From: an uncultured Pelagibacteraceae bacterium
GTDB lineage: Bacteria > Pseudomonadota > Alphaproteobacteria > Pelagibacterales > Pelagibacteraceae
Direction of reading: 5' to 3'
Length of the DNA: 64,000 nt
Assembly: GCA_902570425.1 (NCBI GenBank)
Contig: CACFYB010000001.1
Location: 1 to 64,000, forward strand
Shown here: in pieces, positions 1-64,000 of the stretch
Numbering within the stretch: the stretch's first letter is position 1
Layout: the number at the start of each line of letters is the position of its first letter
The notes under the pieces: model-generated
Seen by the model: the letters and a program-made list of their open reading frames with translations, nothing else
Databases searched by the model: none
What the model was told of the DNA's origin: nothing
Made by a program: the position numbers and the translations under genes

Positions 1-441
1 ATATCCATCAATTTTGCCAACAACACATGCTACTTTTTTATTTAAGTTTGAAATTGATAAAGCACAGATAAATCTAGCTTTAACTTTTTTTAACTTCCAA
101 TTTTTATTTTTTTTATCAAGTTCATTATAAACTTTTTTAATCGCTTTATTAAAATTGCCATACTTTCCACCCCATCGAGCTGAATAAATACCTGGTTTTT
201 TATTTATTAAATCTATCTCCAAACCAGAGTCATCTGCTAAACACATTAAGCCTGTTTTTTTAGAAAAATACCTAGATTTAATTAATGAATTTTCTCTAAA
301 AGTTGAGCCATTTTCCTTTGGACTTTTAAGATTGAATTGAGACGTAGAATAAATTTCAATATATTTAGGTAATAAATTCCTAATTTCTTTTAATTTACCC
401 TTATTATTGGTACCAATAAGCAATTTTCTAATTTTTACCAT
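1..441 (-). CDS. rdgB: RdgB/HAM1-family non-canonical purine NTP pyrophosphatase, C-terminus cut off by the window edge
   Basis: Reading the minus strand from ATG at 441 gives 147 residues with no stop before the window edge, so the C-terminal quarter is missing (family about 200 residues). The family hydrolyses dITP, XTP and similar nucleotides to monophosphates and keeps them out of DNA. Visible motifs are TNNKGKLKEI at residues 11-20, the N-terminal nucleotide-binding signature, then FREN (48-51), ADDSGLEI (69-76) with the catalytic acidic pair, and PGIYSARWGG (83-92). An in-frame ATG at 447 would add two residues (MFMVK). It is divergent from grpE, 42 bases apart, in the place where many alphaproteobacteria carry hrcA or its neighbours. 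No hrcA is visible here. Confidence 0.93.
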   Translation of the reverse strand, partial: MVKIRKLLIGTNNKGKLKEIRNLLPKYIEIYSTSQFNLKSPKENGSTFRENSLIKSRYFSKKTGLMCLADDSGLEIDLINKKPGIYSARWGGKYGNFNKAIKKVYNELDKKNKNWKLKKVKARFICALSISNLNKKVACVVGKIDGY

Positions 442-447
442 AAACAT

Positions 448-475
448 CTAGAAATTTATAAAATCCTTACCATAT
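448..475 (+). promoter_or_regulatory. Possible heat-shock (RpoH-type) promoter of grpE
   Basis: CTAGAA at 448-453, 16 bases, CCATAT at 470-475. This resembles the alphaproteobacterial RpoH consensus (CTTG half, spacer, CYTATNT-like half) and has the same spacing as the candidates before dnaK and hslV. The grpE ATG at 484 is 14 bases after the first base of the -10 half, so a transcript starting 7-9 bases downstream of the -10 half would be nearly leaderless. The -35 half differs from CTTG at one base, so this is the weakest of the three. Confidence 0.4.
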
Positions 476-483
476 ATGTTCTT

Positions 484-1113
484 ATGGAAAAAGAGGAAAA
501 CTTAGATAAAAAAGTCAATTCAGAAAATAATGAAGAAAACATTGATGCAGATAAGTCTTTTAAGTCTGAAGTAGATGCTCAAAAAAAAGAAGTTAAAGAA
601 ATTACACCTGAGGAAAAAATTATTGAGTTAGAAGATAAATTAGCAAGAACATTTGCTGAAATGGAAAATCAAAGAAGAAGATTTGAAAAAGAAAAAGAAG
701 ATGCTTTTGAATATGGTGGATTTAATTTCGCGAGAGAAGCTTTAAATTTAATTGACAACTTAGAACGTTCAAAACAAGTTCTAGAAAATGATGAAAAACT
801 AAAAGGTACAGAGGCTTTAAAAAAAGCATTAGAACATTTAGAAATTATCAAAAAGGATTTAATATCTATATTCGAAAAAAATAATATTAAACCTATTGAA
901 AGCTTAAATAAAAAATTAGATCCCAATTTTCATCAAGCGATGATGGAGATTATAGATGAAACAAAAGAAACTGGAACAATTGTTCAAGAAATTCAAAAGG
1001 GTTTTACAATTAAGGATAGACTACTTAGACCATCATTAGTTGGAGTCTCAAAAAAAAACACAAAAAATGAGGAAAAAACCCAAGAAAATAAGGATAATTT
1101 TAAGGATAAATAA
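484..1113 (+). CDS. grpE: GrpE, nucleotide exchange factor for DnaK
   Basis: GrpE drives ADP release from DnaK and acts as a homodimer in the cytosol. The 209-residue product has a charged, low-complexity N-terminus (1-40), a long coiled-coil helix (about 41-100, with the typical MENQRRRFEKE) and a C-terminal beta domain. That domain holds the family signature: NFHQAMMEI, then GFTIKDRLLRPSLVGVSK near 175-195. The last 20 residues are a lysine/asparagine-rich tail. No Shine-Dalgarno sequence is seen, and a heat-shock-like promoter ends just before the ATG. It is first in grpE-dnaK-dnaJ. The usual partner hrcA is not upstream, which fits sigma-factor control rather than HrcA/CIRCE repression (inference). 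Confidence 0.97.
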   Translation: MEKEENLDKKVNSENNEENIDADKSFKSEVDAQKKEVKEITPEEKIIELEDKLARTFAEMENQRRRFEKEKEDAFEYGGFNFAREALNLIDNLERSKQVLENDEKLKGTEALKKALEHLEIIKKDLISIFEKNNIKPIESLNKKLDPNFHQAMMEIIDETKETGTIVQEIQKGFTIKDRLLRPSLVGVSKKNTKNEEKTQENKDNFKDK

Positions 1114-1125
1114 TAATGAGGCCAG

Positions 1126-1153
1126 CTTGTAGATTTAAATTTAAACCCTATAT
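1126..1153 (+). promoter_or_regulatory. Heat-shock (RpoH-type) promoter of dnaK
   Basis: CTTGTA at 1126-1131, 16 bases, CTATAT at 1148-1153 (CCCTATAT if two upstream C's are counted). This is a close match to the RpoH consensus described for alphaproteobacteria. Transcription would start near 1160, leaving a short leader with AGAGGA at 1161-1166 as ribosome binding site, 8 bases before the dnaK ATG at 1175. It lies in the 61-base gap between grpE and dnaK, so dnaK can be transcribed apart from grpE. Confidence 0.7.
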
Positions 1154-1174
1154 GACGAGTAGAGGAATTCAAAT

Positions 1175-3100
1175 ATGAGTAAAATAATTGGAATAGATTT
1201 AGGTACAACAAATTCTTGTGTTGCCATTATGGAAGGAACGCAAGCTAAAGTTTTGGAGAATGCTGAGGGTGCAAGAACGACACCATCAGTTGTAGCATTT
1301 AATGATGAAAATGAAAAATTAATTGGGCAACCAGCAAAAAGACAAGCAGTTACAAACCCTGAAAATACAATCTTTGCAGTAAAAAGATTAATTGGTAGAA
1401 ATTTTGAAGATCCGACAGTTAAAAAAGATATTGAAGCTGCTCCATTTAAAATTGTAAACTCTGAAAAGGGTGATGCCTGGATCGAGGCTAAGGGACAAAA
1501 ATATTCTCCTTCTCAAATTTCTGCTTTTATACTTCAAAAAATGAAAGAAACTGCGGAAAAATATTTAGGTCAAGCTGTCACAAAGGCAGTTATTACAGTC
1601 CCAGCATATTTCAATGATGCACAAAGACAGGCTACAAAAGATGCTGGTAAAATTGCAGGACTTGAAGTTTTAAGAATTATAAATGAACCTACAGCTGCTT
1701 CTTTAGCATATGGTTTAGATAAAAAACAAAATAAAAAAATTGCTGTTTATGATTTGGGAGGTGGAACTTTTGATGTTTCAATTCTAGAACTAGGTGATGG
1801 AGTTTTTGAAGTAAAATCAACGAATGGTGACACATTTTTAGGTGGTGAAGATTTTGACAACGCAGTCGTCGAATATTTAATTTCAGAATTTAAAAAAGAT
1901 AATGGAATTGATCTTAAATCTGATAAGCTTGCTCTACAAAGATTAAAAGAAGCTGCTGAAAAAGCTAAAATTGAACTATCAGCTGCTGAACAAACAGATA
2001 TCAATTTACCATTTATTACAGCAGATAAAACAGGGCCAAAACACATAAACTTAAAAATGACTAGAGCAAAACTTGAGGCTCTTGTTGAAGATTTAATTGC
2101 TAAAACTATGCCACCTTGCAAAACTGCTATGGCGGATGCAGGAATTAGTGCTAGTGAAATTGATGAAGTAGTTATGGTTGGTGGTATGACTAGAATGCCA
2201 AAAGTAATCGAAGAAGTTAAAAATTTCTTTGGAAAAGACCCAAACAAAAGCGTAAATCCAGATGAAGTTGTGGCAATGGGAGCCGCTATTCAGGCCGGTG
2301 TTTTACAGGGAGATGTAAAAGATGTTCTTTTATTAGACGTTACACCTTTGTCATTAGGAATAGAAACTTTGGGTGGAGTATCTACTAAATTAATTGAAAA
2401 AAATACAACTATACCAACAAAAAAAAGCCAAGTTTTTTCTACTGCTGAAGATAATCAGCCTGCTGTTTCAATTAGAGTCTTACAAGGCGAAAGAGAGATG
2501 GCAACTGACAATAAACTTTTAGGTAACTTCGAATTAGTAGGTATTGCACCTGCTCCAAGAGGAGTTCCACAAATTGAAGTAACATTTGATATTGACGCAA
2601 ATGGGATAGTAAATGTTTCCGCAAAAGATAAAGGAACAGGAAAAGAGCAAAAAATTCAAATTCAAGCATCTGGAGGTTTAAGTGAAGACGAAATACAAAA
2701 AATGGTCAAGGATGCAGAGGCAAATAAAGAAGCTGATAAGAAAAAAAGAGAAGCTGTAGATGTAAGAAATCAAGCAGATACTTTAATTCATTCAACTGAA
2801 AAAAACTTAAAAGAACATGGTTCAAAAATTTCAGATGCAGAAAAAAAAGCTATTGAGGATTGTTCGAATGCAGTTAAAGAAGCTTTAAAAGGTGATAATA
2901 TTGAAGATATTAAGAAGAAAACTGAGGCTTTAGTCCAAGCATCAATGAAACTTGGAGAGGCAATTTATAAATCCCAACAAAGTAATAAACCAGATTCTAA
3001 CAAAGATGATGGTAAAGATGACAAAGGAAAAAAAGACGATAATGTTGTTGATGCGGATTTTGAGGAAGTAAAAGACGAGAATAAAGAAAAAAGCGCTTAA
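1175..3100 (+). CDS. dnaK: DnaK, Hsp70 chaperone
   Basis: ATP-dependent Hsp70 that binds unfolded segments and cycles with DnaJ and GrpE. At 641 residues it is full length. Visible elements: [10 protein letters not shown] at 5-14 (phosphate 1), the [11 protein letters not shown] segment near 168-178, [11 protein letters not shown] (phosphate 2, near 191-201), [13 protein letters not shown] near 331-343, the hydrophobic interdomain linker DVLLLDV (about 383-389), the beta-sandwich and lid of the substrate domain, and an acidic tail. The conserved EEVKD near the C-terminus is followed by about seven extra residues. Start choice is supported by AGAGGA 8 bases upstream. Third positions and motifs look like a conserved, highly expressed gene. 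dnaJ follows 28 bases later. Confidence 0.99.
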
Positions 3101-3128
3101 CTGAACATCTATTTGTCCAAGTTAATAA

Positions 3129-4262
3129 ATGGCTAAAAGAGATTATTATGATGTCCTCGGCGTAAATAAAAACGCAACTCCTGATCAATTAAAATCTGCT
3201 TACAGAAAACTTGCTGTAAAATATCATCCAGATAAAAATCCTGGTGACAAAATAGCTGAGGATAAATTTAAGGAAGCAAGTGAAGCTTATGGAGTTTTAT
3301 CTGATAAATCTAAAAAAGAAAACTACGATAATTTTGGTCATGCAGCATTTGAAAATGGTGGTGGTGGACGAGGAGGCTTCGGAGGTTTTGGAGGTTTTAA
3401 CACCACAGATTTTTCAGATATATTTGAAGATTTTTTTGGTGAATTTAGCGGTAGCAGAAGAAGTTCAAAAAAAGAATCTTATAATAGAGGATCAGATTTA
3501 AGATATGATTTGTCAATTTCTCTAGAAGAAGCTTACACAGGCAAAAAACAAAATATACAATTTTCTACAACTGAAAAATGTAATACATGTAAAGGTAATG
3601 GTTCTAAACCAGGTCACTCACCTGAGAGATGCACATATTGTGGCGGAAATGGAAAGGTAAGATCAAATCAAGGTTTTTTTACTGTTCAACAAACCTGCCC
3701 TCAATGTGCGGGTGTGGGTGAGGAAATTACAAATCCATGTAATGATTGCAATGGACAGGGAAATATACAGGCTTCAAAAAAAGTATCAGTAACAATACCA
3801 AAGGGTGTAGATGACGGGACTAGAATTAGACTCGCGGGTAAAGGTGAGGCGGGTACAAGAGGTGGTACAAGTGGTGATTTATATTTATTTATAAACGTGG
3901 ACTCTCACAAACTTTTTAAGAGATCAGATGTAAATTTATTTTTTGAGTTCCCAATTTCTGTTGCGGATGCTGCATTGGGATCAACAATTGAAATACCTAC
4001 TATTGATGGGGGTAAAGCTAAGATAAAGATTCCTGAAGGAACACAAAATGGTAAACAATTTAGACTAAAAGGGAAGGGTATGCCATTTATGAGAAGGGGA
4101 GATTTTGGAGATTTATACATACAAGTTAAAACAGAAATTCCTATATCATTAAACAAAGAACAAAAAGAATTACTAGAAAAATTTAGAAAAATAGAAAATG
4201 AAAGATCTAACCCTAGTATTAAAAAATTTTTTCAAAGAGCGAAAGACTTTTGGAAAAACTAG
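3129..4262 (+). CDS. dnaJ: DnaJ, Hsp40 co-chaperone
   Basis: Stimulates the DnaK ATPase and delivers substrates. The 377 residues show the full type I layout. The J domain is at 1-70 with HPD at 33-35, followed by a glycine/phenylalanine-rich stretch (about 76-95). The zinc-binding domain has four CxxCxGxG repeats ([32 protein letters not shown]). The C-terminal substrate domains include [15 protein letters not shown] and a GDLYLFI-type strand. It is third in grpE-dnaK-dnaJ and ends 3 bases before a small membrane-protein gene. Confidence 0.98.
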
Positions 4263-4265
4263 TTA

Positions 4266-4433
4266 ATGACATTAGATCAAATTATTCCTGCTTTAGCTTT
4301 AATTTCAATTTTAATATTAATCCTTCCAAGTTTTATAAAGTCTAACATTAACAATAAATTATTTCTAAAGAATTTAAGTATTTGGGGTATTATTGTTTTA
4401 GTACTTATGATACTTTTATTTTTAATCTTCTAA
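4266..4433 (+). CDS. Small two-helix membrane protein of unknown function (55 residues)
   Basis: A short reading frame from ATG at 4266 encodes 55 residues. It begins MTLDQIIPALALISILILIL, continues with a polar stretch with lysines and asparagines (about 22-36), then a second hydrophobic run to the C-terminus (WGIIVLVLMILLFLIF). Two membrane helices are predicted by eye. It fills the gap between dnaJ (3 bases away) and dapB exactly, and its TAA overlaps the dapB ATG in TAATG, the same coupling used by the next four genes. That fit is the main evidence that it is real. No function is assigned. Confidence 0.65.
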   Translation: MTLDQIIPALALISILILILPSFIKSNINNKLFLKNLSIWGIIVLVLMILLFLIF

Positions 4434-5209
4434 TGAAAAAAATTAACATAGGAATTACTGGATGTTTGGGGCGGATGGGTAAAGAAATAATTAGATCTAT
4501 AAAATCTGATAAAGGATTTAAATTAGTTGCATTAACTGAAGTAAAAAAAACAAATAAAAAAATACATGGGATTAAAATATCTCAAAATAACATCACAGTT
4601 TTCAAAAAAACAAATTTAATAATAGATTTTACTATTCCAAAATGTACGTTTGAAGTTTTGAAAATTGCTTCAAAATTGAATAAAAGAGTAGTTATTGGCA
4701 CAACTGGATTCACAAAAAAAGAAGAGAATTTAATAAAAAAATATTCAAAAAAAATTCCGATTTTAAAAGCAGGTAACATGAGTTTGGGAATAAATCTTCT
4801 AATGTATCTAACTGAAATAGCTTCTAACTCCCTTGATAAAAGTTTTTTAAGTAAAGTGTCTGAAACACATCATAAATACAAAAAAGATTATCCATCGGGC
4901 ACTGCTTTAATGCTTGGAAAAGGAATTGCAGTGGGCAAAAAAAAAGATTTTTATAAATTAATAGGTAAAAAATATCTTAATAAGAAAACATTTCCTTATG
5001 GAAATAAAATAAACTTTAACTCAATCAGAAAAGGTGAAGTAATTGGAGAACATGAGATAAAATTTTCAAGTGGTAAAGAAATAATAACGCTTAACCATGA
5101 GGCGTTTGATAGAGCATTGTATTCAGAAGGAGCTTTATCAGCAGCTAAATGGTTGATGAAAAAAAAATCTGGTCTTTATTCAATGAGAGATCTTATGAAT
5201 TTCAAATAA
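4433..5209 (+). CDS. dapB: 4-hydroxy-tetrahydrodipicolinate reductase (lysine/diaminopimelate pathway)
   Basis: Reduces the DapA product using NAD(P)H, supplying diaminopimelate for peptidoglycan and lysine. The reading frame is open from 4382, but ATG 4433 is chosen. It gives MKKINIGITG at the expected N-terminus, overlaps the preceding stop in TAATG, and yields 258 residues, close to the usual length. GITGCLGRMG (7-16) is the dinucleotide-binding loop. ETHHKYKKDYPSGTA (144-158) is the family active-site signature with the two histidines and lysine. It ends in TAATG with nth. Confidence 0.96.
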   Translation: MKKINIGITGCLGRMGKEIIRSIKSDKGFKLVALTEVKKTNKKIHGIKISQNNITVFKKTNLIIDFTIPKCTFEVLKIASKLNKRVVIGTTGFTKKEENLIKKYSKKIPILKAGNMSLGINLLMYLTEIASNSLDKSFLSKVSETHHKYKKDYPSGTALMLGKGIAVGKKKDFYKLIGKKYLNKKTFPYGNKINFNSIRKGEVIGEHEIKFSSGKEIITLNHEAFDRALYSEGALSAAKWLMKKKSGLYSMRDLMNFK

Positions 5210-5862
5210 TGAATGAAGCTCAAAGAGCAAAAATAGTATTACATTATTTAAACAAAATTTATCCAAAAATAAAAGTACCTCTTAAGAGTCGAAACGTTTT
5301 TACTTTATTAATATCAGTTTTATTGTCTGCTCAATGTACAGATGTAAATGTAAATAATGTTACAAAAAATATATATCCTAAATATTATAAACCTAATCAT
5401 TTTTTAAAATTAGGTAGAAAAAGGATAGAAAAACTTATTAAAAAAATTGGTATCTTTAGAATAAAAGCAAAAAGTATTTATAATCTCTCAAAAATAATAA
5501 TGGAAAAACATGGAGGTAAAGTTCCAAAAACTTTTGAGGAATTAGAAAAATTACCTGGGGTGGGTCATAAAACAGCGAGTGTTGTGATGTCACAAGGCTT
5601 TGGCCATGCTGCTTTTCCAATAGATACTCATATTCATAGGTTGGCTCAAAGATGGGGTTTAACGAATGGTAAAAATGTAACTCAGACCGAGAGGGATCTT
5701 AAAAGACTTTTTCCAAAAAAAAGATGGAATAAACTTCATCTTCAAATTATTTATTATGGAAGAGAGTATTGTAAAGCTAGAGATTGTTATGGAATTGCTT
5801 GTAAAATTTGCACTAGTTGTTATCCTAAAAGAAAAAAACCTATTTTAACCAAAAAAGCTTAA
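5209..5862 (+). CDS. nth: Endonuclease III, DNA glycosylase/AP lyase
   Basis: Removes oxidised pyrimidines in base-excision repair. The frame is open from 5149, but ATG 5209 is preferred: it overlaps the dapB stop in TAATG and gives 217 residues, close to E. coli Nth. The helix-hairpin-helix LPGVGHKTASVV (115-126) carries catalytic Lys121. PIDTHIHR (137-144) carries catalytic Asp139. The C-terminal iron-sulfur region has five cysteines (188, 193, 198, 201, 204), and no set of four reproduces the usual Cx6Cx2Cx5C spacing. A 4Fe-4S cluster is still likely but its ligand set is uncertain. The next gene follows by TAATG. Confidence 0.94.
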   Translation: MNEAQRAKIVLHYLNKIYPKIKVPLKSRNVFTLLISVLLSAQCTDVNVNNVTKNIYPKYYKPNHFLKLGRKRIEKLIKKIGIFRIKAKSIYNLSKIIMEKHGGKVPKTFEELEKLPGVGHKTASVVMSQGFGHAAFPIDTHIHRLAQRWGLTNGKNVTQTERDLKRLFPKKRWNKLHLQIIYYGREYCKARDCYGIACKICTSCYPKRKKPILTKKA

Positions 5863-6788
5863 TGAAAATTTTAGGAATTGGAAATGCAATTGTTGATGTC
5901 ATTTGTAAAGTAACTGATGAATATTTAATCAAAAATTCATTAACCAAAAGTACCATGAAACTGATTGACGAGTCAGAATTAAATAATTTATTATCATCTC
6001 TAAAAATTGAAAGAACCATTTCTGGTGGTTCTGTGGCAAACTCAATTGTTGGTTTGTCTCAACTTAATAATAATGTTGGTTTTATTGGAAAAGTAAGCGA
6101 CGATAAATTTGGTCAAATGTATGAAGATGGTCTTAAAAAAGAAAATGTTAAATTTATTTATTCAAAAAAAAAAGAGCAAATTCCAACAGGAACATGTTTG
6201 ATATTAGTCACACCAGACTCTGAAAGAACTATGTGCACTTACTTGGGTACAGCAGGTAAAATAAATGAGAAAGATATAGATACCCAAAAAATAACAGAAA
6301 GTGAGATTACATTTCTTGAAGGATATTTATGGGACAAAGGAGAACCAAAAAAAGCTTTTGATAAAGCAATTCAAAATTCAAAATGTATTGCGATGACATT
6401 ATCAGATCTTTTTTGTGTTGAAAGACACAAAGAGAATTTTCTAGAACTAGTAAAAAATCAACTTGATATTGTTTTTGCTAATGAACAAGAAATAATGTCA
6501 TTAATTGATACCAATAATTTTGATAATGTTATTTCTTTTGCAAAAGAATTAAACAAAGTTATAATCATAACTAGAGGTTCTAAAGGTTCTATGGCTATTG
6601 ATAAAAAAAATGTTTTTGAGTGTCCTGCTCAACAGAATCTAAAAATTCTTGATTTAACTGGAGCTGGTGATTTATTTGCTGCTGGATTTTTGAATGGGTA
6701 TATTAAAAACTTAACTATAAGTAATTGTTTAAATGAAGGAACCAAAATGTCATCTAAAGTAATTCAAATTATAGGTGCGAGAATTTAA
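5862..6788 (+). CDS. PfkB-family sugar/nucleoside kinase (adenosine kinase-like)
   Basis: Ribokinase-fold kinase of 308 residues. It starts MKILGIGNAIVDVICKV, has the substrate-binding SGGSVANSIVGLSQL near residues 52-66, and ends with the PfkB signature LTGAGDLFAAGFL, where GAGD (267-270) provides the anion hole and catalytic aspartate. The NAIVD start and GGSVANS are reminiscent of the adenosine kinase branch, so nucleoside salvage is the likeliest role, but sugar specificity cannot be excluded from sequence alone. TAATG junctions on both sides place it in one transcript with nth and the following oxygenase. Confidence 0.85.
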   Translation: MKILGIGNAIVDVICKVTDEYLIKNSLTKSTMKLIDESELNNLLSSLKIERTISGGSVANSIVGLSQLNNNVGFIGKVSDDKFGQMYEDGLKKENVKFIYSKKKEQIPTGTCLILVTPDSERTMCTYLGTAGKINEKDIDTQKITESEITFLEGYLWDKGEPKKAFDKAIQNSKCIAMTLSDLFCVERHKENFLELVKNQLDIVFANEQEIMSLIDTNNFDNVISFAKELNKVIIITRGSKGSMAIDKKNVFECPAQQNLKILDLTGAGDLFAAGFLNGYIKNLTISNCLNEGTKMSSKVIQIIGARI

Positions 6789-7396
6789 TGTCTAATAAAA
6801 AAATACATAAACTATTTCCAACGCCCATTTTTGAGACAAAGGTGGATGATTATGAGAAACTAAACTTGGATTTAGAAAAATATATTTACAAGCTTAGAGA
6901 AAAGGATAAGAACGGTTTAAAACTATCAAATGCTGGTGGTGGATGGCATTCACCATATTTTGAAATCGCTAAAAGTGATGAAGTCAAAAAATTTTTAAAC
7001 GCTATTTCTCCAACTTTATTTGAGATTATAACAAAAGATTTTGGTTGGAAATGCACTACGCAGCAAATTAGATTTGAAGGTATGTGGTCTGTGATTAATA
7101 CAAAAAATTCTTATAACACAAGACATTTTCATCCAAACTGTCATTTAAGCGCTGCTTATTACGTCAAAGCAAAAAAAAACTGTGGTAAAATAAAATTTTT
7201 TGACCCTCTTGATCAAAGAATTATGAAATCTCCATCAAAAACAAAACAAACAGAACTTTCTGCAGAAGCATTAAGCTTCACCCCAGATGAAGGAGATTTA
7301 TTAATTTTTCCTTCATATCTACATCACTCGGTTGAAGAAAACCTATCTAATGAAGATAGAATTGTTATCAGCTTTAATGTTGATATACAAAAATAA
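6788..7396 (+). CDS. Putative 2-oxoglutarate/Fe(II) oxygenase (TIGR02466-like)
   Basis: A 202-residue protein with the double-stranded beta-helix pattern of Fe(II)/2OG oxygenases. It contains TRHFHPNCHLSAAYYVK (111-127, with His113/His115 as candidate metal ligands), GKIKFFDP, then DEGDLLIFPSYLHHSVEEN (167-185) carrying the distal histidine, and Arg191 as the likely 2OG carboxylate anchor. The N-terminal KLFPTPIFET is typical of the TIGR02466 group, whose substrates are largely unknown. It is last in the dapB-nth-kinase chain (TAATG start), and its stop abuts the stop of a convergent regulator gene with no space between them. Confidence 0.85.
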   Translation: MSNKKIHKLFPTPIFETKVDDYEKLNLDLEKYIYKLREKDKNGLKLSNAGGGWHSPYFEIAKSDEVKKFLNAISPTLFEIITKDFGWKCTTQQIRFEGMWSVINTKNSYNTRHFHPNCHLSAAYYVKAKKNCGKIKFFDPLDQRIMKSPSKTKQTELSAEALSFTPDEGDLLIFPSYLHHSVEENLSNEDRIVISFNVDIQK

Positions 7397-7969
7397 TTAG
7401 AGGTAATAGCCTTCTTTACTACTTAATATAAAATTATCATCATTAAAAACTTTTTTTATTTTTTTTCTTAATCTATATATGTGTGTTTCAACAGTATGTG
7501 TTTCTAATTCATCACTATATTTCCAAATTTCATTCTGAAGTTCTAAAATTGTTTTTGGTTTTTTTTTATTTGATAAGTATAAAATGATTTCTAATTCTTT
7601 TTCAGTTAATTTAGTATTTTTTTTTTGCTTACTGATTGATCTTTCATTTAAATCCAAAAAATAATTTTTTATTTGAACTTCAGATTTAGATTGAAAATTT
7701 ATTTTCAGAAAAAGCAGATTTATTTTTTCAATTAATTTTGTAAATGAAATTGGTAAAGAATTTAACTCTAGTACTCTATTATCATTTAAAAAATCAATTT
7801 TTGAAATATCATCAGTAATAAAAATGCAATTTTTTTCATTTTGAATTAATTTTTTATCAATTTGATCTATTTTAATTTGGAAAATCTTAAAGCTTAATAA
7901 GTTTTTAACTTCATCAAAAATATCATACAATGATTTAAAATTGATGATATATATTTTTTGTTCAGACAT
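7397..7969 (-). CDS. Winged-helix (OmpR/PhoB-type) DNA-binding protein with degenerate receiver-like N-terminus
   Basis: 190 residues. The C-terminal part (about 101-190) is a clear OmpR-type winged helix: LTEKELEIILYL, LQNEIWKYSDELETHTVETH and IYRLRKKIKKV as the recognition-helix region, then FILSSKEGYYL as the wing. The N-terminal 100 residues have receiver-like size and alternating hydrophobic strands. They lack the acidic pair after the first strand (IINFKS) and the usual lysine-proline, so phosphorylation by a classical histidine kinase is doubtful. No kinase gene is adjacent. It is divergent from the L,D-transpeptidase gene with only 7 bases between start codons. Confidence 0.82.
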   Translation of the reverse strand: MSEQKIYIINFKSLYDIFDEVKNLLSFKIFQIKIDQIDKKLIQNEKNCIFITDDISKIDFLNDNRVLELNSLPISFTKLIEKINLLFLKINFQSKSEVQIKNYFLDLNERSISKQKKNTKLTEKELEIILYLSNKKKPKTILELQNEIWKYSDELETHTVETHIYRLRKKIKKVFNDDNFILSSKEGYYL

Positions 7970-7976
7970 ATAGATT

Positions 7977-8468
7977 ATGATTATTTCACTTAAAAAAAAA
8001 TATACACTTAAAGTAGATGAGTTTCAATTTAGATGTAGTATTGGAAAAAACGGTATAAAAAAAAATAAAAAAGAGGGTGATAAATGCACACCTAAAGGAA
8101 TTTTTAAATTAAATAAAATTTTCTTTAGACATGATAAAGTCAATTTTTTTAAAACTAAATTAAAAAAAGTCAAAATTATGAAATATATGGGTTGGTGTAA
8201 TGACTCAAAAAATCAAAATTATAATAAATTAATTAAAGTGAATAAAAAGATTAAACATGAAAAATTATATAGAAAGGATTATAAATACGATTATCTTATT
8301 GAGTTAAGTTATAATACAAAAAAGGTAATTCCTTATAAAGGAAGTGCGATTTTTTTACATTTAACTAAAGACTATAAACCTACATTAGGATGTGTGGCTA
8401 TAAATAAAAATGATATGCAAATTTTACTTCGTATAATACAAAAAAATACTTTTATTAAAATTTATTAA
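7977..8468 (+). CDS. L,D-transpeptidase (YkuD) domain protein
   Basis: 163 residues carrying a YkuD catalytic domain: TPKGIFKL (38-45), a conserved YMGWCND stretch (70-76), then SAIFLHLTKDY with His128 and TLGCVAI with catalytic Cys139. The family forms 3-3 peptidoglycan cross-links or attaches proteins to peptidoglycan in the periplasm. No signal peptide is visible, so location is unclear; many short alphaproteobacterial relatives also lack one (from memory). Very lysine-rich. It overlaps the convergent YggS gene by 4 bases (TTAA shared by both stops) and shares a 7-base divergent gap with the winged-helix regulator. Confidence 0.85.
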   Translation: MIISLKKKYTLKVDEFQFRCSIGKNGIKKNKKEGDKCTPKGIFKLNKIFFRHDKVNFFKTKLKKVKIMKYMGWCNDSKNQNYNKLIKVNKKIKHEKLYRKDYKYDYLIELSYNTKKVIPYKGSAIFLHLTKDYKPTLGCVAINKNDMQILLRIIQKNTFIKIY

Positions 8469-9115
8469 CTTCTCTGTCCAAAAATTTTCGATCCAATTCT
8501 CAAAAAAGTAGAGCCATTTTTTGATGCAATTTCATAATCATTGGACATCCCCATACTTAACTCACTAATACCCAGTTTTGTTGCAAGATTTTTTAATTCC
8601 ATGAAAAATTTTTCTGGTGGAATATTTTGTGGTGGTAAACACATAAGTCCAACTATATTCAAATCTAAATTAAATGAACATTCATAATAAAAGTTATCTA
8701 ATTGTTTTAAATCAATTCCACTTTTTTGTCTTTCTTCACCTAAATTTACTTGAATAAAAATTTTGATCTTTTTGTTTTGTTTAATTTGCTCATTCGAGAT
8801 CTTCTCAGCTAATTTAAGACTATCTAAAGAGTGTAAATAATCAAATAATGGTATTAAAAACTTTACTTTATTTGTTTGCATTTTTCCAAGCATGTGTAAT
8901 TCCACATCATAAAATTTTTTTTTCATTTCTGACCATTTTTCAACAGCTTCTTGTATCTTATTCTCTCCGAAGTTTTTGTGACCATACTCCAATAAAGGTA
9001 TGATATCTTTATTAGAGAAAGTTTTGCTAACAGCAATTATTTTAGGAATTTTGTTTTTATTTAAAAATTTTAATTTGTTTTGGATATCGATTAAGTTATT
9101 AACTGACTTATGCAT
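8465..9115 (-). CDS. YggS-family pyridoxal-phosphate homeostasis protein
   Basis: PLP-binding alanine-racemase-fold protein that buffers vitamin B6. It is 216 residues, close to the family size of about 230. IIAVSKTFS (26-34) holds the PLP Schiff-base Lys31. FGENKIQEAVEKW is the second family signature. HMLGKMQTNKVK is the counterpart of the HxIGxLQxNK motif. The C-terminus has LSMGMSNDYEIA, FLRIG and a final FGQR. The ATG abuts the oppositely directed ThiE-like start in the palindrome ATGCAT, so the two coding regions share no spacer. Confidence 0.93.
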   Translation of the reverse strand: MHKSVNNLIDIQNKLKFLNKNKIPKIIAVSKTFSNKDIIPLLEYGHKNFGENKIQEAVEKWSEMKKKFYDVELHMLGKMQTNKVKFLIPLFDYLHSLDSLKLAEKISNEQIKQNKKIKIFIQVNLGEERQKSGIDLKQLDNFYYECSFNLDLNIVGLMCLPPQNIPPEKFFMELKNLATKLGISELSMGMSNDYEIASKNGSTFLRIGSKIFGQRS

Positions 9116-9643
9116 AAAAATTCATTAGAATTATTTTGTTATATCGACACTTTTGAAAATACATTAATTAATAAATTATCAAAAGCAACGTCTGTAATAT
9201 ATAGGAATTATAAGAAAGATTTAAATATTAATGAAATTATTAAGATCAAAAAAGCCTGTAATATACGAGGCATAAAATTTTATCTTAGCAATAACATTAA
9301 ACTTGCTATTAAGTTAAACCTAGATGGAGCATATATTCCATCATTTAATAAAGAATTAAATCTTAATTGTTATAATTTTAAGCAAAAATTTAAGTTACTA
9401 GGATCTGCACATAATATAAAAGAAATAAGATTAAAAGAACTGCAAAATGTTGATTGTATTTTTTTATCCCCTTTATTTTCTTCACAAAAAAACAAAAGAG
9501 GTTTAGGTATATATAAATTTTTAAATTTAATGAAAAAAACCAAAAAAAAAGTGGTTTGTTTAGGTGGTATTAAAAACAAAAATCTTAAAATAATCAAACT
9601 ATTAAAATGTCATGGTATGGCTTCAATTTCTTTTTTTAAATAA
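9110..9643 (+). CDS. ThiE/TenI-like thiamine phosphate synthase-family protein
   Basis: 177 residues, shorter than catalytic ThiE (about 210). It has a TIM-barrel phosphate-binding pattern: KFYLSNNIKLAIKLNLDGAY, LLGSAHNIKEI, then VDCIFLSPLFSSQKNKRGLG and KVVCLGGIKNKN. The GSAHN and SPxF segments match the thiamine phosphate synthase/TenI family. The GGI near the C-terminus is the phosphate loop. Shortness and missing N-terminal residues leave open whether it makes thiamine phosphate or is a TenI-like relative. The ATG lies within ATGCAT shared with yggS. The TAA overlaps the next start (TAATG). Confidence 0.75.
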   Translation: MHKNSLELFCYIDTFENTLINKLSKATSVIYRNYKKDLNINEIIKIKKACNIRGIKFYLSNNIKLAIKLNLDGAYIPSFNKELNLNCYNFKQKFKLLGSAHNIKEIRLKELQNVDCIFLSPLFSSQKNKRGLGIYKFLNLMKKTKKKVVCLGGIKNKNLKIIKLLKCHGMASISFFK

Positions 9644-11193
9644 TGATAAAAAAAATAGATATATCACACATAAAAAATGAGTATAAAAAGATTCAAAATT
9701 TTTTTTTAGTGGGTAACTATGAAAAAGTAATAGAAAAAACCAAAGTTCTTCTCAAAAAGGATCCATCACAAACTACTTTTTATAACTTAATTGGTCTCTC
9801 ATATAAACAATTGAAGAATTTTGAATTGGCAGAAAAAACTTTTAATTCTGGGCTTAAAGTAAATTCAAGATCAATAAGTATTCTATGTAATTTAGGAGCA
9901 CTTTATAGAAATTGGGAAAGATTTGAAATGGCTGAAGAAATTTTCAAAAGGGCATTAGAGATCAATCCAAAAGATCTTAATGTTTTAGTTAATTATGCAA
10001 ATTTAAAAAGAGACTTAAATCAAATGGAAGAGTCACTAAAATTCTATGAAGCAGGATATAATTTAAATCAAAATCATGAAACTTTATTAATTAATTATGC
10101 TGGAGCTTTTCAAGTAATTGGTGATTTCGAAAAATCTAAAGAAATTTTAAGAATTCTTCATGAAAAATATCCAAATAATATTGTGGCTCACAAAATGTAC
10201 AGTGGATCAAATTTTTATTCAGAAAATGACCCTCACCAAAAATTAATGATTGAAAAAACAAAAGATACAAATTTATCAGATGAAAATAAATCAACCTTAT
10301 TTTTTGCAATAGCAAAATCGTTTTCAGACCAAAAGAATTATGAAAAATCTGCAGAGTATTTTATTAAAGCTAATGAAGAAAAATTTAAGACAATTAAAAA
10401 TTACACAATAGATGATGAAATAAAATTATTTAAAAAAATTAAAAATATATTTAAAGAATATGAATTTGATAAACATATATCTAAAAATAAACCAGAGCTA
10501 ATATTTATCGTCGGCCTACCAAGGTCAGGAACTACATTAACACATCAAATAATTTCATCTCATTCTGGAGTGTTTGGAGCAGGTGAATTATCTATACTTA
10601 GATCCTCTTTTTTAGATCAGATTAATAAGACAAAGTTTGTTGAGGAAATACTTCAAAAAAAAAATGATTTTCCAAAAAAGTTAGCTGAAAATATCTTAAG
10701 CAAATATCAATATTATAATAAAAAATCAATAATTCTTGATAAAGCGCCCCTCAACTTTCTGTGGACAGGTTTTATTAAAATTCTTTTTCCTAATGCAAAA
10801 ATAATTCATTGTAAAAGAAACTTAAAAGATACAGCTTTATCGATTTATAAAAATGTTTTTGATGCTTCCTCTTTATCATGGACTTATGATCAGAATACTC
10901 TTTTACAATTTATTGATATGTACAAAGATATGATGAATTTTTGGAGTGAGAAAATTCCAAATTATATTTATGAATGCAATTATGAAACTTTAGTTAGTGA
11001 TAAAAACAGTGAAACAAAAAAATTAATAGATTTTTGTAATTTAGAATGGGAAGAAAATTGTATAGATCACACGAAAAATAAAACTGGAATTAAAACTGTC
11101 AGTCTTGCCCAAGCGAGAAAACCTGTTTATAAAACGTCAGTAGACTTGAACAAGAATTATAATCAATATTTAAAATTTTTAGAAAAATTTTGA
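9643..11193 (+). CDS. Tetratricopeptide-repeat protein with C-terminal sulfotransferase domain
   Basis: 516 residues in two parts. Residues 1 to about 230 are tetratricopeptide repeats (FYNLIGLSYKQLKNFELAEK, ILCNLGALYRNWERFEMAEE, VLVNYANLKRDLNQMEESLK). From about 285 there is a PAPS-dependent sulfotransferase domain, opening with VGLPRSGTTLTHQII (5'-phosphosulfate loop) and containing KIIHCKRNLKDTALSIYKN (3'-phosphate contact). The TPR plus sulfotransferase architecture is common in marine alphaproteobacteria. The acceptor (glycan, lipid or protein) is not known. A strong two-way terminator follows. It starts by TAATG from the ThiE-like gene, though a functional link is not evident. Confidence 0.88.
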   Translation: MIKKIDISHIKNEYKKIQNFFLVGNYEKVIEKTKVLLKKDPSQTTFYNLIGLSYKQLKNFELAEKTFNSGLKVNSRSISILCNLGALYRNWERFEMAEEIFKRALEINPKDLNVLVNYANLKRDLNQMEESLKFYEAGYNLNQNHETLLINYAGAFQVIGDFEKSKEILRILHEKYPNNIVAHKMYSGSNFYSENDPHQKLMIEKTKDTNLSDENKSTLFFAIAKSFSDQKNYEKSAEYFIKANEEKFKTIKNYTIDDEIKLFKKIKNIFKEYEFDKHISKNKPELIFIVGLPRSGTTLTHQIISSHSGVFGAGELSILRSSFLDQINKTKFVEEILQKKNDFPKKLAENILSKYQYYNKKSIILDKAPLNFLWTGFIKILFPNAKIIHCKRNLKDTALSIYKNVFDASSLSWTYDQNTLLQFIDMYKDMMNFWSEKIPNYIYECNYETLVSDKNSETKKLIDFCNLEWEENCIDHTKNKTGIKTVSLAQARKPVYKTSVDLNKNYNQYLKFLEKF

Positions 11194-11200
11194 ATAAAAA

Positions 11201-11231
11201 AAGGCCCTATAAAAAATATAGGGCCTTTTTG
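11201..11231. terminator. Bidirectional intrinsic terminator between the TPR-sulfotransferase and porin genes
   Basis: An 11-base-pair hairpin: AAGGCCCTATA (11201-11211), a five-A loop, TATAGGGCCTT (11217-11227), preceded by an A run and followed by T's. It reads as a terminator on both strands and separates the two convergent genes ending at 11193 and 11257. It is one of only two GC-rich hairpin terminators seen in the window. Confidence 0.9.
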
Positions 11232-11256
11232 AATTTAAGCTTCAGCTTCTATGCAA

Positions 11257-12240
11257 TTAAAATGCAAAAGAAACAGAAATTTCTGTATGTTCTGAAACGT
11301 TATCAGTTTGGTTAGCAATGTTTGTAGCTTCGTTGCTGTGAGCAGCAATTGAAATTCCACCCATTGAGTAACCTACTGACATACCTTCAACTTCTTGGTC
11401 ATTAGCTGAACCTTCAGCTTCTGTATCTCTTTCACCATATGAAATTGATAAGTTGTCATTTACTGCAAATACGATACCGAATGCATCAGTTTCTAAATCG
11501 TTAGAACCTGTTGCTGCGAAATCGATTTCAGAATGTTGGTAACCAAAAGTTAATGGTCCGAATGCATATGTGAAACCATATGTATCATGATCATCTTCTT
11601 GAGTTGCAGTTCCTTTATCACCTGTTCCAACGAATACTGATAAGCCGTCCATTGGAGTAGCTTGTACAGCTATTGAAGTAGAACTTTTACTTCCACCAGC
11701 ACCTGAGTTAGCACCATCATCATTGTTACTTCCAAAAGTGTTTGGTGAATAACCAACGTTTACTGTAGCCATATCCATAGAGTACGTGTAGTTAAAACCA
11801 CTTGTACCACTATCAACTATACCTACTAACGCTTCGTTAGATGCAGCTTCAGTGTCGATACCATTAGTTACTTCTTCTTCAGCTGTTGGCATTAAGTCAT
11901 CGATTTTACCGATACCTACATCACCAGAGTCTTCTTGGTAAGTTAATTTACCCATATCACCCATATCATAAGTCAATACAGTTGATGTAAGTGAACCAGT
12001 AGTTGCTATCACTTGTGCCCAAGAAACTGTGTGACCATTATCTAGTTCACCGCTTCCTTTCATTGATACTGATTTTTGTAAACCAAATCTTGTACCATCG
12101 TGTGCAACGTCTTCATTTCCTGTGTCTGCTGTGTATGTCATTTTCGCACCACCAGAAACTGATAGTTCACCAGCTTGTGCTGAAAATGCTACAAGAGAAC
12201 CAGCTAGAGCTGAAAGCCCTACTTTTTTTAAGTTATCCAT
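11257..12240 (-). CDS. Outer-membrane porin
   Basis: 327 residues with a signal peptide (1-23, cleavage after AFSAQA, mature start GELSVSG). The mature part is an acidic, glycine/threonine-rich series of alternating beta strands and ends in phenylalanine (ISVSFAF), the usual barrel-assembly signal. This is the general diffusion porin type of SAR11-like bacteria. A strong ribosome binding site, AAGGAG (positions 12246-12251), lies 5 bases before the ATG. Codons are noticeably less A/T-biased than in neighbours, consistent with high expression. It is monocistronic by position, with a hairpin terminator just after the stop. Lysine is scarce in the barrel in contrast to most proteins here. Confidence 0.93.
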   Translation of the reverse strand: MDNLKKVGLSALAGSLVAFSAQAGELSVSGGAKMTYTADTGNEDVAHDGTRFGLQKSVSMKGSGELDNGHTVSWAQVIATTGSLTSTVLTYDMGDMGKLTYQEDSGDVGIGKIDDLMPTAEEEVTNGIDTEAASNEALVGIVDSGTSGFNYTYSMDMATVNVGYSPNTFGSNNDDGANSGAGGSKSSTSIAVQATPMDGLSVFVGTGDKGTATQEDDHDTYGFTYAFGPLTFGYQHSEIDFAATGSNDLETDAFGIVFAVNDNLSISYGERDTEAEGSANDQEVEGMSVGYSMGGISIAAHSNEATNIANQTDNVSEHTEISVSFAF

Positions 12241-12304
12241 ATTTTCTCCTTGTATTTATTATTAATATTAATAACTCCGCATAATTAGCATAATTTAATT
12301 TTCT

Positions 12305-12333
12305 TTGACTGGAATCCCTATTTTTATTATCAT
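12305..12333 (+). promoter_or_regulatory. Candidate sigma-70 promoter upstream of the DUF3576 lipoprotein gene
   Basis: TTGACT (12305-12310), a 17-base spacer, then TATCAT (12328-12333) on the plus strand. This is five of six matches in each half with ideal spacing. The gene start is at 12430, leaving a leader of about 90 bases. The same 189-base gap must also hold the porin promoter on the other strand, which I could not pinpoint. Confidence 0.5.
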
Positions 12334-12429
12334 TTAATTGAAATTTGTTGCATAAATGTCACACAATTAATTCTTTTTTTCAGGCTATTTAGTGGTAATT
12401 AAGCTTAATTTTAATAATGTCACCTACTA

Positions 12430-12999
12430 ATGATATTTGATAAGAAATACTCTAAAAAACTGCAAATTTTACTTACAAGTCTCTTAATTTTTTTAATTTC
12501 AGGGTGTGGAATTTACAAACCAGTTGATGCTAGAAAAGTTGACCCAAATGTAAAAAAAAGAGTTGAAAAAAATATCCAAGAAGGAAGAGGTTATAGATTA
12601 TTTGGTGGTAAGCAAAAAGGTGGTGGTACATTTGAGTTTGCAACATCGAACGAAATGTGGAGAGCCTCTTTAAGCCTTTTAGATTTTACTCCTTTAAGCA
12701 ATGTTGATTATTCAGGCGGAATCATTATTACAGACTGGTTTTCAGACAATAATTCTACAATTGACGAACATTTGAAAATACAAATAAAGTTTCTATCAAA
12801 TGAAATAAGATCTGATGGAATTGATGTGGCTGTTTTTAAGAAAAAATGCGATAACTCAAATAAATGCCAAACATCGAAAATTCAATCTACTTTAGCTAGA
12901 GAAATTAAATTAGAAATCCTTAAAGAAGCCGCAAGATTAAAAGCAGAGGCTCCTTTAGTTGATCCAGATTTTGAGATGCCTAAAATCGATGAACAATAA
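12430..12999 (+). CDS. DUF3576-family lipoprotein
   Basis: 189 residues with a short basic N-terminus, a hydrophobic helix and a lipobox FLISGC placing the lipidated Cys26. The mature part has GRGYRLFGGK, a TFEFATSNEMWRASLSLLDF stretch, GGIIITDWF and KIQIKFLSNEIR, as in the alphaproteobacterial DUF3576 lipoproteins found next to leuS. It is probably anchored in the outer membrane. Function is unknown. It lies 27 bases before leuS, and a leuS-lptE-holA unit follows, so a role in envelope assembly is a reasonable guess from lptE but not shown. Confidence 0.85.
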   Translation: MIFDKKYSKKLQILLTSLLIFLISGCGIYKPVDARKVDPNVKKRVEKNIQEGRGYRLFGGKQKGGGTFEFATSNEMWRASLSLLDFTPLSNVDYSGGIIITDWFSDNNSTIDEHLKIQIKFLSNEIRSDGIDVAVFKKKCDNSNKCQTSKIQSTLAREIKLEILKEAARLKAEAPLVDPDFEMPKIDEQ

Positions 13000-13026
13000 T
13001 TTATTTGCTTATTTAAGCAACATAAA

Positions 13027-15564
13027 ATGGAAAAATATAATTTTAAAATCATAGAAAAAAAGTGGCAAGAACATTGGGAAAAAAATAAAGTCTTTAAAAC
13101 CAAGAGAGAAAAAAATAAAAAAAAGTTTTATTGCCTTGAGATGTTTCCCTACCCGTCGGGTAGAATCCACATGGGTCATGTAAGAAACTACACGATAGGT
13201 GATGTTTTGGCTAGGTTTAAATCCTTACAAGGTTTCAATGTACTTCATCCAATGGGATGGGACTCATTTGGTATGCCCGCGGAAAACGCTGCAAGACAAA
13301 ATGATCTTGACCCAAAAACATGGACAGAAAAAAATATTGCAATAATGAAATCTCAATTAAAAAAATTGGGACTTTCAATTGATTGGGACAGAGAAATTTC
13401 TACTTGTTCCCCTGAATACTATAAACACCAACAGGCATTCTTTTTAGAAATGTTTGATAAAGGACTTGTTTACCGAAAAGAAAATTACGTAAATTGGGAC
13501 CCTATTGATCAAACTGTTCTTGCAAATGAACAAGTTATTGATGGTAAGGGGTGGCGATCTGGTGCTGTGGTTGAAAGAAAAAAACTTAATCAATGGTTTT
13601 TTAATATTACAAAATTTTCAGAGGAATTATTAAATAATTTAGACAAGCTTAATGAATGGCCAAATAAAGTTAAAATTATGCAAAAAAACTGGATAGGGAA
13701 ATCCTTTGGCTGTGAAATAAAATTTAAAATTGAAGGTAATGAAAAAATTAAAAATGTAGAATGTTACACAACTAGGCCTGATACTCTTTTTGGAATGTCT
13801 TTTCTTGCACTATCAATTGATCATCACATTGCAAAGTTTTATGAAAATGATGAAAAGTTTAAAAAATTTAGAAAGGAATGCTCTAAAACTGGTACCACTG
13901 AAGAGTCATTAGCTGGTGCTGAAAAAATAGGTTTTAAAACCGATCTTTTAGCTATTAATCCTCTAAACAAAGAAATTAAGGTCCCTGTTTATTTCGCAAA
14001 CTTTGTATTGATGGATTATGGGTTAGGTGCTGTATTTGGTTGTCCAGCTCATGATCAAAGAGACCTAGATTTTGCCAAAAAATATAATTTATCAGTAACG
14101 ACTGTCGTTTCCCCAAATAAAGAAGATAAAGGCTTTAAAGTAAACCAAAAAGCTTATGTCGATAACGGCTACATGATTAATTCATCATTTTTAAACGGAG
14201 TAAAATCACCTGATAAGTCAATCCCTATGGCAATTGAACATTTAGAAAAAAATAATTATGGTAAGAAAAAAATTAACTTTAGACTTAAGGATTGGGGAGT
14301 ATCTAGACAAAGATACTGGGGTTGCCCGATTCCGATTATTTACGATAATAATAATCAACCGAAAAAAATACCAATAGATATGCTTCCTGTTGAACTTCCA
14401 TCAATTGAGAAATTTAAGACCTCTGGTAATCCCCTAGATTTAAATGAAGAATGGAAAAAAGTAATAATTGATGGAAGATCTTATACTCGTGAAACTGATA
14501 CACTAGATACATTCGTTGACTCATCATGGTATTTTTTAAGATTTTGTTCACCACAAAATAAAGATTATGGATTTAGTGAAGAAGATATCAATTACTGGAT
14601 GCCGGTAGACCAATATATTGGTGGTGTTGAACATGCAATTCTACATTTATTATATTCAAGATTTTTTATGAATGCTTTGGCTTATAAAAGTGGCAAAATA
14701 AATATTAAGGAACCCTTTAAGGGTTTATTTACACAAGGCATGGTGTGTCATGAAACTTATCAAGATAAATCAGGCAATTGGATAAGTCCAGACGAGTTAG
14801 TCACAATTAATGGAAAGAAATTTTTAGAAAAAGATAATAATCAAGAAGTAAAAGTAGGTCCCTCTGAGTCTATGTCCAAATCTAAAAAAAACATTATTGA
14901 CCCTGAAAAAATTATTGAGAATTATGGTGCTGATGCTGCGAGACTTTTTATTTTATCAGACAGCCCACCAGAAAAAGATGTGCAGTGGTCAGACGAGGGC
15001 ATAGCGGCATCTTACAAGTTTGTACAAAAATTATGGAATCTCAACATGAAAATTTTAGAAAAAATAAAACAAAATAACCATAATAATGATGACATTGAAC
15101 TTGATAAATTAACCAATCAATTTGTCAATAATGTAACTAATAATTTGAATGACTTTGGATATAACAAAATTATAGCAAATTTTTATGAAATTTTTTCACA
15201 ATTAACAAAAAAAATTGAGAATAATTATTCCAAAAGTTCTTTAATAAAAAATTATGAAAAAATTTTAATTGTTATGATGCCTGTAATTCCTCATTTTGCA
15301 TCAGAAAGTTTAAAATTATTGGGAGTGGAGAAAAAATATGAATGGCCTATAATAGAAAAAAAACTACTAGTAAATGACACAATAAATTATGTGATCCAAA
15401 TCAATGGAAGGAAAAGAAGTCTGATTAAAACAAATCCTAATATAACTGAGGAAAATCTATTAAAATTAGTTAAAAAAGATGAAAATATTAATAAATATTT
15501 AAATAATAAAAATATCAAAAAAAAGATATTTGTACCTAATAAACTGATAAATATCATAATATAA
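13027..15564 (+). CDS. leuS: Leucyl-tRNA synthetase
   Basis: Class I aminoacyl-tRNA synthetase, 845 residues, near the usual 860. The HIGH-type motif is HMGH (48-51) within [15 protein letters not shown]. The CP1 editing domain is present ([12 protein letters not shown], with an HDQRD segment near 340). The KMSKS-type motif appears as SMSKSKKN near 615-621. The C-terminal anticodon and extension domains end in a lysine/asparagine-rich region. The start follows the DUF3576 stop by 27 bases. leuS-lptE-holA is the standard alphaproteobacterial order. Confidence 0.98.
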
Positions 15565-15571
15565 GTTTCAG

Positions 15572-16030
15572 ATGTTAAAAAAAAAAATCACATTACTTTT
15601 TTTAATCTTTTTTTTAAATAATTGTGGATATACACCGATGTATTCCGTTAACAATAAATCTAATTTTAATTTTACAGAGATAAATATTGAGGGAGATAAT
15701 GAATTAGGAAATTTTTTAGAATCAAACTTAGAGAGGTATAATAGCAATGAAAGTAATAAAGAAATAATTCTAGATATAAATATCAATTACGAAAAATTAT
15801 CACAAACAAAAGATTTGACTGGAACAACGACTGATTATTTATTAGTAGCGGAAGTTACATTTAATGTATTTCAAAACAATAAAGAGAGTGAAATTACGAT
15901 TAAAAAAGATTTTATAATGAAGGATATAGATAAAGAGTTCGAAGAAAGAAACTATGAAAGAACGATTAAACAAAATTTTGCATATTCGATTATTAATAAA
16001 CTTATTTTGAAACTATCTAAAAATAGATGA
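15572..16030 (+). CDS. lptE: LptE-like lipopolysaccharide-assembly lipoprotein
   Basis: 152 residues. It has a hydrophobic signal (KKKITLLFLIFFL) followed by NNCGYTPMYS, the GYTP/GFxP start typical of mature LptE, which plugs the LptD barrel and helps insert lipopolysaccharide. The lipobox LNNC (Cys18) is unusual because asparagine replaces the small residue at -1. The body is a small alpha/beta fold with TEINIEGDNELG and TTTDYLLVAEVTFNVF. The gene is identified mostly by position between leuS and holA plus this N-terminus. The stop overlaps the holA ATG in ATGA. Confidence 0.83.
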   Translation: MLKKKITLLFLIFFLNNCGYTPMYSVNNKSNFNFTEINIEGDNELGNFLESNLERYNSNESNKEIILDININYEKLSQTKDLTGTTTDYLLVAEVTFNVFQNNKESEITIKKDFIMKDIDKEFEERNYERTIKQNFAYSIINKLILKLSKNR

Positions 16031-17004
16031 TATTAAAATCTTTTGAAATTAATAAAATCAATCTAATAACAAATAAAATCATACTTTTTTATGGGAAAAA
16101 TGAGGGATACAAAAATGAGGAAATTAATAAAATAAAAAAAAGATTTGAAACTATTGAAAAATATGATGAAAAAAAAATCTTAGATAATATACAATCTTTT
16201 TATGAGCAACTAACAAATGAATCGCTTTTTGAAAAAGAAAAATTAATAATCATAGATCAGACATCAGATAGAATAATTAATATAATCAAAGATTTATTGG
16301 AAATGACGCTTAAAGACGTTTGGCTTATCTTAAATTCAGGAATTTTAGAAAAAAAATCTAAACTAAGAAATTTATTTGAAAAGGATAAAAAATTGATCTG
16401 TGTCCCATTTTATCCTGACACTAATGAGATCTTATTTAAAATAACACAAAACTTTTTTAAAAAAAATAAAATATTAATCTCAAATGAAAATATTAATTTT
16501 ATTATAAACAAATGCTCGGGAGATAGAGGTTATTTAATTAATGAATTAGAAAAAATCGAACTTTTTTCTTTATCAAAAAGAAATGTTTCAAACGATGAAA
16601 TTTTTAAATTGATAAACCTCACAGAAAATTTTGATATTAATGAATTAATAGATAACTGCTTAGCAAAAAATCATAAAAAAACGCTAAATATTCTTAACGA
16701 AAGCAATTTTTCTAATGAAGAATGTATTATGATTATTAGAATTTTTCTTAATAAATTAAAAAGGATATTAGAATTAACAAAACAATATCAAATCAACCAA
16801 GACTTAAATCTCACAATTAATAACGCAAAACCTCCAATATTTTGGAAAGATAAAGAAATTACCAAAAAACAGATTTGCAGATGGAAATCAAAAGAAATTG
16901 AAAAGTTAATCATAGATATAAATACTATAGAATTACAAATTAAAAAAAACTCATTCAATCCAATTAATTTAGTTTCTGACTTTATTATGGAAAAATCTCT
17001 TTAA
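16027..17004 (+). CDS. holA: DNA polymerase III delta subunit
   Basis: The delta subunit opens the beta clamp within the clamp loader. 325 residues. KIILFYGKNEGYKNEEINKI at the N-terminus replaces the usual FLxYGPDxGL segment. A central KLICVPFYPDTNE matches the family's ACYPDxx region, and SGDRGYLINELEKIELF is the counterpart of the GDxxLLxxELEKL motif. It is very lysine/asparagine/isoleucine-rich and diverged. The ATGA overlap with lptE supports the start. The stop overlaps the parB stop (TTAA at 17001-17004). Confidence 0.88.
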   Translation: MILKSFEINKINLITNKIILFYGKNEGYKNEEINKIKKRFETIEKYDEKKILDNIQSFYEQLTNESLFEKEKLIIIDQTSDRIINIIKDLLEMTLKDVWLILNSGILEKKSKLRNLFEKDKKLICVPFYPDTNEILFKITQNFFKKNKILISNENINFIINKCSGDRGYLINELEKIELFSLSKRNVSNDEIFKLINLTENFDINELIDNCLAKNHKKTLNILNESNFSNEECIMIIRIFLNKLKRILELTKQYQINQDLNLTINNAKPPIFWKDKEITKKQICRWKSKEIEKLIIDINTIELQIKKNSFNPINLVSDFIMEKSL

Positions 17005-17843
17005 TAATTATTTTTTATTACATCTATAAGTTTATTTAATTGGTCTAAATCTAGATATTCAAAAATAATTTTACCTTTATTATTTTTTTTATTTTGAATT
17101 AATACATTTAAACCAATTTTTTGTGATAACATTGTTTCTAAATCATTAATGTTTGAGTCTTTATCATTTTTAAAAAAAGGCTTATTTTTCTTAAAAATTT
17201 TTACCAGTCGCTCTGTTTGTCTTACAGAAAGTTTTTTATCTAGTATCTTATTAGCGACAAACGATGCATTATCTAAACCAACTAAAATTTTTGCATGTCC
17301 AGATGAAATTTTCTCAGAGGAAATCAATTTTAGGACATCCTCAGGCAAATTAAGTAATCTCAAGGAGTTTGTAATATAACTTCTACTTTTACCCACAAAT
17401 TTTGAAACCTTATCTTGGTCATATGAAAATTCATCAATCAATCGTTGATAACCTTTTGCTTCTTCAATGGGATTTAAGTCTTTTCTTTGTATATTTTCAA
17501 TTATCGCAAACTCTAAAGATTTAAGATCATCCGCATCTGTAATAACAACGGGTACCTCGTGTAATCCTACCTTTTGTGCTGCTAACCATCTTCTTTCTCC
17601 GGCGATAATCTCAAATTTGTTTTCGATATTATCTGATTTTCTAACTATTATAGGTTGGATTATTCCTCTTTCTTTTATTGAGCTAGTTAAATCATTCAGC
17701 CCTTCTTCATCAAAAACTTTTCTTGGTTGAAACTTATTTGGTGAAAGATCAGAAATTGGTAATTTATTAGTGTTTTTTTCTACTTTCGTTTCACCAATTA
17801 AAGAAGATAAACCTCTTCCAAGACCTTTCTTTATTTTATTCAT
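17001..17843 (-). CDS. parB: ParB, chromosome-partitioning CTPase/DNA-binding protein
   Basis: Binds parS and spreads along the origin region as a CTP-dependent clamp. 280 residues. It starts MNKIKKGLGRGLSSLIGE (the ParA-interacting N-terminus), then has NKFQPRK, a CTP-binding box with IAGERRWLAAQKVGL, ENIQRKDLNPIEEAKGYQRL, the helix-turn-helix region YDQDKVSKFVGKSRSYITNS and SGHAKIL, and a lysine-rich C-terminal dimerisation domain. It is coupled to parA by TAATG. A parS-like site lies 1.4 kb upstream within rsmG. Confidence 0.97.
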   Translation of the reverse strand: MNKIKKGLGRGLSSLIGETKVEKNTNKLPISDLSPNKFQPRKVFDEEGLNDLTSSIKERGIIQPIIVRKSDNIENKFEIIAGERRWLAAQKVGLHEVPVVITDADDLKSLEFAIIENIQRKDLNPIEEAKGYQRLIDEFSYDQDKVSKFVGKSRSYITNSLRLLNLPEDVLKLISSEKISSGHAKILVGLDNASFVANKILDKKLSVRQTERLVKIFKKNKPFFKNDKDSNINDLETMLSQKIGLNVLIQNKKNNKGKIIFEYLDLDQLNKLIDVIKNNY

Positions 17844-18637
17844 TAGGCAGCACTCCCAATTTTACCTTCCTGAATTATAAATTCATCAGTAAAATTATAA
17901 TATGATTTACTTCCAGGACAATTCTTATCATAAATCAATACTGGGACTCCATGCGAAGGTGCCTCTGATAGCCTAACATTTCTTGGAATGACTGTTTGAT
18001 AAACTTTATCCTTAAAATAATTTCTTGCCTCTTGTTCTACTTGAGAAGATAACTTATTTCTTCGATCATACATTGTTAAAAGTATTCCCTGAATTTCTAA
18101 ATCTGGGTTCAAATTATCTTTTATTCGTTCAATGGTTTTCATTAACTGAGTTAATCCTTCTAACGCAAAAAATTCAGTTTGTAATGGCACTAATAATGAG
18201 TTCGAAGAAACCAGTGCCATCACAGTTAATAAACTTAAGGAGGGCGGACAATCTATAAGGATATAATCATATAATGCTCCAGAATCCTTTAAATAAGAGG
18301 TTAATTTAGCCTTCAAAATAAAAGCTCTATCACTATCTCCAGCAGTTTCTACCTCCAGCCCTGATAAATCAACATTTGAAGTAATTAAATCTAAATTTTC
18401 AAACTTTGTTTTCTTAATCACATTTGAAACGGACATTGTTCCATTTAAAATTCCATAAATTGTTTGATCTGACTTTTCAGTATTTGATAAACCCAATCCT
18501 GTAGTAGCATTTCCTTGAGGATCCAAATCAATTACTAAAATTTTTTTGCTCTGTTGAGACAAAGCTGAAGCTAAATTAATTATTGTTGTTGTTTTACCAA
18601 CCCCCCCTTTTTGATTTATCACTGAAATAATCTTCAT
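17843..18637 (-). CDS. parA: ParA, chromosome-partitioning ATPase
   Basis: Deviant Walker-type ATPase that positions ParB-parS complexes. 264 residues. KIISVINQKGGVGKTTTIIN contains the signature lysines of the deviant Walker A loop (KGGVGKTT, 10-17), ILVIDLDPQGNATTGLG is the switch I region, and YILIDCPPSLSLLT is Walker B. The C-terminal PRNVRLSEAPSHGVPV is the canonical Soj/ParA ending. The start lies inside the rsmG stop region (4-base overlap, 18634-18637), and parB follows by TAATG, so rsmG-parA-parB form one unit. Confidence 0.97.
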   Translation of the reverse strand: MKIISVINQKGGVGKTTTIINLASALSQQSKKILVIDLDPQGNATTGLGLSNTEKSDQTIYGILNGTMSVSNVIKKTKFENLDLITSNVDLSGLEVETAGDSDRAFILKAKLTSYLKDSGALYDYILIDCPPSLSLLTVMALVSSNSLLVPLQTEFFALEGLTQLMKTIERIKDNLNPDLEIQGILLTMYDRRNKLSSQVEQEARNYFKDKVYQTVIPRNVRLSEAPSHGVPVLIYDKNCPGSKSYYNFTDEFIIQEGKIGSAA

Positions 18638-19281
18638 ATTTTTTTTTTTCGAATTTTCTTTATATTAAGTATAAATGAGTCATCACTTGTTATACTCTTT
18701 TTTTGATCATATTCTAAATCCCATTCCTTCAGAGTGTTTTTAAGAATTCTTTTTCCACTGACGCCCATAAATAAAACTATATTTTTATACTTTTTAAAAT
18801 TTTCATTAACCAAATTTAAAATTACTGGCATGGGTTTAAAAGCTCTAGACATAATTGTTCCGGTTTCTATATTTTTAACCTCAAAAATATCTTTTTGAAT
18901 TATCTCTGTGTTCAAATTTAATTTTTTTGAAACTTCTTTTAAGAAAACGCACTTATGATAACTTTTTTCATAAAGATTAACTTTCATACTTTTTTTTATC
19001 CGTTTCATAACGATAGCTATAATTAATCCAGGCATACCACCTCCTGTTCCTAAATCTGTGGTTGTATTACCATTTAAATCAATAAAATCAATAATTTGCG
19101 CAGAATCTATTAAATGTCTGTTTCTTATAACCTCTTTTTTGCTTGTTTTTTTGCTTATAATATTAATTTCCTGATTTTTTTCCAAAATCATAGAAATTAA
19201 CCCTTCAAGCTCATTACAAGTTTCACGTGAAACATTTAAATCAGAAATTTTTGAGTAAGAATTTAAAATTACATTATCCAT
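18634..19281 (-). CDS. rsmG: RsmG, 16S rRNA (guanine-N7) methyltransferase
   Basis: SAM-dependent methylation of G527 of 16S rRNA. 215 residues. NVSRET (16-21) is the well-known RsmG segment whose codons contain a parS site here. NIISKKTSKKEVIRNRHLID is the substrate region, TTDLGTGGGMPGLIIAIV the SAM-binding loop, and IMSRAFKPM the conserved SRAF motif. The TAATG junction with upstream mnmG supports the start. Some sequence is diverged and lysine-rich. Confidence 0.95.
   Translation of the reverse strand: MDNVILNSYSKISDLNVSRETCNELEGLISMILEKNQEINIISKKTSKKEVIRNRHLIDSAQIIDFIDLNGNTTTDLGTGGGMPGLIIAIVMKRIKKSMKVNLYEKSYHKCVFLKEVSKKLNLNTEIIQKDIFEVKNIETGTIMSRAFKPMPVILNLVNENFKKYKNIVLFMGVSGKRILKNTLKEWDLEYDQKKSITSDDSFILNIKKIRKKKI
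19219..19234 (-). promoter_or_regulatory. parS centromere-like site inside rsmG
   Basis: On the minus strand the 16-mer TGTTTCACGTGAAACT matches the bacterial parS consensus TGTTTCACGTGAAACA at 15 of 16 positions; the inner 14 bases form a perfect palindrome. It spans the codons for the RsmG residues NVSRET, where parS also sits in several other bacteria. It is the only such site I found in the window and lies about 8 kb from the candidate origin. Confidence 0.9.
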
Positions 19282-21152
19282 TAAGCTATATGCTTAATAG
19301 ACTTTCTTTTGACGTGTGACAACAAAATATATACTGCTGCTGGAGTAATTCCATCTATTCTTAGTGCCTGGCCCATAGTTTTAGGCCTTATTTCCTTAAA
19401 TTTAGCTTTAACCTCGTTTGAAAGACCTGAAAATTGATCGTAATCAATGTTATCTGGTATTGTTAAATTCTCATCTCTTTTAAAAGCAAGAATATCAGCC
19501 TTTTGTTTTTTCAAATAACCCCTGTAATGAGAGTTAATTTCGATCTGCTCATCAATTTCGCTTCCATAATATCGAATTTCAGGCCAAATTCTTCTAATTT
19601 TTTTCATATTTACACTTTTTTGGGTTAAAAGTTCTTCAGCAAATCTAAAAACACCATCTTTTGCAATTTTTATGCCAAATTTAGCAGCTTTAGATGGAGA
19701 AATGTTATAATTTGTCATTTGCATCGAAATTTCACTCAATTTAGCAAATTTATCCTCAAAAAACTCTTTTCTTAGCTCTGAGATTAATCCAATCTGTATT
19801 CCTTTATGAGTAAGCCTCAAGTCAGCATTATCAGATCTAAGACTTAATCTGTACTCTGCTCTTGAAGTGAACATCCTATATGGTTCTGCAACTCCCTTGG
19901 TCACTAAATCATCAATCATCACTCCAATATACGCATCTGATCGATCTAAAATAAAAGGCTCCATATTTTTTATAGAGAGGGCAGCATTAATCCCAGCTAT
20001 AAGACCTTGAGCTGCTGCCTCTTCATAACCTGTAGTTCCATTAATTTGACCTGCAAGGTACAAGTTTTTTATTTTTTTTGTCTCCAGTGTTAAAAAAAGC
20101 TCTCTAGGATCAATATAATCGTATTCTATCGCATATCCTGGTCTAATTACTTTAACATTTTCTAAACCATTGATATTGTTGAGTATTTCATTTTGTACAA
20201 CTTCAGGTAGAGATGTTGATATACCATTTGGATAAATTGTATAATCATTAAGGCCTTCAGGCTCTAAAAATATTTGATGCCTGGTCTTATCTGCAAATTT
20301 TACTATTTTATCCTCTATTGAGGGACAATATCTAGGACCAACACCCTGGATACTTCCAGAGTACATTGCACTTTTAGATAAATTCTTTTCAATAATCTTA
20401 TGAACCTTTTCGTTCGTATAAGTCATCGAGCATGACACTTGCTTGTTTAAATTTTTTTTTGTTAAAAAAGAAAAAAAATAGGGATCATCATCAGCGAATT
20501 GTTTTTCTAAATCTTCAAAATTAATAGTCCTAGAATCTAACCTGGGAGGTGTTCCTGTTTTTAATCGACCAATTTTAAATTTATATTTCTCTAACTGTTC
20601 ACTTAAACCTGTGCTTGGTTTTTCATTAAATCGACCCGCAGGTGTTCTCTCATCTCCAATATGTATCAAACCATTTAAAAATGTGCCAGTTGTTAAGATT
20701 AACTTGTTACAACTTACATAGTTTTCTTTTTGTGTTATAAATCCACTTATTACATTATTTGTAAAAATAAATTTAACTACAGGATCAGAAAAAATGCTTA
20801 AATTACAATAGTTTACAAGTTTTTCTTGCATATATTTACGATATAATGATCTATCAGATTGAGTTCTAGGTCCTCTTACTGCTGGTCCTCTACTTCTGTT
20901 TAGTAATCTAAATTGTATTCCGGACTTATCAGCTACTTCGCCCATAACTCCGTCTAAAGCATCAATTTCTCTCACCAAATGACCTTTACCTAAGCCACCG
21001 ATAGCAGGATTACATGACATTTCCCCTATGGTGTTTTTATTATGAGTAAATAAAGCAGTGTTAATTCCAAGTCGTGAAGAGGCGGCTGCTGCCTCGCAAC
21101 CTGCATGTCCTCCACCAATTACTACTACATCAAATGATAAATCTTTTTTCAT
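19281..21152 (-). CDS. mnmG: MnmG (GidA), tRNA U34 carboxymethylaminomethyl synthesis subunit
   Basis: FAD-dependent partner of MnmE in modifying the wobble uridine of several tRNAs. 623 residues, full length. [21 protein letters not shown] near the N-terminus is the FAD-binding loop. [21 protein letters not shown] and [19 protein letters not shown] are family blocks, and [20 protein letters not shown] is another. The C-terminal region has [20 protein letters not shown] and ILLSHVKRK. Less A/T-biased than accessory neighbours. The 116-base gap to mnmE holds no evident gene. Confidence 0.98.
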
Positions 21153-21268
21153 ACTGTAAATTTATATTTGATTTAAATATTTACAAGATTTGAGTTTTTT
21201 TTCTTAAATAAGCTATATTTATCAACGAAAATTGTAAAAAACGACCTAAAAACCAAGAAAAATCGTTA

Positions 21269-22600
21269 TTATTTTCCAATACAAAAATCATTGAAAATAC
21301 TACCTAATATCTCCTCTACATCAACTTTTCCAACAATCATGCCCAATTGTCTAATTGCTAACCTCAAATCTTCAGCTGCTTTATCAAAATCTTTTTTGTC
21401 ATTTTTATCTAGAAAATTTTTCAAATGATCTGCACACTGCTCTAAATGTTGTCTGTGTCTTTCACGAGTAATTAAAATGTCGTCTTCGGTAATAAATTTA
21501 TTTTCTAAACCTTTTTTAATTTTTGAAATTAATAAATCAACATTAAGATTATCTTTTAGTGAAATCAAAACGTGGTTAAGTTTAAGAATTTGTGGATCTA
21601 ATTTTTCTTTTAAAAGATCTGATTTGTTAACAACTAAAATAGCATCATTTTTAAGTAAATCATTCAAAAAACCGCTTAAATCAGGGTTTTTAGCATCGAC
21701 TACTACTAACTTTAAGTCCGCATTTTCAGCTTTTTTAAGTGATAACTTTATTCCTTTCTTTTCTATTTCATCCTTTGAGTCTCGAATTCCAGCTGTATCT
21801 GACATGATTACAGGGTATCCATCTATATTTAAATGTGCTTCAACAACATCTCTTGTGGTGCCAGCAATTTCAGAAACTATAGCAACTTCTCTTTTAGATA
21901 AATAATTTAGTAGACTTGATTTACCGGCATTAGTTGGTCCTACGATTGCGATTTTAAAACCTTCACGGATAATCTCTCCAATTTTTCTATCATTCAAAAT
22001 TTTATTAATTTCGTTTAATGTTTCTGAAGAATCTTGTTTAATTTTTTTTAAATTTTCTTCTGGTATATCTTCCTCAGGAAAATCGATTTTTGCTTCAACA
22101 AATGATATAATTTTCAATAATTTTTCTCTTAACTCACCAAATTTGTCTGAAGATTTTCCATTCATGATTTTAATCGCTTGTAATCTTTGAATTTCAGTTT
22201 CAGATGAGATAAGATCAGCTATACTTTCTGCTTTTAACAAATTTATTTTTCCATTTTGAAAAGCAAGTTTTGTGAATTCTCCTGGCTCTGCCAATCTACA
22301 ATTTTTCACTTTTGAAATCTCGTTTTGAAGTGACAAAACTACAGCTTTGCTTCCATGCACATGAATTTCAGCCATATCCTCTCCTGTGTAGCTCTGAGGA
22401 CCAGGAAACCATATAATTATCCCTTCATCTATAAGCTCAGAAGTGTTGATATTGTTTAATTTTCGAAGGGTAGCCATTCTAGGCTTTGGAATTTCCTTAT
22501 TTGTTAGCAATTTAATGACTTTTGAAGACTCGGGCCCTGAAATTCTAATAATTGCTACACCTGAAACACCTGGGCCAGAGGATAGAGCATATATAGTCAT
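21269..22600 (-). CDS. mnmE: MnmE (TrmE), tRNA modification GTPase
   Basis: 443 residues. The N-terminal tetrahydrofolate-binding domain opens MTIYALSSGPGVSGVAIIRI and has SYTGEDMAEIHVHGS. The G domain within the helical region has IVGPTNAGKSSLLNYL (P-loop), EIAGTTRDVVE (switch), DTAGIRD (G3) and NKSD (G4). The last residues, FCIGK, are the conserved Cx(G)K tail needed for modification chemistry. It works with MnmG, encoded next downstream. The upstream 48 bases separate it from a divergent sulfotransferase gene that interrupts the usual mnmE-rho adjacency. Confidence 0.98.
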   Translation of the reverse strand: MTIYALSSGPGVSGVAIIRISGPESSKVIKLLTNKEIPKPRMATLRKLNNINTSELIDEGIIIWFPGPQSYTGEDMAEIHVHGSKAVVLSLQNEISKVKNCRLAEPGEFTKLAFQNGKINLLKAESIADLISSETEIQRLQAIKIMNGKSSDKFGELREKLLKIISFVEAKIDFPEEDIPEENLKKIKQDSSETLNEINKILNDRKIGEIIREGFKIAIVGPTNAGKSSLLNYLSKREVAIVSEIAGTTRDVVEAHLNIDGYPVIMSDTAGIRDSKDEIEKKGIKLSLKKAENADLKLVVVDAKNPDLSGFLNDLLKNDAILVVNKSDLLKEKLDPQILKLNHVLISLKDNLNVDLLISKIKKGLENKFITEDDILITRERHRQHLEQCADHLKNFLDKNDKKDFDKAAEDLRLAIRQLGMIVGKVDVEEILGSIFNDFCIGK

Positions 22601-22648
22601 TGATTTATTATATCCTGAATTTTTATATTGGATATAATTAAAATTATC

Positions 22649-23488
22649 ATGATTATATGGTTGGCATCATATCCTAAAAGTGGAAATACATGGCTAAGGT
22701 CAATCATAGCCTCTTTATTGTATACAAATGATGGTGTTTTCAATTTTAATTTAATAAAAAGAATAAGACAATTTCCTAGTAGAAAAACTTTTAAAGATTT
22801 TACCGAAAATTTTAATGATATTAACCAGATAAGTAAATTTTGGATAATTGCACAAGAAAAAATAAATCTCTCAAATGAAATAAAGTTTTTCAAAACTCAT
22901 AATTTAAATTGTAAAATAAAAAATTATTCTTTTACCGATAAATATAACACATTAGGTACCATTTATATAGTAAGAGATCCACGAAATGTGATTAGTTCAA
23001 TATCAAATTTTTACCAAAAAAATTTTGAGGAATCAAAAAATTTTTTAATTTCAAAACAAATTTTATCAGCACATTCTAAAGACTCCAAAGACAATGATAT
23101 TGCTACATTGATAGGATCATGGTCAGACCACTATAATTTTTGGACAAAGAAAAATGATAATTTATTATTAATTAAATATGAAAATTTGATATTTGATACC
23201 GAGAAGGAAATAAGCAGAATTATTATTTATCTTAAACAATTTATGGAAATAGAAACAAATCCAAAAAAAATTCAGAATATTATAAGTACAACATCTTTTA
23301 ATAATTTACAGAAAATGGAAAATGAGGGACAATTCGAGGAAAATATGCTTGGAAAAAATAATGAAAAAATTAAGTTTTTTAACAGAGGACCAGCTAATGA
23401 TTGGAAAAAAGAATTAGATAAAAAAACTCAACAAGATATTGAAAAAATATTTAACAAGGAAATGACTGAGCTGGGTTATTTAAGATAA
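22649..23488 (+). CDS. Sulfotransferase-domain protein
   Basis: About 279 residues from ATG 22649; an in-frame ATG at 22628 would add seven residues before the conserved N-terminus. IIWLASYPKSGNTWLRS is the PAPS 5'-phosphosulfate loop (YPKSGNTW). IYIVRDPRNVISSISNFYQ is the 3'-phosphate-binding RDPRxxxxS segment. LLLIKYENLIFDTEKEI and FFNRGPANDWKKEL complete the family pattern. This layout is that of cytosolic single-domain sulfotransferases; the acceptor is unknown. It is the only plus-strand gene in a minus-strand run from 17001 to 27290, wedged between mnmE and rho, which points to insertion. Confidence 0.88.
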   Translation: MIIWLASYPKSGNTWLRSIIASLLYTNDGVFNFNLIKRIRQFPSRKTFKDFTENFNDINQISKFWIIAQEKINLSNEIKFFKTHNLNCKIKNYSFTDKYNTLGTIYIVRDPRNVISSISNFYQKNFEESKNFLISKQILSAHSKDSKDNDIATLIGSWSDHYNFWTKKNDNLLLIKYENLIFDTEKEISRIIIYLKQFMEIETNPKKIQNIISTTSFNNLQKMENEGQFEENMLGKNNEKIKFFNRGPANDWKKELDKKTQQDIEKIFNKEMTELGYLR

Positions 23489-23497
23489 TCTACGATT

Positions 23498-24766
23498 TTA
23501 GGTAGGTTTATTCATTGAGTTAAAAAATTCAGAATTATTTTTTGTGTCTTTTAATTTTGAACTTATAAATTCTATTGCATCCATCGTACCCATTGGGGCT
23601 ATAATTCGTCTTAAAACATTCATTTTTTGTAGATCATTTTTATCAAATAATAATTCCTCTCTTCTTGTGCCTGATTTTGTAATATCTATCGCCGGATAGA
23701 TTCTTTTATCTGCAATTTTTCTATCTAAAACTGTCTCACTGTTACCCGTGCCTTTAAATTCCTCAAAAATAACTTCATCCATTCTACTTCCGGTGTCTAT
23801 AAGTGCAGTAGAGATAATTGTTAAAGATCCACCCTCTTCAATATTTCTTGCTGCTCCAAAAAATCTTTTTGGTCTTTGAAGAGCATTTGCATCGACACCT
23901 CCCGTCAAAACTTTACCAGAACTCGGAATGACTGCATTATAGGCTCTTCCCAGTCTTGTTATTGAGTCTAATAAAATTACTACATCTTTTTTGTGTTCAG
24001 TTAACCTTTTAGCTTTTTCAATAACCATTTCTGCAACTGCGACATGTCTTTGAGCAGGTTCATCAAAAGTCGAACTTATCACTTCCCCTTTAACAGTCCT
24101 TTGCATGTCCGTAACTTCCTCAGGTCTCTCGTCAATTAGTAAGACAATCAAATAACATTCTGGATAATTTTTTGCGATAGAGTTTGCTATGCTCTGTAAG
24201 ATCATTGTTTTACCAGCTTTAGGTGGAGAAATAATTATAGATCTCTGTCCTTTGCCAATAGGGCTAACTAAATCAATTAGTCTTGGAGTTAAGTCTTGTT
24301 TTTTATCAGGTTTAGAAGCTTCAATTTCCATTACAAGCTGTTTATTGGGATAAAGTGGAGTTAAATTATCAAAAGCAATTTTGTGTCTTGATTTATCTGG
24401 TTCTTCGAAATTTATTTTACTAACTTGTAACAAGGCAAAATATCTCTCGCCCTCTTTTGGTGCTCTCACAGGGCCTTCCACAGTATCGCCAGTTCTTAAT
24501 CCAAATTTTCTAATTTGACTTGGACTAACATAAATATCATCAGGTCCTGGAAGATAATTTGACTCCATGGCTCTTAAAAAACCAAAACCATCCTGTAAAA
24601 GTTGTAAAACTCCTGCTCCTGTTATTTCCTCTTTTTCAGCAACTTTCTTTAAAATTGCGAATAGAATTTCTTGTTTCCTAAGGGTGCTGGCATTTTCGAT
24701 GCCAAGTTCTTCTGCCTGTGTTATAAGCTGTTCAGATGATTTAAGTTTTAATTCTTGTATATTCAT
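23498..24766 (-). CDS. rho: Transcription termination factor Rho
   Basis: Hexameric RNA helicase that ends transcription. 422 residues. The N-terminal Rho domain starts [15 protein letters not shown], and the RNA-binding fold contains [17 protein letters not shown] and [16 protein letters not shown]. The ATPase has [14 protein letters not shown] (Walker A), [18 protein letters not shown] (Walker B), [10 protein letters not shown] and [20 protein letters not shown] (R loop). Its role should be important here, because few intrinsic terminators are visible and many gene pairs converge with overlapping stops. Confidence 0.98.
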
Positions 24767-24830
24767 GATTAGAAATTATTAAGGACTTAATAATAAATAC
24801 AATATATATATAATTTAATAATATTCAACC

Positions 24831-25262
24831 CTAGATTGGCTTAAAAATAACGACGAAAATAATAAAAATTAACAATAAAGTAGGTATTTCATTAATATAA
24901 CGATAAAATTTTGATGATTTTTGATTTTGATCAAACTTAAATTTGTTTAACAAGTGTCCAAGATAAAAATGATAAATGGTTAATATCACAACTAAAATTA
25001 ACTTCAATTGAAGCCATAAATTTGAAAGTTGACCAAAACCTATTTCATGGATTAATAATAAACCAAATAACCAACTTAATGTCATCGCTGGTGTCATTAT
25101 AAAAAAATACAATTTCCACTCCATAGTTTTAAAAACTTTAACTATGATTTCATTGGTATTTTCTGAGTGGTATACAAATATCCTTGGTAAATATAAAAGA
25201 CCTGCCATCCATGAGATAACTGCAATAAGGTGAAGGCTTTTAAAAAGTAAATAAGTATTCAT
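24831..25262 (-). CDS. hemJ: HemJ-type protoporphyrinogen IX oxidase (UPF0093 membrane protein)
   Basis: The frame is open to 25343, but ATG 25262 gives MNTYLLFKSLHLIAVISWMAGLLYLPRIFVY, the canonical HemJ N-terminus, and avoids overlap with hemH. 143 residues, four membrane helices. The histidine in LHLIAVISWMAG is the conserved heme-linked residue. KLILVVILTIYHFYLG and the C-terminal RYINEIPTLLLIFIIFVVI follow. HemJ oxidises protoporphyrinogen in many Gram-negative bacteria lacking HemG/HemY. It sits directly downstream of hemH and hemE on the same strand, 1 base after the hemH stop. Confidence 0.92.
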   Translation of the reverse strand: MNTYLLFKSLHLIAVISWMAGLLYLPRIFVYHSENTNEIIVKVFKTMEWKLYFFIMTPAMTLSWLFGLLLIHEIGFGQLSNLWLQLKLILVVILTIYHFYLGHLLNKFKFDQNQKSSKFYRYINEIPTLLLIFIIFVVIFKPI

Positions 25263-25263
25263 T

Positions 25264-26289
25264 TTATAAGCAAGGGCATTTTGAAAATTGATTAGGACAT
25301 TGTATTTTGGGTGGATATAAATTTTCTGAAAATTTATTTTCATCTTTCTTGATAATCAGAGATGATAAAGAACCAATAAAATCAGTATTAGTGCCCAGTG
25401 CTGGAACTCTCATATAGTCTATACAGCCATTTTTTTTTGCTAATTCCTTATACTCAATATCAAGTTCAACTAATGTTTCTGAGTGTTCAGACACAAATGC
25501 AATTGGAACCAAAACTATTTTTTTTTTTAATTTCGAATTTTCTATTATTATATCCTCTGTAGAGGGCCCTATCCATTTTAAAGGACCAACCCTACTTTGA
25601 TAACTCAAAATCCAATCCAAATTACTTAAATTTAAACTTTCAACTATTTTACTTACAGATTGTTCAACCTGCCATTGATAAGGATCGCCTTTTTTAATAT
25701 TTTTTTCAGGCAAACCATGTGCAGAAAAAACCAATTTATAATTATCTAGATTATTTATTATTTTTTTTATTTCTTGAACATGACTCTTAATGAATAATTC
25801 TTCGGTAGGATAACAGCAAATAGTCGACGTTTTAACCGAATATTTATTTTTTTTACAAATATCATTCCATTCTTTTATTGATGACCCCGATGTTGCTGCG
25901 GAATACTGAGGGTATAAAGGTAATAAAATTACTTCTTCCGGTTTATAAGCTTTAACATCTGAGATAACTTTTGATGCTCTAGGATTCCAACATCTCATGA
26001 CTATGAAACATTTATACTGATTTTTTTTATCTTGATGATTTAACATTTTTTCTAGTAAGTTAGATTGATCATTGGTTAACTTTAAAATCGGTGAGGAACC
26101 GCCTAATTCTTGATAAATTTTTTTTGCTATAGGAGCTCTACGCTTTGATATTAATTTAGCTAATGGATATCTTAAAAATTTTGGTAAATTCAAAATAGCA
26201 GGATCATAAAAAAGATTAAATAAAAAGGGTTCAACATTTTCTAATCTATCAGGTCCTCCAAGGTTAAATAAGATTACAGCTTTTTTCAT
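25264..26289 (-). CDS. hemH: Ferrochelatase
   Basis: Inserts iron into protoporphyrin IX, the last step of heme synthesis. 341 residues. ILFNLGGPDRLENVEPFLFNLF at the start, then YPQYSAATSGS and the active-site FSAHGLPEKNIKKGDPYQ with the catalytic histidine. LDWILSYQSRVGPLKWIGPST and FVSEHSETLVELDIEY (with conserved His and Glu) follow. The C-terminus ends with cysteines in CPNQFSKCPCL, reminiscent of the cysteine-bearing tails in ferrochelatases that hold a 2Fe-2S cluster. The ATGA-type overlap with hemE (26286-26289) supports the start. Confidence 0.97.
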   Translation of the reverse strand: MKKAVILFNLGGPDRLENVEPFLFNLFYDPAILNLPKFLRYPLAKLISKRRAPIAKKIYQELGGSSPILKLTNDQSNLLEKMLNHQDKKNQYKCFIVMRCWNPRASKVISDVKAYKPEEVILLPLYPQYSAATSGSSIKEWNDICKKNKYSVKTSTICCYPTEELFIKSHVQEIKKIINNLDNYKLVFSAHGLPEKNIKKGDPYQWQVEQSVSKIVESLNLSNLDWILSYQSRVGPLKWIGPSTEDIIIENSKLKKKIVLVPIAFVSEHSETLVELDIEYKELAKKNGCIDYMRVPALGTNTDFIGSLSSLIIKKDENKFSENLYPPKIQCPNQFSKCPCL

Positions 26290-27290
26290 TTAAAATCTTT
26301 TACAATATTAATTAAATAATTAACTTTTTCAGGATCTGTTTCCGGTAAAATACCATGACCTAAATTAAATATATAAGGATGATTTTTGAATATATCTAAA
26401 TACTTTATTGTCTCTCTTTTGATTATTTCTTTATCAGACAATAATATTTTAGGATCTAGACCACCTTGTACAGGAATTTTTATATCTCTACAAATTTTAA
26501 TAGGATCAATATTATAATCAATATTAATTGCATCTGGTTTAACTACTTCACAATAGGTCTTATAATTTTTGATATTTCTTGGAAAACAAATAACGGGTAT
26601 ATTTAGATTTTTTACATATTCCACTAAATTTAGAGTGGGTATATATACATAATTTGGCAGATCTTTTTCTTCCAATAAACCTGCCCAACTATCAAAAATC
26701 TGGATAACATTTGCTCCATTATCAATTTGATTTTTTATATGAAGCTTTAAATATTTCTCTAGAATAATCAAAATTCTATTAATTAAAAAATCATCTTTAA
26801 AAAAATTATCTTTTAATTTTAGTTTTGGTGAATGTTTATTAAGCATATAAACTAATAAAGTCCATGGAGCTCCAACAAAACCTATCGTATTTTTATTTTC
26901 TGTAAATTTATTATTACTTACAAGATTTATGGCTTTATAAACTGGATAAATTTTTTTAACAAAATCTATTTCATCTAATTTGGAAATAGTATCTAAATTA
27001 AGATTACCTAACTGAGGTCCAAAATTTTTTTTAAATTTAACTTCTTGATTTAGCCCATAAGGGAGCATCAAAATATCTGAAAAAATTATTGCTGCATCTA
27101 ATTCAAACCTTTTTAATGGTTGCAAAGTAATTTCAGCTGCTAACTTTTCATTTAAACATAATTTTATAAAATCAGGATTTAATTTTCTTATTTCCCTAAA
27201 TTCTGGAAGATATCTGCCAGCTTGCCTCATTATCCATATAGGATTAATTGAAACATCTTTATTTTTTAAAACTTTATAAATTGGTGTCAT
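26286..27290 (-). CDS. hemE: Uroporphyrinogen III decarboxylase
   Basis: Converts uroporphyrinogen III to coproporphyrinogen III. 334 residues. PIWIMRQAGRYLPEFRE is the first URO-D signature, binding substrate carboxylates. IIFSDILMLPYGL carries the catalytic aspartate. GFVGAPWTLLVYML is the second signature, and NLGHGILPETDPEKV ends the active site. It is first of the hemE-hemH-hemJ unit running left from the candidate origin. Its start region borders the 260-base AT-rich gap, which must contain its promoter as well. Confidence 0.97.
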   Translation of the reverse strand: MTPIYKVLKNKDVSINPIWIMRQAGRYLPEFREIRKLNPDFIKLCLNEKLAAEITLQPLKRFELDAAIIFSDILMLPYGLNQEVKFKKNFGPQLGNLNLDTISKLDEIDFVKKIYPVYKAINLVSNNKFTENKNTIGFVGAPWTLLVYMLNKHSPKLKLKDNFFKDDFLINRILIILEKYLKLHIKNQIDNGANVIQIFDSWAGLLEEKDLPNYVYIPTLNLVEYVKNLNIPVICFPRNIKNYKTYCEVVKPDAINIDYNIDPIKICRDIKIPVQGGLDPKILLSDKEIIKRETIKYLDIFKNHPYIFNLGHGILPETDPEKVNYLINIVKDFK

Positions 27291-27550
27291 TAAATAATTA
27301 TATATTATTAAGTTGTTTTATTTGTAGGCCATGTGAATTATGGTAATTAAATTTTATTAACACTTTATCAACTATTTATTTATTTATTATTGCTAAATTT
27401 TTGTATTTTATTAACTTATTAATACTTCTGTATATTTGTTTTCCTCATATTTGAAAATGTTAATAAAACCCTTATTTTACAATAAAATTAAATAAAAAAT
27501 AAATTTGTTTAATTTAATTAAAATATTACAAAGATATTAACAATATATAC
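27291..27550. other. Candidate chromosomal replication origin between hemE and ppsR
   Basis: The longest gap in the window (260 bases), extremely A/T-rich and without a plausible gene. Five 9-mers resemble DnaA boxes (TTATNCACA-type, two mismatches or so): TTATTAACA 27354-27362, TTATCAACT 27365-27373, TTATTAACT 27408-27416, the reverse copy TGTTAATAA 27458-27466, and ATATTAACA 27534-27542. In Caulobacter and Rickettsia the origin lies in the same place, between hemE and the gene known as RP001 in Rickettsia, which I recall as a ppsR homologue. Genes diverge from this gap on both sides, and parA/parB/parS lie close by. Low sequence complexity makes chance boxes possible. Confidence 0.6.
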
Positions 27551-28384
27551 ATGACTAATACTTATCAAATATACTTAATTTCAGACTCAACTGGTGAAAC
27601 ATTAGACAGAATTTTTTTAGCTATAAAAGCACAATTTAAAAATATTAATTACAAAATTTTTACTTATTCATTTACTAGAACAGAAAATCAAATAGCTAAA
27701 ATATTATCTAAAGCTGAAAAAAACGAAAATTCAATTATATTATATTCCATAGTGGACAATGGTTTAGCCAAGTATCTTGCTAACAATAGTAACGAAAAAA
27801 AAATACCATGTTTTGGAATATTAGGAGAATTAATTTTAAATTTTTCAAAACTTTTAAATCAAAAGGCTTCACATATTCCAAGCGGACAGTATATTTTAAA
27901 TGAGGAATATTATGAAAAAATCGCAGCCATCCAATTTACAATGAATCATGATGATGGTAATTCATTAAAAGATATTAATAAATCTGATATTGTATTATTA
28001 GGGGTCAGCAGAACAAGCAAAACACCAACCTCAATTTACTTAGCGAACAAAGGTTATAAAACAGCAAATATTCCACTGGTAAATAAAAAATCTATACCAG
28101 ATATTTTACAGAAAAACCCTGAAGCTTGTTGTGTAATAGGATTAAGTACAGAGGCAGAAAGGCTAGTTGATATCAGAAAAAATAGAATGAACACCCTTAA
28201 AGAAAACCAAAACAAGGACTATGTTAATTTTGAAAAGATTAAGATGGAAGTCGAAGATGCCAAAAATACTTTTAAGAAGTATAAATGGCCAATGATTGAT
28301 GTCACTCGAAAATCTGTTGAGGAAACAGCAGCATCGATAATTAAAATTTATGAAATATTTTTGAATAAATCTAATGATAAATAA
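27551..28384 (+). CDS. ppsR: Pyruvate,phosphate dikinase / PEP synthase regulatory protein (DUF299)
   Basis: Bifunctional kinase/pyrophosphorylase that switches PPDK or PEP synthase off and on. 277 residues. YLISDSTGETLDRIFLA at the N-terminus, HIPSGQYILNEEYYEKIAAI in the middle, IVLLGVSRTSKTPTSIYLAN with the family P-loop, NIPLV, and the C-terminal MIDVTRKSVEETAASII. Its target enzyme is not encoded in this window. It is first in the rightward ppsR-maf-aroE-coaE-dnaQ string. The next start overlaps its end by 11 bases. Confidence 0.94.
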   Translation: MTNTYQIYLISDSTGETLDRIFLAIKAQFKNINYKIFTYSFTRTENQIAKILSKAEKNENSIILYSIVDNGLAKYLANNSNEKKIPCFGILGELILNFSKLLNQKASHIPSGQYILNEEYYEKIAAIQFTMNHDDGNSLKDINKSDIVLLGVSRTSKTPTSIYLANKGYKTANIPLVNKKSIPDILQKNPEACCVIGLSTEAERLVDIRKNRMNTLKENQNKDYVNFEKIKMEVEDAKNTFKKYKWPMIDVTRKSVEETAASIIKIYEIFLNKSNDK

Positions 28385-28964
28385 AATAATTTTAGCGTCT
28401 AAAAGTAAAGTTAGAAAAAAAATCTTAGATCAAAATGATATAATTTGTCAAATAATACCATCTAATGTTGATGAAGAAATGGTTAAACAAAGTTTAGGTA
28501 AAGAAAAAGTAACTTCAGAATATATTTCTAAAAATCTTGCTGAATTGAAAGCAAATAAAGTGAGTCAAAAATATTTAGATAGTTTGGTTATAGGAGCAGA
28601 CAGTGTTATTGATTTAAATGGGAAAATTATTTCTAAACCAACAAATAGAAAAGAAGCTCTCGAAATTTTAAAAAATTTAAATGGACAGACTCACCAACTA
28701 ATAAGCTCCGTGTGTATCTCACGAAATGGTAAAATGATTTGGAATTATACTGACAAAGCAAAACTCACAATGAGAAAAATGACTGATGAAGAATTAATTA
28801 ATTACCTATCAAAATTAAGCGATGAGGCATTATACTCTTATAATGTTTATCAAATAGAGGGTCTTGGGAGATCTTTATTTTCAAAAATTGATGGAAACAA
28901 AAATTCAATAATGGGCATCCCTGTCGAAAAAATTAAAACTTATTTAAGTAATTATGATAGCTAA
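28374..28964 (+). CDS. Maf-family nucleoside triphosphate pyrophosphatase
   Basis: 196 residues. IILASKSKVRKKILDQNDI replaces the usual LASxSPRRxxLL opening. VIGADSVIDLNGKIISKP corresponds to the catalytic ADTVV region. TNRKEALEILKNLNGQTHQLIS and EALYSYNVYQIEGLGRSLF follow as in Maf proteins, which hydrolyse modified or canonical NTPs and affect septation. It overlaps ppsR and aroE by about 11 bases each, indicating one transcript. Maf subtypes cannot be separated confidently here. Confidence 0.92.
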   Translation: MINKIILASKSKVRKKILDQNDIICQIIPSNVDEEMVKQSLGKEKVTSEYISKNLAELKANKVSQKYLDSLVIGADSVIDLNGKIISKPTNRKEALEILKNLNGQTHQLISSVCISRNGKMIWNYTDKAKLTMRKMTDEELINYLSKLSDEALYSYNVYQIEGLGRSLFSKIDGNKNSIMGIPVEKIKTYLSNYDS

Positions 28965-29757
28965 AAAATTTTTAATTATTGGAGATCCTATAAATCACTC
29001 ATTGTCTCCTAAAATTCATAATTATTGGTTCAGACAAAATAATATTGACGCTAATTATTATAAAAAATTAACACAGGATAAAGACTTAAAAGAAATTATT
29101 AAAAAAATTCGAAATAATGAATTAAAAGGAATAAATATTACTGTTCCATATAAACAAAAAATAATTCCTCTATTGGATAAACTTTCAGATTTATCAAATA
29201 AAACTCAATCAGTAAATACAATTTATAAAAAAAACGATTTAATTATTGGAGATAACACAGATGTGTTTGGTTTTGAACAATCTTTAAAAGAAAAAAAATT
29301 CAATTACAAAAACAAATCTGCATTTATTTTTGGTGCCGGAGGTGTGGTTCCATCAATAATTAATGCTCTTCAAAATTTAGGTTTTGATCATATTATGATT
29401 GTAAATAGAAATAAAAATAAACTTGAAAATTTGAAAAAACTTTTTCCTAAAATACAGCTACTAAGCTGGGGTGAATTTGAGGAGTCTGACCTAGTTATTA
29501 ATGCAACAAGCCTTGGTCTAAAAGATCGGGATAGATTGTATTTAGATTTTAATTCTATTTCAAAAATACCTTTATTTTATGATGTAATTTACAACCCTCC
29601 CATGACTAATTTTTTGAAAGATGCCAAAAAAAATGGAAACCAGTATCTAAATGGTAAAATGATGTTTGTTTATCAAGCACAAAAAGCTTTTCATTTATGG
29701 ACAGGTATACTTCCAAAAATTGATGATAAATTATTAACTTTTTTATACAATGATTAG
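28954..29757 (+). CDS. aroE: Shikimate dehydrogenase
   Basis: NADPH-dependent reduction of dehydroshikimate in aromatic amino acid synthesis. 267 residues. LIIGDPINHSLSPKIHNYWF holds the substrate-binding SLSP. GINITVPYKQKIIP carries catalytic lysine (VPYK). NTIYKKNDLIIGDNTDVFGF and AFIFGAGGVVPSIINALQ (NADP loop) follow, then NATSLGL. The 11-base overlap with maf and 8-base overlap with coaE fit the conserved maf-aroE-coaE-dnaQ block beside the alphaproteobacterial origin. Confidence 0.96.
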   Translation: MIAKKFLIIGDPINHSLSPKIHNYWFRQNNIDANYYKKLTQDKDLKEIIKKIRNNELKGINITVPYKQKIIPLLDKLSDLSNKTQSVNTIYKKNDLIIGDNTDVFGFEQSLKEKKFNYKNKSAFIFGAGGVVPSIINALQNLGFDHIMIVNRNKNKLENLKKLFPKIQLLSWGEFEESDLVINATSLGLKDRDRLYLDFNSISKIPLFYDVIYNPPMTNFLKDAKKNGNQYLNGKMMFVYQAQKAFHLWTGILPKIDDKLLTFLYND

Positions 29758-30322
29758 AATTGCAATAGTAGGAGAAATAGGGTCTGGAAAAACTTACATT
29801 GCAAATAAATTTAATTATCCTATTTTTGATGCTGATAAAATAGTTACAAAAATATATGAAAAAGATAGAAATTGTTTTAATAAAATAAAAAAAGTTACAA
29901 AAAATTCTTATTTAACTTTTCCAATAAAAAAAAAAGATTTAGTTAAATGTATTCTAGATAATAGAAATAATTTAAAAAAAATTTCAAATATAGTCCACCC
30001 TATAGTAAGAAAAAAATTAAGAAATTTTTTAAATAAAAACAGATTTAATAAGATAGTAGTTTTAGATATACCTTTATTTTTGGAAAATAAATTAAACAAA
30101 AAAAGAGATATAATTATATTTATCCAAGCTAAAAAAAAAGATATTAAAAAAAGATTGATTAGTAGAAATGGATATAATTCTAAGATTATTAAAGAACTAA
30201 AAAAAATACAACTCCCGCTTTCTTTTAAAAAAAAAAAATCAAATTTTATAATTAAAAATGATTTTAAAAGTAAAACTTTTAAGTCAGAAATAGTGTATAT
30301 TCTAAGAAATTTAAAAAAATGA
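29750..30322 (+). CDS. coaE: Dephospho-CoA kinase
   Basis: Final step of coenzyme A synthesis. 190 residues, at the short end of the family (about 200). IAIVGEIGSGKTYIANKF is the P-loop, YPIFDADKIV holds the conserved DAD, and IVVLDIPLFLENKLN matches the VxDxPLLFE motif. IFIQAKKKDIKKRLISRNGY follows. Extremely lysine/isoleucine/asparagine-rich, one of the most AT-driven proteins here. Overlaps aroE and dnaQ. Confidence 0.94.
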   Translation: MIRIAIVGEIGSGKTYIANKFNYPIFDADKIVTKIYEKDRNCFNKIKKVTKNSYLTFPIKKKDLVKCILDNRNNLKKISNIVHPIVRKKLRNFLNKNRFNKIVVLDIPLFLENKLNKKRDIIIFIQAKKKDIKKRLISRNGYNSKIIKELKKIQLPLSFKKKKSNFIIKNDFKSKTFKSEIVYILRNLKK

Positions 30323-30984
30323 TTGAAGTTGTTTTAGATACAGAAACTACTGGGTTAAAAGTTGAGGAAGGACATAGAATTGTAGAAATAGGTTGCATTG
30401 AATTAGAAAACTTAATTCCAACAGGAAAGAAATTTCATTATTATATTAATCCAGAGAGAAAAGTCTCAGAAAAGGCTCTTGCAGTTCATGGTTATACCGA
30501 TTCATTTTTATCTGATCAAAAGAAATTTAAAGAAATCGTAGAAGAGTTTTTAAATTTTATAAAATACAAAACACTTATAATTCATAATGCAGAATTTGAT
30601 TTGTCACACTTAAATAATGAATTAAAAATTTTGGGAAAAGATAAGGTAGATAATGAAGTTATTGATACTTTAAATTTAGCAAGAAACAAATTTCCAGGGT
30701 CATCAAATAGTTTAGATGCACTATGTAAAAGATATAGAATTGATAATTCAAAAAGATCTAAACATACTGCATTGATAGATTGTGATTTATTGGCGAAAGT
30801 TTATATAAATTTAATAGACCAAAGAGAACCAACATTAGATTTTCAGCCTGAAGATTATCAAGCAAGTAAAGAAAACACTGAGAAAATTTTATATTATAAA
30901 AAAACAGTTATTCCAAGCAAAGAAGAATTAAAACAGCATAATGAATTTTTGAAACTTAACTTAAAAAAAAATTTTTTTAATTAA
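30319..30984 (+). CDS. dnaQ: DNA polymerase III epsilon subunit (3'-5' proofreading exonuclease)
   Basis: 221 residues with the DEDDh exonuclease motifs: VVLDTETTGLKVEEGHRIVE (Exo I, Asp and Glu), LIIHNAEFDLSHLNNELKI (Exo II), and SKRSKHTALIDCDLLAKVY (Exo III, His and Asp). The C-terminal segment contacts the alpha subunit. ATGA overlap with coaE. It converges on secB with an 8-base overlap, so no room exists for a hairpin terminator. Confidence 0.96.
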   Translation: MIEVVLDTETTGLKVEEGHRIVEIGCIELENLIPTGKKFHYYINPERKVSEKALAVHGYTDSFLSDQKKFKEIVEEFLNFIKYKTLIIHNAEFDLSHLNNELKILGKDKVDNEVIDTLNLARNKFPGSSNSLDALCKRYRIDNSKRSKHTALIDCDLLAKVYINLIDQREPTLDFQPEDYQASKENTEKILYYKKTVIPSKEELKQHNEFLKLNLKKNFFN

Positions 30985-31399
30985 ATTTCTCATTGTAAAG
31001 TTTCTGAAAGTCAAATTTTTTGTCTAATTTTATTTCTGGATGTCCTGAGTTATGAACTAAATTTAAAAAAGTTTTTTCTAATTCTGTTGAAATTTTAGTT
31101 GGAACTTCACATAAGATTATTTTTTCTAAATCTTTTTTGTCTTTAATTTCATCATTTATTCTAACAATTACTGCATAAACTATTTCAAAATATGATTTTT
31201 TTTCATTTGCATTTTTATCCTCAAATTTTAGAGTTACGTTTACCTCTATGAGTTTATTCTTTAATGCCTTAGAAGTAATGTCGATGTTTAAAAGATATTT
31301 TGAAATGTTCTCTTTAACAAATAGATAAGTTTCTACATTTGGTGTTTCACTTGAGATATCTTTTACATATTGTGCAAGAATTTTGAAATTATCTTTCAT
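30977..31399 (-). CDS. secB: SecB, protein-export chaperone
   Basis: 140 residues, tetrameric chaperone holding preproteins for SecA. ILAQYVKDISSETPNVE is the SecB opening. LIEVNVTLKFEDKN and YFEIVYAVIVRI are core strands. IILCEVPTKISTELEKTFLNLV replaces the family's LLxECPxxLFPFARxII region, and SGHPEIKLDKKFDFQKLYNE corresponds to the GGFPPLxLxPIDFxxLY ending. Very diverged but block order and genomic place (next to dnaQ and fxsA) are those of alphaproteobacterial secB. Confidence 0.92.
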   Translation of the reverse strand: MKDNFKILAQYVKDISSETPNVETYLFVKENISKYLLNIDITSKALKNKLIEVNVTLKFEDKNANEKKSYFEIVYAVIVRINDEIKDKKDLEKIILCEVPTKISTELEKTFLNLVHNSGHPEIKLDKKFDFQKLYNEKFN

Positions 31400-31808
31400 T
31401 GTCTTCCTCTATATCTTCAAATTCTCCTTCAATAAAATTCTTTTTTTGATCTTTTTGTTTTTTAAAATTTTTCGAAATTTTTCCAAAAATTAATTTTCGT
31501 GTAAAAGGTAAAATTAATAAAAATCCCATTAAATCAGTTGCAAAACCTGGAATAATTAATAATAAAGCGGCAAAAGCTATTGCCGCTCCCGAAATTATTT
31601 CGTAAGCAGGCAGCTCATTTTTTATGACTTGAGAGAAACCTGATCTTAAAGTATTAATGCCTTCATATCTTGCGTATATTATTCCAATAATTGCAGTAAT
31701 GAAAATCAATGAAATCGTGTTAAAAGCTCCAATTTGAGATCCTATTTTAATAAATAAGTAAATCTCAATTATTGGAATTAAGATAAAAGCTAAAATAAGT
31801 GAGTTCAT
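31389..31808 (-). CDS. FxsA-family membrane protein
   Basis: 139 residues. IPIIEIYLFIKIGSQIGAFN at the start, then TAIIGIIYARYEGINTLR and a PAYEIISGAAIAFAALLLIIPGFATDLMGFLLILP block, are the FxsA signature. Three or four membrane helices are followed by a charged tail (KNFIEGEFEDIEEDNER). In E. coli FxsA relieves F-plasmid phage exclusion; its normal role is unknown. Overlaps secB by 11 bases. Divergent from the Tim44-like gene, 62 bases away, an arrangement conserved in alphaproteobacteria. Confidence 0.92.
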   Translation of the reverse strand: MNSLILAFILIPIIEIYLFIKIGSQIGAFNTISLIFITAIIGIIYARYEGINTLRSGFSQVIKNELPAYEIISGAAIAFAALLLIIPGFATDLMGFLLILPFTRKLIFGKISKNFKKQKDQKKNFIEGEFEDIEEDNER

Positions 31809-31870
31809 TTGTCTTTAATTTAATTGCTAGTTGAAATTAATCAACAGAGTAATTACTATCAGTAAATATT

Positions 31871-32464
31871 ATGAATTATAGCTTTGAATATATTGATATC
31901 ATTTTGCTTGCAATGATCGCAGGCTTCATCTTTCTGAGGTTAAGAGGTATTTTAGGTAAAAGAACGGGTTTTGAGGGAAAACCAGTTCCTCAATTTGAGA
32001 AAATTTTAAAAAATTCTAGACCTAATAAGGAAGATTCCAATCAAGTTTTTGATGAAACTGCTCAAAAGGATTTTTTGAAAGGAGCTAAAATTGCTTACGA
32101 GACTATAATAACTGATTTTAGTGATAATGATAACAAACTTACAACCAGCAAACCATTGTTAAGTAAAAAAATCTATGACCAGTTTAATGAAGCTCTTTCA
32201 GAAAGAAGTAAAAGAGGACATTTTGCTGAAATTACTTTTATCGGTGTGAACTCTGCAGATATAAAAGAACACAAAAATATAAATAAAGCATTACAAGTAA
32301 CTGTGGATTTTGTGGCCGAAGTTATCACATGTATTCGGGATAAAGATAAAAAAATTGTTTCTGGATCTCCAGATAAGATTAAAAAAATTTATGACACTTG
32401 GGTTTTTTCAAGAGACACAAGATCAAATAATCCAAATTGGCAATTAATAGAAACTTTAACTTAA
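31871..32464 (+). CDS. Tim44-like (TimA) domain protein
   Basis: 197 residues. An N-terminal membrane helix (IDIILLAMIAGFIFLRLRGILG) is followed by KRTGFEGK, the typical bacterial Tim44/TimA start, then a soluble Tim44 domain (AQKDFLKGAKIAYETIITDF, FAEITFIGVNSADIKEH, VTVDFVAEVITCIRDKD, VFSRDTRSNNPNWQL). Bacterial homologues are inner-membrane proteins related to the mitochondrial import motor. Function in bacteria is uncertain. Its stop directly precedes a TTG start, leaving no place for mltA, which usually sits between tim44 and smr. Confidence 0.88.
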   Translation: MNYSFEYIDIILLAMIAGFIFLRLRGILGKRTGFEGKPVPQFEKILKNSRPNKEDSNQVFDETAQKDFLKGAKIAYETIITDFSDNDNKLTTSKPLLSKKIYDQFNEALSERSKRGHFAEITFIGVNSADIKEHKNINKALQVTVDFVAEVITCIRDKDKKIVSGSPDKIKKIYDTWVFSRDTRSNNPNWQLIETLT

Positions 32465-32878
32465 TTGGCTAAAAAAATTTCAGAAAAAGACAAAAAAGAC
32501 TGGGAAGATTTTTTATCAAAAAAAGATCCTTTACCAGTAAAAGATAATGTAAATATAAAAAAAAAAATTAATAAAACATTTACTTTTGACCTACATGGTT
32601 ACAGTCTATCTGATGCTAATAACAAAATTGAAGATTTAATCCACCAATCTTATAACAATGGCATTCATAAATTGTTAATTGTTACAGGAAAAGGTCTTCA
32701 TTCAAATAATGAGATGGATCCTTATGTTTCCAAAGAATTAGGTATTCTAAAAAATTCTGTCCCAGCGTTTATCAGAAATAATAAAAAACTTATGAGTTTG
32801 ATAAATGATATTAAAGATGCAGATATAGAAGATGGTGGAAGTGGTTCTTTTTATATTTTTTTAAAAAAAAAATTATAG
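32465..32878 (+). CDS. Smr-domain protein (DNA/RNA-binding, possible endonuclease)
   Basis: 137 residues from a TTG codon placed immediately after the upstream stop; TTG is the only fitting start because the region before it is the Tim44-like gene. The Smr domain is clear: [21 protein letters not shown] with the DLHG motif, [13 protein letters not shown] with TGKG, and the C-terminal [14 protein letters not shown]. Smr domains are found in nucleases and ribosome-rescue factors such as SmrB; the target here is unknown. The stop overlaps the convergent hslU stop by 6 bases. Confidence 0.9.
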
Positions 32879-34246
32879 AATAAATTTCGATAAATCAGTG
32901 TCTTTTACTAAGTTGTTTAAATTTTTGTTAATATATTCTTTATCAATCAATATTTTTTCTCCAGATCTGTCTGTGGCTGTAAAACTAATTTCGTCAAGTA
33001 TTTTTTCAATTATTGTATGTAATCTTCTTGCTCCAATATTTTCTACTGTTGAATTAACTTCAGAGGCTATATTTGCTATAGCATCAATTCCATCATCTGA
33101 AAATTCTAAATCAACATTTTCAGTTTTTAATAAAGCAACATATTGCTTAATCAAACTATAATCTGGCTCTTTCAATATCCGTTTAAAATCCTCACTTGTT
33201 AAAGCCTCTAATTCTACTCTTATAGGCAATCTTCCTTGTAATTCTGGTAGTAGATCAGATGGTTTGGCAAGTTGAAATGCTCCTGAGGCAATAAATAAAA
33301 TATGGTCTGTTTTGATTGGTCCATATTTTGTATTAACAGTTGTTCCTTCAATCAAAGGAAGTAAGTCCCTTTGGACACCCTCTCTAGAAACATCACCACC
33401 AACTCTATCAGTTCTTCCTGAAATTTTGTCTATCTCATCTAAAAAGACTATACCATTATTTTCAGTTGAAATTTTTGCAGCTTTTATGATTTTATCTTGT
33501 TCAATTAATTTGTCAGACTCATCATTGATTAAAATTTCATGAGACTCTTTTACAGTCATTTTTTTCTTTTTTTCTTTTGTACCCATTGATTTTCCAAGCA
33601 TTTCACCAATGTTTATCATCCCCACGTTTGCACCAGGCATTCCAGGAATTTCAAAAGATGTATTATTACTTCCTGTATCACTTACTGCGATTTCTATTTC
33701 ATTATCATCTAAATCACCATTTCTTAATCTTTGTCTAAAACTTTCTCTTGTAGCAGCACTTGCTTTTTTACCAACCAAAGCATCCAATACCTTATCTTCT
33801 GCTAGTTTTTGAGCTTTCGCTTTAACCTCTTTTCTTTTTTTTACTTTCTCCATTGAAATCGCAATTTCAACTAAATCTCTTACTATCTGTTCTACATCTC
33901 TTCCAACATATCCGACTTCAGTAAATCTAGTTGCTTCAACTTTTACAAAAGGGGCCTCGGCTAACTTTGATAATCTTCTAGATATTTCAGTTTTACCAAC
34001 ACCTGTTGGTCCAATCATTAATATGTTTTTTGGTAAAACTTCATTTTTCATTTCACCTTCGAGTGCCTGTCGTCTCCATCTATTTCTTAGCGCAACAGCT
34101 ACAGCTCTTTTTGCTTTATTTTGACCGACTACAAATCTATCTAATTCTGATACAATTTCTCTTGGAGATAATGAACTTCCTAAAAAACCTTCTTTAGACT
34201 TATTTTTGTCCTTAGGATGTAATTGGGTTACGTTAGATTTATCCAT
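32873..34246 (-). CDS. hslU: HslU, ATPase of the HslUV protease
   Basis: AAA+ unfoldase that feeds proteins to HslV. 457 residues. [20 protein letters not shown] opens it. [20 protein letters not shown] is Walker [12 protein letters not shown] Walker B, and [20 protein letters not shown] the sensor region. [12 protein letters not shown] holds the arginine finger, and the C-terminal DLSKFIL inserts into HslV. The I domain is present (about 110-240). TAATG coupling with hslV. Confidence 0.98.
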
Positions 34247-34761
34247 TATATTTTTTCAATTTTTACGTTCTTATTTGTAAATACACAAATTTCAGCCGCA
34301 ACTTCAATTGCTTTTTTTGCAAGTTGTTCGGCATTCATTTCAGTTCCTATTAAAACTTTTCCTGCTGCTAAAGCGTAATTGCCACCAGATCCTATACCGA
34401 TTACATCTCCTTCAGGTTCTAGAACATCCCCAGTACCCGAAATTATATAGCTATTTTGTTTATCCCCTACAGCCATTAAAGCCTCTAGTCTTCTTAAATA
34501 TTTGTCAGTTCGCCAATCCTTTGCTAGCTCTACAGCGGCTCTTGATAAATTACCCGCATGTTTTTCTAATTTTGCCTCTAATCTCTCAAAAAGAGTAAGT
34601 GCATCAGCAGTGGAACCTGCAAAACCTGCAACAACACCTCTTTTTTCAATTTTTCTCACCTTAGAGGCAGTGCTTTTAACGACAGTATTTCCCATACTAA
34701 CTTGGCCATCTCCAGCCACTACTACTTCATTGTTTTTCCTCACAAGAACTATTGTTGTCAT
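34246..34761 (-). CDS. hslV: HslV, peptidase of the HslUV protease
   Basis: Threonine peptidase, 171 residues. After Met1 the sequence [23 protein letters not shown] gives the catalytic N-terminal Thr. [39 protein letters not shown], and [19 protein letters not shown] are the family blocks. A heat-shock-like promoter lies 7 bases before the ATG (34768-34796). No Shine-Dalgarno sequence at proper distance, so a leaderless or near-leaderless transcript is likely if that promoter is used. First gene of hslV-hslU. Confidence 0.98.
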
Positions 34762-34767
34762 ATCCTT

Positions 34768-34796
34768 TAAATGGATACTAATTTTGATAGTTCAAG
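34768..34796 (-). promoter_or_regulatory. Heat-shock (RpoH-type) promoter of hslVU
   Basis: On the minus strand: CTTGAA (34796-34791), a 16-base spacer, CCATTTA (34774-34768). This matches the RpoH pattern and the spacing seen before dnaK and grpE. The hslV ATG is at 34761, 13 bases after the first base of the -10 half, so the predicted transcript start falls on or beside the start codon. Confidence 0.65.
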
Positions 34797-34852
34797 CCCA
34801 GGTTTAGTATTATTGCCATAATTGAATAATATATGTATACCTGTTTTTAAAT

Positions 34853-35443
34853 ATGAAGCGTAAAGGTAAAATCAGCAGAAAAACTAAAGAGACAAGTATC
34901 AGTGTTGATGTGAATATAGATGGTAATGGAAAATACAAAATTGACACTGGAATTGGTTTTCTAAACCACATGCTAGAACAGCTTTCAAAGCATTCTTCAA
35001 TTGATATGAATATTAAAGCAAAAGGAGATACTCATATTGATCTACATCACACAACTGAGGATACCGGTATTGCAATTGGTGAGGCTTTAAAAAAGGCATC
35101 AAAAAAATTTGTTGGAATTAGAAGATATGCACATGCGATGATACCAATGGATGAAACTTTGACTAGAGTAGCAATTGATGTTTCAAATAGGCCTTATCTT
35201 ATTTGGAAAGTAAAACTTAAAGTAGAAAAGCTTGGAGAAATGGATACTGAATTATTTAAAGAATGGTTTCAAGCATTTTCACAAGCTGCTGGAATTACTT
35301 TGCATGTAGAAAATATTTACGGTGATAACAGTCACCATATTATTGAGTCTTGTTTTAAAGGCCTAGCAAGATCATTAAGAGCTGCATTGGAAATGGACCC
35401 TAGGAATAGGAAATCAATTCCTTCTACTAAAGGCTCATTATAA
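34853..35443 (+). CDS. hisB: Imidazoleglycerol-phosphate dehydratase
   Basis: Sixth step of histidine synthesis. 196 residues, monofunctional. [40 protein letters not shown] (first metal-binding HHxxE), [20 protein letters not shown] and [21 protein letters not shown] (second HHxxE) form the dimanganese site. First of hisB-hisH-hisA-hisF, with gaps of 5, 0 and an overlap of 8 bases. The 91 bases upstream are shared with the divergent hslV promoter. The remaining his genes are elsewhere, except hisE. Confidence 0.98.
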
Positions 35444-35448
35444 AATTA

Positions 35449-36075
35449 ATGAAAGTTACAATTGTTGATTACAACTCGGGCAATATAAGCTCGGTAATAA
35501 ACTCTTTTAAAGAAGTTGCCAAAAACAAAGTAAATATCGAAGTAACTTCAGATCCAAATAAGATTAAATTAAGTGATAAAGTAGTTTTACCAGGGCAAGG
35601 TTCCTTTAAAAGCTGTGTAGAAGCTTTGAACAATATTTATGGTCTTTCAGATGTACTTAATGAATTTGCAATAATTAACAAAAAACCTCTTCTTGGAATT
35701 TGTGTTGGATTACAAATGTTCGCAGACGTTGGTTTCGAAGAAACTGAAACTAAGGGGTTAGGATGGATCTCTGGAAAAGTTTCAAAAATAGATAATCAAG
35801 ACGGAAAATTTAAACTTCCTCATATAGGCTGGAACCAAATCAATATCGTCAAAGATAGTAAAATTTTTAAACATATAGATAATAATTCTCACATGTATTT
35901 TGTTCATAGTTATGAATTTGTACCAAATGATAAAAACGTGATTTCAGCAACAACAGATTATTCATCAAACATTGTTTGCTCTGTTGAAAAAGAAAATATA
36001 TTTGGTACCCAATTTCACCCTGAGAAAAGCGATAAAATTGGACTTAAAATAATTTATAATTTTATTAACCTATAA
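35449..36075 (+). CDS. hisH: Imidazole glycerol phosphate synthase, glutaminase subunit
   Basis: Provides ammonia to HisF. 208 residues. VTIVDYNSGNISSVINSF at the start, VVLPGQGSFKSCVEALN (oxyanion loop), LLGICVGLQMFADVG with the nucleophilic Cys, and NIFGTQFHPEKSDKIG with catalytic His and Glu. Five bases after hisB and immediately before hisA. Confidence 0.97.
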   Translation: MKVTIVDYNSGNISSVINSFKEVAKNKVNIEVTSDPNKIKLSDKVVLPGQGSFKSCVEALNNIYGLSDVLNEFAIINKKPLLGICVGLQMFADVGFEETETKGLGWISGKVSKIDNQDGKFKLPHIGWNQINIVKDSKIFKHIDNNSHMYFVHSYEFVPNDKNVISATTDYSSNIVCSVEKENIFGTQFHPEKSDKIGLKIIYNFINL

Positions 36076-36792
36076 ATGAAAATTTTCCCAGCAATAGATA
36101 TTAAAGATAAAAAGTGTGTGAGATTAGTTAAGGGAGATTTCGACAACAAAACTGAATATGAAATGTCTCCAGTTGAACAAGCTTGTAAATATAAAGATTT
36201 TGGTTTTAAAAACTTACATATAGTTGATTTGGACGGGGCTTTAACTGGTGAAACAGTTAATTTGGATATTATTCAAGAAATAGTCACAAAATTTGATCTT
36301 AGAATTGAAATTGGTGGAGGTATCAGAAATTTTGAAAGTATTCAGAAATATACTGATGCCGGCGTTGAAAAAGTTATTTTAGGAAGTGCTGCTATAAAAG
36401 ATAAAAATTTTCTAAAAGAGGCATGTGAAAAATTTTCAAATAAAATTGCCTTAGGGTTAGATGCTAAAGATGGATATTTATCAGTTTCAGGTTGGAAGGA
36501 AAATTCCAATAAATTGACTTTAGATTATTTGAAAGAAGTGAATGATTTTGGCGCAAGTAGATTGATTTATACGGATATAAACAGAGATGGAATGAAGCAA
36601 AGTCCAAATTTTGATGAAACAATAAAAGTTGCTGAGATATCAAATTGTCCTGTAATTATATCAGGTGGTGTTTCATCAATAGATGATATTAAAAAAGCAA
36701 AGAATTTAAAAAACGTTGAGGGTATAATAGTCGGTAAAGCCATCTATGATGGTGAAATTAAATTAGAGGAGCTAGTAAAAGAGGATGCTTAA
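36076..36792 (+). CDS. hisA: ProFAR isomerase (phosphoribosylformimino-AICAR-P isomerase)
   Basis: Amadori isomerase of histidine synthesis, TIM barrel. 238 residues. [20 protein letters not shown] carries catalytic Asp8. [45 protein letters not shown] with the second catalytic Asp, and [11 protein letters not shown] and [11 protein letters not shown] with phosphate-binding loops. Starts right after the hisH stop and overlaps hisF by 8 bases. Confidence 0.97.
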
Positions 36793-37540
36793 GAATAGAA
36801 TCATTCCTTGCCTGGATGTTAAAAATGGCCGAGTTGTAAAGGGGATTAACTTTGTTGATCTTAAAGATGCAGGAGATCCTGTGGAACAAGCAAAAATTTA
36901 TAGTGATGGTGGAGCTGATGAGATTTGTTTTTTAGATATAACTGCTTCTAATGAAAACAGAGACATTATTTATGATGTTGTAGAAAAAACTTCGAGGAAG
37001 TGTTTTGTTCCTTTAACTGTAGGTGGTGGAATTAGAAGTATAGAGGATATTAATAAATTACTTAATTGTGGTGCCGACAAAGTTTCAATAAATACTGCAG
37101 CAGTTGAAAATTCAAAAGTTGTTATTGATAGTTCGAAAAAGTTTGGAGCTCAATGTATTGTAGTTGCAATAGATGCTAAAAAAAAAGGAGATAAGTGGGA
37201 AGTGTTTACTCACGGAGGAAGAAATAACAGTGGTATCGACGCTTTAGAGTATGCAAAACAGATGGAGCAAAATGGTGCAGGGGAATTGTTAGTTACTTCA
37301 ATGGATAGAGATGGAACTCAACTTGGTTATGATATTAAACTAATGTCTAAAATTTCATCTAAAGTTAATATTCCAGTAATTGCATCGGGAGGCGTTGGTA
37401 ATTTAGATCATTTAGTTGATGGAATTAAGTTTGGAAATGCTAGTGCAGTTTTAGCAGCCTCAATATTTCACTATGGTAAACATTCAGTTCAAGAGGCTAA
37501 GGAATATTTAGACTCTAAGGGAATACCTGTTAGAATTTAA
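36785..37540 (+). CDS. hisF: Imidazole glycerol phosphate synthase, cyclase subunit
   Basis: Makes IGP and AICAR. 251 residues, TIM barrel. [19 protein letters not shown] carries catalytic Asp11. [41 protein letters not shown] with the second Asp, and [16 protein letters not shown] follow, ending VASGGVGN-type phosphate loops ([16 protein letters not shown]). Works with HisH. In many alphaproteobacteria hisE follows; here a convergent oxygenase gene sits between hisF and hisE. Confidence 0.98.
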
Positions 37541-37542
37541 TT

Positions 37543-38082
37543 TTATCTAAATTTAGGTCCATTCATCCAAATAGCCAGCGTTGCTCTTGATCCAGAAATT
37601 ATTTTTTCTACTTTGTGACTTATAAATGAGGGAAAAACAACAGCTGACCCTGGGCCAAAATTTTCAACTTTTACATCTTTATCTCTAAATAAAAATAGGT
37701 CTCCACCTTCATAATCATTATCTGAACAATTTAAAAGACATGTTAATTTTATGTCTCTTACTGGTGATCGAACGGTTGCATCTATATGCCATGTATATTC
37801 TTCATCTTTTTGATATGTATTATAATTTAATTTTTTACTTCCAGTTAATTGGAAAATATCAAATCCGTAATAATAAGTATTTGAATGAATAATAAAATCT
37901 AAGAATGGTGATATTAAATGTTGAATCGCACCTAAATTTACAAATTTTACTTGTGATGTTTTTATAGCATTGGTATTAAGTTTATCACTACCTGGCACAA
38001 AATGCTCACTTATCGTTTTGTTAAGTTTTTTGATATTATCAATATTAAATAATGGAGCAGTATTATAAAGAGTATCTCGCAT
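37543..38082 (-). CDS. 2-oxoglutarate/Fe(II) oxygenase (prolyl-4-hydroxylase-like)
   Basis: 179 residues with a clear Fe(II)/2OG facial triad: His99 and Asp101 in EYTWHIDATV, then His156 in VVFPSFISHKVEKI, and Arg166 in SGSRATLAIW as the 2OG anchor. GYDGGDLFLF-type turn seen as NDYEGGDLFLFRDKD. The fold and C-terminus are those of P4H-like oxygenases, so a protein or small-molecule hydroxylase is likely; the substrate is unknown. It is on the opposite strand to the his genes and separates hisF (2 bases away) from hisE, which suggests insertion. Confidence 0.88.
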   Translation of the reverse strand: MRDTLYNTAPLFNIDNIKKLNKTISEHFVPGSDKLNTNAIKTSQVKFVNLGAIQHLISPFLDFIIHSNTYYYGFDIFQLTGSKKLNYNTYQKDEEYTWHIDATVRSPVRDIKLTCLLNCSDNDYEGGDLFLFRDKDVKVENFGPGSAVVFPSFISHKVEKIISGSRATLAIWMNGPKFR

Positions 38083-38127
38083 ATCTTTTTTTATATTAAT
38101 ATTCTTTTCTTATCAATGACATAAAGT

Positions 38128-38133
38128 TATAAT
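38128..38133 (+). promoter_or_regulatory. Possible promoter -10 element upstream of hisE
   Basis: A perfect TATAAT at 38128-38133, 17 bases before the hisE ATG at 38150. The region 17 bases upstream (TTTTCT) is a poor -35. In such AT-rich DNA a single TATAAT is weak evidence, but the divergent gap of 67 bases must contain a promoter for hisE now that it is split from hisF. Confidence 0.35.
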
Positions 38134-38149
38134 TATTTTATTATTATTT

Positions 38150-38422
38150 ATGTTAAAAACTTTAGAAGATTTAATCTTGTTAGCAAGAGAGAGAAAAAAT
38201 AATCCAGTCGATGGATCTTATACAAATACATTGTTGAGGGATAAACAACTATCGAAAAGTAAAATATTAGAGGAAATTAATGAGTTAATAGAGGCAGTAA
38301 ATAATAATTCCAATAAAATTCACGAAGCTGCAGATGTTTTTTACCATTTGATTATGTATTTAGAGGCCAATAATATTAAGATCGAGGACGTAATAGAAGA
38401 ACTCAATAAAAGAAAAAAATGA
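38150..38422 (+). CDS. hisE: Phosphoribosyl-ATP pyrophosphatase
   Basis: Second step of histidine synthesis. 90 residues. LEDLILLARERKNNPVDGSYTN at the start, then KILEEINELIEAVNN and NKIHEAADVFYHLIMYLEAN, the acidic metal-binding helices of all-alpha NTP pyrophosphatases. The EAADxxYH motif identifies HisE. Its 3' end overlaps the HIT gene ATG in ATGA. Confidence 0.95.
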   Translation: MLKTLEDLILLARERKNNPVDGSYTNTLLRDKQLSKSKILEEINELIEAVNNNSNKIHEAADVFYHLIMYLEANNIKIEDVIEELNKRKK

Positions 38423-38784
38423 GTTACGATAAAAATAATATTTTCGCAAAAATTTTGAGAGGTGAAATTCCTTGTAAAAAAATTTATGAAGATGAGTTTA
38501 TTTTATCCTTCCACGACATCAATCCTCAGAAGAAAGTACATGCATTAGTTATTCCAAAAGGAAGCTACATTGATCTAGATGATTTTAGCACAAAAGCATC
38601 ACCAGAGGAGATAGTGGGCCTTATTAAAGGAATCAATATTGTTGCCAAAAAATTAGGCATTTCAGTTGATACAGGTAAGGGTTATAGAGCCCTAGCAAAT
38701 ATAAATGAGCATGGAGGCCAAGAAGTGCCTCATCTTCACTTTCATTTATTTGGAGGTGAAAGAGTTGGGAAAATGGTAGAGTGA
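38419..38784 (+). CDS. HIT-family (HinT-like) nucleotide hydrolase
   Basis: 121 residues. NNIFAKILRGEIPCKKIYED is the HinT opening. VLIFHDINPQ-type segment appears as ILSFHDINPQKKVHALVIPK. GGQEVPHLHFHLFGGERVG carries the catalytic histidine triad HLHFHLF. HinT enzymes hydrolyse nucleoside phosphoramidates. Cotranscribed with hisE and the following GNAT gene (4-base overlaps on both sides). Confidence 0.96.
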   Translation: MSYDKNNIFAKILRGEIPCKKIYEDEFILSFHDINPQKKVHALVIPKGSYIDLDDFSTKASPEEIVGLIKGINIVAKKLGISVDTGKGYRALANINEHGGQEVPHLHFHLFGGERVGKMVE

Positions 38785-39284
38785 ATAAAAAAGTTGAAAG
38801 AAACTATTTAGAAATAAATTTTTTAAAGGAATTAAAAGATAGTTCTAATTATTCAGAATATCATTCAATTACATTGGTTAACCCAGTTGATTTTCAACTA
38901 AACAAATTTTTTTATAAGAATATTGGGAAAAATCATCATTGGATTGACAGATTGATTTGGACAGACAAACAATGGATAGATTACGTAACTGATAAAAAAG
39001 TTAAAACTTTTATTTTAAAAGATAAAGAAGATTTAGCCGGATACTTTGAGCTTATATTTCATCCAGATAAGAATGAAGTTGAAATAGCTTATTTAGGATT
39101 ATTAGAAGAATATCAGAACAAAAAATTAGGTTCATATCTTTTGTCAACAGCAATTAAAAATTCTTTTTTGAGTAAACCAAAAAGAGTTTGGGTTCATACT
39201 TGCTCATTAGATCACAAGAATGCTTTAAAAAATTACATTTCTAGAGGAATGAAAATATTCAAAACAGAAACTGTTTTTTTGTAA
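38781..39284 (+). CDS. GNAT-family N-acetyltransferase
   Basis: 167 residues from GTG at 38781, which overlaps the HIT stop in GTGA. The GNAT core is visible in GYFELIFHPDKNEVEIAYLG and LLEEYQNKKLGSYLLSTAI, the acetyl-CoA pyrophosphate loop (QxxxLGxxLL), followed by VWVHTCSLDHKNALKNYISRGMKIFKT where the final strand and helix lie. The N-terminal 60 residues contain substrate-binding elements. Substrate unknown. The stop is one base from the convergent lolA stop. Confidence 0.85.
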   Translation: MNKKVERNYLEINFLKELKDSSNYSEYHSITLVNPVDFQLNKFFYKNIGKNHHWIDRLIWTDKQWIDYVTDKKVKTFILKDKEDLAGYFELIFHPDKNEVEIAYLGLLEEYQNKKLGSYLLSTAIKNSFLSKPKRVWVHTCSLDHKNALKNYISRGMKIFKTETVFL

Positions 39285-39285
39285 T

Positions 39286-39837
39286 TTAATTATTTTTAGG
39301 AAGTAAGAATAATTTTTTGTCTATTTTTTGATTTCTTTTAATTGATGAGAGATATGTAATGTTTATATTTTGAAAAATATCAGTAGTTTGCCACCCAATA
39401 AGATTGAAAGTCTTTCTATCAAAAAAGAGATTAATTTCTATATCATTTTCAGTAAAATTAAAATTTACAAAATTGTCATCAATATTTCTTTCATTAAGAT
39501 CTTTTATTTTTTTTAATAAAAATTTTTTATTAAGTATGAAATTTAATGGTGTTTTTTCAATTGGATAAAGATAATAACTGCTTAAAGTTTTTACGACTAA
39601 AGATTTACCATTAGAAACTAAAATTTTTTTATTATTTAGATTATATTTACAATAAATCTTTTTTGGATATTCAACTATACAATTTCCTTTTTCAATTTTT
39701 CCATTTATATTCTGTTCAAAATTAAAAGATATATTTTCAATAATTTCTAATTTGTTAATTATCTCATTTTTAATTGAAGCAGATGCATTATTTATAATCA
39801 ATAATAATAACGTAGTTAAAAATAATTTCTTTTTCAA
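39286..39837 (-). CDS. lolA: LolA-like outer-membrane lipoprotein carrier protein
   Basis: Periplasmic chaperone that ferries lipoproteins to the outer membrane. 183 residues. Signal peptide KKLFLTTLLLLIINNASAS. The mature part shows the LolA pattern ISFNFEQNINGKIEKGNCIV, then PKKIYCKYNLNNKKILVSNG (equivalent to the PGRxRxEY and DGxxxWxYD region) and SYYLYPIEKTPLNFIL. Strongly diverged, but its coupling to ftsK (4-base overlap) is the conserved ftsK-lolA arrangement. Confidence 0.87.
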   Translation of the reverse strand: MKKKLFLTTLLLLIINNASASIKNEIINKLEIIENISFNFEQNINGKIEKGNCIVEYPKKIYCKYNLNNKKILVSNGKSLVVKTLSSYYLYPIEKTPLNFILNKKFLLKKIKDLNERNIDDNFVNFNFTENDIEINLFFDRKTFNLIGWQTTDIFQNINITYLSSIKRNQKIDKKLFLLPKNN

Positions 39838-41957
39838 AGAACATCCCTTTTACCAACATGATTTGCTTTACTTACAATTCCGTCTGCTTCCATCATATCA
39901 ATTATTCTTGCAGCACGATTATATCCAATTTGAAGTTTTCTTTGTAAAAAGGATGTTGAAGCTTTTCCTTCAGACTTAATTATTTCAACTGCCATTTGAT
40001 ATAATTCATCTTTATCTCCTTGTTTATTAAGATTTTCGTTTATTTCCTTTTCGTCAGCAAACTTTAAGATTTCGTCAATATAATCTGGTTCTGCTTGAGA
40101 CCTCAAATAATTATTAATTTCCTCTATTTCGTTTTCAGATACAAAAGGTGCGTGAATTCTTATAATTTTATTTGCAGACGACATATAAAGCATATCACCT
40201 TTACCGAGTAATTGTTCAGCACCCTGTTCACCTAAAATTGTTCTACTATCAATTTTTGAGGTAACTTGAAATGAAATTCTTGTAGGAAAGTTTGCTTTTA
40301 TAGTTCCAGTAATGACATCAACACTTGGTCTTTGAGTTGCCATTATTATATGAATACCTGCAGCTCTAGCCATTTGAGATAGTTTTTGGATATAATTTTC
40401 AATTTCTTTACCAGCAACTAACATTAAGTCAGACATTTCATCAACTACCACCACAATGTAAGGCATTGGCAGTTTATGTTTAGAATTATAACCATCAATA
40501 TTTCTGACTCCTTCTTTAGTCATTAATCGATATCTACTTTCCATTTCTTTTACTACCCAACCCAAAACAGAGGCAGCTTTTTTAGCTTCAGTAATTACAG
40601 GACACAGAAGATGTGGTACACCTTCATAAGTGGATAGTTCCAGCATTTTAGGATCAATTAGGATAAATTTACATCTATCTGGTGAATGTCGGTACAGTAA
40701 TGATAGAATTATTGTGTTTATACAAACCGATTTACCCGAACCCGTAGTTCCTGCAATTAATAAATGAGGCATTGATGCTAAGTCTCCAATAATAGGATCA
40801 CCAGAAATATTTTTGCCTAATGCTATTGGTAATTTTATATCTTTTTTTTTAAAATCTGAATTATTTAAAATTTCACTCAAGTATACATTTTCTCTATTAA
40901 GATTTGGTAACTCAATACCTATAGTATTGCTTCCTGGAATGATTGATATTCTTGCAGACTCAGAACTAGTATTTCTAGCTATATCATCTGATAAATTGAT
41001 AATTTTAGATACCTTTATACCAGCTGCAGGTTCAAATTCATTTAAAGTTACAACTGGACCATGGCTTACTTTCTTTATACTTCCGTCAACTCCAAAATCT
41101 AAAAGAATTTTTTCAAGAAATTTGGGATCATTATTCTCATTTTTACTTAAATTATTTTTTTCTTTTTTTGATGGTATTTTAAGCAAGTTAATAGAGGGAA
41201 GATTAAATTTAATTTTTTTTGTAGAAACATTATTATCAGCTTTTATAAATGGAAGATCCTCTTGAATAAGATTCTTAATTTCATCTTGTGGTAAAAATTG
41301 TTCAATAATTTCATTTTTATTAGTATAGTTTTTTTTATCTTTGCGCAAAAATATATTTATCAATTTTTTTATACCATGAAAAAAATTTTTTATTTTAAAG
41401 TTAATACTTATTAAAAAAAATATTGAAATAATAAGAATTAAAATATAAAAACAAACAGTCTCATATGAACCTACCAAAGTATTTATAAATGATTGATTAA
41501 GATATTCACCAATGAAACCACCATTTCCATTAATATAAATACTAAAATTATTTGAGTAAAAATGATTAAAAAATAGAGATCCAAATAGTGAGTAAATAAT
41601 TATAAAAAATAAACTCTCAATAAATATAAAAATTTCCTTTTGTCTAAAAATATTTATACCAGTGAATATCAATGTTAGAGGTATTAAGAGAGCAATTAAA
41701 CCAATAGACTGAAAAAAAATATCAGAAGTGTAACTACCCTGAAACCCTAAAAAATTTTCTATTTTAACATTTTCTTGAAATATAAAATTTGGGTCAGAAG
41801 GTGAATATGTAATTAAAGCTACAAAAAGTAAAATTCCAAGAAAAAAAACCAATATACCAAATATTTCAATAAACCTTTTAATTAAGAAAATTGATATTGA
41901 ATTAGCTATTTTTTTTATATTCATGTTTGCAGAATCAAATATATCACTTTGTATCAT
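39834..41957 (-). CDS. ftsK: FtsK, DNA translocase
   Basis: Septal DNA pump that completes chromosome segregation. 707 residues. N-terminal membrane region with four hydrophobic helices (for example RFIEIFGILVFFLGILLFVALITY), a charged linker about 210-290, then the motor: PVVTLNEFEPAAGIKVSKI, PLIVAGTTGSGKS-type Walker A seen as LLIAGTTGSGKSVCINTI, FILIDPKMLELSTYEGVPHL, and VVVDEMSDLM as Walker B. The C-terminal gamma domain YQMAVEIIKSEGKASTSFLQ (winged helix) binds KOPS-like sequences. The start could instead be Met12. Overlaps lolA by 4 bases. Confidence 0.96.
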   Translation of the reverse strand: MIQSDIFDSANMNIKKIANSISIFLIKRFIEIFGILVFFLGILLFVALITYSPSDPNFIFQENVKIENFLGFQGSYTSDIFFQSIGLIALLIPLTLIFTGINIFRQKEIFIFIESLFFIIIYSLFGSLFFNHFYSNNFSIYINGNGGFIGEYLNQSFINTLVGSYETVCFYILILIISIFFLISINFKIKNFFHGIKKLINIFLRKDKKNYTNKNEIIEQFLPQDEIKNLIQEDLPFIKADNNVSTKKIKFNLPSINLLKIPSKKEKNNLSKNENNDPKFLEKILLDFGVDGSIKKVSHGPVVTLNEFEPAAGIKVSKIINLSDDIARNTSSESARISIIPGSNTIGIELPNLNRENVYLSEILNNSDFKKKDIKLPIALGKNISGDPIIGDLASMPHLLIAGTTGSGKSVCINTIILSLLYRHSPDRCKFILIDPKMLELSTYEGVPHLLCPVITEAKKAASVLGWVVKEMESRYRLMTKEGVRNIDGYNSKHKLPMPYIVVVVDEMSDLMLVAGKEIENYIQKLSQMARAAGIHIIMATQRPSVDVITGTIKANFPTRISFQVTSKIDSRTILGEQGAEQLLGKGDMLYMSSANKIIRIHAPFVSENEIEEINNYLRSQAEPDYIDEILKFADEKEINENLNKQGDKDELYQMAVEIIKSEGKASTSFLQRKLQIGYNRAARIIDMMEADGIVSKANHVGKRDVL

Positions 41958-41987
41958 CTAATTTTTATTGTTAAAATTAAAATAATT

Positions 41988-43061
41988 ATGAAAGTATGTA
42001 TAATAGGCAATGGATTAACAAGTTTGACTTTGGCCAAAGTATTAGTCAATCAAAATATTATTGTAGAATTATTCTTTAAAAAGAGATTTAAAAAATTCAG
42101 TAAAAATAGAACATTAAGTATTTCTAAATCAAATTTGGATTTTTTTAATAAAAATATTTTAGATATTAAAAATTTAGGTTGGAAAATTAATAGAATTGAA
42201 ATTTATTCAGAGAATTTGAATAACGAAAGTCTACTTAATTTTGAAAATAAAAATAAGCAGCTTTTTTACATGATAAAGAATAATCAGATTTACGATTTAT
42301 TAAAATCAAATCTTATTAAAAATAAAAATTTTAAATTTAAAAAGGTTAAAAAGTATGAAAATTTAATGAGAAAAAATTATGACTTAATCTTTAATTGTGA
42401 AACTGATAATTTTTTTACGAGAAAATTTTTTTTTAAAAAGATAAACAAAGATTATAAGAGTTTTGCTCATACAACAATTATAGAACATAAAAAAATTAGG
42501 AATAATGATAAAGCTGTTCAAGTTTTTACTAAAGAAGGCCCTTTAGCTTTTTTACCTATATCAGAGAAAGAGACTTCTGTAGTTTATTCAATCAGAGGAA
42601 AAAAAAATATTAATATTGATAATCTTATAAAAAAATTTAACAAAGATTATTTGATTAATAAAATTCAAAAACCATCAACTTTTAGTCTTAAGTTATCTAA
42701 TTTGAGAACTTATCATTATAAGAACATTTTAGCTTTTGGTGACATTCTTCATAAAATTCATCCTCTAGCTGGACAGGGTTTTAACATGACAATAAGAGAT
42801 ATTAGAGAACTTTTAATTCTAATAAAATATAAAATTGATAATGGTCTTGAATTAGACATTTCAATCTGTTCAAATTTTGAAAAGAAAACAAAACATAAGA
42901 ATTTTCTATTTGTAAGTGGCATAGATTTTATTTATGAATATTTTAATCTTGAGAGTAAATCTAATAACAAAATTATGAGTAGGACAGTTAAGTTTTTTGG
43001 TAATAATAAATTCTTGAATAATAAGTTTATTCAATATGCCAATGAAGGGATAATTTTTTAA
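41988..43061 (+). CDS. UbiH/Coq6-type FAD-dependent ring hydroxylase
   Basis: ATG 41988 is chosen although the frame is open from 41949: MKVCIIGNGLTSLTLAKVLV has the FAD-binding GxGxxG-like loop at its proper place. 357 residues. A central AHTTIIEHKK and AFLPISEKETSVVYSI strand pattern and a C-terminal ILAFGDILHKIHPLAGQGFN (FAD-binding DxxHxxHPLAGQGxN) identify the ubiquinone-pathway hydroxylase family. The family hydroxylates the quinone ring. Which ring position this enzyme modifies is not clear. Diverges from ftsK, 30 bases away. Confidence 0.88.
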   Translation: MKVCIIGNGLTSLTLAKVLVNQNIIVELFFKKRFKKFSKNRTLSISKSNLDFFNKNILDIKNLGWKINRIEIYSENLNNESLLNFENKNKQLFYMIKNNQIYDLLKSNLIKNKNFKFKKVKKYENLMRKNYDLIFNCETDNFFTRKFFFKKINKDYKSFAHTTIIEHKKIRNNDKAVQVFTKEGPLAFLPISEKETSVVYSIRGKKNINIDNLIKKFNKDYLINKIQKPSTFSLKLSNLRTYHYKNILAFGDILHKIHPLAGQGFNMTIRDIRELLILIKYKIDNGLELDISICSNFEKKTKHKNFLFVSGIDFIYEYFNLESKSNNKIMSRTVKFFGNNKFLNNKFIQYANEGIIF

Positions 43062-43064
43062 TTA

Positions 43065-43712
43065 TTATTGAATAGTAGTGTTGTTGTAACTATCGTAACT
43101 ATAGGTAGTTAATATTTCTGAAATTTTTGTTTTTCTAATTTTTAGATTTTGTGCCTCTAATAAAATTTGTTTTTCTTCCAAAGTGAATGGCGAAGCCATA
43201 GCCAAAGCATTTATAATTTCATTAAGACTTTGTTCTTTTAGAGCTTGCCAATTAATTATAAATCCCTTTTTTTCAAAAAGTGATTTGATATCCTTAAAAA
43301 TTAATTCTAAATCAGAAAACTCTAAGTCCTCTTTTTTATTTGTTAAATCTTCAAAATAGTTATCAAAACTAATCTCAAATTCTCTATATTTTTTATTAGT
43401 GGAAAATTCATTTTCTATTTTAAATCTTATTATTCCTTTAAGTTCTATTATATACCTACCATCATTAGTTTTTTTGAAATTTGTTATTTTTCCCAAACAT
43501 CCGACATTATGTAGTTCTGGATTAATATAATTTTCATTTTGATTGTTTCTTGGTTGGATAATTCCTATTAGTTTATTTGTTTCCATGCTATCATTGATCA
43601 TATCAATATATCTCGGTTCAAATATATTTAATGGTACAGTAGTTTGTGGAAATATTATAAAATTACTTAATGGAAAAACTGCAACTTTTTTTGGTAAATC
43701 ATTTTTTTTCAT
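43065..43712 (-). CDS. Lon N-terminal (LON substrate-binding) domain protein
   Basis: 215 residues consisting of the LON substrate-binding domain without the ATPase or protease. KVAVFPLSNFIIFPQTTVPL is the opening, FEPRYIDMINDSMETNKLIGI the family signature, then GCLGKITNFKKTNDGRYII and a helical C-terminal part (ALKEQSLNEIINALAMASPF). Stand-alone LON-domain proteins are usual in alphaproteobacteria; function is unknown. The upstream 70 bases are shared with the tRNA-Gly promoter on the other strand. Confidence 0.93.
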   Translation of the reverse strand: MKKNDLPKKVAVFPLSNFIIFPQTTVPLNIFEPRYIDMINDSMETNKLIGIIQPRNNQNENYINPELHNVGCLGKITNFKKTNDGRYIIELKGIIRFKIENEFSTNKKYREFEISFDNYFEDLTNKKEDLEFSDLELIFKDIKSLFEKKGFIINWQALKEQSLNEIINALAMASPFTLEEKQILLEAQNLKIRKTKISEILTTYSYDSYNNTTIQ

Positions 43713-43744
43713 AATTTTTTAAAATATATCATATTTAATATTGC

Positions 43745-43773
43745 TTGAATTAAAAAAAACCGCTAACTATAAT
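43745..43773 (+). promoter_or_regulatory. Sigma-70 promoter of tRNA-Gly
   Basis: TTGAAT (43745-43750), 17-base spacer, perfect TATAAT (43768-43773). A start 7 bases downstream would be at about 43780, three bases before the mature tRNA. The -35 half also reads CTTGAA, so overlap with a heat-shock-type half-site cannot be excluded, but the position and -10 fit the housekeeping sigma factor. Confidence 0.75.
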
Positions 43774-43782
43774 GTCTCACTT

Positions 43783-43857
43783 GCGGGCATAGCTCAGTGG
43801 TAGAGCGTCTCGTTGCCAACGAGAAGGTCGAGGGTTCGACCCCCTTTGCCCGCTCCA
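43783..43857 (+). tRNA. tRNA-Gly (anticodon GCC)
   Basis: A cloverleaf folds by eye: acceptor stem GCGGGCA/TGCCCGC, D arm with AGCTCAGTGGTAGAGC, anticodon stem TCTCG/CGAGA with loop TTGCCAA (anticodon GCC at 43815-43817), and T arm GAGGGTTCGACCCCC with GTTCGA. Discriminator T and encoded CCA at 43855-43857. It begins a unit whose next gene, an FkbM methyltransferase, starts four bases after the CCA. Such 3' ends are common integration sites. Confidence 0.97.
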
Positions 43858-43861
43858 TTTT

Positions 43862-44776
43862 ATGCGTAAATTGTTAACAAAATTATTTCAAAAATTTATC
43901 GAATTAAAAGATATTAGAGGTTTCAAAAAAAATATTTTCTATTACATTTTTTTTAGAATTATCAGATCAATATTAGATAAAAAGATAAAAGTAAAGATTT
44001 ACAATTTTCTAATAATGGCAAATTATAAAAAAACTGCTATGTCTTTTTCTATCTTAAGAAAATGTGATTTTGATGATCATAGAGAACTTAAATTATTAGA
44101 TAAAATTTGTAATCATAATAAAATTTTTTTATTTGATTGTGGATCAAATTTTGGTTTTTATTCATTATATGTTGCATCAAAAAAAAAAGAAAATAAAGTT
44201 ATTGCTTTTGAAGCTTCTCCAGCAACATTTAATGAATTTTTAGAAAATATTAATCTTAATAATATTAATTCTATTGAAGCTAAAAATTTGGCAATTTCTA
44301 ATAAAGATAAAAGTGAATTAAAATTTTATGAAAGTGATAAAAATTGGGAAAGTTCTTTAGATCACTCGAATTTTAAAAAAAAGTCTGAATTAAGTATCAG
44401 TTCCACTACTCTGGATAAGGTATCGGAAAATCAAAATTTAGCAAATTATTTCGTTGTGATTAAACTTGATGTAGAGGGTCATGAAATGAAAGTTATAGAT
44501 GGAGGTTTGAATTTAATTAAAGAATATTCACCCTTGATAATTATTGAATTCTCAAAATTCATCGGTCAAAATGAGGAATTTAATTATTATTATTTAGAAA
44601 ATTTTTTAAAAGAGTTTGATTATGATATATACAATGTAGATTATAAAAAAACTGAACTTAAATTGTTAATTGAGCAGATGAACAAATTGTCAAAAAACAT
44701 GTATGGAATAGGTAATAGCTTCTTAGTTAAAAAAAATTCAAATTTTGAAAAAATAATGAAAGAATGTCAGATTTAA
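43862..44776 (+). CDS. FkbM-family SAM-dependent methyltransferase
   Basis: 304 residues. Residues 1-60 are basic and hydrophobic, unlike the rest. The Rossmann core starts at IFLFDCGSNFGFYSLYVASK (88-107, SAM-binding loop D-x-G-x-N-x-G), then KVIAFEASPATFNEFLENI and FVVIKLDVEGHEMKVIDGGL (catalytic-region DVEGxE). FkbM proteins O-methylate glycans or natural products; the substrate here is unknown. Starts 4 bases after tRNA-Gly and overlaps the pterin dehydratase gene by 13 bases. An internal start at MANYKKT (residue 52) is possible. Confidence 0.85.
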   Translation: MRKLLTKLFQKFIELKDIRGFKKNIFYYIFFRIIRSILDKKIKVKIYNFLIMANYKKTAMSFSILRKCDFDDHRELKLLDKICNHNKIFLFDCGSNFGFYSLYVASKKKENKVIAFEASPATFNEFLENINLNNINSIEAKNLAISNKDKSELKFYESDKNWESSLDHSNFKKKSELSISSTTLDKVSENQNLANYFVVIKLDVEGHEMKVIDGGLNLIKEYSPLIIIEFSKFIGQNEEFNYYYLENFLKEFDYDIYNVDYKKTELKLLIEQMNKLSKNMYGIGNSFLVKKNSNFEKIMKECQI

Positions 44777-45099
44777 CCAAAAAAAAATGTGTTCCCTGTG
44801 AAGGTGGAGTAATTCCATTTGATATTTCTGAAATTCATAAATACCAAAAAAAAATTGATGGTTGGAACATTACTAAAAATAAAGAAAATATTTTTTTTCT
44901 TGAAAAAAAATTTTCTTTTAAAAATTTTTTAGAAAGTCAAAAGTTTGTTAACAAAGTAGGACAAATATCAGAAGAAGAAGGACATCATCCAGAAATTTTA
45001 TTTGGTTGGGGTTATGCAAAAATTAATATAACAACACATGCTATAAAAGGTTTATCTGAAAATGACTTTATATTAGCTGCCAAGATTGATAAGATTTAA
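44764..45099 (+). CDS. phhB: Pterin-4a-carbinolamine dehydratase
   Basis: Recycles tetrahydropterin cofactor; also found as a transcription coactivator (DCoH) in animals. 111 residues. KCVPCEGGVIPFDISEI is the opening, FKNFLESQKFVNKVGQISE and EEGHHPEILFGWGYAKIN hold the HHPE signature (74-77), with THAIKGLSENDFILAAKID at the C-terminus. No phenylalanine hydroxylase gene is in the window, so the pterin it serves is unknown. The stop overlaps the purH stop (TTAA at 45096-45099). Confidence 0.95.
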   Translation: MSDLTKKKCVPCEGGVIPFDISEIHKYQKKIDGWNITKNKENIFFLEKKFSFKNFLESQKFVNKVGQISEEEGHHPEILFGWGYAKINITTHAIKGLSENDFILAAKIDKI

Positions 45100-46631
45100 T
45101 GTCTAAAATGTCTTGTTTTAGAAAAGACTAATATTGTATTTGTTTCATTAGCAAATTTTATAATTTCTTTATCCCTAATTGATCCAGATGGTTGAATTAC
45201 TGCTGAGACACCTGCCTGGACTAAATTTTCAATACCATCTAAAAAAGGAAAAAAAGCATCTGATGCTGCAACTATCTCTCTTTCATTGTTATTAAATTTA
45301 GACATTTTATTAATGGCAATTTGACAACTATCGAGCCTGCTAGGCTGACCCGATCCGATACCAATAGTACTTTTATTAGAGGCAAGTACGATTGCATTCG
45401 ATTTTACATATCGACAAATATTAAATGCAAATATTAAATCATTTAATTGAGTTCGAGTTGGCTTTTTCTTTGAAACAATTTTAAAATCTTTTTTTGTGAA
45501 TTTTTTTTTATCATCAAATTGTATTAAAAAAGACTCATCCTGTGAGTTTATTTTAAGAATTTCACTCATTTGAAAATTTGATGCATCAATAATTCTTAAA
45601 TTCTTTTTCAACTTTAATAATTGAAGTGCATCATTGTTAAAACCATCAGCAATAATTACTTCAAAAAAAACCTTATTCAGCTCTATAGCGAGAGTTTTAT
45701 CTATTTTGAAATTACAAGAAACAATACCACCAAAAGCACTCACTGGGTCACAAGCTAGAGCAGATTTATAACTTTTTATTTTATTTTTAAGAATTGAAAC
45801 ACCACACGGATTGGCATGTTTTACTATCACTGTTCCTATGCCGTTTGGAAGATTTTTAGAGATTGTTAAGGCTGAGAATATATCATTATAATTGTTATAA
45901 CTTAATTCTTTTCCATGAATTTTATTTATTTTTAAATTTTCTTTAATTGAATAAATTGCACTTTCTTGATGAGGATTTTCTCCATATCTAAGTTTTTCTA
46001 TTAAATTGGCATGAATAACTTTTTTTTTAGGAAAATAATCAGAGGACATTAAATTAAAATAATTTGAAATCACTGAGTCGTAATATGCGGTTTCGCTAAA
46101 AGCTAATCTTGACATTTTTTCTCTAAATTTTAATGATGTTGCTCCTTTATTTCTGTTTATTTGTTCGATAAGTTCTTGATATTGGTTTACTGATGTAATT
46201 ACAGTAACGTCATTATAATTTTTTGCAGCACTCCTCACTAAAGTTGGCCCACCAATATCTATTTTTTCAATAATTTTATTTTGGTTTTTTGTATTTTTCA
46301 AAGTTTTTTCAAACGGATAAAAGTTTACAATTACTAAATCAATATTTTGAAAATTATTTTTTTTTAATTGCTTTAAATGTAATCTATTATTTCTTTTACT
46401 TAAAATTCCAGCATGAATTTTTGGATGTAAAGTTTTGACTCTACCATCGAGAATTTCATCAAACCCTGTAAACTCTGATACCTCAATGCATTTAAATTTA
46501 AGTTTTTTTATAGTCTTAAAAGTACCACCTGAGCTTATCAACTCTATTTTATTTTTAGTCAAAGCCTTTAGTAAAGGTTTTAAATTTGATTTATCTGACA
46601 CAGAAATTAAAGCTGATTTAATTTTTTTCAT
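45096..46631 (-). CDS. purH: PurH, bifunctional AICAR transformylase/IMP cyclohydrolase
   Basis: Last two steps of IMP synthesis. The frame is open to 46652, but ATG 46631 gives MKKIKSALISVSDKSNL and overlaps the upstream stop in TAATG. 511 residues, close to the usual 520. The N-terminal cyclohydrolase (GGTFKTIKKLKF, GRVKTLHPKIHAGIL) is followed by the transformylase (ELSYNNYNDIFSAL, VIVKHANPCGVSIL with the KHxNPCG motif, and IGIGSGQPSRLDS). C-terminal DAFFPFLDGIE and QPSGSIRDKE complete the family pattern. Confidence 0.97.
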   Translation of the reverse strand: MKKIKSALISVSDKSNLKPLLKALTKNKIELISSGGTFKTIKKLKFKCIEVSEFTGFDEILDGRVKTLHPKIHAGILSKRNNRLHLKQLKKNNFQNIDLVIVNFYPFEKTLKNTKNQNKIIEKIDIGGPTLVRSAAKNYNDVTVITSVNQYQELIEQINRNKGATSLKFREKMSRLAFSETAYYDSVISNYFNLMSSDYFPKKKVIHANLIEKLRYGENPHQESAIYSIKENLKINKIHGKELSYNNYNDIFSALTISKNLPNGIGTVIVKHANPCGVSILKNKIKSYKSALACDPVSAFGGIVSCNFKIDKTLAIELNKVFFEVIIADGFNNDALQLLKLKKNLRIIDASNFQMSEILKINSQDESFLIQFDDKKKFTKKDFKIVSKKKPTRTQLNDLIFAFNICRYVKSNAIVLASNKSTIGIGSGQPSRLDSCQIAINKMSKFNNNEREIVAASDAFFPFLDGIENLVQAGVSAVIQPSGSIRDKEIIKFANETNTILVFSKTRHFRH

Positions 46632-48238
46632 TATATCTTTTTTATTTCCCATCTTATATTCTCATTTAGGTTATTCGAAATACCTGAAATAAAAATATTT
46701 TGATTACTAGTATAGAAATTTTTATTACCGAAATATAAACCATTATCAATATTAATATCATGCTTTTCACAAGTAAATTTCCATCCTTGATCATCAAGTT
46801 GAATTAATATTGTTTTATTATCTTGAGTTTTCATTAGTTTAATATTTGGCTCTAAATGAAATCGTATATCAAATTTATAACTATTATTTATTTTTTTTAT
46901 GATTTTATCTACTCCTACAAAAGTATTTTCTTCTGGATAAAATTCAATCTCTCTTTCGTGAATTATATTATACTTTTTTTGATACCCGTCATGAGAAGCA
47001 TCTATCTTCCAATAATTTTTTTCAAATATTGCTTTTTTCTTTAAAATTTTTAAACCTCTATTAATTAAAAAAGAATCATTAACTCTAATAAATCTACATG
47101 AAGAATTATCATCAATTATTAAAGTATTTTGAGTAGCAGTTGATTTTGATAGTAAGTTAAGTTTATGATCTTTTTTTTTATAATAACCGCAATTGCTAAT
47201 TAATTTTTTTCCATCAGATATGATTTCAAAAGATAAAGCTCCGGCCTGATAATCACTCGAAAAACTTGAATTTGGGGATGGACCAACATCCATTGTTAAA
47301 CAAATCTTTTTATTTTTCAGAACAATGTAACCCCCAAAATCTTTATTTTCATTTTTGAATTTATAACCTAATCTTTTAAGGTAATTATCAAAATTTTTGT
47401 TATCCGAATAATTATTCCCGTTGAATAGAATATCAGAATTTATATTCTGCCAAACAAAAGCATAACCTTGTCCAAGGTGGTAAATTGTTTCATCTATATG
47501 TTCAGGAACACTAATTTGAGACTCTTTGAACCATTCTCTAATCAAGATAAAATATTTTAAATAAAAAATTAATTGTTTGATACTCCTTGATTTAGGAAAA
47601 CCAAAATTATCCAATGTATGTTTGGAAATTTTTTTTAGTAAATTTGATCCATAAGGTAAGTATTTCTTATGATCTTGATAACATAATCCGACTAATATAA
47701 TTGATGCACAGCCAATTAGTTTATCGTCAATTATTTTTGATCTATTAACTTCGTTTATTAAATGATTTGTTTGTTTTTGAATTAATATATCAAATTTATT
47801 TTTAAATTCTTCATTGCTATCTTCATAAGTGAGATTATGACAAGATAACCAAGCAATAATTCTCTTAGCTGTTAAATTAAAATTCCAGCTTTTGTCATTA
47901 TATTTATAATTCAGGTTAATCCAACTTTCTATTATCGATTGAGCATTTTTTTTAGAAGATTTAAGATCTAAACTAAAGAACCAAAAAAAATTATTTAAAT
48001 TTTTAAACTCTTTTTGATTAATATTTTTATTATTCCAAATTTTGTCTAAGGAAAAATCTTCAATTTTAAATTTTTTTTTTTGATATTTAATTAAAGATGA
48101 AAGAAGATATGGACTTGGTTTATATATAAAACTATTTTTATCTAATTTGGAAATTTTTTTGTCATAGATGTTTGAGTTTAAGTATATTTTTCTTATTTGA
48201 TTGAAAGTCTTTAAAAAAAATTGATTTATATAAATCAT
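46631..48238 (-). CDS. Heparinase II/III-family protein
   Basis: 535 residues. N-terminal alpha/alpha toroid (WFFSLDLKSSKKNAQSIIES, WNFNLTAKRIIAWLSCHNLT, a helical region to about 290) and a C-terminal beta-sandwich (GGYIVLKNKKICLTMDVGPS, YQAGALSFEIISDGKKLISN, LLSKSTATQNTLIIDDNSS, ENTFVGVDKIIKK). The toroid plus sandwich architecture belongs to Hepar_II_III proteins. In alphaproteobacteria such a protein sits next to purH and is not known to degrade heparin. No signal peptide. Function unknown. The stop overlaps the purH ATG (TAATG). Confidence 0.85.
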   Translation of the reverse strand: MIYINQFFLKTFNQIRKIYLNSNIYDKKISKLDKNSFIYKPSPYLLSSLIKYQKKKFKIEDFSLDKIWNNKNINQKEFKNLNNFFWFFSLDLKSSKKNAQSIIESWINLNYKYNDKSWNFNLTAKRIIAWLSCHNLTYEDSNEEFKNKFDILIQKQTNHLINEVNRSKIIDDKLIGCASIILVGLCYQDHKKYLPYGSNLLKKISKHTLDNFGFPKSRSIKQLIFYLKYFILIREWFKESQISVPEHIDETIYHLGQGYAFVWQNINSDILFNGNNYSDNKNFDNYLKRLGYKFKNENKDFGGYIVLKNKKICLTMDVGPSPNSSFSSDYQAGALSFEIISDGKKLISNCGYYKKKDHKLNLLSKSTATQNTLIIDDNSSCRFIRVNDSFLINRGLKILKKKAIFEKNYWKIDASHDGYQKKYNIIHEREIEFYPEENTFVGVDKIIKKINNSYKFDIRFHLEPNIKLMKTQDNKTILIQLDDQGWKFTCEKHDINIDNGLYFGNKNFYTSNQNIFISGISNNLNENIRWEIKKI

Positions 48239-48242
48239 GAAA

Positions 48243-48902
48243 TTATTTTGATCTTAATAATTCAATATTTTTTTTTATATCTCCATTATTACTTTTAAAA
48301 ATTGTAGTGCCTGAAACAAGAATATTTGCGCCAGCTTCTATTGCTTGCTTAGAATTTTCAAAATTGATCCCTCCATCAATTTCTATATCAAAAATATATT
48401 TCTTTTCTTCTTGAATTTTTTTTAATTTTCTAATTTTTTCTAAAACTTCTGGCATAAATTTTTGGCCTCCAAATCCAGGATTGACACTCATAATTAGAAC
48501 TAAATCTATATTTTTTAAATGATCTACAATAGTATTAATATCAGTTTCAGGATTAAGCGACAAACCAGCTTTTTTGTTTAAATCTTTAATTTTGAGAATT
48601 GAAGATTCTAAATTTTCTGTAGCTTCAGGGTGAATTGTGATGATATCTGCACCTGCATTTGAATAGGCTTCAATATATTTATGAACAGGTGAAATCATTA
48701 AGTGTACGTCAAACATTATTGAAGAATATTTTCTTAGTGTTTTAATTACAGGTGGACCAATAGTTAAGTTTGGGACAAAGTGGCCATCCATTACATCGAC
48801 ATGTATCATGTCTGCCCCAGCTTCTTCTAATCTTTTTATTTCATTGCCTAATTGACTAAAATCAGCTGATAAAATCGATGGAGAAATTTTTATTTTTTTC
48901 AT
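48243..48902 (-). CDS. rpe: Ribulose-phosphate 3-epimerase
   Basis: Pentose phosphate pathway enzyme interconverting ribulose-5-P and xylulose-5-P. 219 residues, TIM barrel. SPSILSADFSQLGNEIKRLE, MIHVDVMDGHFVPNLTIGPP and FDVHLMI hold the metal-binding His/Asp residues. LIMSVNPGFGGQKFMPEVLE and IEIDGGINFENSKQAIEAGA follow. Four bases before the heparinase-like gene on the same strand. Confidence 0.98.
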   Translation of the reverse strand: MKKIKISPSILSADFSQLGNEIKRLEEAGADMIHVDVMDGHFVPNLTIGPPVIKTLRKYSSIMFDVHLMISPVHKYIEAYSNAGADIITIHPEATENLESSILKIKDLNKKAGLSLNPETDINTIVDHLKNIDLVLIMSVNPGFGGQKFMPEVLEKIRKLKKIQEEKKYIFDIEIDGGINFENSKQAIEAGANILVSGTTIFKSNNGDIKKNIELLRSK

Positions 48903-48942
48903 TAATGATCTTATTTACTAGTATCAAATTTTAAAATTTAAT

Positions 48943-49287
48943 TTAATTAAAAAATTGATAAATTTGTCTTGAAATTTCACTTTCCAATGGAAACGACAAC
49001 ATACCCATTACCGAATATCCCAAAATCCATGGCATTAAGTAAAATCTAATCATAAAAAAAAACCATGCAACATATAAAGGAACCAAAGGACCAATGATAA
49101 ATGACGGTGTAATTGGTTTGAAAATAACTATTAATGGATTTGTAAATTTTACAAAAACTCTCATAAAAAAAAATTGTGAGTCCTCACGTTGAAAAATATT
49201 CATCGCCACTCTACCTATTAGTGTCCACATAATTACTCCAAGAATATAATCAATTATATAAACTATAGGATGAAAATTAGCAGACAT
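48943..49287 (-). CDS. Small membrane protein, possibly YggT-related
   Basis: 114 residues with two or three hydrophobic helices: VYIIDYILGVIMWTLIGRVAM, then after a polar FQREDSQFFF a segment FTNPLIVIFKPITPSFIIG and PLVPLYVAWFFFMIRFYLMP. The helix-turn with FTNPLI and PITP resembles YggT proteins, compared with the better YggT match at 58510. The relation is a guess from pattern. It ends 40 bases before the rpe start and follows the symporter terminator on the same strand. Function unknown. Confidence 0.6.
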   Translation of the reverse strand: MSANFHPIVYIIDYILGVIMWTLIGRVAMNIFQREDSQFFFMRVFVKFTNPLIVIFKPITPSFIIGPLVPLYVAWFFFMIRFYLMPWILGYSVMGMLSFPLESEISRQIYQFFN

Positions 49288-49319
49288 TCAAAATTTATAT
49301 TGGAAAAGTTATTAAAAGA

Positions 49320-49350
49320 AAAGGGGCGAAATTAATCGCCCCTTTATGAA
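49320..49350 (-). terminator. Intrinsic terminator of the symporter operon
   Basis: On the minus strand: AAAGGGGCGA (49345-49336), a six-base loop, TCGCCCCTTT (49329-49320) and then a T-rich tail. The ten-base-pair stem is GC-rich in otherwise AT-rich DNA. It lies 5-35 bases after the symporter stop at 49355. Confidence 0.9.
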
Positions 49351-49354
49351 TTAT

Positions 49355-51169
49355 TTAGTGTTGTTTTCCAAGGATCGATTTACCAGATGGTACACGAACC
49401 TCATCAACCATTTTTTGCGTTGCAGCATTAGGTTCTGCAGTAATCAAACTTACCACAACCATAGCTACTAAGCTGACAGCTGAACCAAAGATACCAAACG
49501 TTAACTGAGTAATACCTAAGAATCCACTTCCACCGCTTCTTACCCAAATTAAGTAACCAGCACCAGAAATTAATCCCAAAGCCATACCAGCTATAGCACC
49601 TTCTTTGTTAGCCCTCTTCCACCATACACCAAGTACAAGTGGGAAGAATAAACCAGACATCGCAAAGTCAAAAGCCCAAATAACCGAACCTAAGATACCT
49701 TGGATCTCCATCGCCGCAATAGTTGCTCCAGCAAAACCAATTACTACAAGTAATACCCTTGCAACAACTAGTCGTTTTGCAGTTTCAGCTTTTGGATCAA
49801 TGATCTTATAATATAAGTCATGAGATAAAGCGTTTGCAATCGCTAGAATTAAACCATCAGCTGTTGACATGGCAGCAGCCATACCTCCAGCAGCAACCAG
49901 ACCTGAAATTACGTATGGTAATCCAGCTATTTCTGGAGTTGCTAATACAACGGCCTTACCACCCATGAAGAACTCATTTAATTCAACAGTTCCATTTCCG
50001 TTAAAGTCGCTGATAAACATTAGGTTTGCTTGATTCCAGTTTTGGTACCAATCTATCGCTTGAACTTCTGCTACTGATTTACCAATAATACCTGTTGATA
50101 ATGTTGGGTCCATCAATGACAACTTAGACAGTGTCGCTAACATTGGAGCAGAAGAATAAAGTAGGAAGATAAAGAATAAAGACCAACCTACTGATTTTCT
50201 AGCTGCTTTTACACTTGGAGTAGTGAAATACCTCATCATCACGTGCGGTAACGAAGCTGTTCCCATCATCATCGCTAGTGCTAATGAAATAAATGCCCAA
50301 GGTGTAGCGTTTACCGCTGAGTGAGCTTTAGTTATTCCAGCTAAGCCTTTAGGTACTTCCTTTAGATTTTCAGCTGAGTTTTTTACAAAACCAAACTGAG
50401 CTTCTAATTCAGCAATTCTAGAAACTTCATCAGCTAACATAAAGTGTGGGAAGAAACCCGCACCAATTTTGTTACTGATCCAGAATACTGGAAGTAAATA
50501 AGCTATAATTAGAACGATATATTGTGCTACCTGTGTCCAAGTTACTCCTCTCATACCACCTAACATTGAACATAATAAAATACTTATTAGTCCAACATAA
50601 ACTGCGTATTGGAATGGAATATCAAGAGCAACAGATGCAATAGTTCCTGTAGCGTTAATCTGTGCAGTCACATAAGTAAATGAAGCAACAGTTAAAACTA
50701 TTACTGCCATTAACCTAGATAAATTACCACCGTATCTTGTACCAATAAAATCTGGAACTGTGTAACAACCAAATTTTCTTAAGTATGGTGCTAATAAAGA
50801 TGCAACTAATACATATCCACCAGTCCAACCTACAAGTAGTGCCATATAACCGTAACCTTTAAAGTAAATACCACCTGCCATCGCAACAAACGACGCACCA
50901 GACATCCAGTCTGCTGCAGTCGCCATTCCGTTGAACACGGTAGGTACTTGTCTTCCAGCTACGTAATACGCATCTGCTTGAGCTGTACGTGATAGATATC
51001 CAATTATCGCGTAGATGGCTACTGTAAAGGCTACGAAACAAATTCCGATAGCTTTAGCTGACATACCCATCTGCTCAGCAATTGCCATAATAATTATGAA
51101 AGCTAAAAATCCACCAGTATAGATTCCATAAACTTTAGGCAAATTGTCTATAAAATTACCTTTTATCAT
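49355..51169 (-). CDS. Sodium:solute symporter, large subunit (VC_2705/ActP-like)
   Basis: 604 residues with about 13 membrane helices. AIGICFVAFTVAIYAIIGYL, DAYYVAGRQVPTVFNGMATA and ADWMSGASFVAMAGGIYFKG are SSS-family blocks. PEIAGLPYVISGLVAAGGMA and AAMSTADGLILAIANALSHD identify the two-part VC_2705-type symporters. A periplasmic loop contains DFNGNGTVELNE at residues 388-399, which fits the EF-hand consensus exactly. AGGAG lies 7 bases before the ATG. Its start overlaps the DUF4212 stop in TAATG. Less A/T-biased codons suggest high expression. With acs nearby, acetate or a short-chain acid is the likely substrate (inference). Confidence 0.92.
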   Translation of the reverse strand: MIKGNFIDNLPKVYGIYTGGFLAFIIIMAIAEQMGMSAKAIGICFVAFTVAIYAIIGYLSRTAQADAYYVAGRQVPTVFNGMATAADWMSGASFVAMAGGIYFKGYGYMALLVGWTGGYVLVASLLAPYLRKFGCYTVPDFIGTRYGGNLSRLMAVIVLTVASFTYVTAQINATGTIASVALDIPFQYAVYVGLISILLCSMLGGMRGVTWTQVAQYIVLIIAYLLPVFWISNKIGAGFFPHFMLADEVSRIAELEAQFGFVKNSAENLKEVPKGLAGITKAHSAVNATPWAFISLALAMMMGTASLPHVMMRYFTTPSVKAARKSVGWSLFFIFLLYSSAPMLATLSKLSLMDPTLSTGIIGKSVAEVQAIDWYQNWNQANLMFISDFNGNGTVELNEFFMGGKAVVLATPEIAGLPYVISGLVAAGGMAAAMSTADGLILAIANALSHDLYYKIIDPKAETAKRLVVARVLLVVIGFAGATIAAMEIQGILGSVIWAFDFAMSGLFFPLVLGVWWKRANKEGAIAGMALGLISGAGYLIWVRSGGSGFLGITQLTFGIFGSAVSLVAMVVVSLITAEPNAATQKMVDEVRVPSGKSILGKQH

Positions 51170-51429
51170 TAATCGTCTCCTCTCTCACTGAAGCCGAACT
51201 CTTCGTCAATTTTTTCTTGTCTATTCGCAAACCAGAAAATTAAGATTACGAAAATTCCAAGAGAACCTTGACAAGTGAACCAATAAGTTAACGGGTAACC
51301 AAATGGACCTGTTACTTCGTTCATTTCTGCTCCAAAAAGGAAGATGCCAATTGAGAATACAAACCAAATTGCCAATGTTACCATTAACAATCCCCTGGTT
51401 TTTTCCCAGTGTTGTGCTTGTTTTGACAT
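51169..51429 (-). CDS. DUF4212 small subunit of the sodium:solute symporter
   Basis: 86 residues with two membrane helices (LLMVTLAIWFVFSIGIFLFG and YWFTCQGSLGIFVILIFWFA), HWEKTRGL at the start, FGYPLTYWF between helices and a charged tail RQEKIDEEFGF. This is the small partner of VC_2705-type symporters. GAGAGG lies 8 bases before the ATG. TAATG coupling with the large subunit fits fixed stoichiometry. First gene of the leftward unit; upstream 107 bases are shared with a divergent gene. Confidence 0.95.
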   Translation of the reverse strand: MSKQAQHWEKTRGLLMVTLAIWFVFSIGIFLFGAEMNEVTGPFGYPLTYWFTCQGSLGIFVILIFWFANRQEKIDEEFGFSERGDD

Positions 51430-51536
51430 TATATACCTCTCTCTTTTAGTTATAACTGGGCAAAACCATAACCATTATGAAATAGATTTAAAGTGTTAAA
51501 ATTGTTCATATTAAGCGATTTTTTGGGGTATAAATA

Positions 51537-52178
51537 GTGAAAATACCATATTTTATGGCAAAATATAAATTATCGTGGAAAGACCTAACTTGGAACGATT
51601 TCAAGATTTATCTTTTTGCTTTGTTTAAAGCATTTCTTCCTAAGAAGAAAATTAAAAATTTAGACGATCTAGAATATTTTATTCAAGCAAGATCAGCTTG
51701 GGTTTCTCAAGTAACCTTATATGGATATTTGAAAACTAGAATGGGCACAAGATATGTTCTTCATTTTGAAAATGATGAATTTATGTCCTCAGTCAATTTG
51801 GCTAAATGGAATATTTACGCAGTAGCTTTGCAAGACCTTACTTTTTTTACGTTTTCGTATTTAAAAGCAAATTTTAATTTTGATAAAGTTGATTCTGCAA
51901 ATGAAATCTTTTTAAAAATTCTTGATGATGAAATTTCAAATAAAATGCCTTTAGATATTATTCAGGAGGCTAAAAAAAATTTCGCAGAAAGATTTCAAAA
52001 TATAAATTGGGACAATTATTATAATGATTTGCCATTTAATCCAAGTGCACTTGCTCTTTACAAATGGGCACCAATAGCTGAAGATTTAAAAAACCTTGAT
52101 CGTAAAATAGTTCTTAACTCAGTGATTTTAAAATGGGACATTGTTAGAAAAGAATTTAGAGAAAGAATTAATTTCTAA
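51537..52178 (+). CDS. Conserved protein of unknown function beside the symporter
   Basis: 213 residues from GTG. No motif I recognise. It is helical by appearance, with a basic N-terminal part (KFSWKDLTW-like [33 protein letters not shown]) and an aromatic-rich centre ([39 protein letters not shown]). A later [20 protein letters not shown] stretch holds a conserved-looking NPSALALY. No signal peptide, no membrane helix. Divergent from the symporter pair and convergent with acs with a 4-base overlap, so a role in the same transport or metabolism is possible only by position. Confidence 0.75.
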
Positions 52179-54250
52179 TTATTTTTCCTATTATCAACTA
52201 AACTTTTTACCACACTTGGATCTGCTAAGGTAGTTGTGTCTCCTAATTGATTATGTTCATTGGCTGCAATTTTTCTTAAGATTCTTCTCATAATTTTTCC
52301 TGATCTTGTTTTTGGTAAGCCAGGTGTAAAATGAATTAAATCTGGTGTAGCCAAAGGACCGATTTGTTTTCTTACCCATAGTTTTAACTCTCTCTCAAGA
52401 TCTCCTGTTTCTGACTCTCCGGCATTGAGTGTCACATAACAATATAATCCATTACCTTTAATATCGTGTGGATATCCAACAACTGCTGCCTCAGCTACTT
52501 TTGGATGTGCAACAAATGCACTTTCAATTTCAGCTGTACCTAGGTTGTGTCCTGAAACGATTATTACATCGTCAACTCTTCCTGTAATCCAATAATAACC
52601 ATCTTTATCCCGTCTACATCCATCACCAGTAAAATATTTTCCATCGAATTGAGAAAAATAAGTATCAATAAATCTTTGATGATTACCATAAACTGTTCTC
52701 ATTTGTCCTGGCCATGATTGTGAAATACATAATCTTCCTTCGCCAGCACCTTTTATTTCTTTCCCATTCTTATCTACAAGACAAGGTTTAATTCCAAAAA
52801 ATGGTTTTGTTGCAGAACCTGGCTTTAAGGGAATTGCACCAGTTTGAGGTGCAATCAAAATTCCACCAGTTTCAGTTTGCCACCAGGTGTCAACAATTGG
52901 ACATTTAGAATTTCCTACAGTTTTGTAATACCACATCCATGCCTCTGGGTTTATGGGTTCACCGACTGTGCCTAATAATTTTAGAGATTTTCTTGATGTT
53001 TTATTTACAGGTTCATCTCCCTCTCTCATCAAAGCTCTTATTGCTGTAGGAGCTGTATAGAATGTATTAACTTTAAACTTATCCACAATTTGCCACCATC
53101 TTGAGCTATCAGGGTAATTAGGTACACCTTCAAACATAATCGTCGTAGCACCGTTAGAAAGTGGTCCATAAATAATATAACTGTGGCCAGTAACCCATCC
53201 AATATCAGCTGTGCACCAATAAATATCTTTTGGTTTATAATTGAAAATGTATTGGTGAGTCATGGATGTATAAACCATGTAACCACCTGTCGTGTGCAAA
53301 ACACCTTTAGGCTTTCCGGTAGAACCTGAAGTGTAAAGAATGAAAAGTGGATCCTCAGCATTCATTTCTTCTGGTTCACAATGATTTGGTACATCTTTAA
53401 TTAATTCATGGTACCAAACATCTCTTTCGTTATTCCAAAAAACATAATTACCAGTTCTTTTTACAACGATGCATTTTTTAACATTTGGGCAACTAGTTAA
53501 AGCCTCATCAGTAGTTGCTTTCAGAGGAATAGTTTTTCCTCCCCTGACACCCTCGTCAGCAGTAATTATATATTCAGACTCGCAATCATTAACTCGACCA
53601 GATATAGACTCTGCGGAAAAACCACCAAAAATTATAGAATGAATTGCTCCAATTCTCGCACAAGCTAACATTAGTATGGCTAATTCTGGTATCATCGTTA
53701 AATAAATCGTTACCCGATCACCTTTTTTGATTCCAATTTTTTTAAGCCCATTAGCTGCCTTAGAAACTTTTTGGTGTAACTGTTTGTAAGATATTTTTTG
53801 AGTGTCTTTTGGATCATCTCCAACCCAAATAATTGCCGTTTTATCTTTTTTATCTTTTAAGTGCCGATCTATACAGTTTGCCGATGCGTTTAATGATCCG
53901 TCTTCAAACCATTTAATTCTAACTTCATCTTTACTATACTTCACATCTTTAATTTTTTTATAAGGTTTGATCCAAGTAATCCTTTTTCCTTCTTTTTTCC
54001 AAAACGTATTATTATTTTTTATAGATTCATTGTATTTAGTCAGATATTGAGATTTATTGGTTAGACTGTTTTTAATCCACTCTTGTTTTGTTTTAAATAT
54101 TAATTCAGAGGAAGAATTTTTTTGATCTTTTTTATTTACAATCTTTTTTTTAAATATTTTTCTTTTTTTTGTATTTTTTCTCTTAATTTTTGTCCTTCTT
54201 TTTTTAGCAGATCTTTTTTTTGATCTAGATTTTTTCTTTTTTTTTAGCAT
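52175..54250 (-). CDS. acs: Acetyl-CoA synthetase with basic N-terminal extension
   Basis: Activates acetate to acetyl-CoA via acetyl-adenylate. 691 residues; about 40 more than typical Acs. Residues 1-45 are almost only Lys/Arg/Ser/Thr, unlike any Acs domain. The remainder is standard: [40 protein letters not shown] (AMP-binding P-loop), [31 protein letters not shown] and [19 protein letters not shown]. Lys652 in the last motif corresponds to the acetylation-regulated lysine (Lys609 in Salmonella). Only Met1 is available as a start before residue 160 or so. It pairs in function with the symporter upstream. Confidence 0.95.
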
Positions 54251-54261
54251 AAAAATTATTT

Positions 54262-54681
54262 TTAAATCTTACCCATCTTATTTAAAATTTTCCAGCTTTT
54301 AAGGTCTATAGACATCACAGATAATCTGCTTTGTTTAATTAATGATAAATGGCTCAATTCCTTAATTTTTTTAATGTTTTCAAGTGTAATAGGTCTATGA
54401 AACTTACTAATAAATTTTACCGTGACAGCTACAAACCGACCAGATTGGTCAGTTTTATCCATATAAGCTTCCTTAATAACCTCAACAATTCCAACTATCT
54501 CTTTACCAATGTTTGAGTGATAAAAAAAACATTGATCACCTTTCCTCATTGCTTTTAAATTTTTTGCAGCTTGATAATTTCTTACTCCATCCCAGGCAGC
54601 TCCTTTATTTCCAGCTTTTTTTTGTTGCTCAATAGACCAAACATCAGGCTCAGATTTTAATAACCAATAATTTTTACTCAT
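54262..54681 (-). CDS. EVE-domain protein
   Basis: 139 residues. [18 protein letters not shown] is the EVE opening, then [20 protein letters not shown] and [19 protein letters not shown]. The fold is a PUA-like pocket that recognises modified bases; family member thymocyte nuclear protein 1 binds modified cytosine. Role in bacteria is not established. 4-base overlap with upstream tsaD indicates coupling, a common alphaproteobacterial arrangement. Confidence 0.93.
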
Positions 54682-55751
54682 AATTGTACACCCGCACCTT
54701 TTAAAAATACTGCATCTTCATCTAGAGGCCATCTTGGTTTTGCAGGGTGATCTAATTTATTGAATTGTTTAAGTTTAAACTTTTCTAATCCTACCATTGC
54801 AATCATTGCTGCATTATCCCCACATAATTCAATAGGTGGAAAAATAGGCTCATAATTTCTTTCTTCACATAGTTTAATTAACATATGTCTAATTTTTTTA
54901 TTAGCAGCAACACCACCGGCAATAACAAATTTTTTATTTTTGGGTTTAATTTGTTCTTCGAATTCATTAAAAGCTATTTTTGTTTTTTTATATAAAATTT
55001 CTGTTATTGTTTTTTGAAAAGATGCAGCTAGATCAAATTTTTCTTGATCAGTTTTAATTTGTTTTGTAATTTTTAATATTGCTGTCTTAAGTCCTGCAAA
55101 AGATAAATTACAACCACCTTTATTAAAAATTGGTTTTGGTAATTCATATTTGTTCGGGTTCCCTTTTTTTGCAAAAATTTCTATTTGAGGACCACCAGGA
55201 AATTCTATACCTAAAAGCTTTGCAGTTTTATCAAACGCTTCTCCTATGGCATCATCAATAGTTGTTCCAAGTCTTTTATATTTACTTAAATTCTTGACAC
55301 TTAAATATTGTGAATGACCTCCTGAAATCAGCAAAAGTAAATATGGATAATCTAATTTTGAATTTAGTTTAGGACTTAACGCATGACCTTCTAAATGATT
55401 TACTGCTATAAATGGTTTATTTAAAGACGCAGCTAAAGCTTTTCCAAAACTTAATCCAACTGAAAGACAAACAATTAAACCAGGTCCAGCCGTCGATGCA
55501 ACTGCGTCTATTTCCTCAATTTTTTTTCCGCTATCATCAATTGCTTTTTTGACTATCCAATCAATTTTTTCTATGTGCGATCGAGCAGCTAGTTCAGGGA
55601 CAACACCACCAAATTCTTTGTGAACATCCACTTGGCTTGATACAATATTTGATAAGACAATAGGATTTCCATGATCATTTTCTGATATTATGGATGCAGC
55701 TGTCTCATCACAACTAGACTCAATTCCGAGAATTAAGGGTTTTTTACTCAT
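54678..55751 (-). CDS. tsaD: TsaD, tRNA threonylcarbamoyltransferase
   Basis: Transfers the threonylcarbamoyl group to A37 of ANN-decoding tRNAs with TsaB and TsaE. 357 residues. ILGIESSCDETAASIISEND at the start, VVPELAARSHIEKIDWIV, FIAVNHLEGHALSPKLNS (iron-binding HxxxH), LLLISGGHSQYLSVKNLS and DDAIGEAFDKTAKLLG (DDxxGExFDK) identify the Kae1/TsaD family. Divergent from hemC, 56 bases apart. tsaD next to hemC is a standard alphaproteobacterial pair. Confidence 0.98.
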   Translation of the reverse strand: MSKKPLILGIESSCDETAASIISENDHGNPIVLSNIVSSQVDVHKEFGGVVPELAARSHIEKIDWIVKKAIDDSGKKIEEIDAVASTAGPGLIVCLSVGLSFGKALAASLNKPFIAVNHLEGHALSPKLNSKLDYPYLLLLISGGHSQYLSVKNLSKYKRLGTTIDDAIGEAFDKTAKLLGIEFPGGPQIEIFAKKGNPNKYELPKPIFNKGGCNLSFAGLKTAILKITKQIKTDQEKFDLAASFQKTITEILYKKTKIAFNEFEEQIKPKNKKFVIAGGVAANKKIRHMLIKLCEERNYEPIFPPIELCGDNAAMIAMVGLEKFKLKQFNKLDHPAKPRWPLDEDAVFLKGAGVQL

Positions 55752-55807
55752 TCAAATAGTTTTTATTAATTGTACAATCTCAATACAAAAAAGAAATAAA
55801 TTTATTG

Positions 55808-56725
55808 ATGACTAAAAAAATTATAATTGGATCTAGAGGTAGCAAATTAGCTTTGCTATATGCACAAAAAGCTAAGGATGCAATTATTAAAAATGCAAAC
55901 CTAATCGATGAGGATGTTGTTATTAAATCAATCATTACTAAAGGTGATCAATTTAAAGACACCAGACTATCTGAATTTGGGGGAAAAGGTTTATTCTCAA
56001 GCAGCATTGAAAAAGACCTTAAAGACAAAAGTATTGATATAGCAGTTCATGCTCTTAAAGATTTACCAGCTATTGAAACAGATGGTTTATTAACTGACAC
56101 TTTCTTAAAAAGAAATGACCCAAAAGAAATTTTGATTTCTAGAGATAAAAAAAAATTAATGGAATTAGATGTAAAATCAGTTGTGGGAACATCTTCACTT
56201 AGAAGAGAATTTCAAATAAAAAAGTTGAGACCCGATGTTAATTGTAAAATTATTCGAGGTAATGTTGATACAAGGATTAAAAAATTAAAAGAAGGTCAAT
56301 ATGATGCAATAATTTTATCTTTAGCAGGAATAAAATATTTAAAATTTGAAAATGAAATTACAGAAACATTTGCAACTGAGAAAATAATCCCAAGCGCTGG
56401 TCAAGGTATTATTGCTCTTCAATGCAGGGAAAACGATAAAGAGATAATTTCATTATTAAAAAAAGTTAACCATGATGAAACTTATAAAAGAGCACATGCT
56501 GAAAGAAATATTTTAAAAGTTTTGGAGGGAGATTGTGAAACTGCTATAGGAGCATATTCTTATATTGATAAAGATAAAATTGTTATTGAAGCAGAGCTGT
56601 TTTCTCTAGATGGTTCACAAAGGTTCTATGAAAAAAAAATTGAAAAAATTGAAAAATTTAGAGAAATTGGAAAAACAATTGGTAAAATTTTAAAAAATAA
56701 ATCAAATAATTCATATAAAAGATAA
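55808..56725 (+). CDS. hemC: Porphobilinogen deaminase
   Basis: Makes hydroxymethylbilane, an early tetrapyrrole step. TTG at 55805 is open but ATG 55808 gives MTKKIIIGSRGSKLALLYAQ, the family start. 305 residues. FGGKGLFSSSIEKDLKDKSI, IAVHALKDLPA, VGTSSLRREFQIKKLRPDV and EGDCETAIGAY, with the cysteine that holds the dipyrromethane cofactor. Followed 1 base later by hemD. Confidence 0.97.
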   Translation: MTKKIIIGSRGSKLALLYAQKAKDAIIKNANLIDEDVVIKSIITKGDQFKDTRLSEFGGKGLFSSSIEKDLKDKSIDIAVHALKDLPAIETDGLLTDTFLKRNDPKEILISRDKKKLMELDVKSVVGTSSLRREFQIKKLRPDVNCKIIRGNVDTRIKKLKEGQYDAIILSLAGIKYLKFENEITETFATEKIIPSAGQGIIALQCRENDKEIISLLKKVNHDETYKRAHAERNILKVLEGDCETAIGAYSYIDKDKIVIEAELFSLDGSQRFYEKKIEKIEKFREIGKTIGKILKNKSNNSYKR

Positions 56726-56726
56726 T

Positions 56727-57425
56727 ATGCATATTTTATTAACTCGACCTTTGGAAGATTGTTTAGAAATGATCTTGAAATTTAAATCATTAGGTCATCA
56801 AGTTTCTCATATTCCATTATTATCAATAGAAAAAATGAAATACGAACAAATAAATTTTTCTGAATATGGTGGAATTATATTTACGAGTACAAACGCAGTT
56901 AAGTTTTTGGATTTAAATAAATTAAACAAAAATATATTATGTTTTTGTGTTGGCAATAAAACTGAAAAAAAGGCAAGAAATGTTGGTTTTCAAAACACAA
57001 TTGCTGCTGAGGGAAATGTTTTAAATTTAAAAGAACTTATTTTACAAAATTATGAGACTAAATCTAAACCACTACTTTACATAAGTGGTGAAAAAATTTC
57101 AACCGATTTGGATAAACAACTTTTGAATGAAGGCTTTAGTATTAAAAGAATTATCAATTATCGGGCGCAACACAATCAAAAATTTAATCAAAATTTTGTG
57201 AATGAGATTAAAATGAATGCGCCAGATTTAGTGTATGTTTATTCACAAAATAGTGCCTCTAGTCTATTAAATTTTATTAAAATCAATCAAACAGAAAATT
57301 TATGGATGAATACCAATTTAATGTGTATAGGTGAAAAAACTTCGTCTATATTAAACGAAATTAAATGGAAAAAAATATTTCTTTTTAATCCGGGAGAAGA
57401 GGAGTTTTTGTTATATAAAATTTGA
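56727..57425 (+). CDS. hemD: Uroporphyrinogen III synthase
   Basis: Closes and rearranges hydroxymethylbilane. 232 residues. HILLTRPLEDCLEMILKFKS and GIIFTSTNAVKFLDLNKLN are family features. YVYSQNSASSLLNFIKINQ matches VxFTSxSxxxxF. HemD is poorly conserved in sequence, but position directly after hemC and these blocks make the call solid. Ends TGA two bases before the mscS ATG. Confidence 0.92.
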   Translation: MHILLTRPLEDCLEMILKFKSLGHQVSHIPLLSIEKMKYEQINFSEYGGIIFTSTNAVKFLDLNKLNKNILCFCVGNKTEKKARNVGFQNTIAAEGNVLNLKELILQNYETKSKPLLYISGEKISTDLDKQLLNEGFSIKRIINYRAQHNQKFNQNFVNEIKMNAPDLVYVYSQNSASSLLNFIKINQTENLWMNTNLMCIGEKTSSILNEIKWKKIFLFNPGEEEFLLYKI

Positions 57426-57427
57426 TT

Positions 57428-58513
57428 ATGGAATTGATAAATAATTTTTCAGAAATATTTTTATCAGTATGGAATAAAGGTATTCTTGGTGTAGATATTT
57501 TTCAAATATTAATTGGAATTGGAATTTTCTTAATTTTTTTAATTTTTAGGGGTTTAATAAGTAAACTTATAATAAAAAAGTTAGAAATTATTTCTAAGAG
57601 AACTACAAATAAATTGGATGATACATTTGTAAATGCTTTAATTGGACCGGCAAGATTTTTACCAATTGTTTTAGGGTTTTTTATTGCGAGCTATTATATG
57701 ACGTTCTCTATAGAAGGGAGAGAGGTCGTTGATACTATTAACAGAACCTTAATTACAATTCTAATTTTTTGGATAATTCATCAAGTCATTGAACCAGTAT
57801 CTTATATTTTAAGTGGTCTTGATAAACTTTTAACGAGAGAATTAATTGGTTGGATAATCAAATCGCTTAAAATTTTAATCTTTATTTTAGGTTTAGCAGC
57901 AGTTTTGGAATTGTGGGGTATCAAAATTGGGCCGATTATTGCTGGACTAGGTTTATTTGGTGTAGCTGTTGCTTTAGGAGCTCAAGATTTATTTAAAAAT
58001 TTAATCTCAGGAATTTTAGTTCTTGTAGAAAAAAGATTTAGGATTGGTGACTGGATTTTAGTTGATGGAATTATCGAGGGCATTGTTGAGAAAATTGGTT
58101 TTAGATCTACCACAATTAGAAAATTTGATAAATCTTTAGCTATAATTCCAAATTTTCAATTTGCAGAAAATGCGGTAATTAATATTAGTGAAACTTCAAA
58201 TTGGTTAATAAGTTGGATAATTACTCTTCAGTATGACACTACAATTGATCAATTAAAAACTATAAGAAACCAAATTGAAGATCATATTAATAAAAGTGAT
58301 GACTTTAATACAAGCATAGGTGTTGCTGTGCGAGTTGATAAATTTTCTGATAGTTCAATAGATATGTATGTTCGTTGTTTCACAAAAACAGACAGTTGGA
58401 ATGATTGGTTATCAGTAAAGGAGCGTTTAGCTATTGTGATAAAACAAATAGTTGAGAGTAATAAAGCTTCCTTTGCTTTTCCAAGCCAGTCAATTTATGT
58501 TGAAAAAAAATGA
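57428..58513 (+). CDS. MscS-family mechanosensitive ion channel
   Basis: 361 residues from ATG 57428; a TTG at 57422 is also in frame. Four or five hydrophobic helices (ILIGIGIFLIFLIFRGLIS, FLPIVLGFFIASYYMTFSI, LNRTLITILIFWIIHQVI) precede the MscS pore helix PIIAGLGLFGVAVALGAQDL and the beta domain NLISGILVLVEKRFRIGDWI and IVEKIGFRSTTIRKFDKS. The family releases solutes on osmotic downshock. It stands where hemY and a mitofilin-like gene often follow hemD in other alphaproteobacteria. The end overlaps yggT in ATGA. Confidence 0.96.
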   Translation: MELINNFSEIFLSVWNKGILGVDIFQILIGIGIFLIFLIFRGLISKLIIKKLEIISKRTTNKLDDTFVNALIGPARFLPIVLGFFIASYYMTFSIEGREVVDTINRTLITILIFWIIHQVIEPVSYILSGLDKLLTRELIGWIIKSLKILIFILGLAAVLELWGIKIGPIIAGLGLFGVAVALGAQDLFKNLISGILVLVEKRFRIGDWILVDGIIEGIVEKIGFRSTTIRKFDKSLAIIPNFQFAENAVINISETSNWLISWIITLQYDTTIDQLKTIRNQIEDHINKSDDFNTSIGVAVRVDKFSDSSIDMYVRCFTKTDSWNDWLSVKERLAIVIKQIVESNKASFAFPSQSIYVEKK

Positions 58514-58800
58514 TTGCTATCTTTTACTTAGTTTTGCAATTATTGAAACTTTATTCATATGTAGTTATAGCAAATGTTATTATAAGCTGGTTAATTGCTT
58601 TTAATGTTTTAAATACTCAAAATAGATTTGTATTTGTAATCTTAGATTTTACTTATAGATTAACAGAGCCTTTTTTAATTAGAATAAGACGATTTCTTCC
58701 AAATTTAGGTGCTTTAGATATTTCCCCAATCATTTTACTTCTGTTGATTTGGTTCATAGAAATGTGTATGAAACTCTATATTGCACCAATGATATTTTGA
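58510..58800 (+). CDS. YggT-family membrane protein
   Basis: 96 residues with two membrane segments: LLKLYSYVVIANVIISWLIA and the C-terminal ISPIILLLLIWFIEMCMKL, separated by the family-specific LTEPFLIRIRRFLPNLGALD (PxxxxxRxxxPxxxxxDxSP). YggT proteins are of uncertain function, linked to cell division or osmotic adaptation in some bacteria. It is coupled to mscS by a 4-base overlap. Confidence 0.92.
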   Translation: MIAIFYLVLQLLKLYSYVVIANVIISWLIAFNVLNTQNRFVFVILDFTYRLTEPFLIRIRRFLPNLGALDISPIILLLLIWFIEMCMKLYIAPMIF

Positions 58801-58806
58801 AAGCTT

Positions 58807-59652
58807 ATGAATTTAATAGATGGTAAAAAAGAAGCAGCACTTTTAAGAGAGGAACTAAAAAAAGAAGTTTCTGAACTAAAGGCAAAATATAATAAAGTTC
58901 CTGGATTAACAGTAATTTTAATAGGTGATTTAACACCTAGTCAAATTTATGTTCGAAATAAAGAAAAATCTGCAAATGAAGTTGGGTTAAAATCAGATGT
59001 TATAAAATATCCATACTCTGTAGAAGAAAAGGTTGTTTTAAAAAAAATAGATGAACTAAATAAAGATGATTCAGTATCCGGTATTTTAGTTCAATTACCT
59101 CTTCCAAAACATATAGATAAACAAAAGGTTATTGAAGCCATTGATCCTTCAAAAGATGTAGATGGCTTTCATCCAATGAATGTAGGAAATCTTTCCTCTG
59201 GTTATGAGAGCTCAGTGCCGTGTACTCCTTTAGGATGTTACTTATTGATTAAAAAAATTGAGCCTAATTTAAATGGTAAAAAGGCTGTTGTAGTTGGTAG
59301 GTCAAACTTAAATGGTAAGCCAATGACACAACTTTTATTGAAAGAAAATTGTACTGTTACTATTACTCATTCGAAAACTAAAAATCTTAAAGCAGAATGC
59401 TTAGAGGCAGATATAATTGTTGCAGCAGTTGGTATACCTGAGCTTGTTAGAGGCGATTGGGTAAAAAAAGATACAATTGTAATTGATGTTGGTATAAATA
59501 AAACAGACAAAGGGATAGTAGGTGATGTGGCATTTGATGAAGTTTCTAAAAATGCGAAAGCATTAACACCAGTTCCAGGAGGCGTTGGTCCTATGACGAT
59601 TGCATGTTTACTTAAAAATACAATTGACTGTTTCAAAAGATCGCAAATTTAG
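58807..59652 (+). CDS. folD: FolD, methylenetetrahydrofolate dehydrogenase/cyclohydrolase
   Basis: Bifunctional one-carbon enzyme. 281 residues. GLTVILIGDLTPSQIYVRNK has the catalytic region YVRNK. ILVQLPLPKHIDKQKVIEAI and DPSKDVDGFHPMNVG are substrate-binding motifs. KAVVVGRSNLNGKPMTQLLL is the NADP loop with VGRSxxVGKP altered to NLNGKP. TPVPGGVGPMTIACLLKNTI is the second FolD signature. Six bases after yggT. Confidence 0.97.
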   Translation: MNLIDGKKEAALLREELKKEVSELKAKYNKVPGLTVILIGDLTPSQIYVRNKEKSANEVGLKSDVIKYPYSVEEKVVLKKIDELNKDDSVSGILVQLPLPKHIDKQKVIEAIDPSKDVDGFHPMNVGNLSSGYESSVPCTPLGCYLLIKKIEPNLNGKKAVVVGRSNLNGKPMTQLLLKENCTVTITHSKTKNLKAECLEADIIVAAVGIPELVRGDWVKKDTIVIDVGINKTDKGIVGDVAFDEVSKNAKALTPVPGGVGPMTIACLLKNTIDCFKRSQI

Positions 59653-59689
59653 TATTTAAATCTATAAAAAAATTTTGGTAAGCTGAGAT

Positions 59690-59893
59690 ATGAAAAAACC
59701 AAAATATCCATATAGAATAGCTATAGTTATGGCTATACTAACAATTCCTCCAATTGGAGCAACTCAATTAGGTTGGTATCTTTATGATCAACAAACTGGT
59801 TTTGATTATGGTATGATTGTTGGAACATTTTCAGTAATATTTGCCGCTTGGCTCATGTATGAAAAAAATTGGAGAGAGGAAGACGAGGATTAA
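59690..59893 (+). CDS. Small membrane protein of unknown function (67 residues)
   Basis: 67 residues with two helices (IAIVMAILTIPPIGATQLGW and YGMIVGTFSVIFAAWLMY) around the polar YLYDQQTGFD and a charged tail NWREEDED. Acidic C-terminus and short size match no family I can name. It precedes the SHOCT protein by 3 bases and follows folD by 37, so a folD-small protein-SHOCT transcript is likely. Coding nature is supported by its spacing. Confidence 0.7.
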   Translation: MKKPKYPYRIAIVMAILTIPPIGATQLGWYLYDQQTGFDYGMIVGTFSVIFAAWLMYEKNWREEDED

Positions 59894-59896
59894 TTA

Positions 59897-60160
59897 ATGG
59901 AGAAGATTATTTTTTTTGGTTTAGTTATACCAATTCTTGGATTTGTTTTATATTTAGGAGCCACTGCTATCATGAACGGTTTTAGTGCAAAAAGATCTAA
60001 AAAAGAGGTTCAAAATATTGAAAATGAAAGACCAGAAGAGTTTTTTCGCGATGAAAATAATTTAAGTAATGAAATTGAAAAATTGAATCAACTTTTAAAA
60101 GATGGAGTTTTAACTCAAGAGGAATTTGAGAAGGCAAAAAAAAAATTATTAGATAATTAA
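59897..60160 (+). CDS. Small membrane protein with C-terminal SHOCT motif
   Basis: 87 residues. N-terminal helix IIFFGLVIPILGFVLYLGA, a charged middle, and a C-terminal SHOCT-like helix pair NEIEKLNQLLKDGVLTQEEF, with LLDxGVLTQEEFEKKK-type spacing. SHOCT domains are short oligomerisation modules. Function unknown. The stop TAA overlaps the convergent stop at 60157 (TTAA). Confidence 0.8.
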   Translation: MEKIIFFGLVIPILGFVLYLGATAIMNGFSAKRSKKEVQNIENERPEEFFRDENNLSNEIEKLNQLLKDGVLTQEEFEKAKKKLLDN

Positions 60161-61230
60161 TTGTAATTTAATAATTTTTTCAATGACTCAAACTCACCTA
60201 TTTTATAAGTAATAGTATCTTCTTTTTTAAACCCATATTTTTCTGCACTAGCTTTAAATCTTGCTGGAGGTTCCATAATAGGCTCTAAAGATAAAACGAA
60301 AGTTCCCCAGTGCATACCAATTACCTTTTTACTTTTTAAGTTTTGAGCAATTTCCAAAGCCTCCTCAGGATTAGTATGATAAACTGATTTATCTTTATAA
60401 GGCATTATTGGATAAAAATTATATGCACCAATATTTATAAATGTAAGATCAATTGGACCAAATTTACTACCAATATCTTTATAGATATTCCCAATACCAG
60501 TATCACAAGCAAATAAAATTTTTTTTCCGTTATACTCAATCAAAAAATTTCCCCACAAAGTTTTGTTTGTATCTGAAAGACTTCTTTTTGACCAATGAAC
60601 TGCAGGTAAAAATGTTACTTTTAAATTGTTGTTTATTTCAATTTCATCATACCAATCCATTTCATTAACATCGTTATATCTTTTGAAATATTTACCAAGT
60701 TTGAGTGGAAGTAAAACTTTAGCTGTTTTATATGGAAATTTTCTGATCGTCGCCATATCTTGATGATCGTAATGATTATGAGTTAACAAAAATAAATCTA
60801 TTTTTGGAATTTCTTTAAGTGTTAACGCAGGATCAGTAAATCTTTTCGGACCAAATATTAAAGGTCCTGCGTTTTTTGAAAAAACAGGATCTGTAATTAT
60901 TGTTGTATCACCTAGTTTTATTAAAAAGGTCGCATGTCCTATCCAAGCCACATAATCATCCTCTTGATATTTTTTAAGATCTGATAAAACTTTCTCTTTT
61001 TTAACAACAAGATCCTTTGGTACATTCATATCAAGCTTCTTTTTTTCTTGATTAAATATTTTATAAGACCATTTCACATTAGGGTCTCTTTTAGGGGAAC
61101 CTTCTGGGTTTCTAAAAGTTCCATCTGGTAGGTGATGATAAGGCTTTTCCATAGCAATACTTAAACAATTATAAAAAATAATTCCAACTAAAATACATAA
61201 TATTTTTATTAATTTTTTTCCATTAGCCAC
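60157..61230 (-). CDS. Metallo-beta-lactamase-fold hydrolase (RomA/NAPE-PLD-like)
   Basis: 357 residues. Signal-like N-terminus IKILCILVGIIFYNCLSIA, then FRNPEGSPKRDPN and DDYVAWIGHATFLIKLGDTT, followed by IITDPVF and the metal site LLTHNHYDHQD (His151, His153, Asp155, His156). VHWSKRSLSDTNKTLWGNFL and FACDTGIGNIYKDIG follow, with GMHWGTF at the end. Layout matches the MBL-fold branch with NAPE-phospholipase D and RomA. Substrate unknown. Overlaps the upstream dehydrogenase by 22 bases. Confidence 0.88.
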   Translation of the reverse strand: MANGKKLIKILCILVGIIFYNCLSIAMEKPYHHLPDGTFRNPEGSPKRDPNVKWSYKIFNQEKKKLDMNVPKDLVVKKEKVLSDLKKYQEDDYVAWIGHATFLIKLGDTTIITDPVFSKNAGPLIFGPKRFTDPALTLKEIPKIDLFLLTHNHYDHQDMATIRKFPYKTAKVLLPLKLGKYFKRYNDVNEMDWYDEIEINNNLKVTFLPAVHWSKRSLSDTNKTLWGNFLIEYNGKKILFACDTGIGNIYKDIGSKFGPIDLTFINIGAYNFYPIMPYKDKSVYHTNPEEALEIAQNLKSKKVIGMHWGTFVLSLEPIMEPPARFKASAEKYGFKKEDTITYKIGEFESLKKLLNYN

Positions 61231-62273
61231 AAATTATCTCCCGCTAAAAAATAAATTTTTCCATTATTGGGATGTACTTGAATGTCCCTTATTCTTCCAA
61301 TTTTATTTTTAAAAATAATATCTTCTTTTACATTTGATAAGTCATCAAATATTAATTTTCTCAGCGATTTGTCTTTTAGTGAAGTAATTAATGCATGTCC
61401 ATTCCAATCATTGAACTCTTTACCTTTGTAGATTGTTATTGCACTTGTTGCTATGGACGGAACCCAATATTGTATTGCTTTTGTAAATCCTGGCTTCCAT
61501 TTAGGACCGATAGGAATACCTGAATAGTTTGTTCCACCCCAACCCAAAATTTTCCATCCATAATTTTCACCTTTTTTCACTTCACCAAACCAATCTCCTC
61601 CTCTTGCTCCGTGATTACTCATATAAATTTTTCCATCAAATGGAGATAAAGTTAGACCTTGAGGATTTCTAATACCTATTTGATAAATTTCAGGTAACCA
61701 ATTTGATTTACCCTCAAATTTTGGATTATCTTTTGGAATACTTCCATCAGTATTAATCCTAATAATACTGCCAGGATGTTTTGTGGGATCTTGTGCAATC
61801 ATACCTTGTCCTCTTTCTCCAGCAGACGCATAAAGATAGTTATCCTTGATGGTTAATCTTGATCCAAAATGATATCCCGAATCAATTGGTGGATTTGCTT
61901 GAAAAATATTTTTAAAAAATAAATCTTTTTTATCAAATTTTGATTTTGCTATTGAAGTACTAGTTTTTCCATTTCCCCTATTTTCTGTGTATGAAACATA
62001 AACAAAATCATTTTTAAAAAGAATATCTAATAAACCACCCTGCCCATGTTCTAGCAAGTTAAGATTATGATTAATTACAGAAATATTTTTAGTATTAAGA
62101 TCTATTAATTTAAATTTTCCACTTTTTTCTGTAATTAATAATTCTTTATCATTAATAAAAGTAGATCCCCAGGGACCTTCTAAATCTACAATCTTTTTAA
62201 ATTTTAAATTTTCTGCAAAAGAATAATTTACATAAAATAAAAATAAAAAAAATGTAACAACTATTCTTATCAC
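61209..62273 (-). CDS. Glucose/sorbosone dehydrogenase-like (PQQ-dependent, YliI/Asd family) secreted protein
   Basis: The frame is open to 62360, overlapping the upstream SDR by 86 bases. GTG at 62273 is preferred because it follows the SDR stop by one base and gives a clean signal peptide (VIRIVVTFFLFLFYVNYSFA). 354 residues. Beta-propeller signatures: DLEGPWGSTFINDKELLITE, LLEHGQGGLLDILF, GSRLTIKDNYLYASAGERGQ, YQIGIRNPQGLTLSPFDGKI, ENYGWKILGWGGTNYSG and GHALITSLKDKSLRKLIFDD. PQQ-type aldose or sorbosone oxidation in the periplasm is the family role; PQQ dependence is not tested. Confidence 0.82.
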   Translation of the reverse strand: MIRIVVTFFLFLFYVNYSFAENLKFKKIVDLEGPWGSTFINDKELLITEKSGKFKLIDLNTKNISVINHNLNLLEHGQGGLLDILFKNDFVYVSYTENRGNGKTSTSIAKSKFDKKDLFFKNIFQANPPIDSGYHFGSRLTIKDNYLYASAGERGQGMIAQDPTKHPGSIIRINTDGSIPKDNPKFEGKSNWLPEIYQIGIRNPQGLTLSPFDGKIYMSNHGARGGDWFGEVKKGENYGWKILGWGGTNYSGIPIGPKWKPGFTKAIQYWVPSIATSAITIYKGKEFNDWNGHALITSLKDKSLRKLIFDDLSNVKEDIIFKNKIGRIRDIQVHPNNGKIYFLAGDNLWLMEKN

Positions 62274-62274
62274 T

Positions 62275-62985
62275 TTAAGAAAGTTTTGACCTGCCGCCAT
62301 CAACAGCAATAATTTGACCTGTAACCCAGGAGCTATCATCAGTAATAAGAAATTTTGCAAGAGAGGCGGAGTCTTTCCCTTCTCCTAATCTTTTTAAAGG
62401 ATGTGCTTTGGCTATCCCGTCAGCTAACGCTTTATTTTTTAACATTGGCTCAGCAATTTTGGAGTTAGTCAAACTAGGTGCAATACAATTAACTCTAATG
62501 TTAGGGGCAAATTCTGCAGCTAGAGAAACTGTTAAACCTTCAACAGCAGCTTTTGTAGAAGCAATAATTGCATGATTTGTGAAGCCTCTTTGAGCAGCAA
62601 CTGTAGAAAATAAAACAACTGACCCTTTATTCTTTTTTAAACTATCTTGGTAGCCTTTAATAACTTCGACTGCTGAATATAGATTTAATTTCATACACTT
62701 ATTAAAGTCTTGTTCATTAACCATTCTTAGAGGTTTCAAATCTATTGAACCAACACAATAAGCAATACCTTTAATATCCGAAATATCATTTTTAACTTTC
62801 TCTATAAATCCGTTCTCTAACACATCAGCTACTGTAAAAGGACAACCTAATTTTTCCGAAATACTTTTTGTTTCATTTTCATTTCTACCAACTAAATGAA
62901 CGTTATTTCCTGAATTCACTAATTGTTCAGCTAAGCTAGATCCGATTGAACCTGTCGCACCAAAGATTAAATATTTTTCTGACAT
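62275..62985 (-). CDS. Short-chain dehydrogenase/reductase lacking the catalytic tyrosine
   Basis: 236 residues. YLIFGATGSIGSSLAEQLVN (GxxGxIG cofactor loop, 9-15), IKGIAYCVGSIDLKPLRMVN where NNAG is altered, KLNLYSAVEVIKGYQDS, GSVVLFSTVAAQRGF with Ser127, and HAIIASTKAAVEGLTVSLAAE where YxxxK becomes Ile141-xxx-Lys145. C-terminal NIRVNCIAPSLTNS and VTGQIIAVDGGRS are normal SDR. Loss of Tyr in the catalytic triad suggests a non-dehydrogenase or an altered mechanism. The dehydrogenase-like gene follows by GTG. Confidence 0.87.
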   Translation of the reverse strand: MSEKYLIFGATGSIGSSLAEQLVNSGNNVHLVGRNENETKSISEKLGCPFTVADVLENGFIEKVKNDISDIKGIAYCVGSIDLKPLRMVNEQDFNKCMKLNLYSAVEVIKGYQDSLKKNKGSVVLFSTVAAQRGFTNHAIIASTKAAVEGLTVSLAAEFAPNIRVNCIAPSLTNSKIAEPMLKNKALADGIAKAHPLKRLGEGKDSASLAKFLITDDSSWVTGQIIAVDGGRSKLS

Positions 62986-63012
62986 AAAAAAATTTATTAG
63001 TTATATTTAACT

Positions 63013-64000
63013 ATGAAGTTATTTTTTATACTGGGTAATCAATTATTTCCATCAAAATACTTGGACCGCTTCAAAAAAGACCACCTCTTTTTTATGGCTG
63101 AAGATTACCAATTATGTACTTATGAAAAACATCATAAACAAAAAATACTTCTTTTTTTGTCATCAATGCGTTCTCATGCAGATAGCCTTAAACGAGGTAA
63201 ATTTAAAATAGAGTATATCAAAATAGAGGATAAAGCATTTAAAGATGATTATTTAAAAAAATTAAAAAAAATAATTATCTCAAAAAAAATAGATGAAATT
63301 TCAAGTTTTGAAGTCGAGGATAAATTTTTTGAGAAAAAAATTAATCAATTTGTGAAAAAAGAAAAGATCAAATGGAATATTATTCAAACTCCGATGTTTT
63401 TGAACTCAAGAGACGAATTTAAACAATATCTATCTAAATCAAAAAAACCTTTCATGGCAACTTTTTATAAGGAAGTAAGAAAAAAATCTGGAATATTAAT
63501 GGGTTCTGATGGAAATCCTATTGGAGGCAAATGGAGTTTTGATGAAGATAATAGAAATAAGTTACCAAAAAATATTTCTATTCCAAAGTTTCCTAAAATT
63601 AATGAAACAAATCATACTAAAAAATTAAAACCCATTATTGAAAAAATATTTAAAGATCATCCAGGAACAACCAAAAATTTTTGGTTTGCTACAGAGTATA
63701 ATGATGTGGTCAAATTATTGAATTTTTTTATTAAAGAAAAATCTAATTTATTTGGTGATTATGAAGACGCTGTAGATCAAAAAGATAATATCTTATTTCA
63801 CAGCGCTTTAAGTCCTTATATCAACTTAGGTTTAATCACACCTGAATTTATTATCAAAAAAGTTTTAGATTTTCATAAGAGTAAAAAAATCAGATTAAAT
63901 TCTCTAGAAGGTTATGTTCGTCAGGTTATAGGGTGGAGAGAATTTATGAGAGGAATTTATCAAAGTTACTCAAATGAGATGGAAACTGGAAATTTTTTCA
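63013..64000 (+). CDS. Cryptochrome/photolyase-related protein (FeS-BCP/PhrB type), C-terminus beyond the window
   Basis: ATG 63013, open to the window edge (329 complete codons; the family is about 500 residues). LFFILGNQLFPSKYLDRF, HLFFMAEDYQLCTYEKHHKQ and ILLFLSSMRSHADSLK are the N-terminal alpha/beta domain. FMATFYKEVRKKSGILMGSD and GGKWSFDEDNRNKLP match the bacterial cryptochrome/(6-4) photolyase family. LNSLEGYVRQVIGWREFMRG is the FAD-domain start (RQxxGWREF). The iron-sulfur cysteines would lie outside the window. Likely light-driven DNA repair. Divergent from the SDR gene, 27 bases apart. Confidence 0.9.
   Translation, partial: MKLFFILGNQLFPSKYLDRFKKDHLFFMAEDYQLCTYEKHHKQKILLFLSSMRSHADSLKRGKFKIEYIKIEDKAFKDDYLKKLKKIIISKKIDEISSFEVEDKFFEKKINQFVKKEKIKWNIIQTPMFLNSRDEFKQYLSKSKKPFMATFYKEVRKKSGILMGSDGNPIGGKWSFDEDNRNKLPKNISIPKFPKINETNHTKKLKPIIEKIFKDHPGTTKNFWFATEYNDVVKLLNFFIKEKSNLFGDYEDAVDQKDNILFHSALSPYINLGLITPEFIIKKVLDFHKSKKIRLNSLEGYVRQVIGWREFMRGIYQSYSNEMETGNFF

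Follow-up and report, generated by a model that had tools for sequence, protein, structure and literature searches.

In this Pelagibacter, chromosome replication almost certainly starts in the 260-bp gap that separates hemE from ppsR, as judged from the sequence of the gap and from the sequences of relatives. The analysis has been carried out on a stretch of 64,000 nucleotides (the window), which belongs to a genome assembly of 922 kb in 23 contigs whose ppsR relatives are found in the Pelagibacteraceae (SAR11). The original prediction had placed a candidate origin in this gap, and this location is supported by the conservation of the gap and its boxes, by the densest cluster of DnaA boxes among the stretches sampled, by synteny with Caulobacter and by corrected T/A skew together with gene orientation. 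In more than 150 relatives the matching gap keeps the same candidate DnaA sites and the same three-base repeat.

The description of the gap as the largest in the window was borne out when internal intergenic gaps were counted, the second-largest being 189 bp; longer gaps at the window ends were set aside because of the cut-off genes there. Its GC content is 14% versus 28% in the whole window, an AT content above average, as required for a Cori-type origin. The genes on both sides diverge from the gap, as had been predicted and as in Cori, with hemE on the minus strand and ppsR on the plus strand. The neighborhood of mnmG, rsmG, parA, parB, parS and rho was also confirmed: the five genes, named from sequence, are all present in the window, and the parS-like site lies 8.1 kb from the gap. 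The parS site is usually located near the origin, and within 8 kb in Caulobacter (PMC4468827). The original prediction considered this same location as established for the origins of Caulobacter and Rickettsia, and this agrees with the literature in that the Caulobacter origin, flanked by hemE and COG1806, has been experimentally mapped, while the Rickettsia origins at this place are predicted (PMC1914354).

Features of the candidate origin and of its neighborhood, from left to right (positions of the window; identities are pairwise).
Feature	Position	Strand	Evidence or remark
parB and parA	17001..18637	-	ORFs 17001-17843 and 17843-18637, named from sequence
parS-like palindrome AGTTTCACGTGAAACA, inside rsmG coding sequence	19219..19234	.	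one mismatch to TGTTTCACGTGAAACA
hemE, origin flank	26286..27290	-	ORF list; synteny PMC1914354
oriC candidate, hemE-ppsR gap	27291..27550	.	conserved length, low GC
DnaA-trio-like array TTG-TTT-TAT-TTG-TAG	27313..27327	+	T every third base, into box 1
4-base spacer GCCA	27328..27331	+	sequence unconserved, identity 0.34
DnaA box 1, TGTGAATTA (reverse TAATTCACA)	27332..27340	-	identity 0.86, 39 divergent species
DnaA box 2, TTATTAACA	27354..27362	+	22 bases from box 1 start; anchored profiles, matrix
DnaA box 3, TTATCAACT	27365..27373	+	starts 11 bases after box 2 start; anchored profiles
Further tandem box position, degenerate here, TTATTTATT	27376..27384	+	TTATTAACA or TTATTCACA in many relatives
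Earlier-listed 9-mer TTATTAACT	27408..27416	+	least conserved segment, identity 0.53; absent from most relatives
Weaker box position TTTTCCTCA (genus consensus TTATACACA)	27439..27447	+	anchored profile, alignment
DnaA box TGTTAATAA (reverse TTATTAACA)	27458..27466	-	identity 0.87
Conserved block TTTTACAA	27475..27482	.	identity 0.88
Terminal DnaA box ATATTAACA (genus TTATTAACA)	27534..27542	+	identity 0.77
ppsR (COG1806/DUF299), origin flank	27551..28384	+	ORF list; synteny PMC1914354

The length of the gap ranges from 260 to 284 bp in 137 Pelagibacter loci and from about 264 to 283 bp in loci from other genera of this family, and boxes of the form TTAT(W)(A/C)ACA occupy constant positions in the gaps of the relatives. 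Pairwise identities, calculated among 39 species less than 80% alike, reached 0.86-0.94 at box 1, at the 27458 box and at the T positions of the trios, compared with 0.53-0.65 in the segments between them; since the relatives share ancestry, it is this contrast within the gap, and not the raw percentages, that counts as evidence. The earlier reading overlooked box 1, the most conserved box of the gap, and the trinucleotide element that adjoins it. The genus consensus of box 1 is TGTGAATAA, the reverse of which is TTATTCACA, and the window copy reads TGTGAATTA. Anchored profiles revealed that tandem boxes stand 22, 33 and 44 bases beyond box 1 in the genus. The 27458-type box precedes the ppsR start by 93 or 94 bp in 129 of the 131 anchored species, and the terminal box ends 8 bases before this start. 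Conservation across relatives, which had been proposed as a check, was found for four of the five 9-mers listed initially and not for the 9-mer at 27408, which is probably not a functional box and may well have originated by chance. The block TTTTACAA, 17 bases after the start of the 27458 box, is as conserved as the DnaA boxes and may form part of a hemE promoter on the minus strand. In a second family of the order, a ppsR match was absent from the eight genomes analyzed, and DnaA was present in the three that were checked.

The basal unwinding system (BUS) described in the literature consists of a DnaA box, a spacer and DnaA-trios with the consensus 3'-GAT-5' (PMC8287927, PMC6669920). A trinucleotide register that runs into box 1 was found in the SAR11 gap, with T at positions -7, -10, -13, -16 and -19 from the box in 100, 99, 99, 99 and 95% of 131 species, respectively, and A at -6, -9 and -15 in more than 90%, the genus consensus showing TA at trios 1, 2 and 4 in this same proportion of species. 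The complete set of five T occurs in 93% of the species and in the window copy, versus 1.7% of shuffles, and runs of three TAN occur in 56% of the species versus 9% of shuffles. Within the trios, pairwise identity is 0.94 for the first T and 0.69 for the middle A. The box lies within the 16 bases of the trios that the published rule allows (PMC8287927), the spacer being 4 bases long. The window copy does not contain the three or more consecutive NAN trios of the published rule, its longest run being one, with a middle A in two of its five trios; this rule discriminates poorly here, because it is passed by 65% of the genus sequences and by 52% of their shuffles. A search for the trio-box pattern produced 59 matches in 58 of 119 genomes, versus 9 for the reversed control, and nearly all the matches with a known ppsR position adjoin this gene. 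An off-site match, TCTTAATTTTAATATTAATTGTTAACTAAG, recurs in several genomes, and in one of them (G004, C5:99653-99682) it is located away from hemE-ppsR. A coding cause of the three-base periodicity was rejected: the distance from hemE to box 1 is 37-42 bases, the frames differ and the gap is full of stops. Other Alphaproteobacteria often show a similar element in the same gap, such as GTAGTAGTTGTTTATCCC-TGTGAATAACGG and GGAAGTAGAGGTAGTGGATGCC-TGTGGATAACGG, and this likeness, found by a loose search, is suggestive.

DnaA binding, strand opening and a division of labor between the boxes may be inferred from this arrangement. Box 1 would be the DnaA anchor, and the binding of DnaA to the AT-shifted boxes at 27354, 27365, 27439, 27458 and 27534 would be weaker and cooperative. 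A DnaA filament starting at box 1 would extend to the left on one strand and cover the T-periodic trinucleotides at 27313-27327, leading to the opening of the very AT-rich stretch adjoining hemE, where the helicase would be loaded. We regard this explanation as a whole, with the gap as oriC, box 1 as anchor, a leftward filament over the trinucleotides and opening beside hemE, as very probable.

It is fairly unlikely that the gap is an origin opened through a T-rich unwinding element of the E. coli type rather than through B. subtilis-style DnaA-trios, and the evidence on this point comes both from the DNA and from the protein. The window reads TTGTTTTATTTGTAG, which contains TTGT and TTATTT, motifs that E. 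coli requires in single-stranded form (PMC5742627), and the lower conservation of the middle A with respect to the first T would also fit a T-rich element. The same applies to Asn187, which in B. subtilis DnaA recognizes the middle A of each trio (PMC10721633), because its equivalent is Tyr in all 42 DnaA proteins of the SAR11 family. However, the element keeps a strict three-base register, as in trios, with the TA dinucleotides and the excess of three-TAN runs indicated above, and the Asn187 equivalent is Tyr or Phe in 30 of 30 DnaA proteins from other Alphaproteobacteria, so that this change is class-wide and was rejected as a SAR11 invention. The residue Arg202 of B. subtilis DnaA is likewise replaced by Lys throughout the class. 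A link between Tyr at the Asn187 position and the relaxed middle A may be hypothesized. As a tentative possibility, SAR11 could use a variant trio code with the first T, instead of the middle A, as its constant base; this code would be read by the alphaproteobacterial DnaA pocket with Tyr at the Asn187 position, and an unchanged domain IV would read AT-shifted boxes of low affinity.

The dnaA gene is located on another contig in this genome; in the complete relative G012, it lies at a distance of about 64 kb from the gap. The contacts of E. coli DnaA with its box have been described (PMC5742627), and alignment revealed that the box-reading residues match those of E. coli DnaA in the DNA complex 1j1v, the equivalents of R399, D433, H434, T435 and T436 being identical in 45 of 45 Pelagibacterales DnaA proteins. 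An altered box specificity was rejected, as these domain IV contact residues are identical. The proposal of an AT-shifted SAR11 box was thus correct for the sites and not for the DnaA reading head, which is unchanged, and with unchanged box-reading residues the AT-shifted boxes probably represent weak binding sites of an ordinary DnaA rather than the sign of a new specificity.

A search for a skew minimum had also been proposed. Raw GC skew in the window and in sampled stretches of G012 was dropped, since it follows the gene strand and is unusable here, and GC skew at fourfold sites was too weak for placing a break. T/A skew at fourfold sites, corrected for gene strand, was determined in spaced stretches of complete relatives. 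In G012, the best-sampled relative, the best break on a 10-kb grid was found at 1.26 Mb and the gap is at 1.262 Mb, positions from 1.24 to 1.29 Mb fitting nearly as well; a second break appeared at about 0.735 Mb. The residual decreased from 693 with no break to 639 at the best grid point and to 636 with one break fixed at the gap. In this genome the strand composition changes at the gap as in a Cori-type origin; in G094 a weaker break was found nearby (1.14 Mb versus 1.155 Mb for the gap), and in G157 there was no such signal, neither corrected skew nor gene orientation singling out the gap. At fourfold sites in G012, A exceeds T on the strand presumed to be leading, a polarity contrary to the usual one. 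When the gap is taken as origin, 64-66% of the coding length lies in the leading orientation in the three complete genomes, in all of which gene orientation alone gave broad maxima. Neither of the two refuting outcomes named in the original prediction came about: the boxes are conserved, and in the best-sampled genome the corrected skew changes at the gap. A search of G012 with a gammaproteobacterial consensus detected no dif site, and the absence of a match to this consensus is uninformative.

The gap could also be only a regulatory region shared by hemE and ppsR, with the 9-mers as transcriptional sites for DnaA or another regulator and the origin elsewhere, and this is very unlikely. Promoters must indeed lie within the gap, given that both genes diverge from it, and the block TTTTACAA could be one of their elements, but promoters and an origin can coexist in one gap. 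In addition, no other sampled stretch equals the gap in boxes: in about 640 kb sampled from G012 it has four matrix sites, the most of any sampled stretch, and the dnaA loci have at most one each. Trinucleotide periodicity adjoining a box is a signature of origins and not of promoters, and both the G012 skew break at the gap and the established origin synteny also argue against a purely regulatory region.

The five 9-mers of the original prediction (27354, 27365, 27408, 27458 in reverse and 27534) were all found in place, and the core TTAWYAAC attributed to them is present in four, the site at 27534 having A as its first base. This core occurs four times in the gap versus 0.35 in dinucleotide shuffles, and 32 times in the whole window versus 28 in shuffles, without enrichment. 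A scan with a weight matrix built from the boxes of other species detected five sites in the gap versus 0.87 in shuffles, one of 500 shuffles reaching five, and identified the gap as the top-scoring 270-bp stretch of the window. In the 137 Pelagibacter gaps, the mean was 5.3 matrix sites versus 0.97 in shuffled sequences. Several DnaA boxes are clustered in the gap, as in a Cori-type origin. A simple tandem-box pattern, TTATNNACA-N2-4-TTATNNACW, was dropped as too strict, with matches near control level. The reservation that such 9-mers arise easily in AT-rich DNA holds for the window as a whole, as its counts indicate, but the probability that those of the gap are chance products is practically negligible, since none of 1000 shuffles reached its four cores and conservation across divergent species extends to four of the five listed positions.

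In the ocean, the SAR11 bacteria rank among the most abundant cells. With a base-level map of their origin, growth rates can be estimated against a fixed zero point from the replication coverage in seawater metagenomes, and the many natural SAR11 variants constitute a large comparative set for the DnaA unwinding code outside Bacillus. Literature searches retrieved no description of a SAR11 origin; predictions in databases such as DoriC may exist.

The hemE-ppsR gap is a well-supported origin of an expected kind and not a new system. It resembles Caulobacter crescentus Cori and the predicted Rickettsia origins in the hemE and COG1806 (ppsR) flanks, a parS site at about 8 kb, an AT-rich gap and several weak boxes, and Cori also relies on weak DnaA boxes (PMC4468827). 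Cori is about 380-400 bp long versus 260-284 bp in SAR11, and the SAR11 boxes differ from Cori-type boxes mainly at positions 5-6. CtrA and IHF sites like those of Cori were not evident as conserved in the SAR11 alignment. A DnaA box, a short spacer and repeated 5'-TAN-3' running into the box are shared with the B. subtilis BUS (PMC6669920, PMC8287927), which has a co-oriented pair of boxes, whereas a single conserved box stands beside the trios in SAR11. The SAR11 trios also differ in that their most constant base is the first T, with a relaxed middle A, and SAR11 DnaA carries Tyr and Lys at the positions of Asn187 and Arg202, respectively. With E. coli oriC the gap has in common a better box accompanied by several low-affinity boxes, and the domain IV contact residues are identical, but location and neighbors are different and, in contrast to oriC, the window gap contains no perfect TTATNCACA. 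A trinucleotide register is kept in SAR11, whereas E. coli needs the TTGT and TTATT(T) motifs instead (PMC5742627).
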